Source: Tichowtungia aerotolerans
GTDB lineage: Bacteria > Verrucomicrobiota > Kiritimatiellia > Kiritimatiellales > Tichowtungiaceae
Assembly: GCF_009905215.1 (NCBI RefSeq)
Contig: NZ_CP047593.1
Location: 434,001 to 498,000, forward strand
Length of the DNA: 64,000 nt
Direction of reading: 5' to 3'
Notes under the pieces: model-generated
What the model saw: only the letters and a program-made list of their open reading frames with translations
What the model was told of the DNA's origin: nothing
Database searches by the model: none
Made by a program: the position numbers and the translations under genes
In this document: in pieces, positions 1-64,000 of the stretch
How positions within the stretch are numbered: the first letter of the stretch is position 1
Layout: the number at the start of each line of letters is the position of its first letter

Positions 1-140
1 TTCACAAAAAAAGAACCGGCGGCACAGGCATAACTGACTGAACCGCCGAGGATTTCCTCCCGTTTTTCACGCGGGGTTTCAATCGTGTCGATGCCGATCG
101 AGCCGACAATCACCAATTCGGGAGCGCTGGAGTTATTCAT
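1..140 (-). CDS. PfkB-family carbohydrate kinase, N-terminal fragment
   Basis: Truncated by the window edge; only the first ~46 residues are present. The protein starts at the ATG at 140-138. The visible part reads as a beta strand (ELVIVGSIGIDTIETP) followed by EEILGGSVSYACAAGSFF. That is the N-terminal signature of ribokinase/PfkB-type sugar kinases: the Gly-Gly of LGGS binds the sugar, and ATP-dependent phosphorylation would occur in the cytoplasm. It follows amaP by 4 bp in the same direction, so it is probably the last visible gene of the long ribosomal/acc transcription unit. The substrate cannot be told from this fragment. Nucleoside or adenosine kinase-like members of the same fold are alternatives. 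Confidence 0.72.
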   Translation of the reverse strand, partial: MNNSSAPELVIVGSIGIDTIETPREKREEILGGSVSYACAAGSFFV

Positions 141-144
141 AGAC

Positions 145-684
145 TTAATCAATTGGAGATGCCGGAGGCGCTCCGACTATTTCCTGAACTTTCACTTTGA
201 TTTCACGCACATCCACAATTCCCAGGCCATCACGAATGCTCTCACGCACGCGCCCCTGAAGTTTTTCAGACAACTCGGGAAGCCGGCTGCCGGTCTGAAT
301 CTTCACATCCAGATCGATGCAGAGCATATTTTTTTCCGAATGGATTTTCGGGTCCATGCTTACAACAGAACCGAACTCATCACCGATTTTGCGCACAAAA
401 TCACGCACGGCATTAATGCTGATGGAAACAGATCCGCTTTCTGATTCGAATGAAATATAGCGCTTGCGCGAGCGGGGCCGTCCAAAGGTTCCCAGATAGA
501 CCAGCACCAGCAGAATCAGGATCAGTCCGAATACCACTCCCACAAACGGGCTGTCGGTCATGGTGCTGAAGATAAAGTCACGGAAACCGGTATTGAAACC
601 GTTTCCGTAAACCAGCAGAGCGCTCCAGACCAGCGGGGTCAAAAAAATGAGCGCTCCGGCAAGTGCGTGCAAAAGCTTTTTCAT
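145..684 (-). CDS. amaP: AmaP-type membrane anchor for Asp23
   Basis: 179 residues. Two predicted membrane helices (about residues 5-27 and 46-67) are followed by a basic stop-transfer stretch (RPRSRKR) and a cytoplasmic domain with the beta-rich pattern of the Asp23 anchoring proteins. In Firmicutes AmaP tethers the Asp23 envelope-stress protein to the membrane. The role here is inferred from that architecture and from the asp23 gene 2 bp upstream. The ORF is open further upstream, but ATG 684 starts exactly at the hydrophobic helix and has a GGAGGG ribosome site, so it is preferred. The last gene before the PfkB kinase in this operon. Sequence similarity is moderate, so the name rests partly on context. 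Confidence 0.7.
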   Translation of the reverse strand: MKKLLHALAGALIFLTPLVWSALLVYGNGFNTGFRDFIFSTMTDSPFVGVVFGLILILLVLVYLGTFGRPRSRKRYISFESESGSVSISINAVRDFVRKIGDEFGSVVSMDPKIHSEKNMLCIDLDVKIQTGSRLPELSEKLQGRVRESIRDGLGIVDVREIKVKVQEIVGAPPASPID

Positions 685-686
685 GC

Positions 687-1118
687 TCAGCCCTCCGCCG
701 TTCCGGCCTCTGTCCGGCGCAACCCCTGCACCGACACATTCACCGCCTGCACAACCTTTCCTGTCATATCTTCCACTGCCTGACGAACTTCGGCCTGAAG
801 TTTGCCGCATGTTTCAGGAATATTTACGCCGTATTCCAACACAACCGTCAGTTCGACTGTGATGGTGTTTTCAGACTCCACAGCAACACGAATGCCGCGA
901 TCCCTGGGTTTTTTGCCGATGATATCAGCCAGTCCGTCCACCAGCGTTCCGGACAGCTCAACCACACCGGGAACCCGATCGGCAGCTTCATGGGCAATCA
1001 CTGAGATCACATTGTTATGAATACGAACGGATCCGAGCCCTGCATCATCCTGCTTGGCTTCCGGAACCGGATAATTCTGTCCAGGCGGCAGTGTGGTTTT
1101 GTTTTCCTTGTCACTCAT
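687..1118 (-). CDS. Asp23/Gls24 family envelope stress response protein
   Basis: 143 residues. After a ~28-residue polar N-terminus it carries the Asp23 core: strand-helix pattern VRIHNNVISVIAHEAADRVPGV, then the conserved extended segment TVELTVVLEYGVNIPETC and VVQAVNVSVQGLR. Members are abundant cytoplasmic proteins attached to the membrane by AmaP and linked to cell-envelope homeostasis. ATG 1118 has a good AAGGAG site. It sits between accC and amaP, so the acetyl-CoA carboxylase biotin subunits are co-transcribed with an envelope-stress pair. That is a sensible arrangement if both respond to membrane lipid demand, but this link is inference. Confidence 0.85.
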   Translation of the reverse strand: MSDKENKTTLPPGQNYPVPEAKQDDAGLGSVRIHNNVISVIAHEAADRVPGVVELSGTLVDGLADIIGKKPRDRGIRVAVESENTITVELTVVLEYGVNIPETCGKLQAEVRQAVEDMTGKVVQAVNVSVQGLRRTEAGTAEG

Positions 1119-1140
1119 GGCAATGTCTCCTTCCTATCGT

Positions 1141-2499
1141 TCAACGACAAAACTTATCATGCATAAACTTTTCGAGAAAAGCCGTATTATATTCCCCTTT
1201 ACGGAACCGCTCATCCTGCAGCAAGGCTTCTCCCAGCGGCACACTGGTGTTCGGCCCGCTGATTTCAAACTCCTCCAGTGCACGATGCAGCCGATTCAAC
1301 GCCTCTTCTCGGGTTGCTCCGCGAGCAATGATCTTGGCAATCATGCTGTCGTAATAAGGAGAAATGGTATAGCCACTGTACACATGGGAATCCACGCGGA
1401 TTCCAGGGCCACCCGGAAAATGGACCGCTTCCACATTCCCCGGAGACGGCGTGAAGTTCTTATAGGGATCTTCCGCATTGACACGGAATTCAATGGCATG
1501 GTGATGAACGCTGACTTCATCCTGCGTAAATGCAAGTTTTTCACCCGCAGCAACACGAATCTGTTCTTTCATCAGATCGATGTCGGTCACTTCCTCACTG
1601 ACGGTATGCTCCACCTGGATACGAGTATTCATTTCCATGAAATAGAACTTCTGTTCCTTTTCATCGTAGAGAAATTCGATCGTTCCGGCACTGTTGTAAT
1701 TCACCGCTTTGGCAGCCCGCACAGCAATGGCACCGAGCTCTTCACGCTGCTCATCGGTCAGTGTCGGACACGGGGACTCTTCCACCAGCTTCTGGTGACG
1801 ACGCTGGATGGAGCAATCGCGCTCACCGAGATGCACCACATTGCCGTGTTTATCGCCAATAATCTGCACTTCCACATGACGAGCCGACTCAATGTATTTT
1901 TCCATGAAGCAGTCCGGGTTGCCGAAAGCACTTTCCGCTTCGTTCTGAGCCATCATGAACCCCTGCGCGAGACTGACATCGTTATGCGCCACGCGCATTC
2001 CTTTTCCGCCGCCACCGGCCACCGCTTTGATCAGCACGGGATATCCCATGCTGCGGGCCAGCTCGAGAGCCTCATCCTTATCTCTCAGAATGCCTTCGCT
2101 ACCGGGAGTAATCGGAACCCCCGCGGCTTTCATTGTATCGCGGGCAATCGCTTTATCGCCCATGTTCCGGATCAGATCCGGAGACGGTCCGATAAAGGTG
2201 ATGTTGCAGCTCTCACAGATTTCCGCGAAATGCGCATTTTCCGCCAAAAAACCGTATCCGGGATGAATGGCATCCACGTCGGTGACCTCGGCCGCGCTGA
2301 TGATATTGGACACCTTGAGATAACTTTGAGCAGAAGAAGCGGGACCGATGCACACGGCTTCATCAGCCATTTCCACATGCAGGGACTCGGCATCTGCCTC
2401 AGAGTAAACCGCAACCGACCGGATTCCCATCTCCTTGCAGGCGCGAATGATCCGCAGAGCAATTTCACCCCGGTTGGCAATCAGTATTTTTTCGAACAT
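1141..2499 (-). CDS. accC: biotin carboxylase subunit of acetyl-CoA carboxylase
   Basis: 452 residues, the usual AccC length. N-terminal domain KILIANRGEIALRIIRA, ATP-grasp glycine loop VAGGGGKGMR near residue 165, and the lid and C-terminal segment EMNTRIQVEHTVSEEVT that carries the catalytic Glu and Arg. It uses ATP and bicarbonate to carboxylate the biotin on AccB, the first half-reaction in making malonyl-CoA. It lies 32 bp downstream of accB, and the two form the classic accBC pair. An AAGG site precedes ATG 2499. The carboxyltransferase genes accA and accD are not in the window. Confidence 0.97.
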   Translation of the reverse strand: MFEKILIANRGEIALRIIRACKEMGIRSVAVYSEADAESLHVEMADEAVCIGPASSAQSYLKVSNIISAAEVTDVDAIHPGYGFLAENAHFAEICESCNITFIGPSPDLIRNMGDKAIARDTMKAAGVPITPGSEGILRDKDEALELARSMGYPVLIKAVAGGGGKGMRVAHNDVSLAQGFMMAQNEAESAFGNPDCFMEKYIESARHVEVQIIGDKHGNVVHLGERDCSIQRRHQKLVEESPCPTLTDEQREELGAIAVRAAKAVNYNSAGTIEFLYDEKEQKFYFMEMNTRIQVEHTVSEEVTDIDLMKEQIRVAAGEKLAFTQDEVSVHHHAIEFRVNAEDPYKNFTPSPGNVEAVHFPGGPGIRVDSHVYSGYTISPYYDSMIAKIIARGATREEALNRLHRALEEFEISGPNTSVPLGEALLQDERFRKGEYNTAFLEKFMHDKFCR

Positions 2500-2531
2500 A
2501 AACAGACCTTGGTTAAATTCAGGAACGTCCC

Positions 2532-2996
2532 TTACGCCGGGTCGACAAGGAACAGAGGCTGGCCGAACTGCACCGGGCTGGCATTATCGACCAAAATCTT
2601 TTTAATAGTTCCTTTTACATCTGCTTTGATCTCATTCATCACCTTCATTGCTTCCACAATGCAAACCACCGTGTCCGCGGTCACTTCCGCACCCACTGCG
2701 ACAAATGCATCAGCATCAGGAGATGGGGCCGTATAGAATGTTCCAACCATCGGAGATGTAATTTCCACCAGACCTTCGTCGGCAGCAGCGGGAGCCGCCT
2801 CGGCAGCCGGAGCTGAAACAGCAGGAGCCGGAGCGACGGACGGAGCGGCAACCATCTGAGGGGCAGCAATGACCTGAGGAGCGTTATCGGAGCCCCGTTT
2901 CATTTGCAGGGTGCAGGATTCGTCTTCGAGCAGAAATTCAGTCAGATCGTTCTCTTTCATCATCTGAACGACTTTTTTGATATCTTTGAGTTCCAT
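2532..2996 (-). CDS. accB: biotin carboxyl carrier protein of acetyl-CoA carboxylase
   Basis: 154 residues. An N-terminal helix MELKDIKKVVQMMKEN is followed by a ~35-residue Ala/Pro-rich flexible linker (about 42-75) and the biotinyl domain, with the biotin-accepting lysine K118 in EAMKVMNEI. The Ala/Pro thumb-type linker and IVEAMKV context are typical of bacterial AccB. ATG 2996 is chosen because an AAGGAG site lies 7-8 bases upstream. The reading frame stays open 31 codons further, but that extension has no family similarity. Works with AccC immediately downstream. Confidence 0.96.
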   Translation of the reverse strand: MELKDIKKVVQMMKENDLTEFLLEDESCTLQMKRGSDNAPQVIAAPQMVAAPSVAPAPAVSAPAAEAAPAAADEGLVEITSPMVGTFYTAPSPDADAFVAVGAEVTADTVVCIVEAMKVMNEIKADVKGTIKKILVDNASPVQFGQPLFLVDPA

Positions 2997-3039
2997 CAGG
3001 CATATCTCCTTATTGTTGTTGCGAAAGCGGAAGCTACCA

Positions 3040-3546
3040 TTAAACAGCTTTTGAACGCAAGGTCTCGGGCAGCCCTCGTTGATGGGCATGCGTCACCGCA
3101 ATGGCCAGCGCATCCGCGGCATCTTCCTGCGGCTGTTCCTTCAGGCCCAGCAGGCGCATCACCATTTTAGCCACCTGTTCTTTGCGGGCTGCACCGACGC
3201 CAACCACTGCCTGTTTCACCGACCGGGGCGAATACTCGAAAACCGGCAGCGTCCGCAGCGAACAGCAGGCGAGCACCGAACCGCGCGCCTGGCCCAGGAT
3301 CATGGCTGTTTTAGCGTTTTTTGCGAAAAAAGCTCCCTCAATGGCGGCTTCGTCGGGTTCAAACTCCGTAATCAGCGAATCGACCTGGCGATGGATTTCG
3401 GCCAGGCAGGCGCTGTGTGCCATTGCGGGTTTATTGTGAATCCGTCCATAGGCCAGCGCCCGGAGCTGCTGCCCCTGCACTTCGATGACCGCGACGCCCG
3501 AGGAACGCAGGGAAGTATCGATGCCTAAAATCCGGATTTTTTCCAT
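3040..3546 (-). CDS. ruvC: crossover junction endodeoxyribonuclease RuvC
   Basis: 168 residues. Holliday-junction resolvase of the RNase H fold. The four acidic catalytic residues are in place: D10 (ILGIDTS), E70 (AAIEGAFF), D142 and D145 (EDAADALA), matching the spacing of E. coli D7/E66/D138/D141. It resolves recombination intermediates together with RuvAB, whose genes are not here. It lies between map and accB in a ribosomal-operon tail, an unusual place, separated from map by 79 bp holding a pair of TTCCAA palindromes. Confidence 0.95.
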   Translation of the reverse strand: MEKIRILGIDTSLRSSGVAVIEVQGQQLRALAYGRIHNKPAMAHSACLAEIHRQVDSLITEFEPDEAAIEGAFFAKNAKTAMILGQARGSVLACCSLRTLPVFEYSPRSVKQAVVGVGAARKEQVAKMVMRLLGLKEQPQEDAADALAIAVTHAHQRGLPETLRSKAV

Positions 3547-3567
3547 AGGTGAACTTTACAGAACTTT

Positions 3568-3604
3568 TTCCAAACATTGGAAACAAATGTTCCAACCTTT
3601 GGAA
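3568..3604. repeat. pair of TTCCAA-N3-TTGGAA palindromes (map-ruvC gap)
   Basis: Two perfect copies: 3568-3582 with core ACA and 3590-3604 with core CCT, separated by 7 bp, in the only sizeable gap of this part of the operon. Each arm is a 6-bp perfect inverted repeat extended by A/T. The stems are too AT-rich and short to be convincing terminators, and there is no following U-tract. Confidence 0.9.
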
Positions 3605-3625
3605 ACGCTGTATGTAAAAGATCGT

Positions 3626-4372
3626 TTAGACGAGGGTAAGAATGTCGGGGGCGGTTTTCCCGACCGCAACAGTATGTTCAAAGTGTGCGGAATTGGAGCC
3701 GTCTTTGGTAACCGCGGTCCAGTTATCGTCCAGCACTTTGACTTTCGGGCCTCCGATATTGACCATCGGTTCAATGGCAAGCGTCATCCCGGCTTTCAAG
3801 ACCGGACCGCGGCCCGGTTTGCCAAAGTTTGGGATCTGCGGATCTTCGTGCATATCACGGCCGATCCCGTGACCGACAAACTCGCGTACGACTGAAAATC
3901 CGGCTTCTTCAACGGTCCGCTGAATCGCAAATGAAATGTCGCCGAGCCGATTGCCTTCAACCGCTTTGGCAATTCCTGCATCAAGTGCGGCCTGGGTGAC
4001 TTCCAGCAATCTCTTGTTTTCGTCGGAAATTTTGCCGGCGGCAACGGTTACTGCTGTATCGCCGATAAATCCTTCGTACGTAATGCCGGTATCAATACTG
4101 ACGATATCGCCCTCGTGAATCACCCGGCGGCCGGGAATTCCATGAACCACTTCTTCATTAACGGAAACACAGATTTGGCCCGGATAACCGTGATAGCCAT
4201 AAAAAGCACTGACCCCGCCCATTTCACGAATCATCTTTTTGGCGAAATTGCCCAGTTCAATGGTGGGAAGTCCGGGTTCAACCATTGCTGCCAAAGCAGT
4301 CCGAAGACGGCCTGTCATTTGATTGACCCGCCGCATGGCTTCAATTTCAGAGGCGGTTTTGATGACAATCAT
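3626..4372 (-). CDS. map: type I methionyl aminopeptidase
   Basis: 248 residues, the size of the minimal bacterial MetAP. The substrate His H77 and metal ligands D94, D105, H168, E201 and E232 are all present (SIDTG, GDTAV, GHGIG, AIEPM, HFEHT). Removes the initiator methionine from nascent proteins at the ribosome. It follows adk by 10 bp in the conserved secY-adk-map order. It begins IKTASEIEAMRRVN, as family members do, supporting ATG 4372. Confidence 0.97.
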   Translation of the reverse strand: MIVIKTASEIEAMRRVNQMTGRLRTALAAMVEPGLPTIELGNFAKKMIREMGGVSAFYGYHGYPGQICVSVNEEVVHGIPGRRVIHEGDIVSIDTGITYEGFIGDTAVTVAAGKISDENKRLLEVTQAALDAGIAKAVEGNRLGDISFAIQRTVEEAGFSVVREFVGHGIGRDMHEDPQIPNFGKPGRGPVLKAGMTLAIEPMVNIGGPKVKVLDDNWTAVTKDGSNSAHFEHTVAVGKTAPDILTLV

Positions 4373-4382
4373 GATTGGTTCC

Positions 4383-5030
4383 TCAAGCGTTCAGCGCCTC
4401 AAGCGACAGCTGGGCAGTTGTTTCAGGGGGATTTCCTGCATCAACATTATGCAGAAGGCCTGATTCTGTATAAAAATCGATCAAAGGAGCGGTCTGCGTT
4501 TTATAGACCTCAAGCCGGTTCATGACAGTTTCTTCGTTGTCATCGGCGCGCTGATAAAGTTCACCGCCGTCCAGGTCGCAGATGCCCTCTTCTTTGGGAG
4601 GCATGTTAACCACATGGAAGATTGCCCCGCAGGTTTTACAGGTCCGCCGGCCGCACAGGCGCTGCACCAGTGCATCCGGATCAACGACCAAGTTGAGAAC
4701 ATGTGTTACGGTTCCATTAATTCCCGAAAACAGGGTCTGAAGACCTTTCGCCTGTTCAATCGTACGAGGGAATCCGTCGAACATAAATTTTGCATCAACA
4801 GGCTCCTGACTGATGCGTTCCTTAATGAGTTCCAGAATCAAATCATCGGACGCCAGCTGCCCATTATCCATACAGGCTTTGACTTCCAAACCAATCGGAC
4901 TTCCGGAACGAACAGCGGCCCGGAGCATGTCCCCCGTGGAAACATGAATGTACGGAGTGTGTTTCTTCAGCGTTTCGGCCAGCGTGCCTTTCCCGGCACC
5001 GGGACCGCCAAGCAGGACGATGGCTTCCAT
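4383..5030 (-). CDS. adk: adenylate kinase with zinc-type LID
   Basis: 215 residues. P-loop GGPGAGKGT at residues 8-16, AMP-binding STGDMLR and DGFPRT. The LID segment contains CKTC and, about 20 residues on, CDLD, so it is the zinc-binding (CXXC...CXXD) type common in Gram-positives and some PVC bacteria rather than the hydrogen-bonded E. coli LID. Catalyses ATP + AMP to 2 ADP. Its ATG overlaps the secY stop by one base (TAATG), indicating translational coupling. Confidence 0.96.
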   Translation of the reverse strand: MEAIVLLGGPGAGKGTLAETLKKHTPYIHVSTGDMLRAAVRSGSPIGLEVKACMDNGQLASDDLILELIKERISQEPVDAKFMFDGFPRTIEQAKGLQTLFSGINGTVTHVLNLVVDPDALVQRLCGRRTCKTCGAIFHVVNMPPKEEGICDLDGGELYQRADDNEETVMNRLEVYKTQTAPLIDFYTESGLLHNVDAGNPPETTAQLSLEALNA

Positions 5031-6382
5031 TATCTTCTTCCGGACTTCAGCTTTCCTTTCTTAAGGAAGCCGTCGTAGTGACGCATCAACAGATGCGATT
5101 CAATCTGGCGCATGGTATCAAGCATAACACCAACCATAATCAGCAGACTCGTTCCGCCGAAAAACTGAGCAACCGTAAAGGGAATCCCAAACCGTTTGGA
5201 AATAACAGAGGGCAGAACCGCAATCACGGTCAGGAAGATCGCGCCGGCAAGAGTAATGCGGGTCATCGTCCGGTCCAGAAACTCAGCCGTCGGTTTCCCA
5301 GGACGAATACCGGGAATGTAACCGCCGTGTTTTTTCAGGTCATCACCGATCTGTACCGGGTTGAACTGAGTGGCAACCCAGAAGTAAGAAAAGAAGAGAA
5401 TCATTACGCCGAACAGGGTCATATACTGCCACGTTCCATAGCTCAGGGCTGCGCCAATCTGCTTGGCACCTTCCCAAGGCAGCATGCTGAAAATCTTGGA
5501 AGGGAACATAAGAATGGCCTGCGCAAAGATAATCGGCATAACTCCGGCGTAGTTGACACGCAGCGGCATATAGGTGTGCTGTCCGCCGTAAACCTTGTGC
5601 CCGACCACACGTTTGGCATACTGCACAGGAACTCTCTGCTGAGACTGGGTCACGGCAACAACACCGGCAATCACGACCAGAATCATGATGCCCATGGTAA
5701 CCGCCATAAAGGGCGAATAGCGCACAGCACCGTCTACCGGTTTAAACATGCTGATCATAGCGCCCACAGCAGCCGGAAGACGGCTGATGATATTAACGGT
5801 AATGATCATGGAAATACCGTTTCCTATCCCACGCTCTGTGATCTGCTCTCCAAGCCACATCATCAGCAACGTACCGGTAACCATTGTCATCGTGGTCAGC
5901 AACAGGAATCCGATTCCGGGAATCTGAACGATCGCCGGATCAAAGAATCCCAATCCATTGGTCATCAGCGCCTTAGCCAGAACAAACGACTGAAAGGCGC
6001 AGAGGACAACCGTCAGGTAGCGGGTGTACTGAGTGATCTTTGCGCGTCCGGATTCGCCTTCGCGAGCCAGTTTTTCCAGCGCAGGGACCACAGCAGTCAT
6101 CAGCTGAATGATAATTGATGCGCTGATATATGGCATAATACCCAGCGCACCAACCGCACAGTTTTGCACGGCCCCACCGCTAAACAGGTTAAACATATCA
6201 AAGAAACCGACTCCATTGGCTCCGGAAGCAGCCTCTTCAATCGTCCGGGTGATCATTCCATAATCAACACCGGCAATCGGAATTTTTGCCAAAACACGGC
6301 AAAGAAATATAATTCCGAATGTAAAGAGAATGCGCTGGCGCAGTTCCTCAATTTTAAAACTGTTTACGAAGGCGGAAAGCAT
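5030..6382 (-). CDS. secY: protein translocase subunit SecY
   Basis: 450 residues with about ten hydrophobic helices. Family landmarks visible are the N-terminal amphipathic helix plus FLCRVLAKIPIAG, the plug/TM2 region SGGAVQNCAVGALGIMPYI, and the long cytoplasmic loop with QQRVPVQYAKRVVG. Central channel of the Sec translocon in the inner membrane, partnered by SecE and SecG (not in the window). Follows rplO by 33 bp, as in most bacterial spc operons. Confidence 0.97.
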   Translation of the reverse strand: MLSAFVNSFKIEELRQRILFTFGIIFLCRVLAKIPIAGVDYGMITRTIEEAASGANGVGFFDMFNLFSGGAVQNCAVGALGIMPYISASIIIQLMTAVVPALEKLAREGESGRAKITQYTRYLTVVLCAFQSFVLAKALMTNGLGFFDPAIVQIPGIGFLLLTTMTMVTGTLLMMWLGEQITERGIGNGISMIITVNIISRLPAAVGAMISMFKPVDGAVRYSPFMAVTMGIMILVVIAGVVAVTQSQQRVPVQYAKRVVGHKVYGGQHTYMPLRVNYAGVMPIIFAQAILMFPSKIFSMLPWEGAKQIGAALSYGTWQYMTLFGVMILFFSYFWVATQFNPVQIGDDLKKHGGYIPGIRPGKPTAEFLDRTMTRITLAGAIFLTVIAVLPSVISKRFGIPFTVAQFFGGTSLLIMVGVMLDTMRQIESHLLMRHYDGFLKKGKLKSGRR

Positions 6383-6415
6383 CGTGTAACCCCGCTGGTA
6401 GATTAAATGATTCTG

Positions 6416-6856
6416 TTAAACGGTCTCGCAGGAACCACCGGCGGCTTCGATCTTTTCTTTAGCCGCTGCGCTGAACGCAGAAGCCTTGACCGAAACTTTT
6501 TTGGTGAGCTCTCCGTTCCCGAGAATTTTCACCCCGTCAAAACGGCCTTTGACCAGACCGGCTTCACGCAGTACTGCTTCCGTGATTTCTGCGCCGTCAT
6601 CGAATTTATCGAGGGCAGCCAGATTAACCGGAGCAAACTCTTTGCGATTGATATTCTTGAAGCCGCGGATCGGAATGCGGCGAGCCATGGGCATCTGGCC
6701 CCCTTCAAAGAGCGGCTTGTGCGTTGAGCCTGAGCGGGACATCTGTCCCTTCTGACCGCGAGCACTGGTTTTCCCTTTTCCGGAAGCACGACCACGACCT
6801 ACACGCAATTTGCGGTGCGTAGATCCTTCAGCCGGTTTAAGTGTATGCAAATCCAT
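6416..6856 (-). CDS. rplO: 50S ribosomal protein L15
   Basis: 146 residues. Starts with the typical [12 protein letters not shown] and the glycine/arginine-rich [20 protein letters not shown] that threads into 23S rRNA, followed by [15 protein letters not shown] and the globular C-terminus. Located between rpsE and secY. In most bacteria rpmD (L30) lies between rpsE and rplO. Here only 16 bp separate them, so L30 is absent from this site. Confidence 0.97.
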
Positions 6857-6872
6857 TTCTATAACCTCTTAC

Positions 6873-7376
6873 TTATTTACCGCGAACAGCCAGCGCCTCT
6901 TCCCGTGTGCGCAGGGATTCGAGAGCAGCCATCGTCGCCTTGGTTACATTCAATTTGTTGTTGCTGCCGAGCGATTTCGCAAGCACATCACGTACTCCAG
7001 CCAGCTCAAGCACAGCACGACAGGATCCACCGGCGATTACACCGGTACCTTCAGAAGCCGGACGCAGCAGAACCTGTGCGCCGCCGAATTCACCGATCGC
7101 CTCATGCGGAATGGTGGTGCCTTTCATTGTGACCGGCATCAGCGTACGTTTGGCAGATTCTCCCCCTTTGCGAATGGCATCGGTCACCTCATTGGCCTTG
7201 CCGAGACCGCAACCAACGCGGCCCTTACCGTCGCCAACCACAACCAATGCACCAAAGCTGAAACGACGTCCACCTTTAACCACCTTGGAGTTGCGGTTGA
7301 TGTGAACCACGCGCTCTTCGAACTCGGGCTTCTTTTCTTCTCTTTTATCGTTCTTTTTGTCGAATTTTTCTCTCAC
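6873..7376 (-). CDS. rpsE: 30S ribosomal protein S5
   Basis: 167 residues. Charged N-terminal extension rich in Lys/Glu (about 1-20), then the double-stranded RNA-binding-like fold starting [22 protein letters not shown] and the S5 C-domain [12 protein letters not shown]. Start codon is GTG at 7376 with AGGAG 8-9 bases upstream. Helps set decoding accuracy and mRNA helicase activity in the small subunit. Confidence 0.96.
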
Positions 7377-7393
7377 GTCGGGCGCTCCTGATT

Positions 7394-7735
7394 TTAAAGA
7401 TTGAGGCCGGCTTCACGGGCACTGTCAGCCAGCGCACGCATGCGCGAACCGAAAGTAAAGCCGCCACGATCGAAAACCACCTGAGTGATCTCTTTGGCCT
7501 TGGCGGCTTCGGCCGCTTTGGTTCCGAGCTCTTTGGCTGTTTCGACCGTACACTTTCCTCCCAGCGAAGATACGGAGCACAGCGTTTTCTGTGCATCGTC
7601 GTCGATCACCTGGACGTAGATGTAACGGTTGGAGATGTGAACTGCCATACGCGGACGTTCGGCGGTTCCATGTACTTTGTTCCGCAAACGAAGGTGTCTG
7701 CGCTTCCGATAATCTGTTGTGTTTTTGACCTTCAT
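7394..7735 (-). CDS. rplR: 50S ribosomal protein L18
   Basis: 113 residues. Contains [20 protein letters not shown] and the C-terminal [21 protein letters not shown], the conserved 5S rRNA-binding signature of L18. Lies 2 bp downstream of rplF, so the two are probably translationally coupled. Confidence 0.96.
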
Positions 7736-7737
7736 GA

Positions 7738-8277
7738 TTAAGCCACTGCCTTACCTTCTTTGCGGCGGATCTGTTCGCCTTTGTACTTAACACCTTTGCC
7801 TTTATAGGGCTCAGCGGGCGAGAAGAGACGGATGCGGGCGGCGACCTGTCCAACCAGGGCTTTGTCGCACCCGGAAACTTTCACCTCGGTTCCCGGACCG
7901 TTTACTTCAACGGTGATTCCTGCAGGGATCTCATACTTGATTTCATGGGAAAATCCGAGGGAGAGCACACAGGTTGTCCCCTGCATGACGGCTTTGTAAC
8001 CAACCCCGCTGATTTCCAGCTCTTTCACATAGCCTTCGTTCACACCAATGATCATATTGCTGATCACACTGCGGATGGTTCCATGCAGCGCGCGGGCCTG
8101 TTTGGTTTCCGCAGACCGTGCAACGATCACCTGATTGTCTTCGACAGTCGCTGTGATGACGGCCGGCAGGTCCCAGGCATTTTCGCCTTTCGGTCCTTTA
8201 ACCGTTACAGTCGACCCGGCAACCTTAACCTCCACTCCGGAGGGGATCGCGATGGGTGTTTTTCCTATTCTAGACAT
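7738..8277 (-). CDS. rplF: 50S ribosomal protein L6
   Basis: 179 residues. Starts MSRIGKTPIAIPSGV and has the two-lobed L6 fold with the ending EPYKGKGVKYKGEQIRRKEG, the diagnostic C-terminal motif. GAGGAA precedes ATG 8277. Sits near the GTPase-associated centre of the large subunit. Confidence 0.97.
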   Translation of the reverse strand: MSRIGKTPIAIPSGVEVKVAGSTVTVKGPKGENAWDLPAVITATVEDNQVIVARSAETKQARALHGTIRSVISNMIIGVNEGYVKELEISGVGYKAVMQGTTCVLSLGFSHEIKYEIPAGITVEVNGPGTEVKVSGCDKALVGQVAARIRLFSPAEPYKGKGVKYKGEQIRRKEGKAVA

Positions 8278-8298
8278 CGTTCGTTCCTCGTTTCAAAA

Positions 8299-8697
8299 TT
8301 ACCAAATGTAACAAAGCACTTCACCGCCGATATGTTTCCGGCGAGCATCCGTATCGCAGAGAATACCGGACGAGGTGCTCAGAATCGCGGTACCGATTCC
8401 GCCCAGCACGCGCGGCACGTCTCCGGCGCCGACATAGTGGCGGCAGCTCGGGCGACTGACACGGCGCAAACCCTGAATAACCGGCTTCTGATCCTCAATA
8501 TATTTCAGAAACAGCACCAGCGTGGCTTTGCCGTCGATGTTCTCAGTGGTGAATTCCTTGATGTAGCCTTCTTCTTTCAGAATGCGGGCGATTTCGCTTT
8601 TCATCTTGGAATGTGGAATCTGAACCGTGTCGTGTCCGGCCATATTGGCGTTGCGGATACGGGTCAGCATATCAGAAATGGGATCGCTCAAATTCAT
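8299..8697 (-). CDS. rpsH: 30S ribosomal protein S8
   Basis: 132 residues. Starts MNLSDPISDMLTRIRNANMA and ends with the S8 signature STSSGILCDTDARRKHIGGE. Its ATG overlaps the rplE stop (TAATG). rpsN (S14), which normally sits between rplE and rpsH, is therefore definitely absent from this position. Confidence 0.97.
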   Translation of the reverse strand: MNLSDPISDMLTRIRNANMAGHDTVQIPHSKMKSEIARILKEEGYIKEFTTENIDGKATLVLFLKYIEDQKPVIQGLRRVSRPSCRHYVGAGDVPRVLGGIGTAILSTSSGILCDTDARRKHIGGEVLCYIW

Positions 8698-9254
8698 TAC
8701 TGGTCACCTTTATTTTTCTGTTCGAAGGGCATACCCATGAGGCGAAGCAGTTCAAACGCTTCCTCATTGGTTTCAGCAGTTGTGACGAAGGTCACATCCA
8801 TCCCATGGATTTTGCGAACCTTGTCCGGATCAATTTCCGGAAAGATGGTCTGTTCCTTCAATCCGAGCGAATAGTTCCCACGGCCGTCGAAAGACCCGGC
8901 GGGAATGCCGCGGAAGTCGCGGATACGCGGAAGAGCGATGTTGATGAGCCGATCCAGGAACTCATACATCCGGGCACCGCGGAGGGTAACCTTTCCGGAA
9001 AGCGAAACGCCTTCGCGCAGTTTGAAGTTTGAAACACTCCGTTTCGCTTTGATCATCATCGGACGCTGCCCGGTGATCTTGGCGAGGTCCTCCAGTACAG
9101 CCGTCAAGACATCACGGTCATACTGCATCCCTACGGAGACGTTAATGGCAATTTTGGAAATCGCCGGAATCTGCATGCGGTTCGCGTAGCTGTATTTCTT
9201 CTGCAGCTCCGGAACCACCTTTTCACGATATAATGTTTTCATTGTCGGGGTCAT
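8697..9254 (-). CDS. rplE: 50S ribosomal protein L5
   Basis: 185 residues. Conserved L5 elements are AYANRMQIPAISKI-like N-terminus, ITGQRPMMIKAKRSVSNFKLR and RIRDFRGIPAGSFDGRGNYS. Binds 5S rRNA and contacts the P-site tRNA. The first ATG (9254) is annotated. A second in-frame ATG at 9242 (MKTLYREKV) is also possible, since the nearest GAGGAG is rather far from 9254. Confidence 0.96.
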   Translation of the reverse strand: MTPTMKTLYREKVVPELQKKYSYANRMQIPAISKIAINVSVGMQYDRDVLTAVLEDLAKITGQRPMMIKAKRSVSNFKLREGVSLSGKVTLRGARMYEFLDRLINIALPRIRDFRGIPAGSFDGRGNYSLGLKEQTIFPEIDPDKVRKIHGMDVTFVTTAETNEEAFELLRLMGMPFEQKNKGDQ

Positions 9255-9294
9255 TTCAACGCCAACTCCTCGTAAATGGTTTGGTTGTTTCCTG

Positions 9295-9519
9295 TTAGTT
9301 TACTTTTTTCAGGTTCGACAGGTGAATCGGTGCCTCTTTTTCGATGACGCCGCCCTGAGGGTTATCCTGAGTCTTTCTGATGTGCTTTTTGACAAAGTTC
9401 AGTCCTTCAACCAGAGCACAACCGGATTCCGGCAGTACCTGAAGCACCTTCCCGGTATTCCCTTTGTCTTCTCCGGCAATCGCCTGAACGCTGTCGCCTT
9501 TCTTAATCTTCTGTGCCAT
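9295..9519 (-). CDS. rplX: 50S ribosomal protein L24
   Basis: 74 residues, short for L24, which is usually 100 or more. The KOW segment is intact: [20 protein letters not shown], then [20 protein letters not shown]. The protein ends soon after HLSNLKKV, lacking the usual C-terminal extension. No frameshift is visible downstream; the 40-bp gap before rplE is non-coding. Initiator of large-subunit assembly. Confidence 0.94.
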
Positions 9520-9536
9520 AAAAATTTCTCCCTATC

Positions 9537-9902
9537 TTAAAGAACTTCCGGCGCCAGCGAAACAACTTTCATGAAGTTGCCGTCACGCAGCTCACGGGCA
9601 ACCGGTCCGAAGATACGGGTTCCGCGCGGGTTATTGTTGGCGTCGATAATGACGGCCGCATTGGTGTCAAAGCGAAGCACAGAACCGTCCTTGCGGCGGA
9701 TTGGAGCTTTAGTGCGGACCACCACGGCTTCGAGGACATCGCCCTCTTTCACCATGCCGTGAGGCTGAGCCTCTTTAACCGCCACTTTGATGATTTCGCC
9801 GACCTTGGCATAGCGGCGTTTGGTTTTCAATACACGGATACACATAACGCTGCGCGCACCTGTGTTATCCGCCACATTCAATCTGCTCTGAACTTGAATC
9901 AT
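9537..9902 (-). CDS. rplN: 50S ribosomal protein L14
   Basis: 121 residues. Starts [19 protein letters not shown] and has the conserved [14 protein letters not shown] and [10 protein letters not shown] at the end. Forms intersubunit bridges. Follows rpsQ by 12 bp. Confidence 0.97.
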
Positions 9903-9914
9903 TGTTATCCTGCC

Positions 9915-10166
9915 TTATTTCGAAAGAATTTCAACAAGCCGCCACCGTTTCAGACGGCTGATCGGACGTGTTTCCATAATCCGAACTACACTGCCCACCT
10001 GCGCCTCGTTGTTCTCATCATGAGCGTGCACTTTTTTCTGCACCTTGATTTCCTTGCCCAGCAACGGATGCCGAACACGGCGTTCGATGAGCACGGCGAT
10101 GGTTTTGTTGTTGGATGCGCCGCATACACGGCCCTCACGCACTTTACGATGTCCTCTTGAATCCAT
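9915..10166 (-). CDS. rpsQ: 30S ribosomal protein S17
   Basis: 83 residues. RKVREGRVCGASNNKTIAV and the OB-fold signature DENNEAQVGSVVRIMETRPI identify S17. The GAGGGG ribosome site lies within the last codons of rpmC, 3 bp upstream, so translation of the two is likely coupled. Confidence 0.96.
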   Translation of the reverse strand: MDSRGHRKVREGRVCGASNNKTIAVLIERRVRHPLLGKEIKVQKKVHAHDENNEAQVGSVVRIMETRPISRLKRWRLVEILSK

Positions 10167-10169
10167 CTT

Positions 10170-10370
10170 TTACCCCTCGGCGGTTGCCGCCTGATTCATG
10201 ATCGTTTTGATGCGAGCGATCGTGCGACGCACGGTGCGGATCTGCAGCGGATTTTCCAGCTGTCCAGATACCTGCTGAAGCCGCAGGTTAAACAGCTCCT
10301 TTTTCGCATCATCGAGCTGCGCCTGCAGCTCGGCGGTTGTCATGTCTTTAAGTTGCTTTGTTTTATTCAT
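10170..10370 (-). CDS. rpmC: 50S ribosomal protein L29
   Basis: 66 residues forming a helical hairpin: [20 protein letters not shown], then [20 protein letters not shown]. Typical L29 length. Located near the polypeptide exit tunnel, where it helps dock trigger factor and SRP. Confidence 0.96.
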
Positions 10371-10395
10371 TTGACTGCTCTCAATCTCAAATCGG

Positions 10396-10809
10396 TTAGC
10401 CGTGGCGGGTCACAAAACGGACGCGAATCGGCAGTTTCGTGGCAGCCAGGCGCATGGCCACACGGGCCTGTGACTCAGTGACACCGTCCAGCTCGAACAG
10501 CATCCGTCCCGGACGCACCACTGAAACCCAGCCCTCAACGCCACCTTTCCCTTTACCCATTCGAACCTCGAGCGGCTTTTTGGTGTAAGGTTTGTCAGGG
10601 AAAATCCGAATCCAGAGTTTTCCTTTACGTTTCAGGTTGCGGTTGATGGCCACACGACAGGCCTCAATCTGAATGTTAGTAATCCAGGCGCGCTCCAGAG
10701 CCTGCAGACCGAACTGGCCGAACGCAATGGTCGTTCCGGCTTTAGCCATTCCGCGGCGGGAGCCCTTTTGGACTTTCCGATATTTAACTCGTTTGGGCAT
10801 TAAAGGCAT
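10396..10809 (-). CDS. rplP: 50S ribosomal protein L16
   Basis: 137 residues. [39 protein letters not shown] and [19 protein letters not shown] are diagnostic of L16. ATG 10809 (giving MPLMPKR) is preferred to 10800 because GAGGAG lies about 9 bases upstream of it. L16 organises the A-site region of the large subunit. Confidence 0.97.
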
Positions 10810-10824
10810 TGGTCAATACTCCTC

Positions 10825-11460
10825 TTAAACTTCGGCCTTCTCGTCCTTCTTGCAAATCCACACTTTGATGCCGATCGCACCGGCCACGGTGCGGGCAGTT
10901 GCAGTACCGTAGTCAATGTCAGCACGCAAGGTATGCAATGGGATCTTTCCTTCTTTATAGCTTTCGGAACGGGACAGCTCAGCGCCCCCCAGACGGCCGG
11001 AAGCCATTACTTTGATTCCCTCTGCTCCGGTATCCATCGCCATCTGAATTGCGCGTTTCATGGCGCGGCGGAAGGAAACACGACGCTCCAGCTGCAGAGC
11101 AATGTTCTCTGCCACCAGTTTTGCGTCCAGATCAGGGGTTTTCACCTCATCAATTTCAATATAGACTTCTTTTTTAGTCAGGCGGCCCAACTGCTCGCGC
11201 AGGCGTTCAATATCTTCACCTTTGCGACCGATCACCAGACCCGGACGGGCCGTGCGAACAGTGACACGAACGCGGTTTGCGTACCGTTCGATGAATACAT
11301 TGGAGAGCGCCGCATCTTTGAGGCGGGTCTGTACTACTTCGCGGATACGGGTATCTTCAAGAAGCAGGTCGGAGAACTCCTTCTTGCCGGCAAACCAGCG
11401 GGAACGCCAGTTCTTATTAACCGCGACACGAAGGCCGATAGGATTTACTTTCTGTCCCAA
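10825..11460 (-). CDS. rpsC: 30S ribosomal protein S3
   Basis: 211 residues. [20 protein letters not shown] at the start, KH domain with [13 protein letters not shown], and the C-domain [20 protein letters not shown]. The only start that gives the universally conserved MGQKVNP is a TTG at 11460, preceded by AAAGGGA. A TTG start for a highly expressed ribosomal protein is uncommon. Lines the mRNA entry tunnel. Confidence 0.96.
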
Positions 11461-11474
11461 AACGATTCCCTTTC

Positions 11475-11810
11475 TTATTTACGGTCGGTTAAAACCACAG
11501 TGACGTGAGACGTGCGTTTGCGAATAGGACTTGCCGATCCGCGGGCGCGGGGACGAAAGCGTTTCAGCGTCGGTCCACCGTCAATATATGCGTCTTTTAC
11601 AATCAGTTTGTCTGCGGAGATCCCTTCATTCGCTTCGGCGTTGGCCGCAGCGGACTTCAAGGTTTTGCCGATCTGAGCGGCAGACTTCTTCGCATTAAAC
11701 TCGGTAATGCGGAGAGCATCCGCAACCGAGAGCCCTTTGATCGCAGCTGCGACTCCACGGGCTTTCAGCGGAGACATCCGCACATATTTCGTTGTAGCTG
11801 AAACTTCCAT
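11475..11810 (-). CDS. rplV: 50S ribosomal protein L22
   Basis: 111 residues. [20 protein letters not shown], then the hairpin tip and the diagnostic [20 protein letters not shown] that reaches into the exit tunnel. GAGAGAAAG precedes ATG 11810. Confidence 0.96.
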
Positions 11811-11833
11811 TTGTCTTTCTCTCGATTTAGCGA

Positions 11834-11857
11834 CCGCCTTTTTCTGCGCAAAGGCGG
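11834..11857 (-). promoter_or_regulatory. hairpin in the rpsS-rplV spacer
   Basis: The 96-bp gap between rpsS and rplV (11811-11906) is by far the longest inside the S10-spc gene run; other gaps are mostly under 45 bp. It holds a perfect 8-bp stem (CCGCCTTT / AAAGGCGG) around an 8-base loop. There is no U-tract after it in the transcription direction, so an RNA processing or regulatory element is more likely than a terminator. No small ORF with a ribosome site is visible in the gap. Confidence 0.45.
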
Positions 11858-11906
11858 AAACTATACGTCATTCTTTTTTCAAATCCAGTACTTCTATCAA
11901 AAATGT

Positions 11907-12185
11907 TTACCGCATGGTCTTGTCAGTCGCAATTCCGTGCGTTCTGAAGGCGCGCGTCGGAGCAAATTCGCCCAAACGATGGCCGACCATGTTTTCCGTT
12001 ACAAAAACCGAAACAAACACTTTGCCGTTATGCACCATAAAGGTGTGCCCGACAAAATCCGGCGCAATCATGGAAGCGCGCGCCCATGTTTTGATCGGTT
12101 GTTTTCTTCCAGACGCATCCATCTGTTCCACTTTTTTCAACAGCTTTGCGTCAACAAAAGGACCTTTTTTAAGTGAACGTGCCAT
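11907..12185 (-). CDS. rpsS: 30S ribosomal protein S19
   Basis: 92 residues. [39 protein letters not shown] and [19 protein letters not shown] form the standard S19. Three bp after rplB. Forms the head of the small subunit with S13, whose gene is not in the window. Confidence 0.97.
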
Positions 12186-12188
12186 AAC

Positions 12189-13019
12189 TTACTTCTTTCT
12201 CCGTTCAACAATGAACTGGCTGGATGCTTTCTTGTTCTTGCGGGTGCGTTTGCCTTTGGCGAGCGTGCCCCACGGGGAGGTCGGATGACCACCACCGGAG
12301 GTGCGGCCTTCACCACCACCCATCGGATGGTCAACCGGGTTCATCGCCACACCGCGAACGGTCGGGCGAACACCCAGCCAGCGCTTGCGACCGGCTTTAC
12401 CGCTGACGATATTTTCATGATCCACGTTGCCAACACGACCGATCGTCGCCATGCACTGCGTGCGAATGCGACGAATCTCACCGGACGGCATCTTCAAGTT
12501 GGCAAGACCGGCTTCACGGCTCATCAGCTGAGCACCGGTTCCGGCGGAACGCGCAATCTGCGCACCGCAGCCCGGCTCGAGCTCAATATTGTGAACCGTC
12601 ATTCCCAAAGGAATTTCGGCCAGCGGCAGAGCATTGCCGAGAACCGGTTCAGAACCGGGACCGGAAAACAGGGTTGATCCGACTTCCAGACCGGCCGGAG
12701 CAATGATGTAGCGTTTTTCACCATCTGCATAATGCAACAGCGCGATACGGGCCGAACGGTTCGGATCGTATTCGATCGTTGCCACTTTGGCCGGAATCCC
12801 GAACTTGTTGCGTTTAAAATCAATCACACGGTAGCGACGTTTATGTCCTCCCCCTTTGTGGCGAGTGGTCAAACGACCGGAACTGTTGCGTCCGCCCGTG
12901 CTTTTCTTCGAACGGAGCAGGGAACGCTCCGGAGTGTTTTTGGTTGTAATTTCATCGAACGCGGAGGTCGTCATATGACGGCGACTGGGCGTTGTCGGTT
13001 TATATTTTTTAAGTGCCAT
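12189..13019 (-). CDS. rplB: 50S ribosomal protein L2
   Basis: 276 residues. [40 protein letters not shown] and the C-terminal [20 protein letters not shown] carrying the histidine implicated near the peptidyl-transferase centre. AAGGAG precedes ATG 13019. Confidence 0.98.
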
Positions 13020-13031
13020 GGTTCAAACTCC

Positions 13032-13316
13032 TTACACAAAATCGATCGTGTTGCCTTCGGCGAGCGTAACAACCGCGCGCTTCCAATCAGCGGTTTTGCC
13101 GGAACTGGCAGTGCGCTGACGCTTCTTTTTGCCCTGGCGGTTCATGGTGTTCACAGAAACCACTTTCACCTTGAAGAGCTGCTCAACTGCTTCTTTAATT
13201 TCCAGCTTGTTTGCGGACGGATTCACTCGGAAGAGGTACTTGTTTTCCTCTTCAGCAAGGCGGGTGCCTTTTTCCGTCAGCAACGCTCTGTCAATTACCT
13301 GATAAATATCTTTCAT
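13032..13316 (-). CDS. rplW: 50S ribosomal protein L23
   Basis: 94 residues. DIYQVIDRALLTEKGTRLAE and LFRVNPSANKLEIKEAVEQL are the L23 core, and the loop RQGKKKRQRTASSGKTADWK is basic as usual. Main docking site of nascent-chain factors at the tunnel exit. AGAGGAG precedes the ATG. Confidence 0.96.
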   Translation of the reverse strand: MKDIYQVIDRALLTEKGTRLAEEENKYLFRVNPSANKLEIKEAVEQLFKVKVVSVNTMNRQGKKKRQRTASSGKTADWKRAVVTLAEGNTIDFV

Positions 13317-13330
13317 TTTTAAACTCCTCT

Positions 13331-13954
13331 TTAGGCCACGCGTTTTTCGAGTTTTTCCATCGCAGCCTTGGTGATGAGGATCTGCGGATAGCGAACGACC
13401 TGCCAGGTGTTCAAGGTCTCAGCACAGACAACCTCTACATCCTGCCGGTTGCGGGCGGCCAAGCAAATATTCTCATCGAACTCGCTGATAACCAGCAGCG
13501 CTTTGCCCTGCACCTCAAGGCTTTTCAGCAGCGAGGTGATCTCTTTGGTTTTCGGAGTCTCCAGTTTCAGATCGTCCAGAACCGTCACTCCACCATCTGC
13601 AGCGCGTTCGCCGAAAGCGCGGGCAAAAGCAAGTCGTGCCACTTTTCGAGGCATCTTTTTGCGGACTTTGTGCGGATGCGGTCCCCAGGCAACAGCACCA
13701 CCGCGCCATACAGGCGACTGACGGTAACCGGCGCGGGCGCGGCCCATGCCTTTCTGTTTCCATGGTTTCTTACCGGATCCGGCAACAGCTCCTTTGCCCT
13801 GCGTGTTTGCAGAACCCTGATGCTGATGGGCCTGATAATTGATAACCGACTGAAAGACCGCCTGCGATCCTTTATCGCTTACAGCGAAACTGTCGCTCAA
13901 CGCGACTTCGCCCAGCGTCTTTCCCTTACAATCTTTAAGTGCCAGCGTACTCAT
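13331..13954 (-). CDS. rplD: 50S ribosomal protein L4
   Basis: 207 residues. The tunnel-loop region VAGSGKKPWKQKGMGRARAG and SPVWRGGAVAWGPHPH identify L4. The beta-alpha C-domain is complete. In several bacteria L4 is the autoregulator of the S10 operon; no such leader could be recognised upstream of rpsJ here. Confidence 0.97.
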   Translation of the reverse strand: MSTLALKDCKGKTLGEVALSDSFAVSDKGSQAVFQSVINYQAHQHQGSANTQGKGAVAGSGKKPWKQKGMGRARAGYRQSPVWRGGAVAWGPHPHKVRKKMPRKVARLAFARAFGERAADGGVTVLDDLKLETPKTKEITSLLKSLEVQGKALLVISEFDENICLAARNRQDVEVVCAETLNTWQVVRYPQILITKAAMEKLEKRVA

Positions 13955-13969
13955 GTTCGTCCTCTCAGA

Positions 13970-14602
13970 TTATTTCTTTTTGAGCGCTTCGCGCAGTACC
14001 ACCGTACTGCCGTTTGCGCCGGGCACTGCCCCTTTAACCAGAACCAGATTTTCTTCCGGACGAACCTGAATCACTTTCAGGTTCTGAACCGTAATGTTTG
14101 TGTTGCCCATCTGTCCGGCCATTTTTTTGCCTTTGAAAACGCGGGCCGGAAATTCGCACTGTCCGATCGAACCCGGAACACGCAGGGTGCTTTTGCCACC
14201 GTGGGAGGCACGACCTCCAGCGAATCCGTGACGACGAACAACCCCCTGAAAACCTTTACCTTTGGTCTTACCGATCACATCGACAAACTGAACCTCTTCG
14301 AAAACTCCTGCGGTCAGCATGTCGCCGGCTTTGGTTTCATCCTCAGCGCTGACAATCACTTCAGCCAGCTCACGCGTCGGTGCAACACCGGCTTTTTTGA
14401 AGTGACCGAGAAGCGACTTGTTCACGCGGTGCTCCTTCTGCTCGCTGAAACCGATCTGAACAGCTTCGTAACCGTCGGTCTCCTGCGTCTTGCGCTGAAC
14501 CACACTGCACGGCCCGGCTTCAATCACAGTAACAGGCACTCGCTGCCCTTCGTCATTGAAGATCTGGGTCATTCCCAACTTTTTTCCAATTAAACTTTTC
14601 AT
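13970..14602 (-). CDS. rplC: 50S ribosomal protein L3
   Basis: 210 residues. Starts [20 protein letters not shown]. The central conserved loop [20 protein letters not shown] carries the glutamine methylated by PrmB in E. coli, and [20 protein letters not shown] follows. One of the first proteins in large-subunit assembly. Confidence 0.97.
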
Positions 14603-14610
14603 GATGCCAC

Positions 14611-14919
14611 TCAGATTTTAATGGTGATGTCCACACCCGCCGGGAGGTTGAGCTTTTTCAGCTCGTCCACCGTTTTGATGGTCGGGTCAATAATATCCAG
14701 CAGACGCTTGTGCGTGCGGATCTCAAACTGTTCCATGGATTTCTTATTTACGAACGGCGAGCGGTTGACCGTGAACCGTTCGATACGGGTCGGCATCGGA
14801 ATCGGTCCGGCCACACGGGCGCCCGTGCGTTTGGCGGTTTCGACAATATCTTTCGACGAAGCGTCGAGGACGCGGTGGTCAAAAGATTTCAAACGTATAC
14901 GTATGCGTTGATTATTCAT
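14611..14919 (-). CDS. rpsJ: 30S ribosomal protein S10
   Basis: 102 residues. [40 protein letters not shown] and ITIKI at the end. Nine bp downstream of fusA. In most bacteria tuf (EF-Tu) lies between these two genes; here there is no room for it. Also NusE in antitermination. Confidence 0.97.
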
Positions 14920-14928
14920 AACTCTTCT

Positions 14929-17067
14929 CTAGTAGCGGTTTAAAATAGTCTCCTGCATTGAATCAGGGACCGCCTCAAAGCTTTGCGGCTCCATCGTGTA
15001 ACTGGCCCGTCCTTTGGTCAGAGAGCGCAAGGTTGTAGCATAGCCGAACATTTCTGCCAAGGGCACATCTACATGCACTATCTGAACCGCATCGCGGGCC
15101 TCGATCTCGCGAATCCGTCCGCGACGACCGTTTAAATCGTTCATGACATCCCCCAGATGTTCCTCCGGGACGATAATTTCCAACTTCATGATCGGCTCGA
15201 GCAACGTCGGGGAAGACTCGCCGACCGCTTCGCGCAGCGCCATAACCGCCGCCGTGCGAAACGCCATCTCTGATGAATCCACCGGATGGGCTTCGCCTCC
15301 GGTTACATTCACGTGGATATCCACCAGCGGATAATTTCCCAGCACGCCGGTCATCAGTGCATCAGAGATGCCCTGCCTGATCGGCAGATGGAACTCCGCC
15401 GGAATCACTTCATTGGAAACACTTAAATCAATCTGGTTGCCCTCGCCGCGCTGACGCGGGCTCACCTCAATCACCAGCTTTGCGAAATGACCGCGGCCAC
15501 CGATCTCACGCTCAAAGGTAAACGTGCCGGTTCCAACCTTTTGAGCACTTTCGCGATAAGCTACCACCGGTTTACCGGCATTGGCCCGCACTTTGAATTC
15601 GCGCAGAATGCGGTCTTTGATGATCTCAAGGTGAAGTTCACCCATACCGTTAACAATCGTCTGCCCGGTGTCCTCGTTCGTCGTCACACGGAAAGTAGGA
15701 TCTTCATCCATCATGGACTGGAGGGCGGCAGTCAGGGAATCACGGTCGGCCTGGGTTTTCGGCTCAATCGCCATGGCGATAACCGGTTCTGGAAACTCAA
15801 TGCTCTCCAGCACAATCGGAGAGTTTTCAACACACAGCGTATCCCCGGTCGTAAACTGTTTCAGCCCTGCAATTGCTCCGATTTCACCGGAGAAAAGAAC
15901 CTCCACATCCTCGCGGCTGTTGGCATGCAGGCGCAGCAGACGACCGATCTTCTCGCGCTTGCGGGTACGCGGATTGAATACATTCTGGCGCTTTTCGAGC
16001 TTGCCGGAATAAATGCGTACAAAAACGAGTTTTCCGACAAATGAATCGGTGGCCATCTTAAAGGCCAGCCCGCTGAGCGGCTCAAAGTCGCTGGCTTCGC
16101 GGGTTTCTTCCGCCTCGGTCTTCGGATGAATCCCTTTCACGGCCGGAATATCGACCGGAGACGGCAGATAATCAACCACCGCATCAAGCAAAGGCTGAAC
16201 TCCTTTGTTTTTCAATGAAGACCCGCAGAGCACGGGAACCATGTCTCCGGAAATTGCGGCACTGCGGATTGCCGGAACCAGCAGATCGGCTGAAACATCA
16301 GAATTTTCAAGATAGGCTTCCAGCAGTGTTTCATCGGATTCGGCAGCCTTCTCAACCAGAGCGGCGCGCATTTCCTCTGCTTTGGATGCCAGTTCTTCGG
16401 GAACCGGGATTTCGACAACATCGCTGCCGAGGGTTTCTTCACTGAAGGTATAGGCCTTCATATGAACGAGGTCTATTATCCCGCTGAAAGTCTCTGCGGC
16501 GCCGATCGGCAGCTGCACCGGCACAGCAGGAGCGGCCAGTTTTTCGCGCATCTGCTGAACGACCGCATCAAAATTAGCTCCCATACGGTCCATCTTGTTG
16601 ATGAAGGCGAGGCAGGGAACATTATATTTTTTGGCCTGACGCCAGACGGTTTCGGACTGAGGCTGTACGCCTCCCACTCCGCAGAAAACCCCTACGGCGC
16701 CGTCCAGCACACGAAGGGATCGTTCCACCTCCACGGTAAAGTCCACATGTCCGGGAGTGTCAATGATGTTGATCTGGCGATCGCGCCAGAAACAGGTGGT
16801 TGCGGCGGAAGTAATAGTGATTCCGCGCTCCTGCTCCTGTTCCATCCAGTCCATGACGGCGGTGCCTTCATGCACTTCGCCGATTTTATAAACCCGCCCT
16901 GTATAATAGAGAATCCGCTCGGTCGTCGTGGTTTTACCCGCATCGATATGAGCGACAATGCCGATGTTGCGAATCGACGAAAGCGCGCGACCACGTGACG
17001 CATCTTCCCTCTGGGAAGGCGCAACGCCGCTACATTTTTTTCCGTCTTTACTCACAACAACACTCAT
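14929..17067 (-). CDS. fusA: elongation factor G
   Basis: 712 residues. GTPase motifs G1 [20 protein letters not shown]2 [12 protein letters not shown]3 DTPGHVDFT and G4 NKMD. The five-domain EF-G length is complete and ends [17 protein letters not shown]. The frame extends four codons to a TTG, but ATG 17067 with GAGAG 6 bases upstream gives a conventional start. The N-terminus ([20 protein letters not shown]) is about 30 residues longer than in E. coli before the first strand. Drives ribosome translocation. Confidence 0.97.
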
Positions 17068-17111
17068 TTTAACTCTCAAAGAACAAGGGGGTGGGATGCA
17101 TCATCCCATCA

Positions 17112-17585
17112 TTACCAGCGGTAATGAGCGAACGCTTTGTTCGCCTGAGCCATCTTATGCGTATCATCCCGCTTTTTAATGCAGGAACCCTGGTTAGCAT
17201 ACGCATCCAACAGCTCCATAGACAGCGCACGGCGCATCGGCATACCGCGGCGGCCCTTGGAATACTGGATCAGCCAGCGGCTGGCCAGAGCAGTCTGGCG
17301 TTTCGGGCCGACTTCCACCGGAACCTGATACGTGGCACCACCGACACGACGGGATTTCACTTCCAGTTTCGGCTTAATGTTTTCCATCGCCTGAGTCAGC
17401 ACAGCCAACGGATCTTCATCCTTCAGCTTGCTTTGGATATCTTCGAGGGCTCCATACACGATGGAAGCGGCGGTTGCTTTTTTGCCGCGACCCATAATGG
17501 CGTTAATCATATAAGCGATCAGCTCGCTGTTGTAGCGGGGATCGGGGGTTAACGTACGTTTTTCTGCTGCGCGTCTTCTTGCCAT
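17112..17585 (-). CDS. rpsG: 30S ribosomal protein S7
   Basis: 157 residues. MARRRAAEKRTLTPDPRYNS, then NIKPKLEVKSRRVGGATYQV and the C-terminal KKRDDTHKMAQANKAFAHYR. Binds the 16S 3' major domain and, in E. coli, represses the str operon. Located between rpsL and fusA in the standard order. Confidence 0.97.
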   Translation of the reverse strand: MARRRAAEKRTLTPDPRYNSELIAYMINAIMGRGKKATAASIVYGALEDIQSKLKDEDPLAVLTQAMENIKPKLEVKSRRVGGATYQVPVEVGPKRQTALASRWLIQYSKGRRGMPMRRALSMELLDAYANQGSCIKKRDDTHKMAQANKAFAHYRW

Positions 17586-17602
17586 GATCTAAAAACCTTT
17601 AC

Positions 17603-17980
17603 TTATGATTCTTTCGGCTTTTTCGCACCGTATTTTGAACGACCCTGTTTGCGTCCATCCACACCAAGACAGTCCAACGCACCGCGAACGATGTGATAAC
17701 GAACACCCGGCAAGTCCTTTACACGACCGCCACGAACCAGCACCATGCTGTGTTCCTGCAGGTTGTGGCCTTCACCCGGGATGTAGGCATTGATTTCGCG
17801 ACCGTTGGTCAAACGGACACGGGCGATTTTACGAAGCGCCGAGTTCGGCTTCTTCGGGGTCTGGGTTTTCACCAAAAGACAAACACCGCGGCGCTGCGGA
17901 CAGGCGGTCAACGCAGGACACTTTTTCTTCTTCTTAATCGGCGTACGCGGTTTTCTAACAAGCTGATTTACTGTAGGCAT
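17603..17980 (-). CDS. rpsL: 30S ribosomal protein S12
   Basis: 125 residues. [20 protein letters not shown], then [20 protein letters not shown] and [18 protein letters not shown]. The lysines at the two classic streptomycin positions (KKPNS and RVKDL) are wild type. The frame stays open six codons upstream, but ATG 17980 has GGAAGGGA 5-6 bases before it and gives the universal N-terminus. First gene of the long ribosomal unit; rpoBC does not precede it in this window. Confidence 0.97.
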
Positions 17981-18012
17981 AAAAATCCCTTCCTTCAAAA
18001 AACGAGCGGCAG

Positions 18013-18041
18013 ATAGTATGTTTCCTCTGTCCGTCCCGCAA
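18013..18041 (-). promoter_or_regulatory. candidate promoter of the rpsL operon
   Basis: Reading on the minus strand there is TTGCGG (18041-18036), a 17-bp spacer and TACTAT (18018-18013), about 33 bp before the rpsL start codon. Spacing is ideal for a housekeeping sigma factor; the match to consensus is moderate. No other better candidate was found in the first 150 bp upstream. Confidence 0.4.
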
Positions 18042-18399
18042 GCATTTCATTCATTTTTTTTCACATTTTTTATTTTGCCCGTCCAATACGCGTTTGGACT
18101 AAGCCTGTATTACAAAATTCGCACCGCGGCACGGCTCGAAGTATACCGCAATCTCCGGACACCTGCTCAAGAACCGAAGAGACAAACCCTTGGACGTCCC
18201 CGCCCCCTGTTACAGGCGGTCGGAACAGCCACAAAACAGATGAAGGTCCCAATGGCCGGGAAAATCGTCCAATCATTTCCCAATGCTCGGAAGGTTCTAC
18301 CGGATTCTTCCAAAACTTGGAACAAAGAAGCTCGTCTTTTTCCAGCGGCCTGAAAAACAGGAACCGACCCTCGCCCGTCAACACTCCGCATTCCATCCA
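18042..18399. other. ~360-bp intergenic region upstream of rpsL
   Basis: No convincing gene. A 108-codon open frame on the minus strand (18070-18396) has no ribosome site and no recognisable features. The region holds an imperfect GTCCAA-N7-TTGGAC inverted repeat (18081-18099), a perfect TTCCAA palindrome at 18308 and a degenerate one about 30 bp to its left. The AT-rich stretch at 18050-18080 could be an UP-like element for the rpsL promoter, although it lies just upstream of the -35 only in part. A small RNA cannot be excluded. Confidence 0.5.
18308..18322. repeat. TTCCAA palindrome, core AAC
   Basis: Perfect TTCCAA-AAC-TTGGAA between rpsL and the small membrane protein gene. A degenerate relative (TTTCCCAATGCTCGGAA) lies about 30 bp to its left, repeating the paired arrangement seen elsewhere in the window. 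Confidence 0.85.
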
Positions 18400-18804
18400 T
18401 TATGACCCACCAGAGAGCTTTTTATCGATTTCGCGCAAACGCTTGGCAACATCATTAAGACGGAATTCGATGGAGTTGAGCACCCAGAACTGGAAGTGCT
18501 CCACTTTGGTTCCCCGGTGGATCATCCAGATAATTTTGATTGAAACGAGCAGCACGGCCAGCTCAATAGAAAACATCTGCGGCAACGGCACGTGGATATG
18601 AAAAATATGGCGCAACAGATCGAGCGCAAAGAGAACCACCATAGCGATAATAAAGATGATATTTACAATATTATCGTGCTTCTGCGAGTGCTTGCCGCCG
18701 ATCTGTCCAACCAGCCGCCGTATCCGTTCTTTTTCTTTACGAAACTGCTCCAGTTCCTCAATCAGGGAGGCTTGATCTACATTTTTATCAGTGTCCATTG
18801 CCAT
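18400..18804 (-). CDS. small two-helix membrane protein of unknown function
   Basis: 134 residues from the preferred ATG 18804. A charged N-terminal coiled-coil-like helix (SLIEELEQFRKEKERIRRLV) is followed by two hydrophobic helices (IVNIIFIIAMVVLFALDLL and FSIELAVLLVSIKIIWMI) separated by a short HIHVPLP loop. A C-terminal amphipathic helix follows (FRLNDVAKRLREIDKKL). No enzyme motif is visible. It overlaps the 3' end of mcsB by 17 bp, so it is in the mcsA-mcsB unit and may act with the arginine kinase at the membrane; this is inference. An alternative ATG at 18819 would increase the overlap. Confidence 0.75.
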   Translation of the reverse strand: MAMDTDKNVDQASLIEELEQFRKEKERIRRLVGQIGGKHSQKHDNIVNIIFIIAMVVLFALDLLRHIFHIHVPLPQMFSIELAVLLVSIKIIWMIHRGTKVEHFQFWVLNSIEFRLNDVAKRLREIDKKLSGGS

Positions 18805-19858
18805 TGTCCGGACTTCCATCTAAAAAAAGGCGAATCAGCTGCGCCCGCTTAATGTCGCGCTCTTCAGGGCTGAGCATGGAACCAGCGGCCTTCTGCAGGT
18901 GGGCCGGCTGAATCCGAATCAGCAGCTGATCAATATCGCGCCGGGCAATTTCCGGCATAAGGCCGAGATCAATGCCAAGGCGCAGGCCGGACAACAGGTC
19001 GAGCGCTTCGTTGGAGTTCATCATGGCGGCATGCGCCAAAATACCGTAAGCGCGGCCAATATGGTCGTGCACACGGATCTGCTGAGACTCCATCAGGCGC
19101 AAACGGGCATTTTTTTCGTGTTCGATCACTTCGAGCACAATCTGGTCGAGATGAGAAATAATCTCGACTTCGGTTTTTCCCAAAGTGATCTGATTGGAAA
19201 TCTGGAACATGTGGCCGGCGGCTTCAGAGCCTTCGCCCCACATGCCTCGAACAGCCAACCCGATTTTAGAAACGGCATTGATCACGGGCTTAATCTCTTC
19301 AGTCAGGCAGAGTCCCGGCAGATGCAGCATCACACTGGCGCGCATACCTGTTCCGACATTGGACGGACAGGCGGTCAGATACCCGAGTTTAGACGAAAAA
19401 GCATAGGTCAGTGTTTTTTCAAGGTCATCATCCAGCGCTTCGGCTCCGTCCAGCGCCTTTTGCAAATTCAGCCCCGGCTGCAAAGACTGCAGACGAATAT
19501 GATCTTCCTCGTTCACCATGACAGCCCGACATTCATCTTCGCTGACAAACAGGCCGCTGCCGCTCTTACGCTCCGCCAGCTCCGCGCTGATCAGGTGCCG
19601 TTCGAACAGAAGCTCGCGCTCCAGCGTTTTCAGTTCGTCCATTCGCCAGCGAAGGAATTCCGTATCGGTTTCCATACTGTCGAAGGCCTGCACAACTTCA
19701 TTCCAAACGCGGTCACGAACTTCTTTGGAAGCCCATCCGGGAAACGTGGTATCGCTGAGGTTGCGGGCCAGGCGCACACGACTGCTGATCACCGGCCCCT
19801 CTTCCGGGCCGGATTCGAGCCATCCGCCATGCCGTTCAAGAAGTCCATCGAGCGTCAT
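18788..19858 (-). CDS. mcsB: protein arginine kinase McsB
   Basis: 356 residues, the normal McsB length. Guanido-kinase phosphate-binding arginines in SSRVRLARNL near the start, and the active-site loop LTACPSNVGTGMRAS with the catalytic Cys at 164. The C-terminal RDIKRA (334-339) matches the RDxxRA phosphoarginine-binding motif of true McsB, which separates it from creatine/arginine kinases. In Bacillus it phosphorylates arginines on damaged proteins to mark them for ClpCP. Its start overlaps the mcsA stop by 4 bp. ctsR and clpC, usual partners in Firmicutes, are not adjacent. Confidence 0.93.
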   Translation of the reverse strand: MTLDGLLERHGGWLESGPEEGPVISSRVRLARNLSDTTFPGWASKEVRDRVWNEVVQAFDSMETDTEFLRWRMDELKTLERELLFERHLISAELAERKSGSGLFVSEDECRAVMVNEEDHIRLQSLQPGLNLQKALDGAEALDDDLEKTLTYAFSSKLGYLTACPSNVGTGMRASVMLHLPGLCLTEEIKPVINAVSKIGLAVRGMWGEGSEAAGHMFQISNQITLGKTEVEIISHLDQIVLEVIEHEKNARLRLMESQQIRVHDHIGRAYGILAHAAMMNSNEALDLLSGLRLGIDLGLMPEIARRDIDQLLIRIQPAHLQKAAGSMLSPEERDIKRAQLIRLFLDGSPDNGNGH

Positions 19859-20361
19859 GCGTCACCGCCTTCCTGTTCTTCCGCCTGCGTGCGGACCTCA
19901 CTGATCCGATCCCGGATCTCCGCCGCCTTTTCATAGTCCTCGCGGGCGATGGCGGCATCCAGTTCTTTCTGAAACCGGGCAATCTGCGACTTGATACGGG
20001 TCTGAAGCCCTTCACGCGCCGGAATCTTGCCGACGTGCTGGCTGCTGTGATGCATGGCTTTGATGGCAACGGCCAGCTCAGCCATGAAAGTGTTGTAGCA
20101 GTCCGGGCAGCCGAGGCGCCCGCTCCTGCGGAACTCCTCGCGCGCCATTCCGCAGCGCGGGCAGGACGGACTGAGCTGGTGCTCAATCCCCTGCTTCGCC
20201 TCGCCCAGGCCCATCAGGATGTCCGTGATGGAAATCGGGCTGTGAATATCAATGCCCTGCTCCTTGGCGTGCTCCTCGCAGAGATGAACCTCTTTCATCT
20301 CGCCGTTTACCACCTGCGTCAGGTGCACAACCGCTTCTTTATCACAAAGGTCACATTTCAT
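19855..20361 (-). CDS. mcsA: McsA-like zinc-finger/UVR protein, activator of McsB
   Basis: 168 residues. Cys-rich N-terminal half with CDLC, CEEH, CPRC and CPDC, which would bind two zinc ions. The C-terminal UVR helix pair has IARFQKELDAAIAREDYEKA and AEIRDRISEVR. This is the McsA arrangement, and the protein activates McsB in Firmicutes. Four-base overlap with mcsB (ATGA) indicates coupled synthesis, as expected for partners forming a complex. The UVR part alone resembles UvrB/UvrC C-termini but nothing else of those proteins is present. Confidence 0.92.
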   Translation of the reverse strand: MKCDLCDKEAVVHLTQVVNGEMKEVHLCEEHAKEQGIDIHSPISITDILMGLGEAKQGIEHQLSPSCPRCGMAREEFRRSGRLGCPDCYNTFMAELAVAIKAMHHSSQHVGKIPAREGLQTRIKSQIARFQKELDAAIAREDYEKAAEIRDRISEVRTQAEEQEGGDA

Positions 20362-20444
20362 AGCATCAAACCCAAACGTTCCAACCCGGACTCTCCATTC
20401 AGAATTTTCAGTTTTAAATTTGCTCAGCGTTTAGAGTTCAGGAC

Positions 20445-21317
20445 TCAGAAATCGATTCTGATACCATCTTCCACAACCAGCTTACGGTACGCGTCAACCA
20501 GTTTGTGCGTAACCGGGCCGGGTGTTCCGGTCCCGATCGAGCGTTTGTCGAGCTCCACAACAGCGATCACTTCGGCAGCTGTTCCTGTAAGAAACGCTTC
20601 ATCGGCAGTCCAGATTTCATAGCGCGTCATCACCTGCTCGACCACGTCCAGACCCAACTCGCGCCCCAGCTGCATCACTTTACTGCGGGTGATGCCGTCC
20701 AGCGCTCCGCACCAGGTCGGCGGAGTGATCAGCTTATTGCCCTTCACCACGAAAACATTATCCCCGGACGCTTCTGCGACGTACCCCTGCGGATTAAGCA
20801 GCAGGCACTCCATCACGCCCGAGTTGATGGCTTCGATTTTCGCCATGATGTTATTGAGATAGTTCAGGCTCTTGACCTTCGGATTGAGCGCTTCAGGCAT
20901 ATTGCGCATGGTGCCGGCCGTAATGATCTTCATGCCGTTGTCGTACATTTCCTGGGGATACAGCTTGATGTTGTCGGCAATGATAATCACCGACGCTTTT
21001 TCACACAGGTATGGATTGAGGCCCAGCGTTCCGCTTCCGCGTGTGACGACGTGGCGGATGTACCCGTTTTCAATTCCGTTGGCCCGGCAGGTGTCCACCG
21101 TCGCGTCGATCAGCTCCTGCTTCGTCATGCCGATATCCAGAGCAATCACTTTGGCGGAGTCGAGCAGACGATCGATATGCTCGCCAAGAAATGCAATATT
21201 CCCGTTGTATACGCGGGTCCCTTCAAAAACACCGTCTCCGTACAGCAGACCGTGATCAAACACCGAAACAACAGCGTCTTTTTTATCTACCAACTGTCCA
21301 TTCAAAAAAACTTTCAT
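20445..21317 (-). CDS. ilvE: branched-chain-amino-acid-type aminotransferase (class IV)
   Basis: 290 residues, fold-type IV PLP enzyme. Start MKVFLNGQLVDKKDAVVSVF, the DHGLLYGDGVFEGTRVYNG motif, catalytic lysine K149 in NPKVKSLNYLNN, and the cofactor-phosphate segment CGALDGITRSKVM. Transfers amino groups between branched-chain amino acids and 2-oxoglutarate, giving 2-oxo acids such as 2-oxoisovalerate. D-amino-acid transaminases share this fold, so substrate assignment is not absolute. It follows lolD by 8 bp. It could supply the 2-oxo acid for the E1-lipoyl-KAS III fusion encoded at 32.1 kb. Confidence 0.85.
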   Translation of the reverse strand: MKVFLNGQLVDKKDAVVSVFDHGLLYGDGVFEGTRVYNGNIAFLGEHIDRLLDSAKVIALDIGMTKQELIDATVDTCRANGIENGYIRHVVTRGSGTLGLNPYLCEKASVIIIADNIKLYPQEMYDNGMKIITAGTMRNMPEALNPKVKSLNYLNNIMAKIEAINSGVMECLLLNPQGYVAEASGDNVFVVKGNKLITPPTWCGALDGITRSKVMQLGRELGLDVVEQVMTRYEIWTADEAFLTGTAAEVIAVVELDKRSIGTGTPGPVTHKLVDAYRKLVVEDGIRIDF

Positions 21318-21325
21318 TGTCTGTC

Positions 21326-21994
21326 CTATTCCTCCAGCTTTCCGTCTTTCAACACCAATTCACGCTGACAGAGCCGGGCCACATCCTCGTTGTGCGTCAC
21401 CAGAATCAGTGTCAACTGTTCAGATTGTGCTAAATCAAAGAGGTTATGCAATACGTTTTCGCCAGTGTGTGAATCCAAATTCCCGGTCGGTTCGTCTGCC
21501 AGAATCAAATCCGGCTCATTCATCAGGGCCCGTGCCAGCGCCACGCGCTGCTGCTCGCCGCCCGAAAGTTCCATGGGCCGGTGATCCATGCGCCCGCAGA
21601 GGCCCACGCGATCCAGCAGATGTTCCGCGCGTGTTTTGGCGTCTTTCCGGCGCGCCGCCATTGACGGCAGAATCACATTCTGGAGCACATCGAGCTCCGG
21701 CAGCAGATGATAGCTCTGGAAAATGAATCCGCAGCGGTTCGCGCGAAACGCGGCACGCTTCGGAGCTTTCATCGAAACCAGGCTGTTGCCTTCGAACTGC
21801 ACATCGCCCGAATCCGGTTTATCCAGCCCTCCAAGGAGATGCAGCAGCGTACTTTTTCCCGATCCGCTCGCCCCCATCACCGACAGCGTCTCACCACGCT
21901 GAACGCTCAGCGACACTCCGTGAAGCACCTCAACCGTCCGCTTTCCAATCCGGTAGTTCTTGTGTACCTCTTCTGCTTTTAAGATTTCACTCAT
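21326..21994 (-). CDS. lolD: lipoprotein-releasing ABC transporter ATPase LolD
   Basis: 222 residues. Walker [18 protein letters not shown]-loop in [19 protein letters not shown], signature [15 protein letters not shown], Walker [13 protein letters not shown], switch His in LVTHNE. The [14 protein letters not shown] and YHLLPEL wording is that of the LolD/MacB subfamily. Powers extraction of lipoproteins from the inner membrane. The matching permease lies upstream, separated by a TPR/Sel1 gene and a TTCCAA palindrome. Confidence 0.92.
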
Positions 21995-22021
21995 TTAAAT
22001 TCTCACGTCAAACTGGACTTT

Positions 22022-22036
22022 TTCCAATCCTTGGAA
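22022..22036. repeat. TTCCAA palindrome, core TCC
   Basis: Perfect copy in the 50-bp gap between the TPR/Sel1 gene and lolD. The only copy in the window with a TCC core. Confidence 0.85.
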
Positions 22037-22044
22037 ACTTTAAA

Positions 22045-23802
22045 TTACAAGAGCTGCCCCATGGTTTTTTCTTTAAATTCTCCAAGTCGCTCGATCAGTT
22101 GAACCCGGTCTTCTCCGTCAGAGAGATCCTTTTCCCAATACTCAAGCAGCTCGTCGGCAAGGTCAACAACGGCTGTTTTGGGACTATCAACGTCTTTTCG
22201 AGGTAAAACGCAACAATACACCCCATTATATTTTATATCCAAAGCATTGTTTAAAAAAGCGAGGGCACGTTCCTGGTCGCGCAATTCCGGGGAATCGCAA
22301 TTCACCAAAAACAGAGAATAAACCAACATCATTCCCGGGCGGTTCGACCGATGCTCAACGGCATCTTCAAAAAGTCGATTGGCTTCACGCTCGTCTTTCT
22401 CCACGCCCAGCCCGCGAGCATAACATTGCGCAAGCATATGTTTCGCCAACACTTCGCCCTGATCGGCAGCCAGCTGTAAATAACGGGCGGCTTCGCTCCA
22501 GTCCTGAGGAGCGCCCAGTCCGAAGGCACAGCAGCGGCCCATCTCAGTCTGGTCATATTTTGTTCCGGTATCTGCTCCGATTCGAAACAATCGAGCCGCC
22601 TCAACCGTATTCGTCTCGCCGCCAGCTCCTCGCTGCAAGCAGCGAGCCAATGCGCGCCGGCCAGGATCATAATCATGTTCCCATGACTTTCTGTACCAAG
22701 CCACTGCCATCACAGCATTGGCACCGCATCCCCTGCCATGTTCATAACAGGACGCGACCTCATACATAGAAGCGGCGTATCCCATATCGGCACTCGTCCT
22801 GAAAGCAGATAACATTCTTTCGTCATACTGCTTCAACCGCCTTTTACAGCGGCCGATGCGATAATAGGTGTAGCGATACGCCGGATCCAGCGCAGCAGAT
22901 TTTTCATACTTTTCCAACGCTTCCTCATATTGCTTCATTTCGTAGAGGGTGTTCGCCCACTGCCGCCAATAATCGGAATCGTCTGGATCCTGCTCGATGC
23001 ATTTTTCCCATGCTGCACAGGAATCCTCGTAGCGCTTCATTTTCTTTAAGGTGTTCGCCAGCCCCTGATAGGTCCACCCTGTGGGCGACATCTCGACAGC
23101 AATCTTCCGATGCTTTATTGCCTCATCATATTCATCGAGATACTCCGTCAGAATATTCGCATACGTGTGATGAACCATGACCGAAGCAACAGTAAAGCGG
23201 CTCAGCAGTTTTTCATATCGCTGCTTCCCCGGCTCACCTTCTTTCTGCGCCCGGCACTGGATTGCGGAGAGCCAAAGCAGATAAACATTGTCGGAATTTT
23301 CATCCGACAGCTGAATCAGCCTGGCCAGACTTCCATCCGGCACGACTTCCTGATCCAGCTGCAGAGCCAGATCGGAAGCCTCAGAGATCACACTGCCGGC
23401 CGGCGCGTTCTGTAACAGAAAATGAAAGCACTTTGAGGCCAGCCGCTTGTTCCATCGGGACCGGCCCATAACGGCTTCTGCAAAAAGAAGTTCTGAATTT
23501 TCGACATCTCGATACGCGGTCCACCCGACCACTTCCTCCGCTTCCATCTGGTTGCCTTCATCCAGCAGGGAAAAGGCTTTATCGAGCGCTTCCTCTGCCG
23601 AATAGAACATATACTGTTTAGCCACGGCTCGACGCTTCGGACTGTAAACAACAGATGCAATCTGCTCGCTGAGAAGTTCCGAAGAAATCGATGTGCTTCC
23701 TCGACAAATCGACCGGATCCGAAAAAACGCCCCAGCAACCCAACAGAGAGCAACAGCCGCGGTCAGAATGATCAAAAAAAACCGGAGCTTCCTTCCCATC
23801 AC
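22045..23802 (-). CDS. membrane-anchored TPR/Sel1-repeat protein between lolC and lolD
   Basis: 585 residues. A single N-terminal hydrophobic helix (FFLIILTAAVALCWVAGAFF) anchors it, with the rest probably periplasmic. Residues ~215-340 hold TPR units (for example YEEALEKYEKSAALDPAYRY). Residues ~340-520 hold Sel1-like units (for example AASMYEVASCYEHGRGCG, MLAQCYARGLGVEKDEREAN). TPR/Sel1 proteins are scaffolds for protein complexes. Its start overlaps the permease stop by 4 bp, so it is co-translated with LolC/E, and lolD follows. A role in lipoprotein sorting is a reasonable guess from position only. A second ATG one codon later is possible. Confidence 0.85.
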   Translation of the reverse strand: MMGRKLRFFLIILTAAVALCWVAGAFFRIRSICRGSTSISSELLSEQIASVVYSPKRRAVAKQYMFYSAEEALDKAFSLLDEGNQMEAEEVVGWTAYRDVENSELLFAEAVMGRSRWNKRLASKCFHFLLQNAPAGSVISEASDLALQLDQEVVPDGSLARLIQLSDENSDNVYLLWLSAIQCRAQKEGEPGKQRYEKLLSRFTVASVMVHHTYANILTEYLDEYDEAIKHRKIAVEMSPTGWTYQGLANTLKKMKRYEDSCAAWEKCIEQDPDDSDYWRQWANTLYEMKQYEEALEKYEKSAALDPAYRYTYYRIGRCKRRLKQYDERMLSAFRTSADMGYAASMYEVASCYEHGRGCGANAVMAVAWYRKSWEHDYDPGRRALARCLQRGAGGETNTVEAARLFRIGADTGTKYDQTEMGRCCAFGLGAPQDWSEAARYLQLAADQGEVLAKHMLAQCYARGLGVEKDEREANRLFEDAVEHRSNRPGMMLVYSLFLVNCDSPELRDQERALAFLNNALDIKYNGVYCCVLPRKDVDSPKTAVVDLADELLEYWEKDLSDGEDRVQLIERLGEFKEKTMGQLL

Positions 23803-25031
23803 TCATTCCTCAACGCTTCAACGGGTTCAAGGCGGGCAGCGCGCCAGGCGGGAACAAGACCGGCGAGCGTGCAGATGACAAGCACGGTGGAGCAAACGGT
23901 GATCACATCGCTAATGGTTGTATGCGCAGGAATCTGACTGAGCTGATAAAGCTCTTTCGGCAGCAGGTCGACCCGGAACTGCGCAGAAATAAAGTTGAGC
24001 AGCTCATTGCGATATTTCAGAGCCAGCAACCCGAGGCCGAGGCCGAGGCCCGTGCCAATGACGCCCTGCACCGCACCGATCCATAGAAAAATGGCGACGA
24101 TCCGGCGATTTGCAAAACCAAGCGCTTTGAGCAGTCCGATTTCGTGGGTTTTCTGAACCGTCAGCGTAATCAGCGTATTAGTGATGCCGAACGCCGCTAC
24201 GATGGTGATAAAGATCAGCAGGAAAAACATCATGTTTTTCTCCGTCTGGAGCGCCGTAAACATCTGCCGATTCAGGTCAATCCAGCTGCGAACGTCAAAA
24301 TACGGACCGAGCCCCTGTTTGAGCTGATGCGCAATACGCGGTGCATCCATCGGATTATCCGTCATAATCTGAAGACAGTGCACGCCCTGCTCCACATTAA
24401 AAACAGACCGCGCCGTGTCGAGGGAGGTCAGGACCACATTGGCGTCAAACTCCCACATGCCGACCTCAAAAATCCCGCTGATCGTCAGCTCTTCCGGCAG
24501 GCGCAGCTCGTCCTGTGACACAAAATTCTGCGGAGAATACACCCGCAGCGAATCGCCGATATCGAGCCCAAGGCGCAGTGCGAGGTCACGACCGATCACA
24601 ATCTCCCCATACCCGATTGAAAACGCACCTTTCACAACATGATCCGGCACCTTGCTCACCGTCCGCTCGAGTTCGGAATCAATCCCGCGCAGCATCGGCG
24701 TGTGAACATTGTCACTTTCGGTTTGGATAAACACAAATCCTTCGAGGTTCGGCGCGGCCCCGGTAATGCCCTTCACTTTTTTAACAGCAGTCAGCAGTTT
24801 GGCCGGCTGCTCAATCACACCTCCGTATTCCGTCACTTTGACGTGGGCGTTGAAACTGAGAATTTTTTCGCGCCAGGTCTCATCAAAACCGGTCATTACA
24901 GACAGCACAATGATGAGCACCGCAACACCGAGTGTAACGCCGAGCAGCGACAGCAGCGTAACCACCGACAGAAACGATCGCTTCGGTTTCAAATACTTAA
25001 ATGCCAAAAACAGGGAAAAAGAACTTTTCAT
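23799..25031 (-). CDS. lolC: lipoprotein-releasing ABC transporter permease LolC/LolE
   Basis: 410 residues from ATG 25031 (MKSSFSLFLAFKYLKPKRSF), the usual LolC/E beginning. First membrane helix ~25-48 (LLSLLGVTLGVAVLIIVLSV), a long periplasmic MacB-core domain to ~270, then three helices with the FtsX signature TVQKTHEIGLLKALGFANRR. A single permease gene is present, so it may work as a homodimer (the LolF situation) rather than a LolC/LolE pair. The frame is open 35 codons further upstream; 25043 is a second possible ATG. Divergent from the secretin-like gene. Confidence 0.9.
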   Translation of the reverse strand: MKSSFSLFLAFKYLKPKRSFLSVVTLLSLLGVTLGVAVLIIVLSVMTGFDETWREKILSFNAHVKVTEYGGVIEQPAKLLTAVKKVKGITGAAPNLEGFVFIQTESDNVHTPMLRGIDSELERTVSKVPDHVVKGAFSIGYGEIVIGRDLALRLGLDIGDSLRVYSPQNFVSQDELRLPEELTISGIFEVGMWEFDANVVLTSLDTARSVFNVEQGVHCLQIMTDNPMDAPRIAHQLKQGLGPYFDVRSWIDLNRQMFTALQTEKNMMFFLLIFITIVAAFGITNTLITLTVQKTHEIGLLKALGFANRRIVAIFLWIGAVQGVIGTGLGLGLGLLALKYRNELLNFISAQFRVDLLPKELYQLSQIPAHTTISDVITVCSTVLVICTLAGLVPAWRAARLEPVEALRNE

Positions 25032-25072
25032 AGAGAGCTGCATCCTACACAGCCTATCGGCGGAATAAAAGT

Positions 25073-25087
25073 TTCCAAACCTTGGAA
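25073..25087. repeat. TTCCAA palindrome, core ACC
   Basis: Perfect copy in the divergent intergenic region between lolC and the mini-secretin gene, about 45 bp from each start codon and so inside both candidate promoter regions. Confidence 0.85.
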
Positions 25088-25134
25088 AAACAAAAAAACA
25101 GCGTAGACTTTTTCTTATGAAAAGGAGGCGGATC

Positions 25135-25956
25135 ATGAATCGTGCTTTTTTGATTTCAGCAGCAATGATCGCTCTCGCCGTTTCCGCGGAAGAACCGACC
25201 GTTCAAACCTATCCCGTCCGCTTCACCGACCCGCAGGAAGCGGCGGAAATCATCCAGCTCATGCTGCCCTCCACCAACAATCTCCAGATCCAGGCCATCG
25301 ACCGCAAACTGATCGTGAAAGGAACCGCCGAACAGCAGAAAAACATACAGCAAATGCTCAGCGAACTGGATGCCCCGCCGAAAAACATTCAGATCAATGT
25401 TCAGCTCGACAGCAGCGAAAACTCGGTCAAAAGAACCGCCCGCGGCTATCCGCGCGGCCCTGTCACCATTCGCAACGGGGAAATTCACGCAACCATAGGC
25501 GGCCGTTTTCGCAACCAAAGAACCACCGTCAACGAAACGACCACCCAGATGCTGGTCGCCATGGACGGACGTTCCGCCACCCTGCGCGTCGGGGAACGGG
25601 TTCCGTATGCCGCGTGGCTGGTCGAATATGGCCATCGCTACGGATATATCCGCGAAGCCCACATAGAATGGCAGGATGTCGGATCATTTCTGGCAGTGGA
25701 ACCGACTATTGTCAGCCCCGGACTGATTCGCATCCGGGTCATTCCGGAACTGAGCGGACGACTTCAGGACGGAAGCCGCGAAACCATCCAGTTCACCCAT
25801 TTGGCAACGGAAGTGACGGCGGGAGACGGACAAACCATCCACATCGGCGGATTCAATCAGGACAGGGATTTCAACTCTCACTTCTTCATCGGCGGATCAT
25901 CTGATGACGAATCCATTAATACAGATATCACGCTGACGCCGCACATCCTCGAATAA
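25135..25956 (+). CDS. short secretin-domain protein
   Basis: 273 residues. Signal peptide MNRAFLISAAMIALAVSAEE. Residues ~20-95 form a secretin N-type domain (PVRFTDPQEAAEIIQLMLPS, LIVKGTAEQQKNIQQMLSEL). The C-terminal half has the beta-rich secretin pattern (ATLRVGERVPYAAW, FLAVEPTIVSPGLIRIRVIP, INTDITLTPHILE). Full secretins of type II/III systems or PilQ are 400-700 residues, so this is a reduced version that may not form a complete outer-membrane gate. ATG 25135 is chosen because AAGGAGG sits 7 bases upstream. No other secretion genes are nearby. Confidence 0.75.
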   Translation: MNRAFLISAAMIALAVSAEEPTVQTYPVRFTDPQEAAEIIQLMLPSTNNLQIQAIDRKLIVKGTAEQQKNIQQMLSELDAPPKNIQINVQLDSSENSVKRTARGYPRGPVTIRNGEIHATIGGRFRNQRTTVNETTTQMLVAMDGRSATLRVGERVPYAAWLVEYGHRYGYIREAHIEWQDVGSFLAVEPTIVSPGLIRIRVIPELSGRLQDGSRETIQFTHLATEVTAGDGQTIHIGGFNQDRDFNSHFFIGGSSDDESINTDITLTPHILE

Positions 25957-25986
25957 AGATGCTGAATCGGCCACTCCGGAACCCTG

Positions 25987-26024
25987 TCTCCAAACCCTGA
26001 GAGAATTCTTTCCAAGGTTTGGAA
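25987..26024. repeat. TTCCAA palindrome (core GGT) with degenerate partner
   Basis: The perfect copy is at 26010-26024. A degraded partner (CTCCAAACCCTGAGAGA) lies just left of it, giving the left-ACC/right-GGT pairing seen also after katG. Located between the mini-secretin and katG. Confidence 0.8.
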
Positions 26025-26088
26025 ATATCGACATAGCACAACCCCACTCTGCAAAAACACTTTTCATTTTTTAAATACTCATTAAAAT

Positions 26089-26113
26089 GCCCGCGTATTT
26101 TGGCGGGTTTGTG
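26089..26113 (+). terminator. possible intrinsic terminator upstream of katG
   Basis: GCCCGC/GCGGG stem around an 8-base AT-rich loop, followed by TTTGTGTT. It would end transcription from the mini-secretin gene. The stem is short and the T-run interrupted, so the call is weak. Confidence 0.4.
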
Positions 26114-26172
26114 TTAAAAGCATGCCGCTCCAGGTCAGGGTTGCGGTTAAACCGTCGTCAGATTCGAACTAA

Positions 26173-28377
<2,205 letters not shown>

Positions 28378-28393
28378 TGACAACAAACCCTGT

Positions 28394-28430
28394 TTCCAAA
28401 CCCTGGAAAACCCCTTTCCAAGGTTTGGAA
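28394..28430. repeat. paired TTCCAA palindromes downstream of katG
   Basis: Left member 28394-28408 has one mismatch (TTCCAA-ACC-CTGGAA); right member 28416-28430 is perfect with core GGT. Only 7 bp separate them. Because ACC and GGT are complementary, the two elements together also form one larger inverted repeat. Confidence 0.85.
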
Positions 28431-28452
28431 CGGTTCGTGTCCGTTTGTAATT

Positions 28453-28480
28453 AAAAAACCGCCAATCAGCGGTTTCTTTT
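28453..28480. terminator. bidirectional intrinsic terminator of katG and ygiQ
   Basis: AAACCGC / GCGGTTT stem with a 6-base loop. Reading plus it is followed by CTTTT, and reading minus by TTTTTAATTA. The right arm overlaps the stop region of the converging radical SAM gene. Serves both convergent genes. Confidence 0.7.
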
Positions 28481-30190
28481 CCCCTTGCCTCTGCGGGCGT
28501 GAGGACGAAGCTGCTTCATCTGAGTGCGGCGCTCAGCGAGGCCGCGGATCACGGGAACCGGCTTGCCGGTTTCGTAGTCGAGGCCGGTATAATAGGTCGC
28601 GGCGGCCGCGGTCATCGGCAGCGGGATAAAATCCTGTACCTGCTGCAGCTTCCACTCCTCTTCACGCACAAACTGCTCAACCGCCTTCATCTCTTTCTCG
28701 GTCGAACCCGGGAAGTTGGAAATGAAGTACGGAACCAGATACTGCTTCTTGCCGGCCTTGCGACTTTCCTTCTCAAACGCCTTCTGAAATTCAAGAAAAC
28801 ACTGTGGTCCCGGCTTGCGCATTTTTTTGAGCACCTCGGCGTGCATGTGTTCCGGTGCCACTTTCAGATGACCCGATACGTGATACTTCGCCAGCTCGCG
28901 AATGTACTCCGGAGTGCGCAGCGCCACATCCATGCGAATCCCTGACTGCACAAAAACGTGTTTCACTTTTTCGAGCTCGCGCACTCGGCGCATCAGATGA
29001 ATCGCCGCTGTTGCGTCCAGCTCAAGGTTCGGACAGATCGCGGGATACAGGCAGCTCGACCGTTTACAGGTTTTGCACGCCTCGCAAACGCCGTTGATGC
29101 ATCCATATAAATTCGCCGTCGGCCCGCCAATGTCTGTTACGGTGCCGTGGAACCACGGCTGATTGCTCAATTCTTTCACTTCACGCACCACCGAATCTTC
29201 AGACCGACTCGTCAGAAAACGACCCTGATGAAGACCTAAGCCGCAGAAGGCGCACCCGCCGCCGCAGCCGCGCACAACCGTCACCGATTCCTTAATCATC
29301 GTATACGCCGGAATCTTTTCCTTATACGATGGATGCGCAGCCCGCACATACGGCAGTTCGTAGACCCGATCCATGTCCTCCGTCGAAAGCGGCTCAGCCG
29401 GCGGCTCAATCAGCACCGCGCGCGCACCGTGCATCTGCACCAGCGGTCTGCCGGAAAACGGATTCTGTTCGCGCTCTGTCAGGCGCGTCAGCTCTCGCAC
29501 CTTTGCTTTGTCCGTCTTGCACTCTTCAAACGAAGGAAGCACCACACATGCGGACAAATCGAGCGAGTTGGTTTCTTTGCCACCGAGAAAACGTGCCGTA
29601 CCGGGAATCCCTGCCAGCGCTTCACCGTCATTCACCCGCCGAGCCGTTTCTCGAATCGCGCGCTCGCCCATGCCGTAGACCAGCAGGTCCGCCTTGGAAT
29701 CCGCCAGAACCGACGGGCGCAGCTTATCCTGCCAGTAATCGTAGTGAACCGTACGACGCATGCTGGCCTCAATGCCGCCAAGCACCGTGGTTACTCCCGG
29801 AAAAACTTTTTTGACCAACTGCGTATAAACCATCGATGCCAGATTCGGTCGTTTCCCGACCACGCCGCCGGGCGTGTAGGAATCCTCTTTACGTTTGCGG
29901 CGCGCAGCGGTGTAGTTCGAGAGCATCGAATCCAGATTGCCCGCCGTAATCCCACAAAAAAGACGCGGACGGCCCATCACGGTCAACGACTCGGGATCGG
30001 CCCAGTCCGGCTGGGAAATAATGCCGACGCGCCAGCCGTCAGCCTCGAGCACACGGCCGATCACCGCCGCGCCAAACGCCGGATGGTCCACATACGCGTC
30101 ACCGGTAATCACCAGTACGTCGAGCTCATCCCATCCGCGCGCATCCATCTCCCTCCGGGACATGGGTAAAAACTGTTGTTCTTTAGACAT
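28466..30190 (-). CDS. YgiQ-family radical SAM protein
   Basis: 574 residues. N-terminal cobalamin-binding-like region LDVLVITGDAYVDHPAFGAA, then the radical SAM cluster motif RGCGGGCAFCGLGLHQGR, and an additional Cys-rich stretch CEACKTCKRSSCLYPAICPN that could hold a second Fe-S cluster. The C-terminal part PLPMTAAAATYYTGLDYETG belongs to the DUF3362 portion. Function is unknown in all family members. ATG 30190 fits the family start (KEQQFLPMSRREMDARGWDE). ATG 30208 is also possible and would use the GGAA of an adjacent degenerate palindrome as its ribosome site. Confidence 0.9.
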   Translation of the reverse strand: MSKEQQFLPMSRREMDARGWDELDVLVITGDAYVDHPAFGAAVIGRVLEADGWRVGIISQPDWADPESLTVMGRPRLFCGITAGNLDSMLSNYTAARRKRKEDSYTPGGVVGKRPNLASMVYTQLVKKVFPGVTTVLGGIEASMRRTVHYDYWQDKLRPSVLADSKADLLVYGMGERAIRETARRVNDGEALAGIPGTARFLGGKETNSLDLSACVVLPSFEECKTDKAKVRELTRLTEREQNPFSGRPLVQMHGARAVLIEPPAEPLSTEDMDRVYELPYVRAAHPSYKEKIPAYTMIKESVTVVRGCGGGCAFCGLGLHQGRFLTSRSEDSVVREVKELSNQPWFHGTVTDIGGPTANLYGCINGVCEACKTCKRSSCLYPAICPNLELDATAAIHLMRRVRELEKVKHVFVQSGIRMDVALRTPEYIRELAKYHVSGHLKVAPEHMHAEVLKKMRKPGPQCFLEFQKAFEKESRKAGKKQYLVPYFISNFPGSTEKEMKAVEQFVREEEWKLQQVQDFIPLPMTAAAATYYTGLDYETGKPVPVIRGLAERRTQMKQLRPHARRGKGKRNR

Positions 30191-30211
30191 TGGGAAACAG
30201 CGTCTCATATT

Positions 30212-30266
30212 TTCCAATGCTTGGGAATCCAATCTGTGCAGCAACACAATGGCGTCCAAATCCTGG
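30212..30266. repeat. degenerate TTCCAA palindrome pair
   Basis: TTCCAATGCTTGGGAA at 30212-30227 and GTCCAAATCCTGGAAA near 30251-30266, both with mismatches, in the gap between the YgiQ and phospholipase D genes. They look like eroded copies of the perfect pairs elsewhere. Confidence 0.6.
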
Positions 30267-30273
30267 AAACGGC

Positions 30274-31941
30274 TCAAAGAATCGGCGCGGCAAGGCCGTT
30301 GATGACTTTGAGAATCCGGGTCTGGGTTTCGTTGGGCGCAGCCAGCGTTTCGTCTTCCGGGAAACTGCCGACATTCTGATAATGCGTATAGAAATCGGGG
30401 TGACCCGGCGACAGCGGCGCCATTCCCGCCAGCAGATCAAAACTGGCCGTGTTGCGAATCGGCCACAGGTCCGCCGGAATAGAAGCCGAAATCCTCTCGA
30501 AAAAGGAATTCACCTTGTCCAGGCTGAGCGGAATTTCCCGACGGGCGATCACCCAGCTGTTGCCCGCCCGCATGTCGTTCTCGATATTTTCCTGGACCAA
30601 CCCGGCGATTTTCGGGTCATAAATCAGCAGGCCGACCTCTGTGTTCAAATTGGCCGACCGCGGATCCAGATTAAAGGTCCCGATGTAAGCCACACGCCCA
30701 TCCATCACAAACGATTTTGCATGAATACAGAGGTATGGCTGTTTTTTCTTTTCTCCCGCGGCGGCTTTCTGCTCCGCCAGCGCCTTCATTTTTGGATAGG
30801 CAGGAAAAACGGTCAGTAAATTGCCAGGCAGCGGTCTGTATTCATAGATATGGAATCCGAGGTCTTCGATGTAGAGCGACCGCCATTTGTAATTCGCGGA
30901 GTAAGCCATAATATTGTCGGTTGCTCCAAAACTGTTCGACGAAACCTTCACCTTCAAATCCGGATTTTCCGCTTTTTTCCGCAGGAAAAAATCCCGCATC
31001 GGCTTGTCCAGCACCAGATAGGGACTCTGCAGCACCAGCTCATCGTTCCAGTTTTCCAGCTCCTTGCGCAGTCGGGCGGTAATAACGCCGTCTCCGTTCA
31101 GTCCCCATCGGGAATTTTTGCCCGGCTTATCGCAAATAAAATCCACTCGCTGCGCCGGAAGAAGGACATCCGCAAAGCGGTCCTGAATCTGCGCGGCATC
31201 GTCGGCCATCGGACTCAGCTCATCAAAAAAGCCGTGCAGCTCAAACTCATCCCATGTTTCGTAGCGGGTAAATCCGCCGGCTTCCAGCCGCTTGCGAACA
31301 TCGAGCAAATCATGTCCAGCAACCGCATAGTTATAGCCCCAGAACTGTTCAAACGATTTCTCGATATCGCGCACCACCGGACCGACCACCAGCACATCAC
31401 GGTCCTTGAAATTCATGCCGATCGAAAAATCATAATAGGTGTTTTCAATATTACGACCGCCCGTGATCGCAACTTTCCCGTCCACCGTAATAATCTTGTT
31501 ATGCATCCGCTGATTCGTATTCCGGAATGCAAACAGCACATCCATCAACCCGCGAAGTTTGGACGGGTTCAGCCGATCTCCCATCGGGCGATAATATTTC
31601 AGTTCCAGATTCGGATGCACATCCGCCAAAAATGCCGCCAGATCCCGATCCTTGTCCGACGCGATATGATCCGTAATCATTCGGACCTTCACACCGCGCT
31701 TCGCCGCCTGAATCAGCTCATACATAAACAGGCGCCCGCACTCGTCATTGGTCAGAATGAACGTCTGGACATCAATCGACTTCTTTGCATTACGGAACAG
31801 GTGCACCCGAAGCAGCATCGCATCGTATCCGCTGTTTACAATCGCCACCCGATTCGTTCCGTCCTGCGGCCCGAACAGCGGCGATTCCGCCGCCGCTCCG
31901 ATCGCTGCCGCCAGAAACACCAAACACAAAAACCGTTTCAT
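30274..31941 (-). CDS. secreted phospholipase D-like protein
   Basis: 555 residues. Signal peptide MKRFLCLVFLAAAIGAAAES. Two HKD half-sites: HNKIITVDGKVAITGGRN near residue 165 and HAKSFVMDGRVAYIGTFNLD near 425. Both histidines and lysines are intact, so the enzyme should be active, probably on phospholipids in the periplasm. The layout resembles cardiolipin synthase C (ClsC/YmdC) more than nucleases such as Nuc. ATG 31941 is chosen because it begins the signal peptide and has AGGAGACAGGAA upstream; the frame is open 21 codons further. Divergent from the E1-KAS III fusion gene, with a palindrome between. Confidence 0.88.
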   Translation of the reverse strand: MKRFLCLVFLAAAIGAAAESPLFGPQDGTNRVAIVNSGYDAMLLRVHLFRNAKKSIDVQTFILTNDECGRLFMYELIQAAKRGVKVRMITDHIASDKDRDLAAFLADVHPNLELKYYRPMGDRLNPSKLRGLMDVLFAFRNTNQRMHNKIITVDGKVAITGGRNIENTYYDFSIGMNFKDRDVLVVGPVVRDIEKSFEQFWGYNYAVAGHDLLDVRKRLEAGGFTRYETWDEFELHGFFDELSPMADDAAQIQDRFADVLLPAQRVDFICDKPGKNSRWGLNGDGVITARLRKELENWNDELVLQSPYLVLDKPMRDFFLRKKAENPDLKVKVSSNSFGATDNIMAYSANYKWRSLYIEDLGFHIYEYRPLPGNLLTVFPAYPKMKALAEQKAAAGEKKKQPYLCIHAKSFVMDGRVAYIGTFNLDPRSANLNTEVGLLIYDPKIAGLVQENIENDMRAGNSWVIARREIPLSLDKVNSFFERISASIPADLWPIRNTASFDLLAGMAPLSPGHPDFYTHYQNVGSFPEDETLAAPNETQTRILKVINGLAAPIL

Positions 31942-31966
31942 TTCCTGTCTCCTGCCGAAAACCCGA

Positions 31967-32013
31967 ATTTCCAACCCCTGAAAAAACCTTCCCAGATTTT
32001 CCAAACATTGGAA
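31967..32013. repeat. TTCCAA palindrome (core ACA) with degenerate partner
   Basis: Perfect copy at 31999-32013 and an eroded one (TTTCCAACCCCTGAAAA) at about 31967. Both lie in the 135-bp divergent region between the phospholipase D-like gene and the E1-lipoyl-KAS III gene, where promoters of both must be. Confidence 0.85.
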
Positions 32014-32076
32014 AATATATTCGACCTTCCGGGAGGAGCCTGCCTAGTATGCCGCTTTAATATAGATAGACGACTC

Positions 32077-35000
32077 ATGCAAAAACAAGATACCGACCTT
32101 TTTCTCAGTATTTACAGAAATATGCTGGCATCGCGGAAAGCCGACGCTGTGCAGGAGGACGCCGCCCAGCGCGGAGAAGCCTTTTTCTACATTCCTTCGT
32201 CCGGTCACGAGGCAATGGCCGCACTGGCTCCGCACCTGACGGAAGCGGACTGGCTGCACTGCCACTACCGCGACCGCGCACTGATGCTCGCCCGCGGCGT
32301 CACGCTGACCGATGTTCTCCTTGACCTGCTCGGGAAATCCGGGTCGCCGTCGGAAGGCCGCCGCATGCCCGCGTTTGCCAACAGCCATGCGCTGCGTCTG
32401 CTGAGTGCACCAACCTGCGTGGCCAATAACGCCCTGCAGGCTGTCGGCGTCGCCCAGGCCGTTAAAGCAAAAGGCGAAATCGTCTACTGCGGAATCGGCG
32501 ACGGAGGAACTCAGGAAGGCGAATATCTCGAAGCAATCGCAGAAGCTGTCCGTTCCGAACTGCCCGTTCTGTTTGTGGTGCAGAACAACAAATACGCACT
32601 CTCCACTCTGTCCAAGGGCCGCACCTTCTTCTCGCGTCCCGATGGAGATGCGGATGAATTTTACGGAATTCCAATTCTGCGCTGCGACGGCACCAATGCC
32701 GTCGAAACCCATGCGGTTTTCGGGGAAGCGGTTTCCAAGGTTCGGAAAAACCAGCCCCAGATTGTTGTGATGGACGTTGAGCGGCTGATGAGCCACACCA
32801 ACGCCGACGACCACTCGCTCTACCGCTCGGCCGAAGATATCCGCGAGATGCTCGAAAACTCCGATCCGATCCTGATTCTGGCGGAAAAGCTGATCGAAGC
32901 CGGCATTCCGGAAGATGAGCTGAAAAAGATCGAACACGAGATCAACCACGAACTCGACGAAGCCTTTACCGCCGCGCGCAAAGCGCCGATCTGCCAAACC
33001 GAGCTGCATGCCAAAAAGCCGATTGTCTCAGGAAAAGAGGAACAGCGTGCTGACGGCGACGCCCTGACGATGATTGAGGCAATGCGCTCGGTAATCCGCG
33101 CCCGCCTCGACAGCGATCCGGATGCTTATTTTTATGGCGAAGATATTGAAGACCCCAAAGGTGATGTGTTCGGCCTCACCCGCGGCGTCGGCAAGGATTT
33201 CCCGAAGCAGGTGGTCAATTCGCCGCTGAGTGAAGCGACGATTGTCGGCGCGGCTATCGGCCAGTCGCTGACGGGCAAAAAGCCGGTCGCCTGCATTCAG
33301 TTTGTCGACTTTATGCTGCCGGCCTTCAACCAGATAGCCGCCGAGCTCGGCGCGATGTGGTGGCGCACCAACGGACAGTGGGAATGCCCGGTTACGGTGA
33401 TGGCCATTTGCGGCGGCTACCGCCCCGGCCTCGGACCGTACCATGCGCAGACCTTTGATGCCACCTTCGCGCATATTCCCGGCCTCGACGTACTGATGCC
33501 GTCGACTGCCGCCGATGCCGCCGGCCTGCTCAACGCTTCGTTCGAGTCAGGTCGTCCGACGATTTTTCTCTTCCCGAAAAACCTGATCAATGACCGCTCG
33601 GTCTGCTGTGCAGACAACGCTGCCGAACAGTTTGTACCGATCGGAAAAGCGCGCGTGACGCGCCCTGGCAAAGACCTGACTATTGTCAGCTGGGGCTCCA
33701 CCATGCCGCTGTGCGAAAAAACCGCCGATGCACTCGAAGAAGCCGGTGCTTTTGCGGAGCTGATCGACCTGCGTTCCCTCTCTCCGTGGGATCAGGAAAC
33801 CGTCCTCTCTTCCGCACAAAAAACCGGCAAACTGCTGGTCGTCCACGAAGACAATCACACCTGCGGACTCGGCGGCGAAATCCTCGCCACCGTGGCCGAA
33901 AAAACCGACGGCATCAAAATGGCGCGCGTTGCGCGGGCCGACACCTACATCCCCTACCACTTTGAAAGCCAGATCGACGTCCTGCCCTCATTCAAAAGCG
34001 TGCTCACCCAAGCCGCCGAACTGACCGGCTATTCACTTGAATGGCAGAAGCCGGTCGAGGAAGCCGAGGGCATGGTCACAGTCAATGCAATCGGATCCAG
34101 CCCGTCTGATAAAACAGTGACGATCACAGAACTGCAGGTGGAAGCCGGACAAGCCGTACAGGCCGGCGACATTCTCGCTTCGGTGGAAGCCGACAAAGCC
34201 ACGATGGAAATTTCCACACCGGTTGACGGCATCGTCGAAGAACTGCTTCTGGAAGAAGGCGATTCCGTTGATGTCGGCACACCGCTGGCGCGCATCAAAA
34301 CAGAAGAAACCGACCTGATCAAAAAGCCGGTTACATCGGAAAACCCCGGCACCCCGATTCTGGAAAAACTGTTTTCTGCAGACATTCCAAGCATTGAAAA
34401 AACCGTTTCCGAAGTTCGGAAACCGATTCTTCTTTCGTCGATTTCCACGGTGCTTGGTGCACGTAAGATTGTGAACGAGGATCTGGTGAACCCGAATGAC
34501 GAATGGGATTCGGCCGCCATCCAGAAACGAACCGGGATCGAAACGCGCTACTGGATCGATGGAACCCAGGATGTCACATCCATGGCCGTACAGGCCGTGC
34601 GTGACCTGCTGGCCAAGGAACGGCTGGAACCGTCCGATATTGACGCGTTGGTTTGCTCAACCGGAACGCCGACGGCCATGACTCCGTCGCTCGCCTGCCG
34701 CGTTCTGCGCGCACTCTCGCCCGAAAAAGGCGAACTCTTGATGCAGGCGCACGACGTAAACGCCGCCTGTTCCGGATATATGTACGCCCTGCAGAATGCA
34801 GTCGACATCCTGCGCGATGATCCATCGAAAAAAGTTATCGTCATCACCGCCGAGACGCTGTCGCCAATGATCAACCACGACGACCCGAAAACCAGCGTTC
34901 TTTTCGGCGACGCGGCAACCGCATCCCTGCTCTCCTGCGAACCGCGGCAAGGAAACATTAACGCGCTCGTTAACCGTCCGGTTCTTTCCGCAAAAGGCGT

Positions 35001-35385
35001 CGCTGACAAAGTGCTCTACGTACCCAATATGGGAAGCGAAGAAAAAATTGCGATGGAAGGCCTCACGGTCTTCAAGGTCGCGGTGAAGAAGATGATCGAT
35101 ATGCTGTCCAAAGCATGCGCCGACCGCGGCATTGCTGTGGACGAACTCGACCAGATCGTTCCACATCAGGCCAACGAACGGATTATCGAAGCCATCCGCA
35201 AAACGATCAAATATCCGCCGGAGAAAATGTTCAACCACATCTGCAAATACGCAAACACATCGTCGAACACAATTCCGTTTGCTCTGACCGAACTGATGCC
35301 GCAGCTCGAAAAAGACGCGCGAGTCGGCCTGACCGCCTTTGGCGGCGGCTTTACCTTCGGTGCCGCAGTAATTGAAAAGCAGTAG
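32077..35385 (+). CDS. E1-alpha/E1-beta/lipoyl/ketoacyl-ACP synthase III fusion
   Basis: 1102 residues in one frame. (1) Residues ~1-325: 2-oxoacid dehydrogenase E1-alpha, with the thiamine-diphosphate motif GIGDGGTQEGEYLEA (G141-D142-G143) ending in NN at 170-171. (2) ~329-660: E1-beta (EAMRSVIRARLDSDPDAYFY, HEDNHTCGLGGEI). (3) ~666-742: lipoyl domain with acceptor lysine K707 in EADKATMEI. (4) A ~40-residue linker. (5) 784-1102: full-length KAS III with active triad C898 (NAACSGY), H1030 (PHQAN) and N1060 (YANTSSN); the 132 and 30 residue spacings equal those of E. coli FabH. There is no E2 acyltransferase or E3 domain. The design suggests decarboxylation of a 2-oxo acid, acyl transfer to lipoyl, then to the KAS cysteine for condensation with malonyl-ACP. 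ATG 32077 has only a weak ribosome site. The frame is open far upstream but antisense to another gene. Confidence 0.92.
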   Translation: MQKQDTDLFLSIYRNMLASRKADAVQEDAAQRGEAFFYIPSSGHEAMAALAPHLTEADWLHCHYRDRALMLARGVTLTDVLLDLLGKSGSPSEGRRMPAFANSHALRLLSAPTCVANNALQAVGVAQAVKAKGEIVYCGIGDGGTQEGEYLEAIAEAVRSELPVLFVVQNNKYALSTLSKGRTFFSRPDGDADEFYGIPILRCDGTNAVETHAVFGEAVSKVRKNQPQIVVMDVERLMSHTNADDHSLYRSAEDIREMLENSDPILILAEKLIEAGIPEDELKKIEHEINHELDEAFTAARKAPICQTELHAKKPIVSGKEEQRADGDALTMIEAMRSVIRARLDSDPDAYFYGEDIEDPKGDVFGLTRGVGKDFPKQVVNSPLSEATIVGAAIGQSLTGKKPVACIQFVDFMLPAFNQIAAELGAMWWRTNGQWECPVTVMAICGGYRPGLGPYHAQTFDATFAHIPGLDVLMPSTAADAAGLLNASFESGRPTIFLFPKNLINDRSVCCADNAAEQFVPIGKARVTRPGKDLTIVSWGSTMPLCEKTADALEEAGAFAELIDLRSLSPWDQETVLSSAQKTGKLLVVHEDNHTCGLGGEILATVAEKTDGIKMARVARADTYIPYHFESQIDVLPSFKSVLTQAAELTGYSLEWQKPVEEAEGMVTVNAIGSSPSDKTVTITELQVEAGQAVQAGDILASVEADKATMEISTPVDGIVEELLLEEGDSVDVGTPLARIKTEETDLIKKPVTSENPGTPILEKLFSADIPSIEKTVSEVRKPILLSSISTVLGARKIVNEDLVNPNDEWDSAAIQKRTGIETRYWIDGTQDVTSMAVQAVRDLLAKERLEPSDIDALVCSTGTPTAMTPSLACRVLRALSPEKGELLMQAHDVNAACSGYMYALQNAVDILRDDPSKKVIVITAETLSPMINHDDPKTSVLFGDAATASLLSCEPRQGNINALVNRPVLSAKGVADKVLYVPNMGSEEKIAMEGLTVFKVAVKKMIDMLSKACADRGIAVDELDQIVPHQANERIIEAIRKTIKYPPEKMFNHICKYANTSSNTIPFALTELMPQLEKDARVGLTAFGGGFTFGAAVIEKQ

Positions 35386-35438
35386 ATTCCAAAGGCAGGA
35401 CAGGCTCGGCGATAAAAGCTCCGAGGTTTGAAAAGAAG

Positions 35439-36845
35439 CTAATCGAGAGCGATTTCCTGCTGGTATTCCGGGACTTCGCAGTTCCATCCGGTTTTTTCTG
35501 CAAGCAGTTTCCTGAAGGCTCCGGCGGCTTTCGGCTCGCCGTGTGTCACAAATACACGGCGCGGCGGCTTTTTCATGGAGGTGATCCAGCGCAGCAGCTC
35601 TTCCTGGTCGGCATGCGCGGAAAAGCCGTTTATTTTTTCGATGCGCGCCTTCACTTCGTGTTCTTCTCCGAAGATCCGGATGGGATCTGTCCCTTCAAGA
35701 ATCAAACGGCCCAGGGTTCCGACCGCCTGATACCCCACAAAAAGAATGGTGCTCTCGGGGCGCCCAATGTTGTTTTTGAGATGATGTTTGATGCGGCCAC
35801 CGGTGCACATGCCGGAACCGGCAATAATGATGGCGGTTCCGCTGATGTGATTGATGGCTTTCGACTGGTCCGTTGTGTTTGACAGAGTCAGCCCCGGAAG
35901 GTCGCATGGGTGCTGGCCTTTGCGAAGCAGCTCCAGCGCTTCGTCATCGAACAGTTCGGGATGCTTTTTAAACACTTCGGTCACTTTGATGGCCATCGGG
36001 CTGTCTACAAATGCCAGCAGGTGGGGAATCCGGTCTTCGCGAAGCAGCCCATTGAGGTGATAAAGGAGTTCCTGCGTACGCTCGACAGCAAAGCTGGGAA
36101 TAACAACATTGCCGCCGGCTTCGTTCGTTTCATTGATAATCCGCGCAAGCTCCTCCGGAATGTCTTTGGCATTGCCGTGGACCCGGTCCCCATAGGTTGA
36201 TTCGACCAGAATATAGTCCGCCTCTTCAAAAGAGCTAGGATCATTAATGATCGGAATATCCCAACGACCAACGTCTCCGGAGAACAGAATGCTCCGGGAC
36301 TCATCACCCTGCGTCACCGTCAACCGGATGCTGGTTGATCCGAAGATATGCCCGGCCTCGCGGAACTCAGCAGAAATCCCCTCCCCAACCGCAACCGGAG
36401 CGTCGTAAACCACCGGGCGCATCAACGGAATTGTCTGCTCGACATCCCCCTGCGTATAAAGCGGTTCATACGGAAACGGACTGGTTTTCCCCTGCCGCTC
36501 GTGACGCGCTTTTTTATGCTTCACATCTTCTTCCTGCAGGAACGCAGAATCTTTCATGATAATCTGAGCAATTTCGAGCGTTGCCGAGGTACAAAGAATT
36601 TTCCCCGAAAAGCCCTCCTTCACCAGTTTCGGCAGGCGGCCGCAATGGTCCAGGTGCGCATGCGTCAGCAAAACCGCATCAATGGTTTCCGGAGGCACCG
36701 GGAACGGATCCCAGTTGCGCGATTTCAGGTCGCGTTCCTGATAGAGTCCGCAATCAATTAAAATCCGGGTTCCTGCCGCTTCAATCAGATAGCAGGAGCC
36801 CGTCACATTCTGAGCCGCACCGAAAAAGTTCAGTTTCAAATTCAT
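35439..36845 (-). CDS. beta-CASP metallo-beta-lactamase-fold hydrolase (RNA-type)
   Basis: 468 residues. MBL motif LLTHAHLDHCGRLPKL (HxHxDH), further metal ligands in EAGHIFGSTSIR and SGDVGRWD. The beta-CASP insertion runs ~200-370 with PSFAVERTQELLYHLNGLL. The RMMBL C-terminal part has INGFSAHADQEELLRW and FVTHGEPKAA. Resembles CPSF-73/Ysh1-like bacterial and archaeal nucleases, so an RNA endo/exonuclease role is likely, though substrates are unknown. AAGGAGG precedes ATG 36845. Converges with the fusion gene; the 53 bp between them shows no clear terminator. Confidence 0.92.
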   Translation of the reverse strand: MNLKLNFFGAAQNVTGSCYLIEAAGTRILIDCGLYQERDLKSRNWDPFPVPPETIDAVLLTHAHLDHCGRLPKLVKEGFSGKILCTSATLEIAQIIMKDSAFLQEEDVKHKKARHERQGKTSPFPYEPLYTQGDVEQTIPLMRPVVYDAPVAVGEGISAEFREAGHIFGSTSIRLTVTQGDESRSILFSGDVGRWDIPIINDPSSFEEADYILVESTYGDRVHGNAKDIPEELARIINETNEAGGNVVIPSFAVERTQELLYHLNGLLREDRIPHLLAFVDSPMAIKVTEVFKKHPELFDDEALELLRKGQHPCDLPGLTLSNTTDQSKAINHISGTAIIIAGSGMCTGGRIKHHLKNNIGRPESTILFVGYQAVGTLGRLILEGTDPIRIFGEEHEVKARIEKINGFSAHADQEELLRWITSMKKPPRRVFVTHGEPKAAGAFRKLLAEKTGWNCEVPEYQQEIALD

Positions 36846-36943
36846 CGCAAGTGCCTCCTTAATAAGATCGAGTATAGATCAAATAATGAAGGCGTGGAAC
36901 TCTTTCCTCGACCTCATTTCAACGGAAGCATGCCTCAACGGTT

Positions 36944-37025
36944 TTCCAAACATTGGAAGACAAAAAAACAACCGCCGGCAGCAATGAAAATGCGGTCGGC
37001 GGAACCACTTTTCCAAGGTTTGGAA
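36944..37025. repeat. paired TTCCAA palindromes flanking a terminator
   Basis: 36944-36958 (core ACA) and 37011-37025 (core GGT), both perfect, 52 bp apart. They flank a GC-rich hairpin. Same ACA-left, GGT-right order as at 51.4 kb and 56.3 kb. Confidence 0.9.
36961..37003 (-). terminator. intrinsic terminator of the coiled-coil lipoprotein gene
   Basis: On the minus strand CCGCCG ... CGGCGG (37002-36997 with 36977-36972) encloses a 19-base loop containing a smaller GC pairing, followed by GGTTGTTTTTTTG. A good intrinsic terminator for the gene ending at 37036. Confidence 0.6.
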
Positions 37026-37035
37026 ACAGCTGGAA

Positions 37036-37509
37036 TTATTCGGCGGGTTCTTCGAGATTTTTCACATCGCCTTCGAGCTGTTCGATCACTTTTGCCAGAC
37101 CGGTCAGCTGCCTGCGAAAGACTTCCAAAAGCATTTTATCCTGGGCGGCAACAGAGTCCGCCGCAGCGCGAATTGCACTCTGCTGCGATTTTGCCAGCGT
37201 TTCAACCTCCTGAATCTTCTGGCTAATCACGCCCATATCGCCCTGGGCTTTATTTAGCGCCAGGCTGATATTCAGAATCTTTTCCTCGGCCCGGGCGCTG
37301 ATTTTTTCAAGAGTATCCAACCGCTCAGTCAGGTCCTTCAACTGCACCTCAACAGCGGCAATCTGTTCACTGATACGATCAAACTCCGGCTTTAACTGTT
37401 CTGCCGCAATCTTCTGGTTATTGCTATCGATCATCTCCTGAACCTGTGACGAGGTGGTACAGCCACAGACCAGAAGAATCGCGATCAAAAAAATCCACAA
37501 TGCTCTCAT
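37036..37509 (-). CDS. coiled-coil lipoprotein
   Basis: 157 residues. Signal peptide MRALWIFLIAILLVCGC, with a lipobox-like LVCGC, so lipidated Cys near residue 17. Almost the whole mature part is heptad-patterned helix (LKPEFDRISEQIAAVEVQLK, RLDTLEKISARAEEKILNIS). Residues like these suggest an elongated trimer or dimer in the periplasm, Lpp- or YbgF-N-like. No catalytic motif. Monocistronic with its own terminator. Confidence 0.8.
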   Translation of the reverse strand: MRALWIFLIAILLVCGCTTSSQVQEMIDSNNQKIAAEQLKPEFDRISEQIAAVEVQLKDLTERLDTLEKISARAEEKILNISLALNKAQGDMGVISQKIQEVETLAKSQQSAIRAAADSVAAQDKMLLEVFRRQLTGLAKVIEQLEGDVKNLEEPAE

Positions 37510-37594
37510 TAACTTCTTCCCCTTTTAGAGACAATTCTAACCTTGAACCGCCAGATCGCAAGATTTCTTTAAAGGCCAACAGCAATGCCGTCTA

Positions 37595-39004
37595 TCAGGC
37601 CTCGGTCAATTCTCCGCGGCGTTCCTTGAGCAGGCGTTGGGTTTCGAGAGCGCGTTCGCGAGTAATGGGATAAAAACTGATCAACAGCAGACCGAGCCCA
37701 AGCACGATCACCTGCCCGCCCACAAATGAGATTTTAAGCAGGCCTAAGACGTTTTCCGGCACGCCGCTGGTAGCGGCCACTTCGGCATCAAAACCAATCC
37801 ATTTCAAAATGTTTCCAGTGATAATGGCGGCAACAGCCACGGCCATTTTGCGCGAAAAGCCGCCAATGGAACTGAACATGCCCTCGCGCCGCAACCCGGT
37901 TTTCAGCTCATCCTCTTCGCAAACATCACCGACCATGGTGAAGAACGTCATCCAGGTTCCCTGCAGACCGAGACCAACAAAAACGGTTGATACCAGCTGG
38001 AGATACGGCATATCCGGGCGAAGCGTGAACAGGAGGCTGGCAGCTCCAAGCATTGTAAGTCCCAGCAAAATCTGAGTCGCCACCTTTTTACCCAGCCTGG
38101 TTCCGAGCCGAACGGCCAGCATCACACTGAAATAAGCAGCAATGGCATACACCGTCCCCCCTAGACCGGCCAGCGCGAGACCGGCGGCTCGATCGCCATC
38201 GAAGATGTAGAAAATGTTTACATAAAGCCCCATACCGGAAAATGCAGCCAGTCCCGCCAGCACGATCACATTGGAAAAGGCGACAATCAGGAAAGAAGGG
38301 TTGCTGGCAGAAACCATAATGGCTTTTATGAGCCCGATATGCTCCTGTTCTTCTGCCTGAGCAATTTCCCGGCCGAAGAGTGTCGGCAGAAGTCCGGCCA
38401 GAATGATAATCAGTCCTACTCCGACACTGACCCAGACGGCCCCCTGAACCGTTCCGCCAAAACGTTCCACTTCGACTAAACGCGGAAGCCACGGCAACAG
38501 AAAGGACATGGTCAATCCCACATAGTTCGGCCACGCCAGCAAACGCTGCCGCTCGTCATAATCAGTGGTCATTTCAAATCCAAGAGCCTGCCATGGAACA
38601 ATATAGACCGTATATGCGGTAAAATAGAGTGTTCCGAGAATTGCCACCCACCAGAACACAAACCGGTCTTCATGAACCGGAGCCATCCAGACGACCGGAA
38701 GCAGCAACGCGCAAAGGAGTGCTCCGGAAAAAATATACGGCCGACGACGGCCCCAGCGACTGCGGGTATTATCAGAAATATTCCCCATAATGGGATCACT
38801 GAAAGCGTCAAAAATGCGTGGAATTGCAATGGCATAGCCAAGCAAAGCGGGATCGACAAACAGAGCAATGTTGTACACCGGCATCACCAGCCCGCCGAAG
38901 GCGTTCATAATCAGGTTGTCCGCTATTGCACCGAATCCATAACCGATCTTGTTCAACAGTGGAATGTGATGCGGATTGTATTCTTTTGCCTTTTTTCCAA
39001 ACAT
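37595..39004 (-). CDS. GPH-family sugar:cation symporter
   Basis: 469 residues, about 12 hydrophobic helices. N-terminal half has GFGAIADNLIMNAFG and the loop signature IFDAFSDPIMGNISDNTRSRWGRRRPYI, characteristic of the glycoside-pentoside-hexuronide (MelB/XylP/UidB) family; D and R residues around SDPIMG and RSRWGRRR are intact. Imports mono- or oligosaccharides with Na+ or H+. ATG 39004 has AGGGAG upstream; the open frame extends 12 codons more. It is the leftmost gene of the polysaccharide locus and has its own upstream region (39005-39170). Confidence 0.88.
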   Translation of the reverse strand: MFGKKAKEYNPHHIPLLNKIGYGFGAIADNLIMNAFGGLVMPVYNIALFVDPALLGYAIAIPRIFDAFSDPIMGNISDNTRSRWGRRRPYIFSGALLCALLLPVVWMAPVHEDRFVFWWVAILGTLYFTAYTVYIVPWQALGFEMTTDYDERQRLLAWPNYVGLTMSFLLPWLPRLVEVERFGGTVQGAVWVSVGVGLIIILAGLLPTLFGREIAQAEEQEHIGLIKAIMVSASNPSFLIVAFSNVIVLAGLAAFSGMGLYVNIFYIFDGDRAAGLALAGLGGTVYAIAAYFSVMLAVRLGTRLGKKVATQILLGLTMLGAASLLFTLRPDMPYLQLVSTVFVGLGLQGTWMTFFTMVGDVCEEDELKTGLRREGMFSSIGGFSRKMAVAVAAIITGNILKWIGFDAEVAATSGVPENVLGLLKISFVGGQVIVLGLGLLLISFYPITRERALETQRLLKERRGELTEA

Positions 39005-39110
39005 GAACCACTCCCTAAAGTCGCTATTTTGCTGCACCAACTTATTGATCGCTGCATTTTCGGGGAACCCCCGGTCTTGCTGTTCCTAAAACGAGCAACT
39101 CACTGTATAC

Positions 39111-39122
39111 AAATTGCAATTT
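39111..39122. promoter_or_regulatory. AAATTGCAATTT palindrome upstream of the GPH symporter
   Basis: A perfect 12-bp AT-rich palindrome about 105 bp upstream of the symporter start, between two GTATAC hexamers (near 39105 and 39165). This ~220-bp non-coding stretch (39005-39224) is the likely promoter/operator region of the symporter. Regulator unknown. Confidence 0.3.
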
Positions 39123-39170
39123 TAAATCAAAACTTTTTACCATTTAGTTTTAAAAATATCATGAGTATAC

Positions 39171-39203
39171 AAAAAAACCGGCGTGTTGTTCACGCCGGCT
39201 TTT
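39171..39203 (-). terminator. intrinsic terminator after the repeat protein gene
   Basis: Minus-strand CCGGCGTG-AACAA-CACGCCGG stem flanked by A and T runs and followed by TTTTTTT. Strong, perfectly paired. Separates the large polysaccharide operon from the symporter gene. Confidence 0.85.
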
Positions 39204-39224
39204 CGAAACATCTGCACCGTCAAT

Positions 39225-41090
39225 TTACTTTTCAATAACCAAACGGATGAACTTTTGTCCATCAACCGTCAAAACCATATTGGTGACATAATCAAACGTA
39301 TTACCTGTCACATTGGTTCCTGTAACTAAATAACCGTTGTTGGTCCATGCTCCGGAAACAAGATCATCACAGGTTTCGAGATAGTAAGACAGAGAACTGT
39401 CATCTGAGCGCTGCACATGAACAAAGGTCATCGTGCCGTCATCATTGACAAAAGTTGCTTGCTGCCCCATGTCCGTTTCGTCGATCGGATTGCCGCCCAG
39501 ACCATATTCGTACAGATTATTAAGAGCATCTCCATCCGGGTTATCGGTCAAGCCATCGTTGACGCCTGCGGTCAATCCTGCATTTTCCACCCACAGATCG
39601 TATCCTTCTGTTGCACCGATGATCAGCGTGCCGCCTTCATTCAGCAGACGAGCGCTGTAGGTGGTAAAAATGTCATCGCCGGGAGCATAGACTCCCGAAT
39701 CAATGAAATTCCCTTCGATAGTCAGGCCTGCCAGCGTAACAGAATTACTCCCCACCACAAACTTTCCGGAGCTTGTCGCACCGGTCACATCAATAGTCAA
39801 ATCAGAGTAGTCGGCGGTTCCATCAAGCGTCAGTTTCCCTGAGTCCACTTCAATCGTGTTTCCATTGACAGTACACGACGTGGCGTTCAGGGTCAGATTG
39901 CCGGAGCCCTGTTTTTGGATCTTGCTGGAGGCCGGCAGGATTAAAGACTGCATATTAAAGGTCACTGTATCATCTGCGTGGTCGATCATGAAGCGAAAGT
40001 CATCGCCTCCCACCATAGCAGAACCGTCTACAGAAAAACTCACCGTCATTTCTCCAGTTTCGACATAACGCCATAACACATTGGATCCGACCAGCTGGAG
40101 ATCTCCGAGCAAGCTGACTCCCGGCGACCTCATACGCAAGGTCGAAGCATCCCCGGCGATCAGTGTTTTAGCGATCATATCCCCGCCCAACGCAGAGATA
40201 CTGTTACCGGTAAAATCGAAATCATCGACAGAATTCGGAAGAGTGTCCGGATTCCAGTTGGCAGCCGTCCCCCACCGGGAGCTGTCTGCGGCCCCTTCGT
40301 CCCAGGTAACTGTAGACGAAGGCACCGCACCTACATTCAGCGTGCCGCCGTCATTCACGAGACGAGCGCTGTAAGTGGTGAATATGTCGTCGCCGGGAGC
40401 ATAGACTCCCGGATCAATTTCAGTCCCCTCAATGATCAAGCCGGCCAATGTTATCGAATTTGTTCCCACAACAAACTTTCCGGAGCTCGTCGCACCGGTT
40501 ACGTCAATGGTCAAACCGGAATAGTCGGCAGCTCCATCCAGCATCAGTTGCCCGGAATCAACTTCAATCGTGTTTCCGTTGGCACTACACGATGCGGCAT
40601 TCAGGATCAGGTTGCCGGAACCCTGTTTCCTAACCTTGCTGGAAGCCTGCAGAATCAAGGTCTGAATATCGAAGGTGACCGTATCATCCGCGTGGTCGAT
40701 CATGAAACGGAAATCATCGCCTCCCACAGTGGCCGAACCATTCACTGCGAAACTCACCGTCTTTTCCCCGGTTTCAACATAACGCCAGAACACATTGCTT
40801 CCAACCAGCCGAAGGTCTCCATACAAACCGACACCGGCCGATCTCATACGCAGTGTAGAGGAATCCCCACCAATCAATGTCTTTGCGGTCATATCCCCGC
40901 CCAATGCGGAAATGCTGTTACCGGCAAAATCGAAATCATCACTTGAATTCGGGGTTGTATCCGGATTCCAGTTGGCAGCCGTCCCCCACCGGGAACCATC
41001 CGATGCGCCATCATCCCAAACAACGGTTTCGGCATGAGACGCCCAAGTTAAAGACAAAATCAGAACAAATATATAATCCTGTATTTTCAC
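39225..41090 (-). CDS. secreted two-repeat beta-rich protein
   Basis: 621 residues. Signal peptide 1-20 (KIQDYIFVLILSLTWASHAE). Residues ~25-262 and ~263-495 are two copies of one 238-residue unit, each starting WD(D/E)GA(S/A)D and containing RWGTAANWNPDT and DDFRFMIDHADDTVTF. Such glycine/serine-rich strands suggest an autotransporter-type beta-helix. After that comes a Ca-binding-like NPDGDALNNLYEYGLGGNP and a ~90-residue C-terminal domain ending FIRLVIE, of a type common in secreted proteins of Verrucomicrobia-like bacteria. No autotransporter barrel. Last gene of the polysaccharide operon; probably extracellular, with sugar-binding only a guess. Confidence 0.8.
   Translation of the reverse strand: MKIQDYIFVLILSLTWASHAETVVWDDGASDGSRWGTAANWNPDTTPNSSDDFDFAGNSISALGGDMTAKTLIGGDSSTLRMRSAGVGLYGDLRLVGSNVFWRYVETGEKTVSFAVNGSATVGGDDFRFMIDHADDTVTFDIQTLILQASSKVRKQGSGNLILNAASCSANGNTIEVDSGQLMLDGAADYSGLTIDVTGATSSGKFVVGTNSITLAGLIIEGTEIDPGVYAPGDDIFTTYSARLVNDGGTLNVGAVPSSTVTWDEGAADSSRWGTAANWNPDTLPNSVDDFDFTGNSISALGGDMIAKTLIAGDASTLRMRSPGVSLLGDLQLVGSNVLWRYVETGEMTVSFSVDGSAMVGGDDFRFMIDHADDTVTFNMQSLILPASSKIQKQGSGNLTLNATSCTVNGNTIEVDSGKLTLDGTADYSDLTIDVTGATSSGKFVVGSNSVTLAGLTIEGNFIDSGVYAPGDDIFTTYSARLLNEGGTLIIGATEGYDLWVENAGLTAGVNDGLTDNPDGDALNNLYEYGLGGNPIDETDMGQQATFVNDDGTMTFVHVQRSDDSSLSYYLETCDDLVSGAWTNNGYLVTGTNVTGNTFDYVTNMVLTVDGQKFIRLVIEK
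39591..41018 (-). repeat. 714-bp tandem duplication inside the repeat protein gene
   Basis: The two units are offset by exactly 714 bp (238 codons). For example GTCCCCCACCGGGA occurs at 40267 and again at 40981. Similarity is visible at the DNA level along the full unit, with scattered substitutions. Confidence 0.85.
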
Positions 41091-41243
41091 ACCTCTCTCC
41101 TTTTACTTGCTTATATTTTTAAACACTAACACCAGCAACGTTACACGCTCATTAAGGATGTTCTCTGAGCGGCAAATATAAGTGTAGGCGACTCATGAAA
41201 TGTTCCGATGAGAAAATATTTACCATGATTTTTCATGATCTTC

Positions 41244-42953
41244 TTATGGATGTATCGACTGGCTTTCTTTCACAAGAATCAGTCGATCGATTCTGAAATT
41301 ATATTCCCGGCAGGAGAGGCGCAGCGTATGGTGCCCCCCGGAAAGATCAAATTCCAACGGAGTACTGCCTCCCCAGTCCGTCAGTGTTTTCCACAGCATA
41401 ATTCCATCGGAAGAAACCGGAAGAGCACAGCTGATCCTCAAAGAACCGTCCATGGAAACATAGATCGAATCCATCGCACCGGTGGTTCCGCAACCGGATA
41501 CCCAGAGATTATAGACCCCGGTGGTTGGAACATAAAAATCATAGTCCGCAGTGCCTGTTCCGGAGGGATTGGTCTGGCTCAAATACTGCCCGCCGGATAC
41601 TCCCGGATCGTTCACAGCCACAAACGGATCAGTCAAAACGCCGGACTCTGCCTCCAGCTCAATGCGGTTTCGGGGAGTCAAAGAAGCCGGGTCGAGATCA
41701 CCCGGTTTCTGAATAAACACTTTATCGATCCGCGCCCCCTGCTCCCTGCGAGTTAGCCGCAAGGTATGAGAACCGGCAGACAGACTGTACTCCAACGGAT
41801 CAGAATCTCCGACTTCCCAAATCTTTTTCCAACTGAATGTTGTTCCCTGAGGCAACCCGCAATACCGGTGATTCTCTCCATCCATTGATACATAGATTGA
41901 ATCATCGTTGCCGGTTTCGCCATAGGCCAGCAGCCAGAGGTGTACAGTGGCGGCCTCATCCAGCTCAAACTCATACTCTGCAAAACCGGTTCCGTTCGTC
42001 ATTCCGTCCGGCTCTTCAATACACCATCCGAAACTCGCATCCGAATGAGCGATGCGCTGCAGGCCGCCGCTTAGTTCTCCGTTCTCGGCCTCAAACTCCA
42101 GCCGTCCGGCATCCGGATTTACTTCATCAAATGAAGTGCCCATGCGGTAGTCGTCGAAATACAGACCCTGATAAGGATGAAAAACTCCGCCCGGTCCAGC
42201 GTACAGGCCGCTGCGAATCGACATCGCCGGTCCGACCGGATCGTAATCCGGCCACACATGCCCCGGCATTTCTCCCCAGGGTCCAACGTACGTCCCGGCC
42301 AACACCCCATCCACCCAGATCCGGATTTCTCCATCCTGATTTATTTCGGTGTAACGCGGAGTAAACTGGAAAATAAAGGTATGCCACTGACCTTTGCTGA
42401 TCGTTTGCGAGGCAAAAACACTCTTTAATGTAAACGAACGGGCAGCGGCCTCCCATCGCCAATCGTCATACGCGTCAACAAAGGTCATTGTAAAAGGAAC
42501 TTTGGCAGCCACATTCGGCTGCCAGACCTGAGTGAAATGCTTTGCAAACACACCGGACTCCTCATCGATATACAGACGATAAGCCACATAACGGGTCTGG
42601 CCGAACTGCAAAGCCTCATCACCCGACCAGTTGGCAACTTCGATTTCAACACGATCCTTAAGACTATTACTGTTTACCATCGATTGAACCGCCAGGCAGC
42701 GGCTTCCGCTGTATGCCTTTTCTTCCGACAAATAAATATTACCGAACTCCCAGTCATCCGTCGGAATGCTGCTTGTAACATCATCTTCCGTGTAACGGTG
42801 ATACCAGCCGGCCTCTCCCCTTGCCACCCACTCATACTGAATATATGCCGGCTCCTCAAACTCTCGGCTCACATGATATTCCGGAACAGACTGCAACCCA
42901 AACAACAGTCCAAAAAATGGGCTCAATATTCCGGATAAAGACAGCACATTCAT
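41244..42953 (-). CDS. heparin-lyase-fold protein with two CBM6-like modules
   Basis: 569 residues. Possible signal/hydrophobic N-terminus (LSGILSPFFGLLFGL). Residues ~30-280 form a jelly-roll lyase-like domain with GQWHTFIFQFTPRYTEIN, GEIRIWVDGVLAGTYVGPWG and YFDDYRMG; the pattern is that of the Pfam Polysacc_lyase (PF14099) group. Then two ~140-residue CBM6-like modules start at ~283 (RLEFEAENGELSGG) and ~428 (RIELEAESGVLTD), each ending with the R-IDK/R-IDRL(I) motif. Polysaccharide cleavage or binding outside the cell is likely; catalytic residues cannot be assigned. Overlap-free, 11 bp after the esterase. Confidence 0.75.
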   Translation of the reverse strand: MNVLSLSGILSPFFGLLFGLQSVPEYHVSREFEEPAYIQYEWVARGEAGWYHRYTEDDVTSSIPTDDWEFGNIYLSEEKAYSGSRCLAVQSMVNSNSLKDRVEIEVANWSGDEALQFGQTRYVAYRLYIDEESGVFAKHFTQVWQPNVAAKVPFTMTFVDAYDDWRWEAAARSFTLKSVFASQTISKGQWHTFIFQFTPRYTEINQDGEIRIWVDGVLAGTYVGPWGEMPGHVWPDYDPVGPAMSIRSGLYAGPGGVFHPYQGLYFDDYRMGTSFDEVNPDAGRLEFEAENGELSGGLQRIAHSDASFGWCIEEPDGMTNGTGFAEYEFELDEAATVHLWLLAYGETGNDDSIYVSMDGENHRYCGLPQGTTFSWKKIWEVGDSDPLEYSLSAGSHTLRLTRREQGARIDKVFIQKPGDLDPASLTPRNRIELEAESGVLTDPFVAVNDPGVSGGQYLSQTNPSGTGTADYDFYVPTTGVYNLWVSGCGTTGAMDSIYVSMDGSLRISCALPVSSDGIMLWKTLTDWGGSTPLEFDLSGGHHTLRLSCREYNFRIDRLILVKESQSIHP

Positions 42954-42964
42954 TTTCTGATCAT

Positions 42965-45109
42965 TTACTTTCCGGCCTTAAAGACAAAATCGTCAAAGAC
43001 AAACAGATCGGGCTGAGCGGTCTTCGATCCGCAGTAAAGCCCGGCGCGAGCGCTGACAAAAACCGGTGCCGCTTCCACTTTCACTCTCGCAAGCATCACG
43101 TCATCATTTCCGGCATCACGAATCGTCACCGCATAAAACCCCTGCTTGGGAACCGACTGCAGTCGCAGGGAATAAACACCTCCAACCTCAAACTTTCTCG
43201 ATGCATTCGCAGAATCCACCACCAGCGGCTTCCCGCCATCAACCATCCGCAACAGCTGATAAGCGCCGGTATCGAACTTGATGCGTAAAACATAGAAGCT
43301 GTTCGCGTTCTGAACATTAAACGCCAACCCGCCCCAGGCATTGCGTCCGGCACTGCTGATCGATACACTCACATCAATCTTCATGTCTTCATCAGCTGTG
43401 GCATCGTTGTTGGCCAGCACATAATGACTTCCTGAAAAAGCTCCGGCCTGCACGTGACCGTCGACCGCCTGCCATCCGGCGGTGTGAAGATTTTCCCAAA
43501 CATTGGGAAGTTCGCCGCTAAAATCATCACGCACTTCTTTTTGAACCTGCTGAATTTGCGCCGCCGAAACATCCAGACCGGACTCAGAGAAGTCCGGAGG
43601 AGGAAAGTGATCGCTGCGGAACGGACACGCCGGAAGCCCGGCGCTGTTATACAGATTGCACAGCGGAAAATTGGCCCAGCCGTAACGCACAGCAACCGGG
43701 GCATCCACAGAATCGGCCCAAACCTCAACCGTATTGGTTCCGGTAATCCGCGCCTTTGCCGGCACAAACTTATGATCCTCTCCGCAAACCGTAAACCCGG
43801 CCAATGTATCGGCCTCAATCACAAAAGCCTCCGGGTCTGTTCCCGGCTCAATCCGTTTGTTTTTATTCATTGCCACACGGCGGGCTTCCAAACCGGAAGC
43901 AGCATATTTGAAGGTGACACGAATTTTACTGCCGACAACTTCTGCCGTATCAAACTCCGGACTATGTGCCTCAATGTCCGGCTGGTCGAGATTTGCGGCC
44001 AGCAAGGCCAACCGCTCGCCGACCGGCTGCTTGTTCTGCGGATGGATGTCGAGCTGCTCACCGGAATCGATGATCACTGCACGTGCGGTGTTCGGCAGAG
44101 CCAACGCAGCATCCTGCGCTTCGCGAAGAAAAGCCCATGCCTCCCTGCGAGCATCCCAGCCGACAACGTCATACGGAGCGAGCTGGACAAACAGAAATTG
44201 AAAATCGTACCCCCATAGATTTCTCCACACCGTGATTAAATCAGAAAACATCTCACCGTAGATATCGCTGTAACGGTCATCCGATTCTCCCTGATACCAA
44301 ATGCAGCCGCGAATCGCGAACGGGATAACCGGATGGATCGTTCCGTTGAACAGACGCGACGGAGCACGAATCAGTCCGGGATTCCTTGGACCGTCCGTCC
44401 ACCACGGATTGTCCGCGCCCAGAAACGGAGCATAGAGCTCCGGCTTGCTCTGCATGAACTCCATCGGAAGCCATTGATTGACCGCCGTTCCGCCGCGATT
44501 GGCATACAGCAGTCCGATCGGAATGCCGGCCATCGGCTGCAGTGCATTCCCAAAGAATGCACCTGTCGCGGAAAACTCGCGCGCCATCGCCGGCGTCATC
44601 TTCTGCCACGAATTCTGGAACGGCGCATCAATCACCACCTCTTTCGAGGGTTTTTCCGCGCCGATTCCTTCGCGCTGAAACTTAAACATGCGCACCTGAG
44701 AGTTATTCAGAACATCCGCTTTTGCCTCGCGCAGCGTTGGATAAAGTCGAATTTCTGTCGCCATATTGGATTGCCCGGCACACAGCCAGACATCTCCGAC
44801 GAGGACATCGACGATTGACGATTTATGATGTCCGATTGTCGACTGAACAGACAGTGAGCGGGGCTTACTGGAAGCCGGCATTGGATCAAGCGTCACTTTC
44901 CACTCGCCGTTTTCACCAGCCACTGCGGTTTTGACCTGCCCGGCAAACTCAACCGTAATATTCTCACCGGGATCTGCTGTTCCATAAACCGGCGTCGCAT
45001 GGTTGCGCTGCAGCACCATGTGATCCGTAAAAAGAGGATTCAGTTTTACCTCGGCAAACAGTGATGCCGCAAAACAGGAAACAACCCATATTAAAAAACG
45101 TTTAGTCAC
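42965..45109 (-). CDS. sialate-O-acetylesterase-type SGNH hydrolase
   Basis: 714 residues. Signal peptide ~1-20, N-terminal beta domain, then the SGNH nucleophile S114 in LCAGQSNM. Family blocks LLYANRGGTAVNQWLP, RGCIWYQGESD and QPVGERLALLA (catalytic His region) follow. The first ~545 residues are the usual length; residues ~545-714 are an extra C-terminal beta-sandwich (NVWENLHTAGWQAVDGHVQ, WGGLAFNVQNANSFYVLRI) that looks like a concanavalin/LamG-type sugar-binding domain. Removes acetyl esters from glycans. Start is GTG 45109 with AGGAG upstream. Part of the polysaccharide operon. Confidence 0.88.
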   Translation of the reverse strand: MTKRFLIWVVSCFAASLFAEVKLNPLFTDHMVLQRNHATPVYGTADPGENITVEFAGQVKTAVAGENGEWKVTLDPMPASSKPRSLSVQSTIGHHKSSIVDVLVGDVWLCAGQSNMATEIRLYPTLREAKADVLNNSQVRMFKFQREGIGAEKPSKEVVIDAPFQNSWQKMTPAMAREFSATGAFFGNALQPMAGIPIGLLYANRGGTAVNQWLPMEFMQSKPELYAPFLGADNPWWTDGPRNPGLIRAPSRLFNGTIHPVIPFAIRGCIWYQGESDDRYSDIYGEMFSDLITVWRNLWGYDFQFLFVQLAPYDVVGWDARREAWAFLREAQDAALALPNTARAVIIDSGEQLDIHPQNKQPVGERLALLAANLDQPDIEAHSPEFDTAEVVGSKIRVTFKYAASGLEARRVAMNKNKRIEPGTDPEAFVIEADTLAGFTVCGEDHKFVPAKARITGTNTVEVWADSVDAPVAVRYGWANFPLCNLYNSAGLPACPFRSDHFPPPDFSESGLDVSAAQIQQVQKEVRDDFSGELPNVWENLHTAGWQAVDGHVQAGAFSGSHYVLANNDATADEDMKIDVSVSISSAGRNAWGGLAFNVQNANSFYVLRIKFDTGAYQLLRMVDGGKPLVVDSANASRKFEVGGVYSLRLQSVPKQGFYAVTIRDAGNDDVMLARVKVEAAPVFVSARAGLYCGSKTAQPDLFVFDDFVFKAGK

Positions 45110-45132
45110 GTTATTCTCCTGAAACGAATTGA

Positions 45133-46455
45133 TTATTCTGCGAGGTTATAAACTTCCAGCATCACCGGTTCCGGCCACGGTTTCGGACGCGGAGCGTCGC
45201 GATGTTTGGGAAGAACCTCCCAGCGCAACAGCAAGGAAGAATCTGTTTGGTCCCGCTGGGTTCTCACCTGCATCCCCGGGAACTGCGAACGAAGCTTGCG
45301 GATTTCTTTTGGAAGAGACGGCAGCTCCACGGCGCCGACCGGCTGGAGAGTTTCCTCGTTGAGCACCCAGGTTTTCGAACCTTCTTCCTTATGGCTGAAC
45401 CCCTGCGTCAGCTTTCCATCGCGCAACTGAACCGGCGTAATGCGGATATCGTTATTGATGCTGCCGCCACCGGAAAAATACCAGCGATAGTTCCAGTCGG
45501 AAGTCTGATAGATTTTCCATGCCCCGTTTTCATAACGGGCATTGTAGAGTTGCGTCTTTCCGTTTTCGTCAAACTTGTGATAAGCCAGCACGACCCGGTT
45601 CTGCGAATCGAACCCGATCTTCCCATTGCCGTTGAGCATTCCCTGTTTGATCGGAACCGGATCAACAATCACGCCGGGTGTATCCAGACGGATCGGCAGC
45701 TCAATCGGCGTTCCGTCCATGGTTTCCCAATGAACCAGGTCTTTGCTGCGGGCATGGCAGAGATCGTGATTGGTTTCACAGTGAATCGTATCACGCCAGA
45801 CCCAGGTCATATGAAAATATCCATCCGCCCCAAGCACCGGCCCCTGAAAATAGGCGTTCATTTTGCCTTCGCCATCGGTCAGCGGCCGATCCAGCAACCG
45901 ACGCCAGGTTCTCGTCTTCAGATCATATACATTATAGATCTGATCTCCCTTGCCGCTGCTGCCGTCACGATAGTTAAAAATCAGCTCCCCGCATGCGCCG
46001 CGCAGGAACTTGGGATAAGTAACCCGATCTTCTTTTTCGCCGGTCATACGTTGAACCGGGACAATCGACGTCACATCGTACGGTTTCGTCGACCGAAAAT
46101 AGACCAGCGGAACCACATGCATATTTCCGCTAACATGAATGTACCCGTCATCATCCAGCGTCATGGCAATATAGTTATGGCTGTCCCAGCCCAATGTGCT
46201 CGGCAGTTTCTGAAAAATCCACTGATCGGAACCCAGCTTGCGCTGGGCCGCCGTCATCACCCGGTCGGCATCATAGAAACAGATAAACTGCTGATCGCCG
46301 GCCACCTCAGAGGCAAACGCAACCGGCGTTGCCGGCCACACTTGTTCCACCGGAACTTTCTCCAGGACTTTCTGCTCGGAAGGCTGCTCCGGCACCTGCG
46401 CACAGGCGCTCATCATAACGGCAGCCAAAGCTCCGCAAATTGATATATTTTTCAC
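45133..46455 (-). CDS. BNR-4 propeller lipoprotein, possible PL24/PL25-type lyase
   Basis: 440 residues. Signal with lipobox MSAC (lipidated Cys ~18), so surface or periplasmic lipoprotein. Seven-bladed propeller pattern with BNR-4 features: SHNYIAMTLDDDGYIHVSGN followed by MH places two histidines 20 residues apart, like the catalytic pair of PL24/PL25 ulvan lyases. Further blades have TYPKFLRGACGELIFNYRDG and YFHMTWVWRD. Beta-elimination of a uronic-acid polymer is a good hypothesis, but many BNR-4 proteins are uncharacterised. GTG 46455 is chosen as start because AAGGAG lies 8-9 bases upstream. 16 bp after the sulfatase gene. Confidence 0.75.
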   Translation of the reverse strand: MKNISICGALAAVMMSACAQVPEQPSEQKVLEKVPVEQVWPATPVAFASEVAGDQQFICFYDADRVMTAAQRKLGSDQWIFQKLPSTLGWDSHNYIAMTLDDDGYIHVSGNMHVVPLVYFRSTKPYDVTSIVPVQRMTGEKEDRVTYPKFLRGACGELIFNYRDGSSGKGDQIYNVYDLKTRTWRRLLDRPLTDGEGKMNAYFQGPVLGADGYFHMTWVWRDTIHCETNHDLCHARSKDLVHWETMDGTPIELPIRLDTPGVIVDPVPIKQGMLNGNGKIGFDSQNRVVLAYHKFDENGKTQLYNARYENGAWKIYQTSDWNYRWYFSGGGSINNDIRITPVQLRDGKLTQGFSHKEEGSKTWVLNEETLQPVGAVELPSLPKEIRKLRSQFPGMQVRTQRDQTDSSLLLRWEVLPKHRDAPRPKPWPEPVMLEVYNLAE

Positions 46456-46471
46456 GACTCGTTTCTCCTTT

Positions 46472-47884
46472 TTATTGAATCGGTTTCCAACCACTGGAAA
46501 GCAGTTTTTTCATCCGTCCGACAACCGGCTCCATCTCCGAGTTGTCTGCAATATTACTATTTTCTTCCGGGTCTTCCTTCAGATCAAAAAGTGTATGGCC
46601 TTTAAAGTCACCGGCCGCATTGCACCACTCTGTGTAGCGGTAGCGGTCGTCCCGCACACTCATGCCCGCCTTGTCGCGGTCCGGCCGCACAAAGCAGCTG
46701 AAGACCGCTTTTTTCCAAGGCTTGAAAACATCGGAAAGCAGCGGCGTAAAGCTTCTTCCCTCCACATGTTCCGGGACCGGCAGACCGGCCAGCTCGCACA
46801 GCGTCGGATAAATATCAACCAGTTCGACCAGCGCATCGGCCTGCTCGCCGCCCTTCGAAACACGAGGATCAACCGCCATCAAGGTCGTGCGCAAAGACCG
46901 CTCAAAATTAGACTCCTTGCCCCACAGTGCATTCTCACCGAGATGCCAGCCGTGATCACCCCACAACACAATCACGGTATTCTCTGCCTGCCCGCTGCGC
47001 TCCAGCGCGTCGAGCAATTTTCCGATGTTGGCATCGCTAAAGCTGACGCAGGCGCGGTAAGCGCGAATCATTGTCCGGGCCAGATCATCACTCATTTTTT
47101 CAATCGGACGCGGAATCCCTTCATAACCGATCACCTCGGGTGAGTTGTGCATCGCGATGGCCGGTGTATTTTTCGGTGCGAACAGATTGTCCGCCAGTTC
47201 AATCTGATCCGCCGGATAGAGATCCCAGTATTTCTTCGGGGCATTGAACGGCAGGTGCGGCCGCCAGAATCCGACCGCAATGAAGAACGGCTGATCATCC
47301 GTTGCCGCAGTCTCAATGCGACGTACGGCTTCGGCAGCCATCAGACCATCCGGGTAGGCCTCATCCGGCACATCGGCGCATTCAAACGCCGGACCATAGC
47401 GTCCATTTTTCTTCCGGACCGCCTCATTCTCCGGCAGGTTGTAATGATTGTGCGACCAGGGTCCGCGCCATGGCGGAACGCTCCAGCCTTCCATGTTATC
47501 ATCACGACTATGATAGATCTTTCCGAGCGACTGCGTTTTATAGCCGTTCTCTTTCAAGTACCGGGACAGCGTAAGCGTTCCCGGAGCGTCGGTATCAATA
47601 TCCGGTTGACGACGATCAATAACGAACCGCTCGCGATTCGGACGCAACCCGCTCATCAAACTGGCGCGCGAGGGCCCGCACACCGCAAACTGGCAGTAGG
47701 CACGCTGAAAAACAGTTCCGCGGGCGGCCAACCGGTCAAAGTTCGGCGTCACCATCCCTTGCTCACCGAACAGGTTCAGTTCGGGCCGCAGGTCGTCCAC
47801 GGCAATCATCAGAATATTCGGTTTATCTGCTGCCTGCACAGCAGCCGCAACACACACAACAGGAAGCATTTTTTTTATTTGCAT
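46472..47884 (-). CDS. type I sulfatase, S1_7-like
   Basis: 470 residues. Signal peptide ~1-19. Metal-site DD in IAVDDLRPELNLFGEQGMVT and the formylglycine motif C69-G-P-S-R (FAVCGPSRASLMSG), so C69 must be oxidised to formylglycine. The DLRPELN and FWRPHLPFNAPKKYWDLY blocks match the iduronate-2-sulfatase-like S1_7 group. VLWGDHGWHLGENALWGKES completes the site. Probably removes 2-O-sulfate from a uronic acid. No maturase gene (FGE or anSME) is in the window. Start 47884 overlaps the preceding sulfatase by 10 bp. Confidence 0.92.
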   Translation of the reverse strand: MQIKKMLPVVCVAAAVQAADKPNILMIAVDDLRPELNLFGEQGMVTPNFDRLAARGTVFQRAYCQFAVCGPSRASLMSGLRPNRERFVIDRRQPDIDTDAPGTLTLSRYLKENGYKTQSLGKIYHSRDDNMEGWSVPPWRGPWSHNHYNLPENEAVRKKNGRYGPAFECADVPDEAYPDGLMAAEAVRRIETAATDDQPFFIAVGFWRPHLPFNAPKKYWDLYPADQIELADNLFAPKNTPAIAMHNSPEVIGYEGIPRPIEKMSDDLARTMIRAYRACVSFSDANIGKLLDALERSGQAENTVIVLWGDHGWHLGENALWGKESNFERSLRTTLMAVDPRVSKGGEQADALVELVDIYPTLCELAGLPVPEHVEGRSFTPLLSDVFKPWKKAVFSCFVRPDRDKAGMSVRDDRYRYTEWCNAAGDFKGHTLFDLKEDPEENSNIADNSEMEPVVGRMKKLLSSGWKPIQ

Positions 47885-49326
47885 AAGGCATCCGTCTTTG
47901 CGGTAAAGGTGGCAAGATATTTCGAATCCGCAAACGAGTCATCCGTTTCCGCCTGCCAGTTTTCCAGATTCGTTTTGAGCGTTTCAAAAACCTGTGCAAC
48001 TTCCGGGTTTCCGACGAGGTTGACGCGCTCGAACGGATCTTTTTCCAGATCGTAGAGTTCATACTCCGGCGCATCGCGATAAGCGGCGTAGGCGGCGCGA
48101 ATCTGCTCAGAAGACCCGCCGTAGAACCGGCCGGATTGATAAAATTCCGGATTCAAAACATTCCAGCTGGAACCGTTTTTAACTGCACCGGTTTCGGAGA
48201 CCGCACGCACCGGGCCGATTCCAGTCAACGGGTTGATCCGCTCATGGAGCAGGTTATGAACCAGCTTGTAACGGGTATTGCGGATGGAGCGGCGAGGGTA
48301 AAAATGCTCTTTGCGGTGCGCCGTGTATTCCGCACAGACAAACTGCCGCCATGGCGGTTCTTTCCCTTCCAGCAGAGGAACAAGCGACTGACCCGACAGT
48401 TCTGTCCGGGGTTTAAAATCAACAAGCTCGGCAATGGTCGGAACGATGTCCACCGAAGAAATCAGCCGGTCGCAAACGCTGCCGCTCCGCCCCTTCGGCC
48501 AGCGCACGATAAACGGCACCTGCTCCCCGGCTTCATAGCAGGACACTTTGGCCCGGGTGAACGGAACGCCGTGATCTCCAAGAAAAACAACCAGCGTATT
48601 ATCCGATAATCCGCGCTGCTCCAGCGTCTCCATCAGCAGGCCGATGCCGGTATCGAGACGCGCCACACAGTTGTAATAGGCAGCCACCTCAGCACGCAGT
48701 TCCGGTGTGTCTACTCCCATAAACTCAAACGGTTTAATATCATCCGGCCCCAAAGGCTTTTCCGGAAGACCGTCGCATTGATTGGATTCCGCATCATACG
48801 GGCGGTGCGGATCAAAGAGATTCACCATCAGAAAAAACGGCTTGGAGCCGACCGAATCGAGGAAGTGTTGAGTACTCCGGTTTACGTTGCGCACATGACG
48901 GGTGTCTTTTGCACTTTTGATTTCCCAGAAATCAAATGGAAATGCACTTTCCGGCCGCACATGAAGTTTGCCGATGATACCGGTATGATATCCCTCTTTC
49001 TTGAGCATAGCCGGCAGGGTTTCGATGCCGGGATGCATTTCATAATCGTTGGTTAATCCAAACTGTCCGTTCTGATGCGGATAGAGGCCGGTCAATATGG
49101 CACTGCGCGACGAGCTGCAGGAAGCCTGTGCAATATAGGCCTGAGTGAAACGCACTCCCTGCTCCGCCAGCCGGTCCAGATTCGGCGTACGGGCCAACTC
49201 ATCGCCGTAACAGCCAACCTGAAGACCTTGATCATCTGTAGTGATCAGCAAAATATTCGGACGACTTGCTGCTGACACATAAAGCGACAAACAAATAACG
49301 GATAATGCTGAGAAGACCTTTTTCAT
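47875..49326 (-). CDS. type I sulfatase, S1_8-like (sulfamidase-related), atypical motif
   Basis: 483 residues. Signal peptide ~1-20, metal site LLITTDDQGLQVGCYGDEL, putative formylglycine C70 in QASCSSSRSAILTG, then LYPHQNGQFGL, a wording of the N-sulfoglucosamine sulfohydrolase group, and VFLGDHGVPFTRAKVSCYE. The motif is C-S-S-S-R: Ser replaces the Pro/Ala normally found two positions after Cys, which may affect recognition by the maturation enzyme. C-terminal YELYDLEKDPFERVNLVGNP is typical. Four-base overlap with the downstream-reading Gfo/Idh gene. Confidence 0.9.
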   Translation of the reverse strand: MKKVFSALSVICLSLYVSAASRPNILLITTDDQGLQVGCYGDELARTPNLDRLAEQGVRFTQAYIAQASCSSSRSAILTGLYPHQNGQFGLTNDYEMHPGIETLPAMLKKEGYHTGIIGKLHVRPESAFPFDFWEIKSAKDTRHVRNVNRSTQHFLDSVGSKPFFLMVNLFDPHRPYDAESNQCDGLPEKPLGPDDIKPFEFMGVDTPELRAEVAAYYNCVARLDTGIGLLMETLEQRGLSDNTLVVFLGDHGVPFTRAKVSCYEAGEQVPFIVRWPKGRSGSVCDRLISSVDIVPTIAELVDFKPRTELSGQSLVPLLEGKEPPWRQFVCAEYTAHRKEHFYPRRSIRNTRYKLVHNLLHERINPLTGIGPVRAVSETGAVKNGSSWNVLNPEFYQSGRFYGGSSEQIRAAYAAYRDAPEYELYDLEKDPFERVNLVGNPEVAQVFETLKTNLENWQAETDDSFADSKYLATFTAKTDALCK

Positions 49327-50555
49327 AACGCTTTATTCTCCGAAGGAAAAGCGGTGTATTCCGTCAGATCGATCTGTTTGCCAGGCTCAGCCCATTCCAC
49401 ACCGAGTTCCGAAAAAAGCTTCATCTCACGGCTAGCCTGTTCCGCCATATTCAGAAACCCGGGAATGCAGCGAACCGGCCCCATCTCGTTAATCTCGGAA
49501 GAAACCGCGGACTCCGGAACGGCCGCCGGAACCCCGAACGATTCAAAGGCGCCATTCCATGCCAACATGTACGACCGGCATTCCTCCACGGTAATGAGAG
49601 GCCGCTCGTTGTTCGACAGACTCTTCACCAGAGTTTCAAGCATGATCAACCGATCGAGATCATTATTATTATCCGGCGTTTCAGCCTCTTCAATCCGGCC
49701 GTCTTTCCAACGGATGGAAAGCTGGAAATAATCGACCAGACAGATATCTGCGTTCTCGGTTTCAATCTCGCAGAAAATCGGAGTCATCTCCTTGGAACAA
49801 AGACTGGCACAATAAAAAACAGGCACACCGTCTTCCGTTTCGAGGCGCAGGCAGCTGGTATCTTCGCTTTCAATGTCGTTACCGTGATACAGCTCAGCCT
49901 GCACATTTACAGGAGTTGCCATACCGTCTTTCGGCGTCGCCAGATAGAGAGCTTCCGCCAGCAGATGCGCCAGCGGATTCCCGATGGTTCCATCAAGCAC
50001 CCACTGCCCGTCCACCTTCAGTTTTCCGCTCCAGCTGCTGCGCGAAAAATACGATTCCGGACGCATCCATAACGCGCGGGCGCGAACCGATTTAACTGCA
50101 CCGAACTCCCCGCCAGCCAATCGTTTTTTCAGATGCTGACTCATCGGGTTGAACAAATGCTGAAAATTAACAGCAATCCATTTGTCACTGCTTTGCTGCA
50201 GTTCGATCAGTCGGTCGACATCCTGAACGGTTGCTGCCGGCGGTTTCTCGAGCAGCACATGAAATCCTGCATCGATGGCCTTTTTGGTGTACTCGTAATG
50301 ACTTTCAATACTGGTGGGAATGATAAGAGTCGGACATTCCTCCGGAGTCATTGTTTCGAGCAGTTCGTCGATATTTTCCAGAACCGCCACGCCCTGTGCT
50401 TTAAACTTACGGGCCGTGTCGCTGTCCGGTCGCCGGGTGGTTACAGCTACCAGTCGGCACAGACCGGGGAGGTCGGCAATCCGATCAATCAGATAACCGG
50501 CATATCCGCCGCACCCGACTATTGCAAGGTTCATTGTTTCGCAGGCAATATCCAT
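49323..50555 (-). CDS. Gfo/Idh/MocA-family oxidoreductase, copy 1
   Basis: 410 residues. Rossmann N-domain LAIVGCGGYAGYLIDRIADL, the family's EKPPA motif (LLEKPPAATV) and the long beta-sheet domain. Uses NAD(P) to oxidise or epimerise a sugar or inositol-like substrate; the catalytic His/Lys set cannot be fixed by eye. ATG 50555 with GGAG is chosen over ATG 50534. It is directly followed by a sulfatase and preceded within 1 bp by a second Gfo/Idh gene. The two proteins are only distantly similar, so they probably catalyse successive steps. Confidence 0.9.
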   Translation of the reverse strand: MDIACETMNLAIVGCGGYAGYLIDRIADLPGLCRLVAVTTRRPDSDTARKFKAQGVAVLENIDELLETMTPEECPTLIIPTSIESHYEYTKKAIDAGFHVLLEKPPAATVQDVDRLIELQQSSDKWIAVNFQHLFNPMSQHLKKRLAGGEFGAVKSVRARALWMRPESYFSRSSWSGKLKVDGQWVLDGTIGNPLAHLLAEALYLATPKDGMATPVNVQAELYHGNDIESEDTSCLRLETEDGVPVFYCASLCSKEMTPIFCEIETENADICLVDYFQLSIRWKDGRIEEAETPDNNNDLDRLIMLETLVKSLSNNERPLITVEECRSYMLAWNGAFESFGVPAAVPESAVSSEINEMGPVRCIPGFLNMAEQASREMKLFSELGVEWAEPGKQIDLTEYTAFPSENKAL

Positions 50556-50556
50556 C

Positions 50557-51543
50557 TTAAATCTCCAAAATACGGTTTTCATCTGCAGCCTGACGAGCCA
50601 CCAGACAGGCACGACTGAGCGCCAGTGCATCATCGGTTCCAGTCAGTCCTTCGCGACCTTCTATGAAAGGAATAAAAAGTGATTCCGGATCATCGAGCGG
50701 CACCGATTGCGGCGCCGCGCTGTCTTTCAGCAAGGTAACGGTATTTTCGCTGGCGCGCGCTTCAACCACACCTTCGGTACCGACAATGCGCACCCAGTCG
50801 TCACCATGCGTCGTTGCGCTCATCGGACGGAAATAATCCACGCTGACCGTCGCCTGCGCACCGCCTTCGAGTTCAAAAATGCCGCAGCAGGTGTCCTCGC
50901 AGTCGGGGCGCGAAAGGTGAGTCTGATTGCGATGCAGAGCAGCAACCTGCACCGGCAGCAGACCGGTTGTGAACTGAATCATGTCGAGAGCATGAATACC
51001 AATCCACGGAAATGTTCCGCTGTAAACCTCACGTTTTCCGAACCATTCGGGCCGGGCTTTTTCGTCGCCGTATTTATAGGACTTGCGGGCATTCATCAAA
51101 ACCGGACGGCCAACAGCTCCCTCTCGCACCAGACGACGGGCAGTCTGAAAAACGGCCATCGCACGCATGGAAAAGATCGCCATCAACCGCACATTGTTTT
51201 GTGCGACGGCCTCCGCAATGGCAGCGTTTTCTTCCAGCGTGGCGCCGAGCGGTTTTTCGGCAATGATATCGAGCCCCGCTTCGGCGGCGCGAACAACTCC
51301 GGCTGCGATATACCCCGGCTGTGTGCTGACAATCGCAATGTCGGGCTGAACGGCTTCAAGCATTTCATCGATGCTTCCAAACATTGGAAAACTTTCGGTC
51401 AGCGGCTGTCCGGCCAGGAAGCTCATGTCCTCTCCATCATACGCCGGGGCCGCGCCGCAAACCTGTGCACCATCGTATTTTTCCAAGGTTTGGAAAACTT
51501 CGAAAAAGTGTCCCCATCCGCCAATACATACAATCTTTCTCAT
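50557..51543 (-). CDS. Gfo/Idh/MocA-family oxidoreductase, copy 2
   Basis: 328 residues. Rossmann segment IVCIGGWGHFFEVFQ, motif AEKPLGATLEE (EKP lysine), and FPWIGIHALDMIQFTTG with the conserved His. Two palindromes are translated within the gene: residues 17-21 (FQTLE) and 52-56 (FPMFG), both in the cofactor domain. ATG 51543 has AAGGAG upstream; the frame is open 11 codons more. Four bp after the symporter stop. Substrate unknown. Confidence 0.9.
   Translation of the reverse strand: MRKIVCIGGWGHFFEVFQTLEKYDGAQVCGAAPAYDGEDMSFLAGQPLTESFPMFGSIDEMLEAVQPDIAIVSTQPGYIAAGVVRAAEAGLDIIAEKPLGATLEENAAIAEAVAQNNVRLMAIFSMRAMAVFQTARRLVREGAVGRPVLMNARKSYKYGDEKARPEWFGKREVYSGTFPWIGIHALDMIQFTTGLLPVQVAALHRNQTHLSRPDCEDTCCGIFELEGGAQATVSVDYFRPMSATTHGDDWVRIVGTEGVVEARASENTVTLLKDSAAPQSVPLDDPESLFIPFIEGREGLTGTDDALALSRACLVARQAADENRILEI
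51375..51495. repeat. paired TTCCAA palindromes within the Gfo/Idh gene
   Basis: 51375-51389 (core ACA) and 51481-51495 (core GGT), both perfect, inside a coding sequence. Together with the ksgA, pdxA and ppdK copies they show that the element tolerates translation. Confidence 0.9.
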
Positions 51544-51547
51544 AAAA

Positions 51548-53263
51548 TCAGGCTCCTTCGCTAAGTGATTGATCAATGGAGCGTCGCCCGGCGCGGTTCA
51601 TCAGCCAGCCAACCAGAAACACTCCGCCGGCCGTCAGCGCAATGACGATTCGTGCGTTCATCGGATTCGGGAAGAAAACAACCACAAAGAGCCCGACAGC
51701 GATGATCATCGCCATAGACCCAACCAATTTGAGTTGACGGACATCCTCGGACCCGACGTTTTCTTTTTCGGTATCCACCGGACGGTTCATCGTTTCATAA
51801 AACTCAGCGATACCGGCTCTGGCTTTTTCGCCGACAAACCGCCAGCAGAGCATCGAAAGGAAGAAGGATCCGGCACCGGCGAGTAATATTCCAAACACCC
51901 GAATCGACAGCGACCACTCGTTAACCAGAGCAACATAGCTGTAGCCCGCACCGCAAATGATAGAAACAACCGCAGACCAGCGCGGCGTCTTCTTTATCCA
52001 GTACATCAGCACAAACGGAATAGCGATCGGAAGGCCGATCACCGAGGAAAGAATCAGCATGAGATCGAACAGTGCAAACTGCTCCTGCCGTGCAAGGAAG
52101 AGCGCTCCGGCAGTCACTCCGGCTCCACACAGAACATTAAATGTCCGGGACGCGATGAAGAGCTCTTTTTCTCCGGCGTTTGGACGGAACAGCGGTTTAT
52201 AAATATTCAGCGTGATAATACCGGCGTTCTGGTTAATCGCGGCATCCATACTCGAAAGTGTCGCTGCAAAAATCACCATTACCATCAGGCCGGCCAGACC
52301 GGCGGGAAGAACTTTCAGCCCCATCATCACATAGGCCGCATCCTGAGGATGTTTCAGTCCGGGCAGCAGTTCTGTCAGATTTGGAAAAAAGTGAGATGCC
52401 GCAATCGGCGGTATAAACCATACCACCGGACCAACCAGGAAAAGAAGCGATGCAAAATACGCCGCCTTTTTTGCGTTCTGTCCGTTCCGGACCGACAGGA
52501 ACCGCGTCGAGCCCACGATGGAGTTGAAGATCATGAAAATCTGAGAAAAGTAGGCCAGCGCCCAAACCCATGTGTGCTCGTCGCTGAACAGATAAAATTT
52601 TGATGCGTCCACCTGCTCAACCATTCCGCTGAAACCGCCGATATGCGTCAAAGTCAGCACCGCGACCACAACCGAAAGCGCCATGAGAACAACGGACTGA
52701 AGAAAAGCGGAAGTCATCACTGCCCACGAGCCACTGAGCGTTGAATACAGCAGAATCACTGCACCGCTGATCAGAATGGTCAGCGACATCGGCACACCAA
52801 ACGCCACGGAAAGGAACGTGGCCAGCCCCATCATCCAGATGGCTCCGCCGAACAGCATATTCGGAACCTGAATCCACAGAAAAAACTGTTCACCCAGACG
52901 TCCGAAACGGTTGAAAATAATCTGCGCCGGGGTCACCTGCCGTGTCTGCCGACATTTGGCGGCAATAAATTTTCCGGCAAACAGGTAGGCAATCACATTA
53001 AAGTAAAAAAGAAGCACGATCAGAATGCCATACTTATATGCAAAGCCGGCGGCCCCGGTAAATGTCCAGGCGCTGAACGATGACATGAAACAACCGGCCC
53101 CGGCCAGCCACCACGGAATTTTGTTACCGCCGATAAAGAAGTCCTTCGTTCCACCGCACAGTTTTTTGAGAATAAAACCGAGACTCGCCAACATCACAAG
53201 ATAGGCGCCAATCACATAATAGTCGGCGGAACCGAAATGATACACGTATTCTGAAATTTCCAT
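51548..53263 (-). CDS. sodium:solute symporter (SSS family)
   Basis: 571 residues, about 14 hydrophobic helices. N-terminal VIGAYLVMLASLGFILKKL, the family loop FFIGGNKIPWWLAGAGCFMS with the Na+-site FSAWTFTGAAG, and the TLSSMDAAINQNAGI motif near residue 350. Imports a monomer such as a sugar or sugar acid with sodium. Likely the uptake route for products of the surrounding sulfatases and lyases. First gene of the polysaccharide operon after the LacI regulator, 133 bp downstream of it. Confidence 0.92.
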   Translation of the reverse strand: MEISEYVYHFGSADYYVIGAYLVMLASLGFILKKLCGGTKDFFIGGNKIPWWLAGAGCFMSSFSAWTFTGAAGFAYKYGILIVLLFYFNVIAYLFAGKFIAAKCRQTRQVTPAQIIFNRFGRLGEQFFLWIQVPNMLFGGAIWMMGLATFLSVAFGVPMSLTILISGAVILLYSTLSGSWAVMTSAFLQSVVLMALSVVVAVLTLTHIGGFSGMVEQVDASKFYLFSDEHTWVWALAYFSQIFMIFNSIVGSTRFLSVRNGQNAKKAAYFASLLFLVGPVVWFIPPIAASHFFPNLTELLPGLKHPQDAAYVMMGLKVLPAGLAGLMVMVIFAATLSSMDAAINQNAGIITLNIYKPLFRPNAGEKELFIASRTFNVLCGAGVTAGALFLARQEQFALFDLMLILSSVIGLPIAIPFVLMYWIKKTPRWSAVVSIICGAGYSYVALVNEWSLSIRVFGILLAGAGSFFLSMLCWRFVGEKARAGIAEFYETMNRPVDTEKENVGSEDVRQLKLVGSMAMIIAVGLFVVVFFPNPMNARIVIALTAGGVFLVGWLMNRAGRRSIDQSLSEGA

Positions 53264-53396
53264 TCTGGCCTTTCCTCCTCATCAAAGAGGTTTTTTATCT
53301 GTCAGACCATGGAACCGCGAACGGGGAAGACCATCAAGTTTTCAGTATTTTACATCATTTTTCACAACGCCAAAAAACGAACGGGCTCTCTCAATA

Positions 53397-54440
53397 TCAG
53401 CCAAGTGAAATAAGAGACGGAGAAATCAGAGTGCGCAGCCGGCGGCAGTCCGGATTCTGTATACGCCACGCCAGCTGCCCCACCCCAATCCGCCCAATCT
53501 GCTCAAAATGGACATCAATGGTTGCCGGATGCGGTTTGATCCCTTTTAAAAACGGCTGCTGATTATTGCAGCCAATAAGAACGGTTTTCCCGGGGACAAT
53601 CAGTTTTTCCCGCACCATGGCCGGGTACAAAGCTGCCAATGAACGATCACAATCAACAAAAAAACCGTCCGGCCGAGGTCTCATTTGTTTAATTCCCTCT
53701 ATGAGCTCATCCACATACACTTCTTCCGGATATAAAAACCCTTCGCCTCCAAGATTACCCGTAGCGGCTAATGCCTGCACAGGAACGTCAGCTTTTACTC
53801 CTGCGTACGCAAACCCCTCCTGCCGCAAAGCTGTCACACGATCCGTGCGCCCCAACTTAATAACCGCCGGATTCTTCGACTTATGCAATATCAGGTATTC
53901 CGCAGCGACCATTCCCACCTCGCGATGATCTGGCATCACGTGATCCCCCCAGGTTGGCGTCCACGGATTACTCATCAGCCAACAGCATGGTTTCTTTTTA
54001 AGGAAAGCCTGTGCCGATGGGTGAGGTGCATTCCCGACCAGAAGAAATCCGATAAAACCACCTGATGTCAGCTCTTCCGGAAGTTCTGATTCTGTGCTTA
54101 CAACGAATTCACTCATAGAAACCTGCTGGGACTGACAGCCCTCATGCAACCCTTTTGAAAGCGCCAAATACGTTGAAGGAATCTGGGCACTGTAATGTGA
54201 GCGATCAAGGAAATTAATAATCGCCACCCTTTTCCGACGGCTGCACGATCCCGGCTTCGGGCCGGGCCGCCGTTCTGGGAGAGAATAGCCAAGCTTTTCA
54301 GCAGCACCCAAAACACGCTTGCGGGTATCCGGTTTTACGGAGGGGTTATCATTAAAAACCCGAGATGCCGTAGCAACCGAAACCCCTGCGGCCTTGGATA
54401 CATCCGTAATAGAAACATTTTCTCCTGATCGACCTGCCAT
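53397..54440 (-). CDS. LacI-family transcriptional regulator
   Basis: 347 residues. N-terminal helix-turn-helix [20 protein letters not shown] plus hinge [20 protein letters not shown], then a periplasmic-binding-like sensor domain ([36 protein letters not shown]). ATG 54440 has GGAGG upstream. Positioned at the head of the polysaccharide locus and transcribed the same way, so it probably represses it until a breakdown product binds. The sensor domain is XylR/AraC-like-PurR type; ligand unknown. Confidence 0.93.
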
Positions 54441-54470
54441 ATCGCCTCCAGGCTTTATGAAAATAATCAA

Positions 54471-54480
54471 TTTACGTAAA
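54471..54480. promoter_or_regulatory. candidate LacI operator TTTACGTAAA
   Basis: Perfect 10-bp palindrome 31 bp upstream of the regulator's ATG, with a central ACGT as in several LacI-family operators. No second exact copy was found near the symporter, so autoregulation alone is possible. The 283-bp region 54441-54723 otherwise shows no gene. Confidence 0.35.
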
Positions 54481-54723
54481 ACTTATTATTTTACAAGCAT
54501 AGAAGCCGCCAGATACAAAAAACGTCCGGAATCCCCGGGAATCTTTACACCCAACAATCGGAGCTGGAGCGCCATCAGCATCGAGGCGCTGGCTCTTCAG
54601 AATCATCTGCCACGCAAGATCAACAAGGCGATCAACGTCATCGTTGATACATGACAAAATCATAGCACAAGCATTTAAGCCAACACAGGACCTGCACATC
54701 CATTCTGCCGCAATGTTGGCCTG

Positions 54724-55548
54724 CTATACTGAACAATTGGCAAGCGAGACCCACTGCTGGATTGAAATCTGTTCCGGGCGGATTGCGGGGTCGATACCGG
54801 CATTTTCCAATCCCTGGAAAAATTCAGGCAGGTTTTTCCGAAGGTTGGAACCGATTTGCTTTCGTCGCTGCGTGAAGGCGGTTTTTACAAGTCGTTTGAA
54901 CGCGGAATAGTCCGCAAGATCCGCGAGCGGCGTTTCGCGCTTTTCGAACCGAACGACTGCCGACCAGACTTTCGGTGCAGGCATAAAGCATTTCGGACTG
55001 ACGTTTTTAATGTTTTTCACGTCATAGTTCAGCTGGCTCCAGATCGCCAGCGGACCGTAGGCTTTGCCGCCCGGTTGCGCCGTCAGACGGTCGGCGACTT
55101 CCTTCTGAACCATAAACACCATTTTTTCTGGCAGCGGCCGCGCTTCGAGCGCGTTGACAATAAAGCGGCTGCCGACTGAATACGGCAGGTTGGCCACGAT
55201 CCTGTTCACGCCATCGACAAACAGCGCTTCAAGATCAACATTAAGAACATCGTCTTCCCGAAGTTCCAAACCTTGGAAAGTCCGCTTCAAATGCGCAACC
55301 ATGGCCGGATCTTTTTCAATGGCAGTCAGCGGCGCACCGGTCGCCAGCAGCGCCTGCGTCAGCGCGCCGAGTCCCGGCCCGATTTCGAGCAGACGATCAT
55401 TCTCAGAAATCTCCGCCGCATCCACGATGATACCGAGAATATTCCCGTCGATCAGATAGTTCTGGCCGAGACCTTTGTTCGGGCGGTGTCCGAGCGAATT
55501 GAGTAATTCGCGGATCACAGAAGGATTAGTCAGCTTGCCAACGGTCAT
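54724..55548 (-). CDS. ksgA: 16S rRNA dimethyladenosine transferase
   Basis: 274 residues. SAM motif EIGPGLGALTQALL (about 55-68), NLPYSVGSR at the catalytic loop (motif IV) and the KGLGQNYLID N-terminus. Dimethylates two adenines in the 3'-end loop of 16S rRNA. Residues 91-95 (FQGLE) are encoded by a perfect palindrome, and the C-terminal EFFQGLENAG by a degenerate one, both at variable loops. The start overlaps the pdxA stop by 4 bp. Confidence 0.95.
   Translation of the reverse strand: MTVGKLTNPSVIRELLNSLGHRPNKGLGQNYLIDGNILGIIVDAAEISENDRLLEIGPGLGALTQALLATGAPLTAIEKDPAMVAHLKRTFQGLELREDDVLNVDLEALFVDGVNRIVANLPYSVGSRFIVNALEARPLPEKMVFMVQKEVADRLTAQPGGKAYGPLAIWSQLNYDVKNIKNVSPKCFMPAPKVWSAVVRFEKRETPLADLADYSAFKRLVKTAFTQRRKQIGSNLRKNLPEFFQGLENAGIDPAIRPEQISIQQWVSLANCSV
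55264..55278. repeat. TTCCAA palindrome within ksgA, core ACC
   Basis: Perfect copy read on the minus strand as FQGLE. Two degenerate copies with partner-like cores (near 54807 and 54837) lie near the 3' end of the same gene. Confidence 0.85.
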
Positions 55549-56468
55549 TTTTTCACCAGTTGAATGGCGGCGTCAATCGCGGCGATCATGCTGCCGGGAT
55601 CAGCTTGATTCTGTCCGGCAATGTTGAAAGCCGTACCGTGATCAGGCGATGTGCGAATAATCGGCAAGCCGACGGTCCAGTTTACGCCGCAGTCGAAGGC
55701 ATGCATTTTAAGCGGGCCGAGGCCCTGATCATGATACATCGCTACCACAGCATCAAAATTTTTCTGCAACGCCTGATAGAAAATCACATCGGCGGGAACA
55801 GGGCCAATGGCGTTAAGGCCCTTGGCTTTTGCGGATTCGATGGAGGGCAAGATGATCCCGGCGTCTTCACTGCCGAGCGCGCCGCCGTCACCGGCATGCG
55901 GGTTGAGGCCGCAGACGCCGATGCGTCCGTTTTCAATGCCAAGTTGGCCGAGCGCTTCACCGGTCAGTTCGATGGCTTCGAGGATATTCTCTTTGTTGAG
56001 TGCGTCGGCGACGTCGCGCAGCGGAAGGTGGCGAGTGGCGAGCATGACACGAAGACCTTTGCCCATAAGCATCATGCCGTAGCGCCTGCAGCCGGTCATG
56101 GCGGCGATCATTTCGGTGTGGCCGGGCCAGTGGAGACCGGCCATCTTGAGTCCCTCCTTGCAGATGGGCGCGGTAACCATTGCGTCGATTTCACCGGCAA
56201 GGCAGCCCTGCACCGCTCGCTCGATGGCGGCGACTGCGGTCATGGACGCTTCGGCAGTGATTTTCCCAGGGATTGGAACCTCGTTGAGTCCTACTTTCCA
56301 AACTTCGGAGAAGGCATCTTCAATTTTTCCAAACATTGGAAAATTTTCGGGACCGATGAAGGTGAATTCGATGTCGTCTTTCCAAGGTTTGGAAGAAACG
56401 GCTTTGAGGGCGATCTCCGGACCAATGCCGTTAACGTCGCCGCAGGTAATGCCAATACGAATGCTCAT
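55545..56468 (-). CDS. pdxA: 4-hydroxythreonine-4-phosphate dehydrogenase
   Basis: 307 residues. ITCGDVNGIGPEIALKA at the start, metal/substrate His in HWPGHTEM and AMYHDQGLGPLKM, and C-terminal GTAFNIAGQNQADPGSM. NAD-dependent step of pyridoxal phosphate synthesis by the DXP-dependent route. Two perfect palindromes encode residues 25-30 (SSKPWK) and 42-48 (NFPMFGK), close together in the N-terminal domain. Four-base overlap with ksgA, 6 bp after the isomerase gene. Confidence 0.95.
   Translation of the reverse strand: MSIRIGITCGDVNGIGPEIALKAVSSKPWKDDIEFTFIGPENFPMFGKIEDAFSEVWKVGLNEVPIPGKITAEASMTAVAAIERAVQGCLAGEIDAMVTAPICKEGLKMAGLHWPGHTEMIAAMTGCRRYGMMLMGKGLRVMLATRHLPLRDVADALNKENILEAIELTGEALGQLGIENGRIGVCGLNPHAGDGGALGSEDAGIILPSIESAKAKGLNAIGPVPADVIFYQALQKNFDAVVAMYHDQGLGPLKMHAFDCGVNWTVGLPIIRTSPDHGTAFNIAGQNQADPGSMIAAIDAAIQLVKK
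56327..56394. repeat. paired TTCCAA palindromes within pdxA
   Basis: 56327-56341 (core ACA) and 56380-56394 (core GGT), both perfect, 38 bp apart, in coding sequence. A third, degenerate copy (TTTCCAAACTTCGGAG) lies at about 56295. Confidence 0.9.
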
Positions 56469-56474
56469 GACAAA

Positions 56475-57431
56475 TCAGTAGCGTTCCACATGATGGCTGG
56501 CGGAGAGACGTTTGATCAGACGGTCGTGAAGACGATCACGCTCTTTGGCCAGCAGGGTTTTACGGATGGATTCGCTGACATCTTCGAACGGGACATGGCC
56601 CTCTTCCTGCCGGCTTTCCACCTGAATGATATAGAATACTTTCTCCCCTTCGATCAGATCGCTGATTTGGCCTGCGGGGGTATCGCGCAGAGCGGGCCGC
56701 ATTTCGACCTTTACATCGTTTGGGTCACGCCACGGGCTGAGAGAAGGATCACCTTCTGAAACCTCTTTGCCGACGGCTTCGAAATCGGCACCGGCCTGCA
56801 GTTTTTTGAGCGTATCTTCCGCCTGTTTACGTTTAACCTGCTGCTCCTCATCGGAAACACCTTTGTTGATGAGAATGTAGCGGTATTTGACGCGGAACGG
56901 GATGAAGAACTGTTCCTTTGAGCGTTCGTACTCAGCACGAACAGCTTCTTCACTGACATGGGCCTGCTGCATGACTTCCTGGTTATAGAAAACGCGCATA
57001 AGCAGTTTGTCGGCAATTTCCTGCCGCCACTCGTCAAAAGTCATCCGACGCTTAATGAGCGCTTTTGTGAGCAGCGCGCGGTCGCCTTCGAAACGATCGC
57101 GAATGATGGAGTCGACCTCCCCGTCAATCATCTCGTCCGGAAGGGTCAGTTTTTTGCGGGCGGCCTCTGCGTTGATAAGAGCTTCTTCGATCAATGCTTC
57201 CCGGCCTTCGATATAGAGGCGCTGCATCTGCCGGGCGAGTTCTTCGCCGCGATAACGCGATGCGAGCTGAGACAACACCGGCGCAACGTGCTCACGAATG
57301 TCGCCATAGGTGATGACATGATCGTCCACCCGGGCGGCATAGCCGTCGATGGCCGTAATCCGCGGCTCGGAGTTGGTCTGGGCGAGCACACCCGAAGCAA
57401 TGGAAAGCAGTAAAATGATAAGTTTTTTCAT
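56475..57431 (-). CDS. SurA/PpiC-type periplasmic peptidyl-prolyl isomerase
   Basis: 318 residues. Signal peptide MKKLIILLLSIASGVLAQTN, a SurA-N-like helical chaperone region (EALIEEALINAEAARKKLTL, MTFDEWRQEIADKLL), and one PpiC-type rotamase domain (~195-290, ending KVFYIIQVESRQEEGHVPFE). One parvulin domain only, versus two in E. coli SurA. Folds outer-membrane proteins in the periplasm. The frame is open 114 codons upstream, but ATG 57431 begins the signal peptide. Heads the surA-like-pdxA-ksgA operon, the same trio order as in Proteobacteria. Confidence 0.9.
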   Translation of the reverse strand: MKKLIILLLSIASGVLAQTNSEPRITAIDGYAARVDDHVITYGDIREHVAPVLSQLASRYRGEELARQMQRLYIEGREALIEEALINAEAARKKLTLPDEMIDGEVDSIIRDRFEGDRALLTKALIKRRMTFDEWRQEIADKLLMRVFYNQEVMQQAHVSEEAVRAEYERSKEQFFIPFRVKYRYILINKGVSDEEQQVKRKQAEDTLKKLQAGADFEAVGKEVSEGDPSLSPWRDPNDVKVEMRPALRDTPAGQISDLIEGEKVFYIIQVESRQEEGHVPFEDVSESIRKTLLAKERDRLHDRLIKRLSASHHVERY

Positions 57432-57569
57432 AGAGTCGGCATTATGCGTAACCGACCGCAGTTGTGCAACGGCAAAGCGGCAATGAGGAACAGAATGAGA
57501 CTCGATAATGAGCTGGAACCGGTATTTTCTGCTGTGCGCAACGTTATCAACGTGGCATCCTGCGCGGCT

Positions 57570-58478
57570 ATGACAGACAACACCAGACAGAAAGCCGGCG
57601 TCACAGCTGTGGTGGGACGCACCAACGTCGGCAAATCGACATTGCTGAACGCACTGCTCGGCGAAAAAGTGAGTATCGTCAGCGACACCGTACAAACCAC
57701 CCGAAATGTGATTCGTGCGATCCTGACAGAAGAGCGCGGACAAATTGTCTTCCTCGATACGCCCGGCATCCACAAGGCGGAAGGCGACCTCGGTAAAAAC
57801 CTGAATAAAATGGCTCGTTCCGCCATCGGCGGAGCCGATTCCGTATTGCTCGTACTGGATGCCTCCGCCAAACCGTGGCAGGAAGATGAAGGATGGATGC
57901 GCCGGCTGATGAAGGATGAAACGCCCTGCGTAATCCTGCTGAACAAAATGGATCTCGGCGGAGATTTTGCCGAAGAGTATAAGAAAATCTGGAAGGATAC
58001 TGCGGAAGAAAAAGGCGCGACCCTACCCCCCGTCTGGGTTGAAGGCTCTGCATTGAATGGAGATCAGCTGCCGGAACTGAGCGAAGCGCTTTTTGAACAA
58101 ATTCCCGAAGGCCCGCTCCTGTTTCCTGAAGAAATCCTGACCGACTACCCACGCAAACTGAACATCAGCGATGTGATCCGCGAAAAATATTTTGACCGAC
58201 TTCATGACGAACTGCCCCACTGCCTTGCCATCTGGGTGGAATCCATCGAGGAAACTCCAGCCAAGTGGAATATCCAGGCCGAGGTATATGTCGAGCGCCA
58301 CTCACAGAAAGGCATCGTGATCGGCGAAAAAGGAAGACTCCTTAAAAGCGTGCAGTATCAGGCAGAAAAAGAGCTGCAGGAAATGTACGGCGTGCCGATC
58401 AAAGTACGCCTCTGGGTGAAAGTTGAAAAGGACTGGCGCAAAAACTTCTGGATCCTTAAGAAGCTGGGGTATGCGTAA
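57570..58478 (+). CDS. era: GTPase Era
   Basis: 302 residues. G1 GRTNVGKSTLL, G2 switch TTRN, G3 DTPG, G4 NKMD, and C-terminal KH domain with GIVIGEKGRLLKSVQYQAEK. Acts in maturation of 16S rRNA and 30S assembly, the same process as KsgA encoded nearby. ATG 57570 (MTDNTRQKAG) is chosen from homology; ribosome site weak. The open frame reaches 57444, overlapping only the divergent promoter region of the isomerase gene. Confidence 0.95.
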   Translation: MTDNTRQKAGVTAVVGRTNVGKSTLLNALLGEKVSIVSDTVQTTRNVIRAILTEERGQIVFLDTPGIHKAEGDLGKNLNKMARSAIGGADSVLLVLDASAKPWQEDEGWMRRLMKDETPCVILLNKMDLGGDFAEEYKKIWKDTAEEKGATLPPVWVEGSALNGDQLPELSEALFEQIPEGPLLFPEEILTDYPRKLNISDVIREKYFDRLHDELPHCLAIWVESIEETPAKWNIQAEVYVERHSQKGIVIGEKGRLLKSVQYQAEKELQEMYGVPIKVRLWVKVEKDWRKNFWILKKLGYA

Positions 58479-58497
58479 ATTACAATCTTGCAGCTGA

Positions 58498-58821
58498 TCA
58501 GGCGGTTTTTCCGTTCTTCTTTTCCGGCTGGCCTCTGACTTCTGTCCAGTATTCCTCGCGAACATCTTCATCGATCTCGACAGGAATTCTTTCGCCATAC
58601 AACCTGTCAGCGCCATCTTTCCGACAACCGGATATCCAGTATTCATTACCGGTATCCACATCAAAATAATTCGACTTAAATCCCTGTCCTTTTAAGGACT
58701 GGAACGTCTGGCCCTGATAGTAAAGACTTTTCCCTGTCTTGAAGAAAGTAACGCGACCGATCCTGGCAGAACCGGAAAGCCCCTCACTTTTACCTTCAAT
58801 ATACATAACACGGGATTTCAT
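58498..58821 (-). CDS. conserved hypothetical protein, 107 residues
   Basis: Not recognised with confidence. Beta-rich first half (VMYIEGKSEGLSGSARIGRV, FFKTGKSLYYQGQTFQSLKG) and an acidic, aromatic second half (NEYWISGCRKDGADRLYG, EDVREEYWTEVRGQPEKKNG). One Cys only, so no metal site is evident. No signal or membrane helix; cytoplasmic. Converges with era over 19 bp and has a bidirectional-looking hairpin on its right. Composition and codon use look like a real gene. Confidence 0.75.
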   Translation of the reverse strand: MKSRVMYIEGKSEGLSGSARIGRVTFFKTGKSLYYQGQTFQSLKGQGFKSNYFDVDTGNEYWISGCRKDGADRLYGERIPVEIDEDVREEYWTEVRGQPEKKNGKTA

Positions 58822-58851
58822 GATATTGATTCTCTCCTACCGACCTTAAGA

Positions 58852-58881
58852 AAAAGCCGCCCCGGAACCGGAGCGGCTTTT
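58852..58881. terminator. intrinsic terminator between hypothetical and AsmA-like genes
   Basis: AAAAGCCGC-CCCGG ... CCGG-GCGGCTTTT stem with a 2-base loop and one mismatch on each side. Minus-strand reading continues into TTTTT, giving a strong terminator for the AsmA-like gene ending at 58902. Confidence 0.8.
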
Positions 58882-58901
58882 ACGTTCGAGATGTGATGAG
58901 G

Positions 58902-59702
58902 TTATTCCTTGTTAAAGAGACCGCCGATCCCTTTTTTGATGGCGTCGGTGGCGCCTTTGGCGGCGTCCGTTGCGGCTCCGCCCACATCCTTCATGGTTTC
59001 GCCGGCAGCTCCGCTGACGTTTTTCATCGCATCACCCGCGATATCTGCTCCCGCAGCAACGGCCTTGGTGACCGCGTCCCTGACGGATCCAAAGACTTCA
59101 GAAACCACTTCAGCCGGAGAGGCGCCGCCGGAGTCTTTTCCGATATCCGTCATTTGAATGGCCGGCAGCGGCAGGGTCATTTTTTTACCGCCAAGAGCAG
59201 TAATGGTGACATTGACTTTTGCATTGTTAAGCTGAAAATCTTCGATAACCACTTTTTTGGAGGAGCCCTTTTCCTTCTTGGGCTCTTCAGCAATCTCTTC
59301 TTTCGGTTCGCCTGTTTCTTCCGGGGTCAGGTTTTTCTGCAGTTCAGCAAGGTTGCTGGACTTCAGGCTTTTTTCATAAGTGATTTCCGGAGCATCGATC
59401 AGGATCTCGTTGATCACAACGGTGTCGCTCATGAGTGATGCAAGAGAGATGTTCAGTTTGAATTCACCCAGTTCCATGGCGCTCGGGGTTTTAAAACCTT
59501 CCGGGTTTCCGATCACCAACGCTTTCACATGAACCAGACCCGTCAAGGGATTGACGCGTACTTTTTCCACAGTCATGGGGACCCCGGCCACTTTCGGCCC
59601 AACGGTCTCAATTCCAGCTTTGATAATGTTTCCGAGAAACAACATGACACCTACAAGTAAAACAACAATCACAATTCCAATGATCGACAGAATTTTCTTC
59701 AT
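58902..59702 (-). CDS. AsmA-like membrane-anchored protein
   Basis: 266 residues. One N-terminal helix (IIGIVIVVLLVGVMLFLGNI), then a periplasmic region with AsmA/DUF748-like strands: KVRVNPLTGLVHVKALVIGN, SLASLMSDTVVINEILIDAP, FQLNNAKVNVTI. An acidic/Lys-rich linker (ETGEPKEEIAEEPKKEKGSS) divides two parts. The last ~60 residues are an Ala/Gly-rich, heptad-like tail (AGDAMKNVSGAAGETMKDVG) of LEA-like character. Likely an inner-membrane protein linked to lipid or outer-membrane homeostasis; AsmA-type bridges are much longer, so this is a short relative. AAGGAGG precedes ATG 59702. Confidence 0.8.
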   Translation of the reverse strand: MKKILSIIGIVIVVLLVGVMLFLGNIIKAGIETVGPKVAGVPMTVEKVRVNPLTGLVHVKALVIGNPEGFKTPSAMELGEFKLNISLASLMSDTVVINEILIDAPEITYEKSLKSSNLAELQKNLTPEETGEPKEEIAEEPKKEKGSSKKVVIEDFQLNNAKVNVTITALGGKKMTLPLPAIQMTDIGKDSGGASPAEVVSEVFGSVRDAVTKAVAAGADIAGDAMKNVSGAAGETMKDVGGAATDAAKGATDAIKKGIGGLFNKE

Positions 59703-59878
59703 ACACGCCTCCTTTTCTTTACAAGGTGATTCTGGACCGCACACATGGAGCGCTCAAGCATCATTTCATGCAAATTATCTGTGATACACCTCCGGAAAGA
59801 ATTCGCATCCGCCACATGACGGCGCGCTTGTATACACTTCTGCGGGTTTGATACGGTGGATCCAAGTCTGACAGCCGG

Positions 59879-61045
59879 ATGAAACCACTACACAAAAAAC
59901 CATCGAAGAAGCAGGCCGACCATCCTGCCAAACAAAAGGCGGGCCTGCTTTGGTATATCATCGGCATGGTCATCATCCTAACGATCTATCGTCTTCTGAT
60001 CTCCGTGGTTACCCATCTGAGGCTGTTTCAGGACATTACCGACTACCAGCGCCACACACAGGGGCTCGCCACGTTCCTGCTCGTGCTGATGATGGGACTG
60101 CTTTGGATGGCATACCGACAGTGGCAGAACATTATCCACGAACGGGATCAGCTGGAAACCATTCTGGCAAGTATTGGTCCGGACATGATTCTTGCCGTTG
60201 ACCACAACGACCGGATTCTGCGCTGCGGCGGTGCCGTGGAACAGATGTCCGGCTACACACCGGACGAACTGATCGGCAAGAAGGCCGGACTGCTGTATCA
60301 CGACCGTCGCATTGACGGACAGGGTTATGAAATCCAGTCGGCACTCGAGCAAACCGGGTTTTATATGGGCTACACCACCGGCCGAACCAGAAACGGCGAA
60401 GACTATCTTCTGGAAATGCAGACCTCCCGGTTAACCAGCCAGGCCGGCGGCGCCGTCGTGATTCTCCGCAATCTGGACGAAAGGCAGCGGGCCCGGGTCC
60501 AACTGCAGCGCCGCATCCGCATGGAAGAAACTTTTGCTGCGATATCCACCGAGTTTCTGCAAACGGAGCCGAAACAATTCGGAAAAGCCTGTCTAACAGC
60601 TCTCCAGAAAACCGCAGAGATTTTCGGCTATGAATTCGCCAGTGCCGGTTTTTTCGATATGCAAAGCGGTGAGCTCCGCAACATCTGGACCTGGCCGCCA
60701 AACCAGGAAATCCTGGATCCGGCGTTCAATACATCTCTCGCAGAAGCCGCCATTGCCTCCGCTGACACCAAGGGCCGAATTGCATACCGATTCCCCGAAG
60801 ACTCCGACCGTGCACCCGCTCCGCTGGAAGACCTGCACACAAACTGGAAAATCCGCGCCATGGTTCTCTCTCCCATGAAACTGCAGGATCGGCAATTCGG
60901 ATTTCTGGCTCTATTCTCGAAAGAACGCAATCTGCGGCGCTGGACCCCGGAAGATACCACCGTACTGCAGGCACTCACCAGCACGTTCATGGCGGGCGAG
61001 CTCAGCATTCATTCGCGCAGGCGGTTTCAAACCGGCTCCGAATAG
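59879..61045 (+). CDS. PAS-GAF membrane sensor without output domain
   Basis: 388 residues. Two membrane helices (~22-45 and ~61-79), then a PAS domain (~90-200; DQLETILASIGPDMILAVDH, GGAVEQMSGYTPDELIGKKA), a coiled-coil linker (NLDERQRARVQLQRRIRMEE) and a GAF domain (~230-380; ASAGFFDMQSGELRNIWTWP, WTPEDTTVLQALTSTFMAGE). No histidine kinase, GGDEF, EAL or phosphatase domain follows; the stop is real and is trailed by a terminator. It may signal by protein-protein contact. No partner gene is adjacent. Confidence 0.85.
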   Translation: MKPLHKKPSKKQADHPAKQKAGLLWYIIGMVIILTIYRLLISVVTHLRLFQDITDYQRHTQGLATFLLVLMMGLLWMAYRQWQNIIHERDQLETILASIGPDMILAVDHNDRILRCGGAVEQMSGYTPDELIGKKAGLLYHDRRIDGQGYEIQSALEQTGFYMGYTTGRTRNGEDYLLEMQTSRLTSQAGGAVVILRNLDERQRARVQLQRRIRMEETFAAISTEFLQTEPKQFGKACLTALQKTAEIFGYEFASAGFFDMQSGELRNIWTWPPNQEILDPAFNTSLAEAAIASADTKGRIAYRFPEDSDRAPAPLEDLHTNWKIRAMVLSPMKLQDRQFGFLALFSKERNLRRWTPEDTTVLQALTSTFMAGELSIHSRRRFQTGSE

Positions 61046-61046
61046 C

Positions 61047-61078
61047 AGAAAGCACTCCGGAATTCCGGAGTGCTTTCT
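61047..61078. terminator. 32-bp perfect palindromic terminator
   Basis: AGAAAGCACTCCGGAA / TTCCGGAGTGCTTTCT, a perfect inverted repeat with no loop in DNA (RNA loop forms from the central bases). Directly after the sensor stop codon. The T-run TTTCT on both ends would permit bidirectional action. Confidence 0.7.
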
Positions 61079-61092
61079 GACACAAACATTAA

Positions 61093-61112
61093 GCCGGGCA
61101 AGCATGCCCGGC
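61093..61112 (-). terminator. hairpin downstream of ppdK
   Basis: GCCGGGC-AAGCAT-GCCCGGC, stem of 7 GC pairs, 10 bp after the ppdK stop. The T-run on the minus strand is short (TTAATGTTTG), so termination may depend on the neighbouring 32-bp palindrome as well. Confidence 0.5.
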
Positions 61113-61121
61113 TCAAGTTCC

Positions 61122-63878
61122 TTAGCCGGCGATCGCAGCCTGGGCCGCCGCCAGGCGGGCAATCGGCACACGGAACGGCGAACAGCTGACGTAGTTGAGA
61201 CCTGCTTTGCAGCAGAACTTCACGCTGGCCGGATCACCGCCATGCTCCCCGCAGATACCGCACTTAAGGTCCGGACGGGTTGAACGACCGCGTTCCACAC
61301 CCATCTGAACTAGCTGGCCGACACCGTTTCTGTCGAGATGCTGGAAGGGATCGGTCGGCAGGATTTTTTCCTGCAGGTAGTCCGGCAGGAAGGTGCCGAT
61401 ATCATCGCGGCTGTAACCGAATGTCATCTGAGTGAGGTCGTTGGTTCCGAAGCTGAAGAATTCAGCGGTCTCGGCGATCTCATCGGCAGTCAGCGCAGCA
61501 CGCGGAATTTCGATCATCGTTCCGATCATGTACTTCAGGGCCACGCCGGATTTTTTGATGATCTCTTCCGCCGTTTCGCGGGCGATTTTTTCGAGATAGT
61601 CGAGCTCGGCCTTGGTGCCGACGAGCGGAATCATGATTTCCGGAAGCACTTTAACTTTCTTCTTGGCTTTGGAAACTTTGCAGGCGGCCGCGATAATTGC
61701 GGTGGTCTGCATCACACACAGCTCCGGGAACGTTACCGACAGACGGCAGCCGCGGTGCCCGAGCATCGGGTTGAACTCGTGCAGCTGTTTCACACGGTCA
61801 GCAACTTTCTTGGCCGATACCCCAAGGCGTTTGGCCATTTCCTGCTGATCCTTCTTGGTGTGCGGCACAAACTCATGCAGCGGCGGGTCGAGAAGGCGAA
61901 CCGTTACCGGCAGGCCGTCCATGGCTTTGAAGATTCCTTCAAAGTCCTTCTGCTGATGTTTCAGCAGTTTGGCCAGAGCGGCCTTGCGGCCGGCTTCGTC
62001 TTCGGCAAGGATGAATTCGCGAATCGCCCAGATGCGGTCGCCTTCGAAGAACATGTGTTCTGTACGGCAAAGACCGATTCCCTCCGCACCGAATGCGCGG
62101 GCAGCCGCGGCATCCTTCGGTGTATCGGCGTTGGTGCGGACATTGATCTTGCGGTTGTTGTCCGACCATTTGGAAACCAGATCGTACATTTTATAGATCG
62201 GGTCTTTCTTTGCGGCAGCCGTACCATCGACCACCCCGGCCACAACCGGGCTGACCTGTGTGGCAATCTGGCCTTCATAGACTTTTCCGGTCGAACCGTT
62301 AAGGCTCAGCCAGTCTCCGGCCTTATACGTTTTCTTGCCAACCGTAATGACTTTCTTTTTGTAATCGATACCGAGCTCTCCGGCACCGCAGATGCAGCAT
62401 TTACCCCATCCGCGAGCGACAACCGCGGCATGAGAAGTCATGCCGCCGGTCGAGGTCAGCACTCCCTGAGCGGCCCACATCCCGCCGACATCTTCGGGGC
62501 TGGTGTCCTGGCGCACCAGAATCACTTTGGCTTGCGGATCTTTTTTGACTGCCGCCTCTGCGTCTTTGGCCTCGAAAACAATCTGTCCGACTGCGGCTCC
62601 CGGACCGGCCGGAAGAGCCGTGGTGATCAGCTTTGCTTTTTTCTCAGCCGCGATGTCAAAGACCGGGAACAGCAGCTGTTCGAGATCGTCTCCGGACAGA
62701 GTGGTCAGCGCCTCCTTCTGATTCAGAATTTTTGGAAGTTTTTCGCCGGTGTACATATCTTCGCCGGTCGCCATTTCAACCGCCCAGCGGACTCCAGCCA
62801 GACCGGTGCGTTTGGCATTACGGGTCTGGAGCATCCAGAGCTTTCCTTCCTGCACAGTAAACTCAACGTCCTGCGGATATTTGTAATGCTTCTCGAGGCG
62901 CGACATGATTTTCATCAGGTCGGCATGGGCTTTTTTCCAAACCTTGGAATTTTCCGAAGGCATGTCCTTGAGGTCTTTCGGCGTACGGATTCCGGCCACG
63001 ACGTCTTCGCCCTGAGCATTGATGAGATATTCCCCCATCGGCTTGCTGTCCCCGGTTCCGCCGTCGCGGGTAAAGGCCACGCCGGTTCCGGATTCATCCC
63101 CCATGTTTCCGAAAACCATGGTGCAGACATTCACAGCGGTTCCGAGCAGACCGGTAATTTTGTTGATCTGGCGGTATTTCTCGGCGCGCTCAGAATTCCA
63201 CGAACCAAACACCGCGCGGATGGCGAGATCGAGCTGCTGCATGGGATCCTGCGGGAACGGTTTTTTAACCTTTTCGAGATACACTTTTTTGTAGACCTCA
63301 ACGAGCTCCTTGAGCTGTTCTGCTGTCAGTTCCGTGTCGTCTGTGGCTTTGTATTTCTTTTTGATCTTCTCGAGTTCAATTTCGAAGTCGTGATGAGTCA
63401 GCCCGGTGTACGGCCCCATAACCACATCACCGAACATGTCGATGAAACGACGGTAGCAGTCCCACGCCGTGCGCTCGTTTCCGGTCTGTTTAATGAACCC
63501 GTGAACGGACTTGTCGGTCAGCCCGAGATTGAGAACGGTGTCCATCATGCCCGGCATGGAAATCGCAGCACCGGAACGAACAGAGACCAAAAGCGGATCA
63601 TCGGCATCACCCAGTTTTTTGCCCATCATTTGTTCGAGTTTGGCCAGCGTTTTCTTGAGTTGGTCTTCCATCCCCTGAGGATAGCGGCCACCGTTTTTGC
63701 TGTAGCATGCACAGGCTTCGGTCGAAACCGTAAAGCCGGGAGGAACCGGGATGTTGGCATTGGCCATCTCAGCCAGATTGGCGCCTTTGCCACCCAGCAG
63801 AGCTTTCATGGAGGTATCGCCTTCGGTGTGCTCTTTACCGAAACCGTAGAAATACACATACTTCTTATTGTTCGCCAT
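61122..63878 (-). CDS. ppdK: pyruvate, phosphate dikinase
   Basis: 918 residues. N-terminal nucleotide domain (KALLGGKGANLAEMANANIP; GSGVAFTRDGGTGDSKPMGE-like segment), the phospho-His domain with GGMTSHAAVVARGWGKCC, and the PEP/pyruvate barrel with GLCRTEHMFFEGDRI and NPMLGHRGCRLSVTFPELC (catalytic Cys region near the end HGGDPASVKFC). Interconverts pyruvate + ATP + Pi and PEP + AMP + PPi, used in pyrophosphate-linked glycolysis or gluconeogenesis of anaerobes. AAGGAGAC precedes ATG 63878. A palindrome encodes SKVWK at ~310-314. Confidence 0.97.
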   Translation of the reverse strand: MANNKKYVYFYGFGKEHTEGDTSMKALLGGKGANLAEMANANIPVPPGFTVSTEACACYSKNGGRYPQGMEDQLKKTLAKLEQMMGKKLGDADDPLLVSVRSGAAISMPGMMDTVLNLGLTDKSVHGFIKQTGNERTAWDCYRRFIDMFGDVVMGPYTGLTHHDFEIELEKIKKKYKATDDTELTAEQLKELVEVYKKVYLEKVKKPFPQDPMQQLDLAIRAVFGSWNSERAEKYRQINKITGLLGTAVNVCTMVFGNMGDESGTGVAFTRDGGTGDSKPMGEYLINAQGEDVVAGIRTPKDLKDMPSENSKVWKKAHADLMKIMSRLEKHYKYPQDVEFTVQEGKLWMLQTRNAKRTGLAGVRWAVEMATGEDMYTGEKLPKILNQKEALTTLSGDDLEQLLFPVFDIAAEKKAKLITTALPAGPGAAVGQIVFEAKDAEAAVKKDPQAKVILVRQDTSPEDVGGMWAAQGVLTSTGGMTSHAAVVARGWGKCCICGAGELGIDYKKKVITVGKKTYKAGDWLSLNGSTGKVYEGQIATQVSPVVAGVVDGTAAAKKDPIYKMYDLVSKWSDNNRKINVRTNADTPKDAAAARAFGAEGIGLCRTEHMFFEGDRIWAIREFILAEDEAGRKAALAKLLKHQQKDFEGIFKAMDGLPVTVRLLDPPLHEFVPHTKKDQQEMAKRLGVSAKKVADRVKQLHEFNPMLGHRGCRLSVTFPELCVMQTTAIIAAACKVSKAKKKVKVLPEIMIPLVGTKAELDYLEKIARETAEEIIKKSGVALKYMIGTMIEIPRAALTADEIAETAEFFSFGTNDLTQMTFGYSRDDIGTFLPDYLQEKILPTDPFQHLDRNGVGQLVQMGVERGRSTRPDLKCGICGEHGGDPASVKFCCKAGLNYVSCSPFRVPIARLAAAQAAIAG
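62935..62949. repeat. TTCCAA palindrome within ppdK, core ACC
   Basis: Perfect copy read on the minus strand as SKVWK in a variable helical stretch of PPDK between catalytic blocks. Confidence 0.85.
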
Positions 63879-64000
63879 CAGGGTCTCCTTGCTTTACGCA
63901 CCGTTCATCAGCGCGCTGTTTTTTTAACTAAACAAAATTACGCGGCATGCTATCAGAGCAATTGGGGGTGTCAAGCCGTGGGAGGATACCGGCCAAAACA

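Follow-up and report, generated by a model that had tools for sequence, protein, structure and literature searches.

The 64-kb window analysed here, the whole stretch of DNA under study, comes from the genome of Tichowtungia aerotolerans, a single contig of 3,882,676 bases (strain S-5007 is described as having 3.88 Mb and 53.1% G+C; PMC10880615). It contains a gene of 1102 codons with a single terminal stop (Table 1). Translation and Pfam searches agree with what a sequence-only reading had proposed, namely one uninterrupted gene that joins both E1 halves of a 2-oxoacid dehydrogenase, a lipoyl domain and a ketoacyl-ACP synthase III (KAS III). The fusion is a single-gene unit, situated between a divergent PLD-family gene and a convergent metallo-β-lactamase/β-CASP RNase gene, and a comparison of the neighbours of fusion copies found no conserved operon partner. 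Upstream, the open frame extends to an ATG at 30850. A 1511-aa gene starting there was rejected because its upstream part overlaps the PLD-family gene on the opposite strand; hence 32077 is the better start and the extension is probably non-coding. The relatives of the fusion also align from the same methionine as the 32077 start. An erroneous frame, an overlooked stop or a false join in the assembly was rejected, because the full-length frame is unbroken in the 77 further complete copies among the best 80 matches; shortened copies sit at contig ends. In eight planctomycete contigs the fusion adjoins a two-repeat gene that resembles, by eye only, a bacterial microcompartment shell protein.

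Table 1. Features of the fusion locus (coordinates are positions in the window; residues are those of the 1102-aa protein)
Feature	Coordinates	Strand	Evidence or key residues
Fusion gene, E1-alpha / E1-beta / lipoyl / KAS III, 1102 aa	32077..35385	+	open frame; Pfam
E1-alpha (PF00676), residues 14-306	32116..32994	+	TPP motif GDG...NN 141-171; His240; Asp244-Asp245 loop
E1-beta (PF02779 + PF02780), residues 329-630	33061..33966	+	Glu386, His456
Lipoyl domain (PF00364), residues 680-740	34114..34296	+	lipoyl-lysine K707 in EADKA
Disordered linker at lipoyl/KAS boundary, residues 768-779	34378..34413	+	AlphaFold2 pLDDT <50
KAS III domain, residues 779-1102	34411..35382	+	Cys898, His1030, Asn1060
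PLD-family gene, divergent, upstream of fusion	30274..32004	-	Pfam; overlaps the upstream extension of the frame
Metallo-β-lactamase/β-CASP RNase gene, convergent, downstream of fusion	35439..36845	-	Pfam

The order of Pfam domains is that of the earlier reading, and every match is far over its cut-off: E1_dh (residues 14-306), Transket_pyr (329-504), Transketolase_C (523-630), Biotin_lipoyl (680-740), ACP_syn_III (893-956) and ACP_syn_III_C (1015-1100). An AlphaFold2 model of the single chain, built on an alignment of 72 sequences, has a mean pLDDT of 90.4 and a pTM of 0.70, with values below 50 confined to the linker between the lipoyl and KAS modules; Foldseek searches with this model recovered BCKDH/PDH E1-beta and FabH chains at target TM-scores of about 0.9. 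Residue conservation was counted over 78 complete copies, i.e. the host protein and the 77 others. The E1-alpha residues Asn171, His240 (aligned with His291 of human BCKDH), Asp244 and Asp245, the E1-beta residues Glu386 and His456, the lipoyl Lys707 and the KAS residues Cys898 and His1030 are present in all 78, and Asn1060 in 77, the remaining copy being gapped at this position. Lys707 and the Cys-His-Asn triad are likewise invariant in a fusion set from another collection (34/34). The catalytic residues named in the sequence-only reading are conserved across the copies compared, whereas its statement that the triad spacing is identical to that of FabH holds only in part: the spacing is FabH-like, but a 4-residue insertion precedes the RTG motif. 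The KAS III domain scores 263.7 on NCBIfam PRK09352 (cut-off 249) and 222.6 on TIGR00747 fabH (cut-off 292.1). In a PDB sequence search the best match of both E1 parts was the branched-chain enzyme of Thermus thermophilus (1um9). Against curated models the pyruvate dehydrogenase models score close and none of the models reaches its cut-off, so that the E1 portion alone cannot tell the substrate.

The E2 acyltransferase core (PF00198) is absent from the fusion protein and from the window, and E3 (PF02852) is absent from the window, in agreement with the earlier reading; matches to both models lie elsewhere in the genome, so that a lack of E2 and E3 in the whole organism was rejected. The E2 core is found only at 2.70 Mb, in a cluster that encodes E1-alpha/beta, E2 and a lipoyl-E3 fusion, and at about 2.88 Mb, in an AceE + E2 pair (about 2.87-2.88 Mb). 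Both E2s score best as pyruvate-type, under the curated cut-offs, and each sits with its own E1. E3-like domains occur at three places in the genome; the lipoyl domain fused to dihydrolipoyl dehydrogenase in the 2.70-Mb cluster is a candidate E3 for the fusion. The genome further encodes an LplA/LipB-family protein besides a biotin-ligase-like protein, a second 2-oxoacid:ferredoxin-type protein, and an ordinary FabH in a plsX-fabH-fabD operon, on account of which the fusion was rejected as the sole FabH of the cell. Given the other E1, the FabH, the E3 and the LplA/LipB-type gene, this organism has another E1 and another KAS III besides those of the fusion, to which both E3 and lipoylation are available. 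The description of the fusion as self-contained was consequently too strong, as it still requires a ligase for attachment of the lipoyl group and, for reoxidation of that group, an E3 encoded elsewhere.

A search for the same domain order in related genomes, proposed in the earlier reading, yielded at least 77 further complete copies in several phyla. Within its phylum the fusion occurs in about 36 of 388 genomes, at 43-80% identity and free of internal stops; counts were 33/143 for genomes of the host class, 41/43 for genomes of the host order, and 22/22 for order genomes that are at least 90% complete. The last set includes three genomes of 8.7, 7.4 and 4.4 Mb that are putatively those of the cultured Pontiella species. 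All of the best 80 matches among named genome contigs are members of the fusion family, their carriers being Kiritimatiellota, Planctomycetota (many of them Pirellulaceae), Spirochaetota, Lentisphaerota and Sumerlaeota, and Pfam returned the same domain order for proteins from planctomycetes, spirochaetes and Sumerlaeota. As most of these carriers are metagenome-assembled genomes (MAGs), lone odd assignments (Xenococcus, a β-proteobacterium) may be binning errors. Among 77 genomes of the class searched with FabH, carriers have a FabH in addition to the fusion; almost every non-carrier has a single FabH. A scan of a viral collection found no fusion. Far from being a rarity, the fusion represents a widespread family, and its members cluster with one another.

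A phylogeny of the E1 part places the KAS fusions in one group and the E2-core fusions, together with a Streptomyces E1, in the neighbouring group; long outgroup branches limit the rooting. These E2-core fusions are proteins of about 1000-1070 aa from other Verrucomicrobiota, which share the order of the KAS fusions through the lipoyl domain (34-41% identity) but end in an E2 core (PF00198, DHR..NG) rather than in KAS III. At eight Verrucomicrobiota loci that encode such single-chain proteins, DHR..NG replaces the usual DHR..DG. None of the 388 genomes of the phylum carries both fusion types. As the nearest sampled E1 relatives are E1-lipoyl-E2-core fusions, KAS III stands at the place of the E2 core behind the lipoyl arm, and it seems to have taken over that position in the chain. 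The fusion KAS domains for their part group apart from the stand-alone FabHs. In comparison with the branched-chain 2-oxo acid dehydrogenase typified by 1um9, the fusion has the same E1-alpha, E1-beta and lipoyl domains with all catalytic residues, but it is one chain that ends in KAS III, without the E2 acyltransferase core, a recognised subunit-binding domain or a nearby E3.

The Streptomyces relative is encoded on plasmid NZ_CP109590 of Streptomyces sp. NBC_01361, where an E1-alpha/beta gene lies beside a megasynthase annotated as NRPS. The megasynthase starts with a lipoyl domain, an E2 core (DHTVLNG), an ACP and a ketosynthase, and is likely to have a 2-oxoacid-fed polyketide starter; the neighbours on other Streptomyces plasmids are similar. 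Both systems link a 2-oxoacid E1 and a lipoyl arm to chain synthesis on a carrier protein, but in Streptomyces two genes are involved, and an E2 core and an ACP intervene between the lipoyl domain and the type I ketosynthase. This suggests that this branch of E1 enzymes has become coupled to synthesis on carrier proteins on more than one occasion.

In FabH, Thr28 contacts the adenine of CoA, which stacks between Trp32 and Arg151, while the pantetheine is held by Arg36 and the Asn247 region (PMC4606726). Thr28, Trp32, Arg36 and Arg151 are each conserved in 30/30 stand-alone FabHs of the host class. In the fusions, which share with FabH the fold, the Cys-His-Asn triad, Arg249 and the GGG motif, and which are attached to their own acyl donor, the adenine contacts Thr28, Trp32 and Arg151 are each found in none of the 78 copies, whereas Arg36 is kept in 72 and Asn247 and Arg249 in all. 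The Arg151 position lies beside the FGD motif and its alignment is unambiguous. Trp32 is not simply deleted: in about 44 of the 78 fusions the 4-residue insertion shifts a Trp, which weakens the loss of Trp32 as a proof on its own against CoA use, so that Arg151 and Thr28 carry most of the argument. With the shifted Trp some CoA binding could remain through a different geometry. Loss of the adenine grip with retention of the pantetheine/ACP grip is the pattern that an enzyme fed by a lipoyl arm and using malonyl-ACP should display.

These contacts bear directly on a CoA-dependent alternative, under which a different E2 of the cell would transfer the K707-bound acyl group to CoA, the fused KAS III would use isobutyryl-CoA, and the fusion would merely keep the partners together. 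The host does have two E2 proteins, and the fusion retains the pantetheine contacts along with some of the CoA pocket, but the complete divide between fusions and stand-alone FabHs in the adenine contacts, the pyruvate-type scores of both E2s beside their own E1s, and the position of KAS III in place of the E2 core make this account unlikely. KAS III proteins serving as acyltransferases are known, and the Streptomyces relative carries lipoyl, E2 and ACP domains on one chain; the fused KAS III might hand the acyl group of the lipoyl arm on to ACP or some other acceptor and catalyse no condensation. The condensing-type triad is intact, however, with no substitution in 78 copies, and we regard such an activity as improbable.

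Even-numbered iso chains start from isobutyryl, i.e. from 2-oxoisovalerate. The major fatty acids reported for T. aerotolerans are C18:0, i-C12:0, i-C18:0 and i-C16:0; Pontiella species have C18:0 with i-C12:0 and i-C14:0 or i-C18:0, and Kiritimatiella glycovorans has i-C14:0 and C18:0 (PMC10880615, PMC7356697). The even-iso pattern is seen in all four cultured strains matched, putatively, to fusion carriers (T. aerotolerans and the three Pontiella species), and the host and Pontiella lipids point to isobutyryl priming, which fits 2-oxoisovalerate. From these lipids the substrate in Kiritimatiellota is most likely 2-oxoisovalerate. The Pirellulaceae MAGs also carry the fusion and cultured Pirellulaceae are not known to be iso-rich, so the substrate or product may differ there. 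The Phe87-to-Thr change was dropped as a proof of branched-chain use because S. aureus FabH keeps Phe at this position. A reading in which the same direct transfer feeds a special lipid or a secondary metabolite from a different 2-oxo acid, with the fusions of planctomycetes and spirochaetes as the likeliest cases and the iso lipids of Kiritimatiellota made by other enzymes, is very improbable: the spread of the fusion over phyla with different membrane lipids and the second 2-oxoacid:ferredoxin-type protein of the host speak for it, but the even-iso lipids of all four strains speak against it, as do the stand-alone FabHs of the class, which keep Phe87 like E. coli FabH, a residue also present in S. 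aureus FabH.

Taken together, these observations make it fairly probable that the fusion is a 2-oxoacid-primed KAS III, in which direct, CoA-free transfer from the lipoyl arm to the KAS module starts iso fatty acids. With the help of thiamine diphosphate, the E1 halves would decarboxylate a 2-oxo acid, which in Kiritimatiellota is most likely 2-oxoisovalerate, and would load the acyl group onto the lipoyl group of K707 by reductive acylation. Still tethered, the acyl-dihydrolipoyl arm would next swing to KAS III and pass the acyl group directly to Cys898, with neither CoA nor an E2 core. Condensation with malonyl-ACP on KAS III would yield a branched 3-oxoacyl-ACP, the start of iso fatty acids. 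A shared E3 encoded elsewhere in the genome would reoxidise the lipoyl group, and the ordinary FabH would start straight chains. Decarboxylation, reductive acylation and condensation are predicted from intact conserved sites. Direct delivery, already put forward in the sequence-only reading, gains new support from the adenine contacts lost in all 78 copies, the replacement of the E2 core and the even-iso lipids, while the transfer itself we infer from the absence of an E2 core, from the joining of the domains in one chain and from the lost contacts; reoxidation by a shared E3, and which E3 acts, are likewise surmised.

A Bkd system is needed for iso fatty acids in Photorhabdus, but BkdABC is encoded by separate genes and is described as making acyl-CoA (PMC8248439, PMC3838401). 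Each part of the fusion is already known; the combination appears to be undescribed in the searched literature, full-text searches, with subscription papers mostly outside their reach, having found no description. Neither this combination nor an E2-free and probably CoA-free hand-over is known to us. In the textbook view, type II fatty acid synthesis of bacteria begins with acyl-CoA and FabH; the fusion family suggests a second entry, with a keto acid dehydrogenase and a starter ketosynthase as one polypeptide. We consider it moderately probable that a CoA-independent start of fatty acids, with a KAS III that has replaced the E2 core and abandoned CoA binding, constitutes a widespread class in Kiritimatiellota, Planctomycetota and Spirochaetota. 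A single gene would then account for the even-numbered iso fatty acids of cultured Kiritimatiellota and could serve as a genome marker for this trait, and lipid engineering would gain a natural starter module that works without CoA.

Elsewhere in the window, a catalase-peroxidase-like gene with the peroxidase domain twice (26179-28377, + strand) fits an aerotolerant host in a mostly anaerobic group. Three consecutive genes at 39225-45109 (- strand) encode large surface-type, polysaccharide-lyase-like and sialate-esterase-like proteins and adjoin an MFS sugar transporter, which together probably form a polysaccharide use locus.
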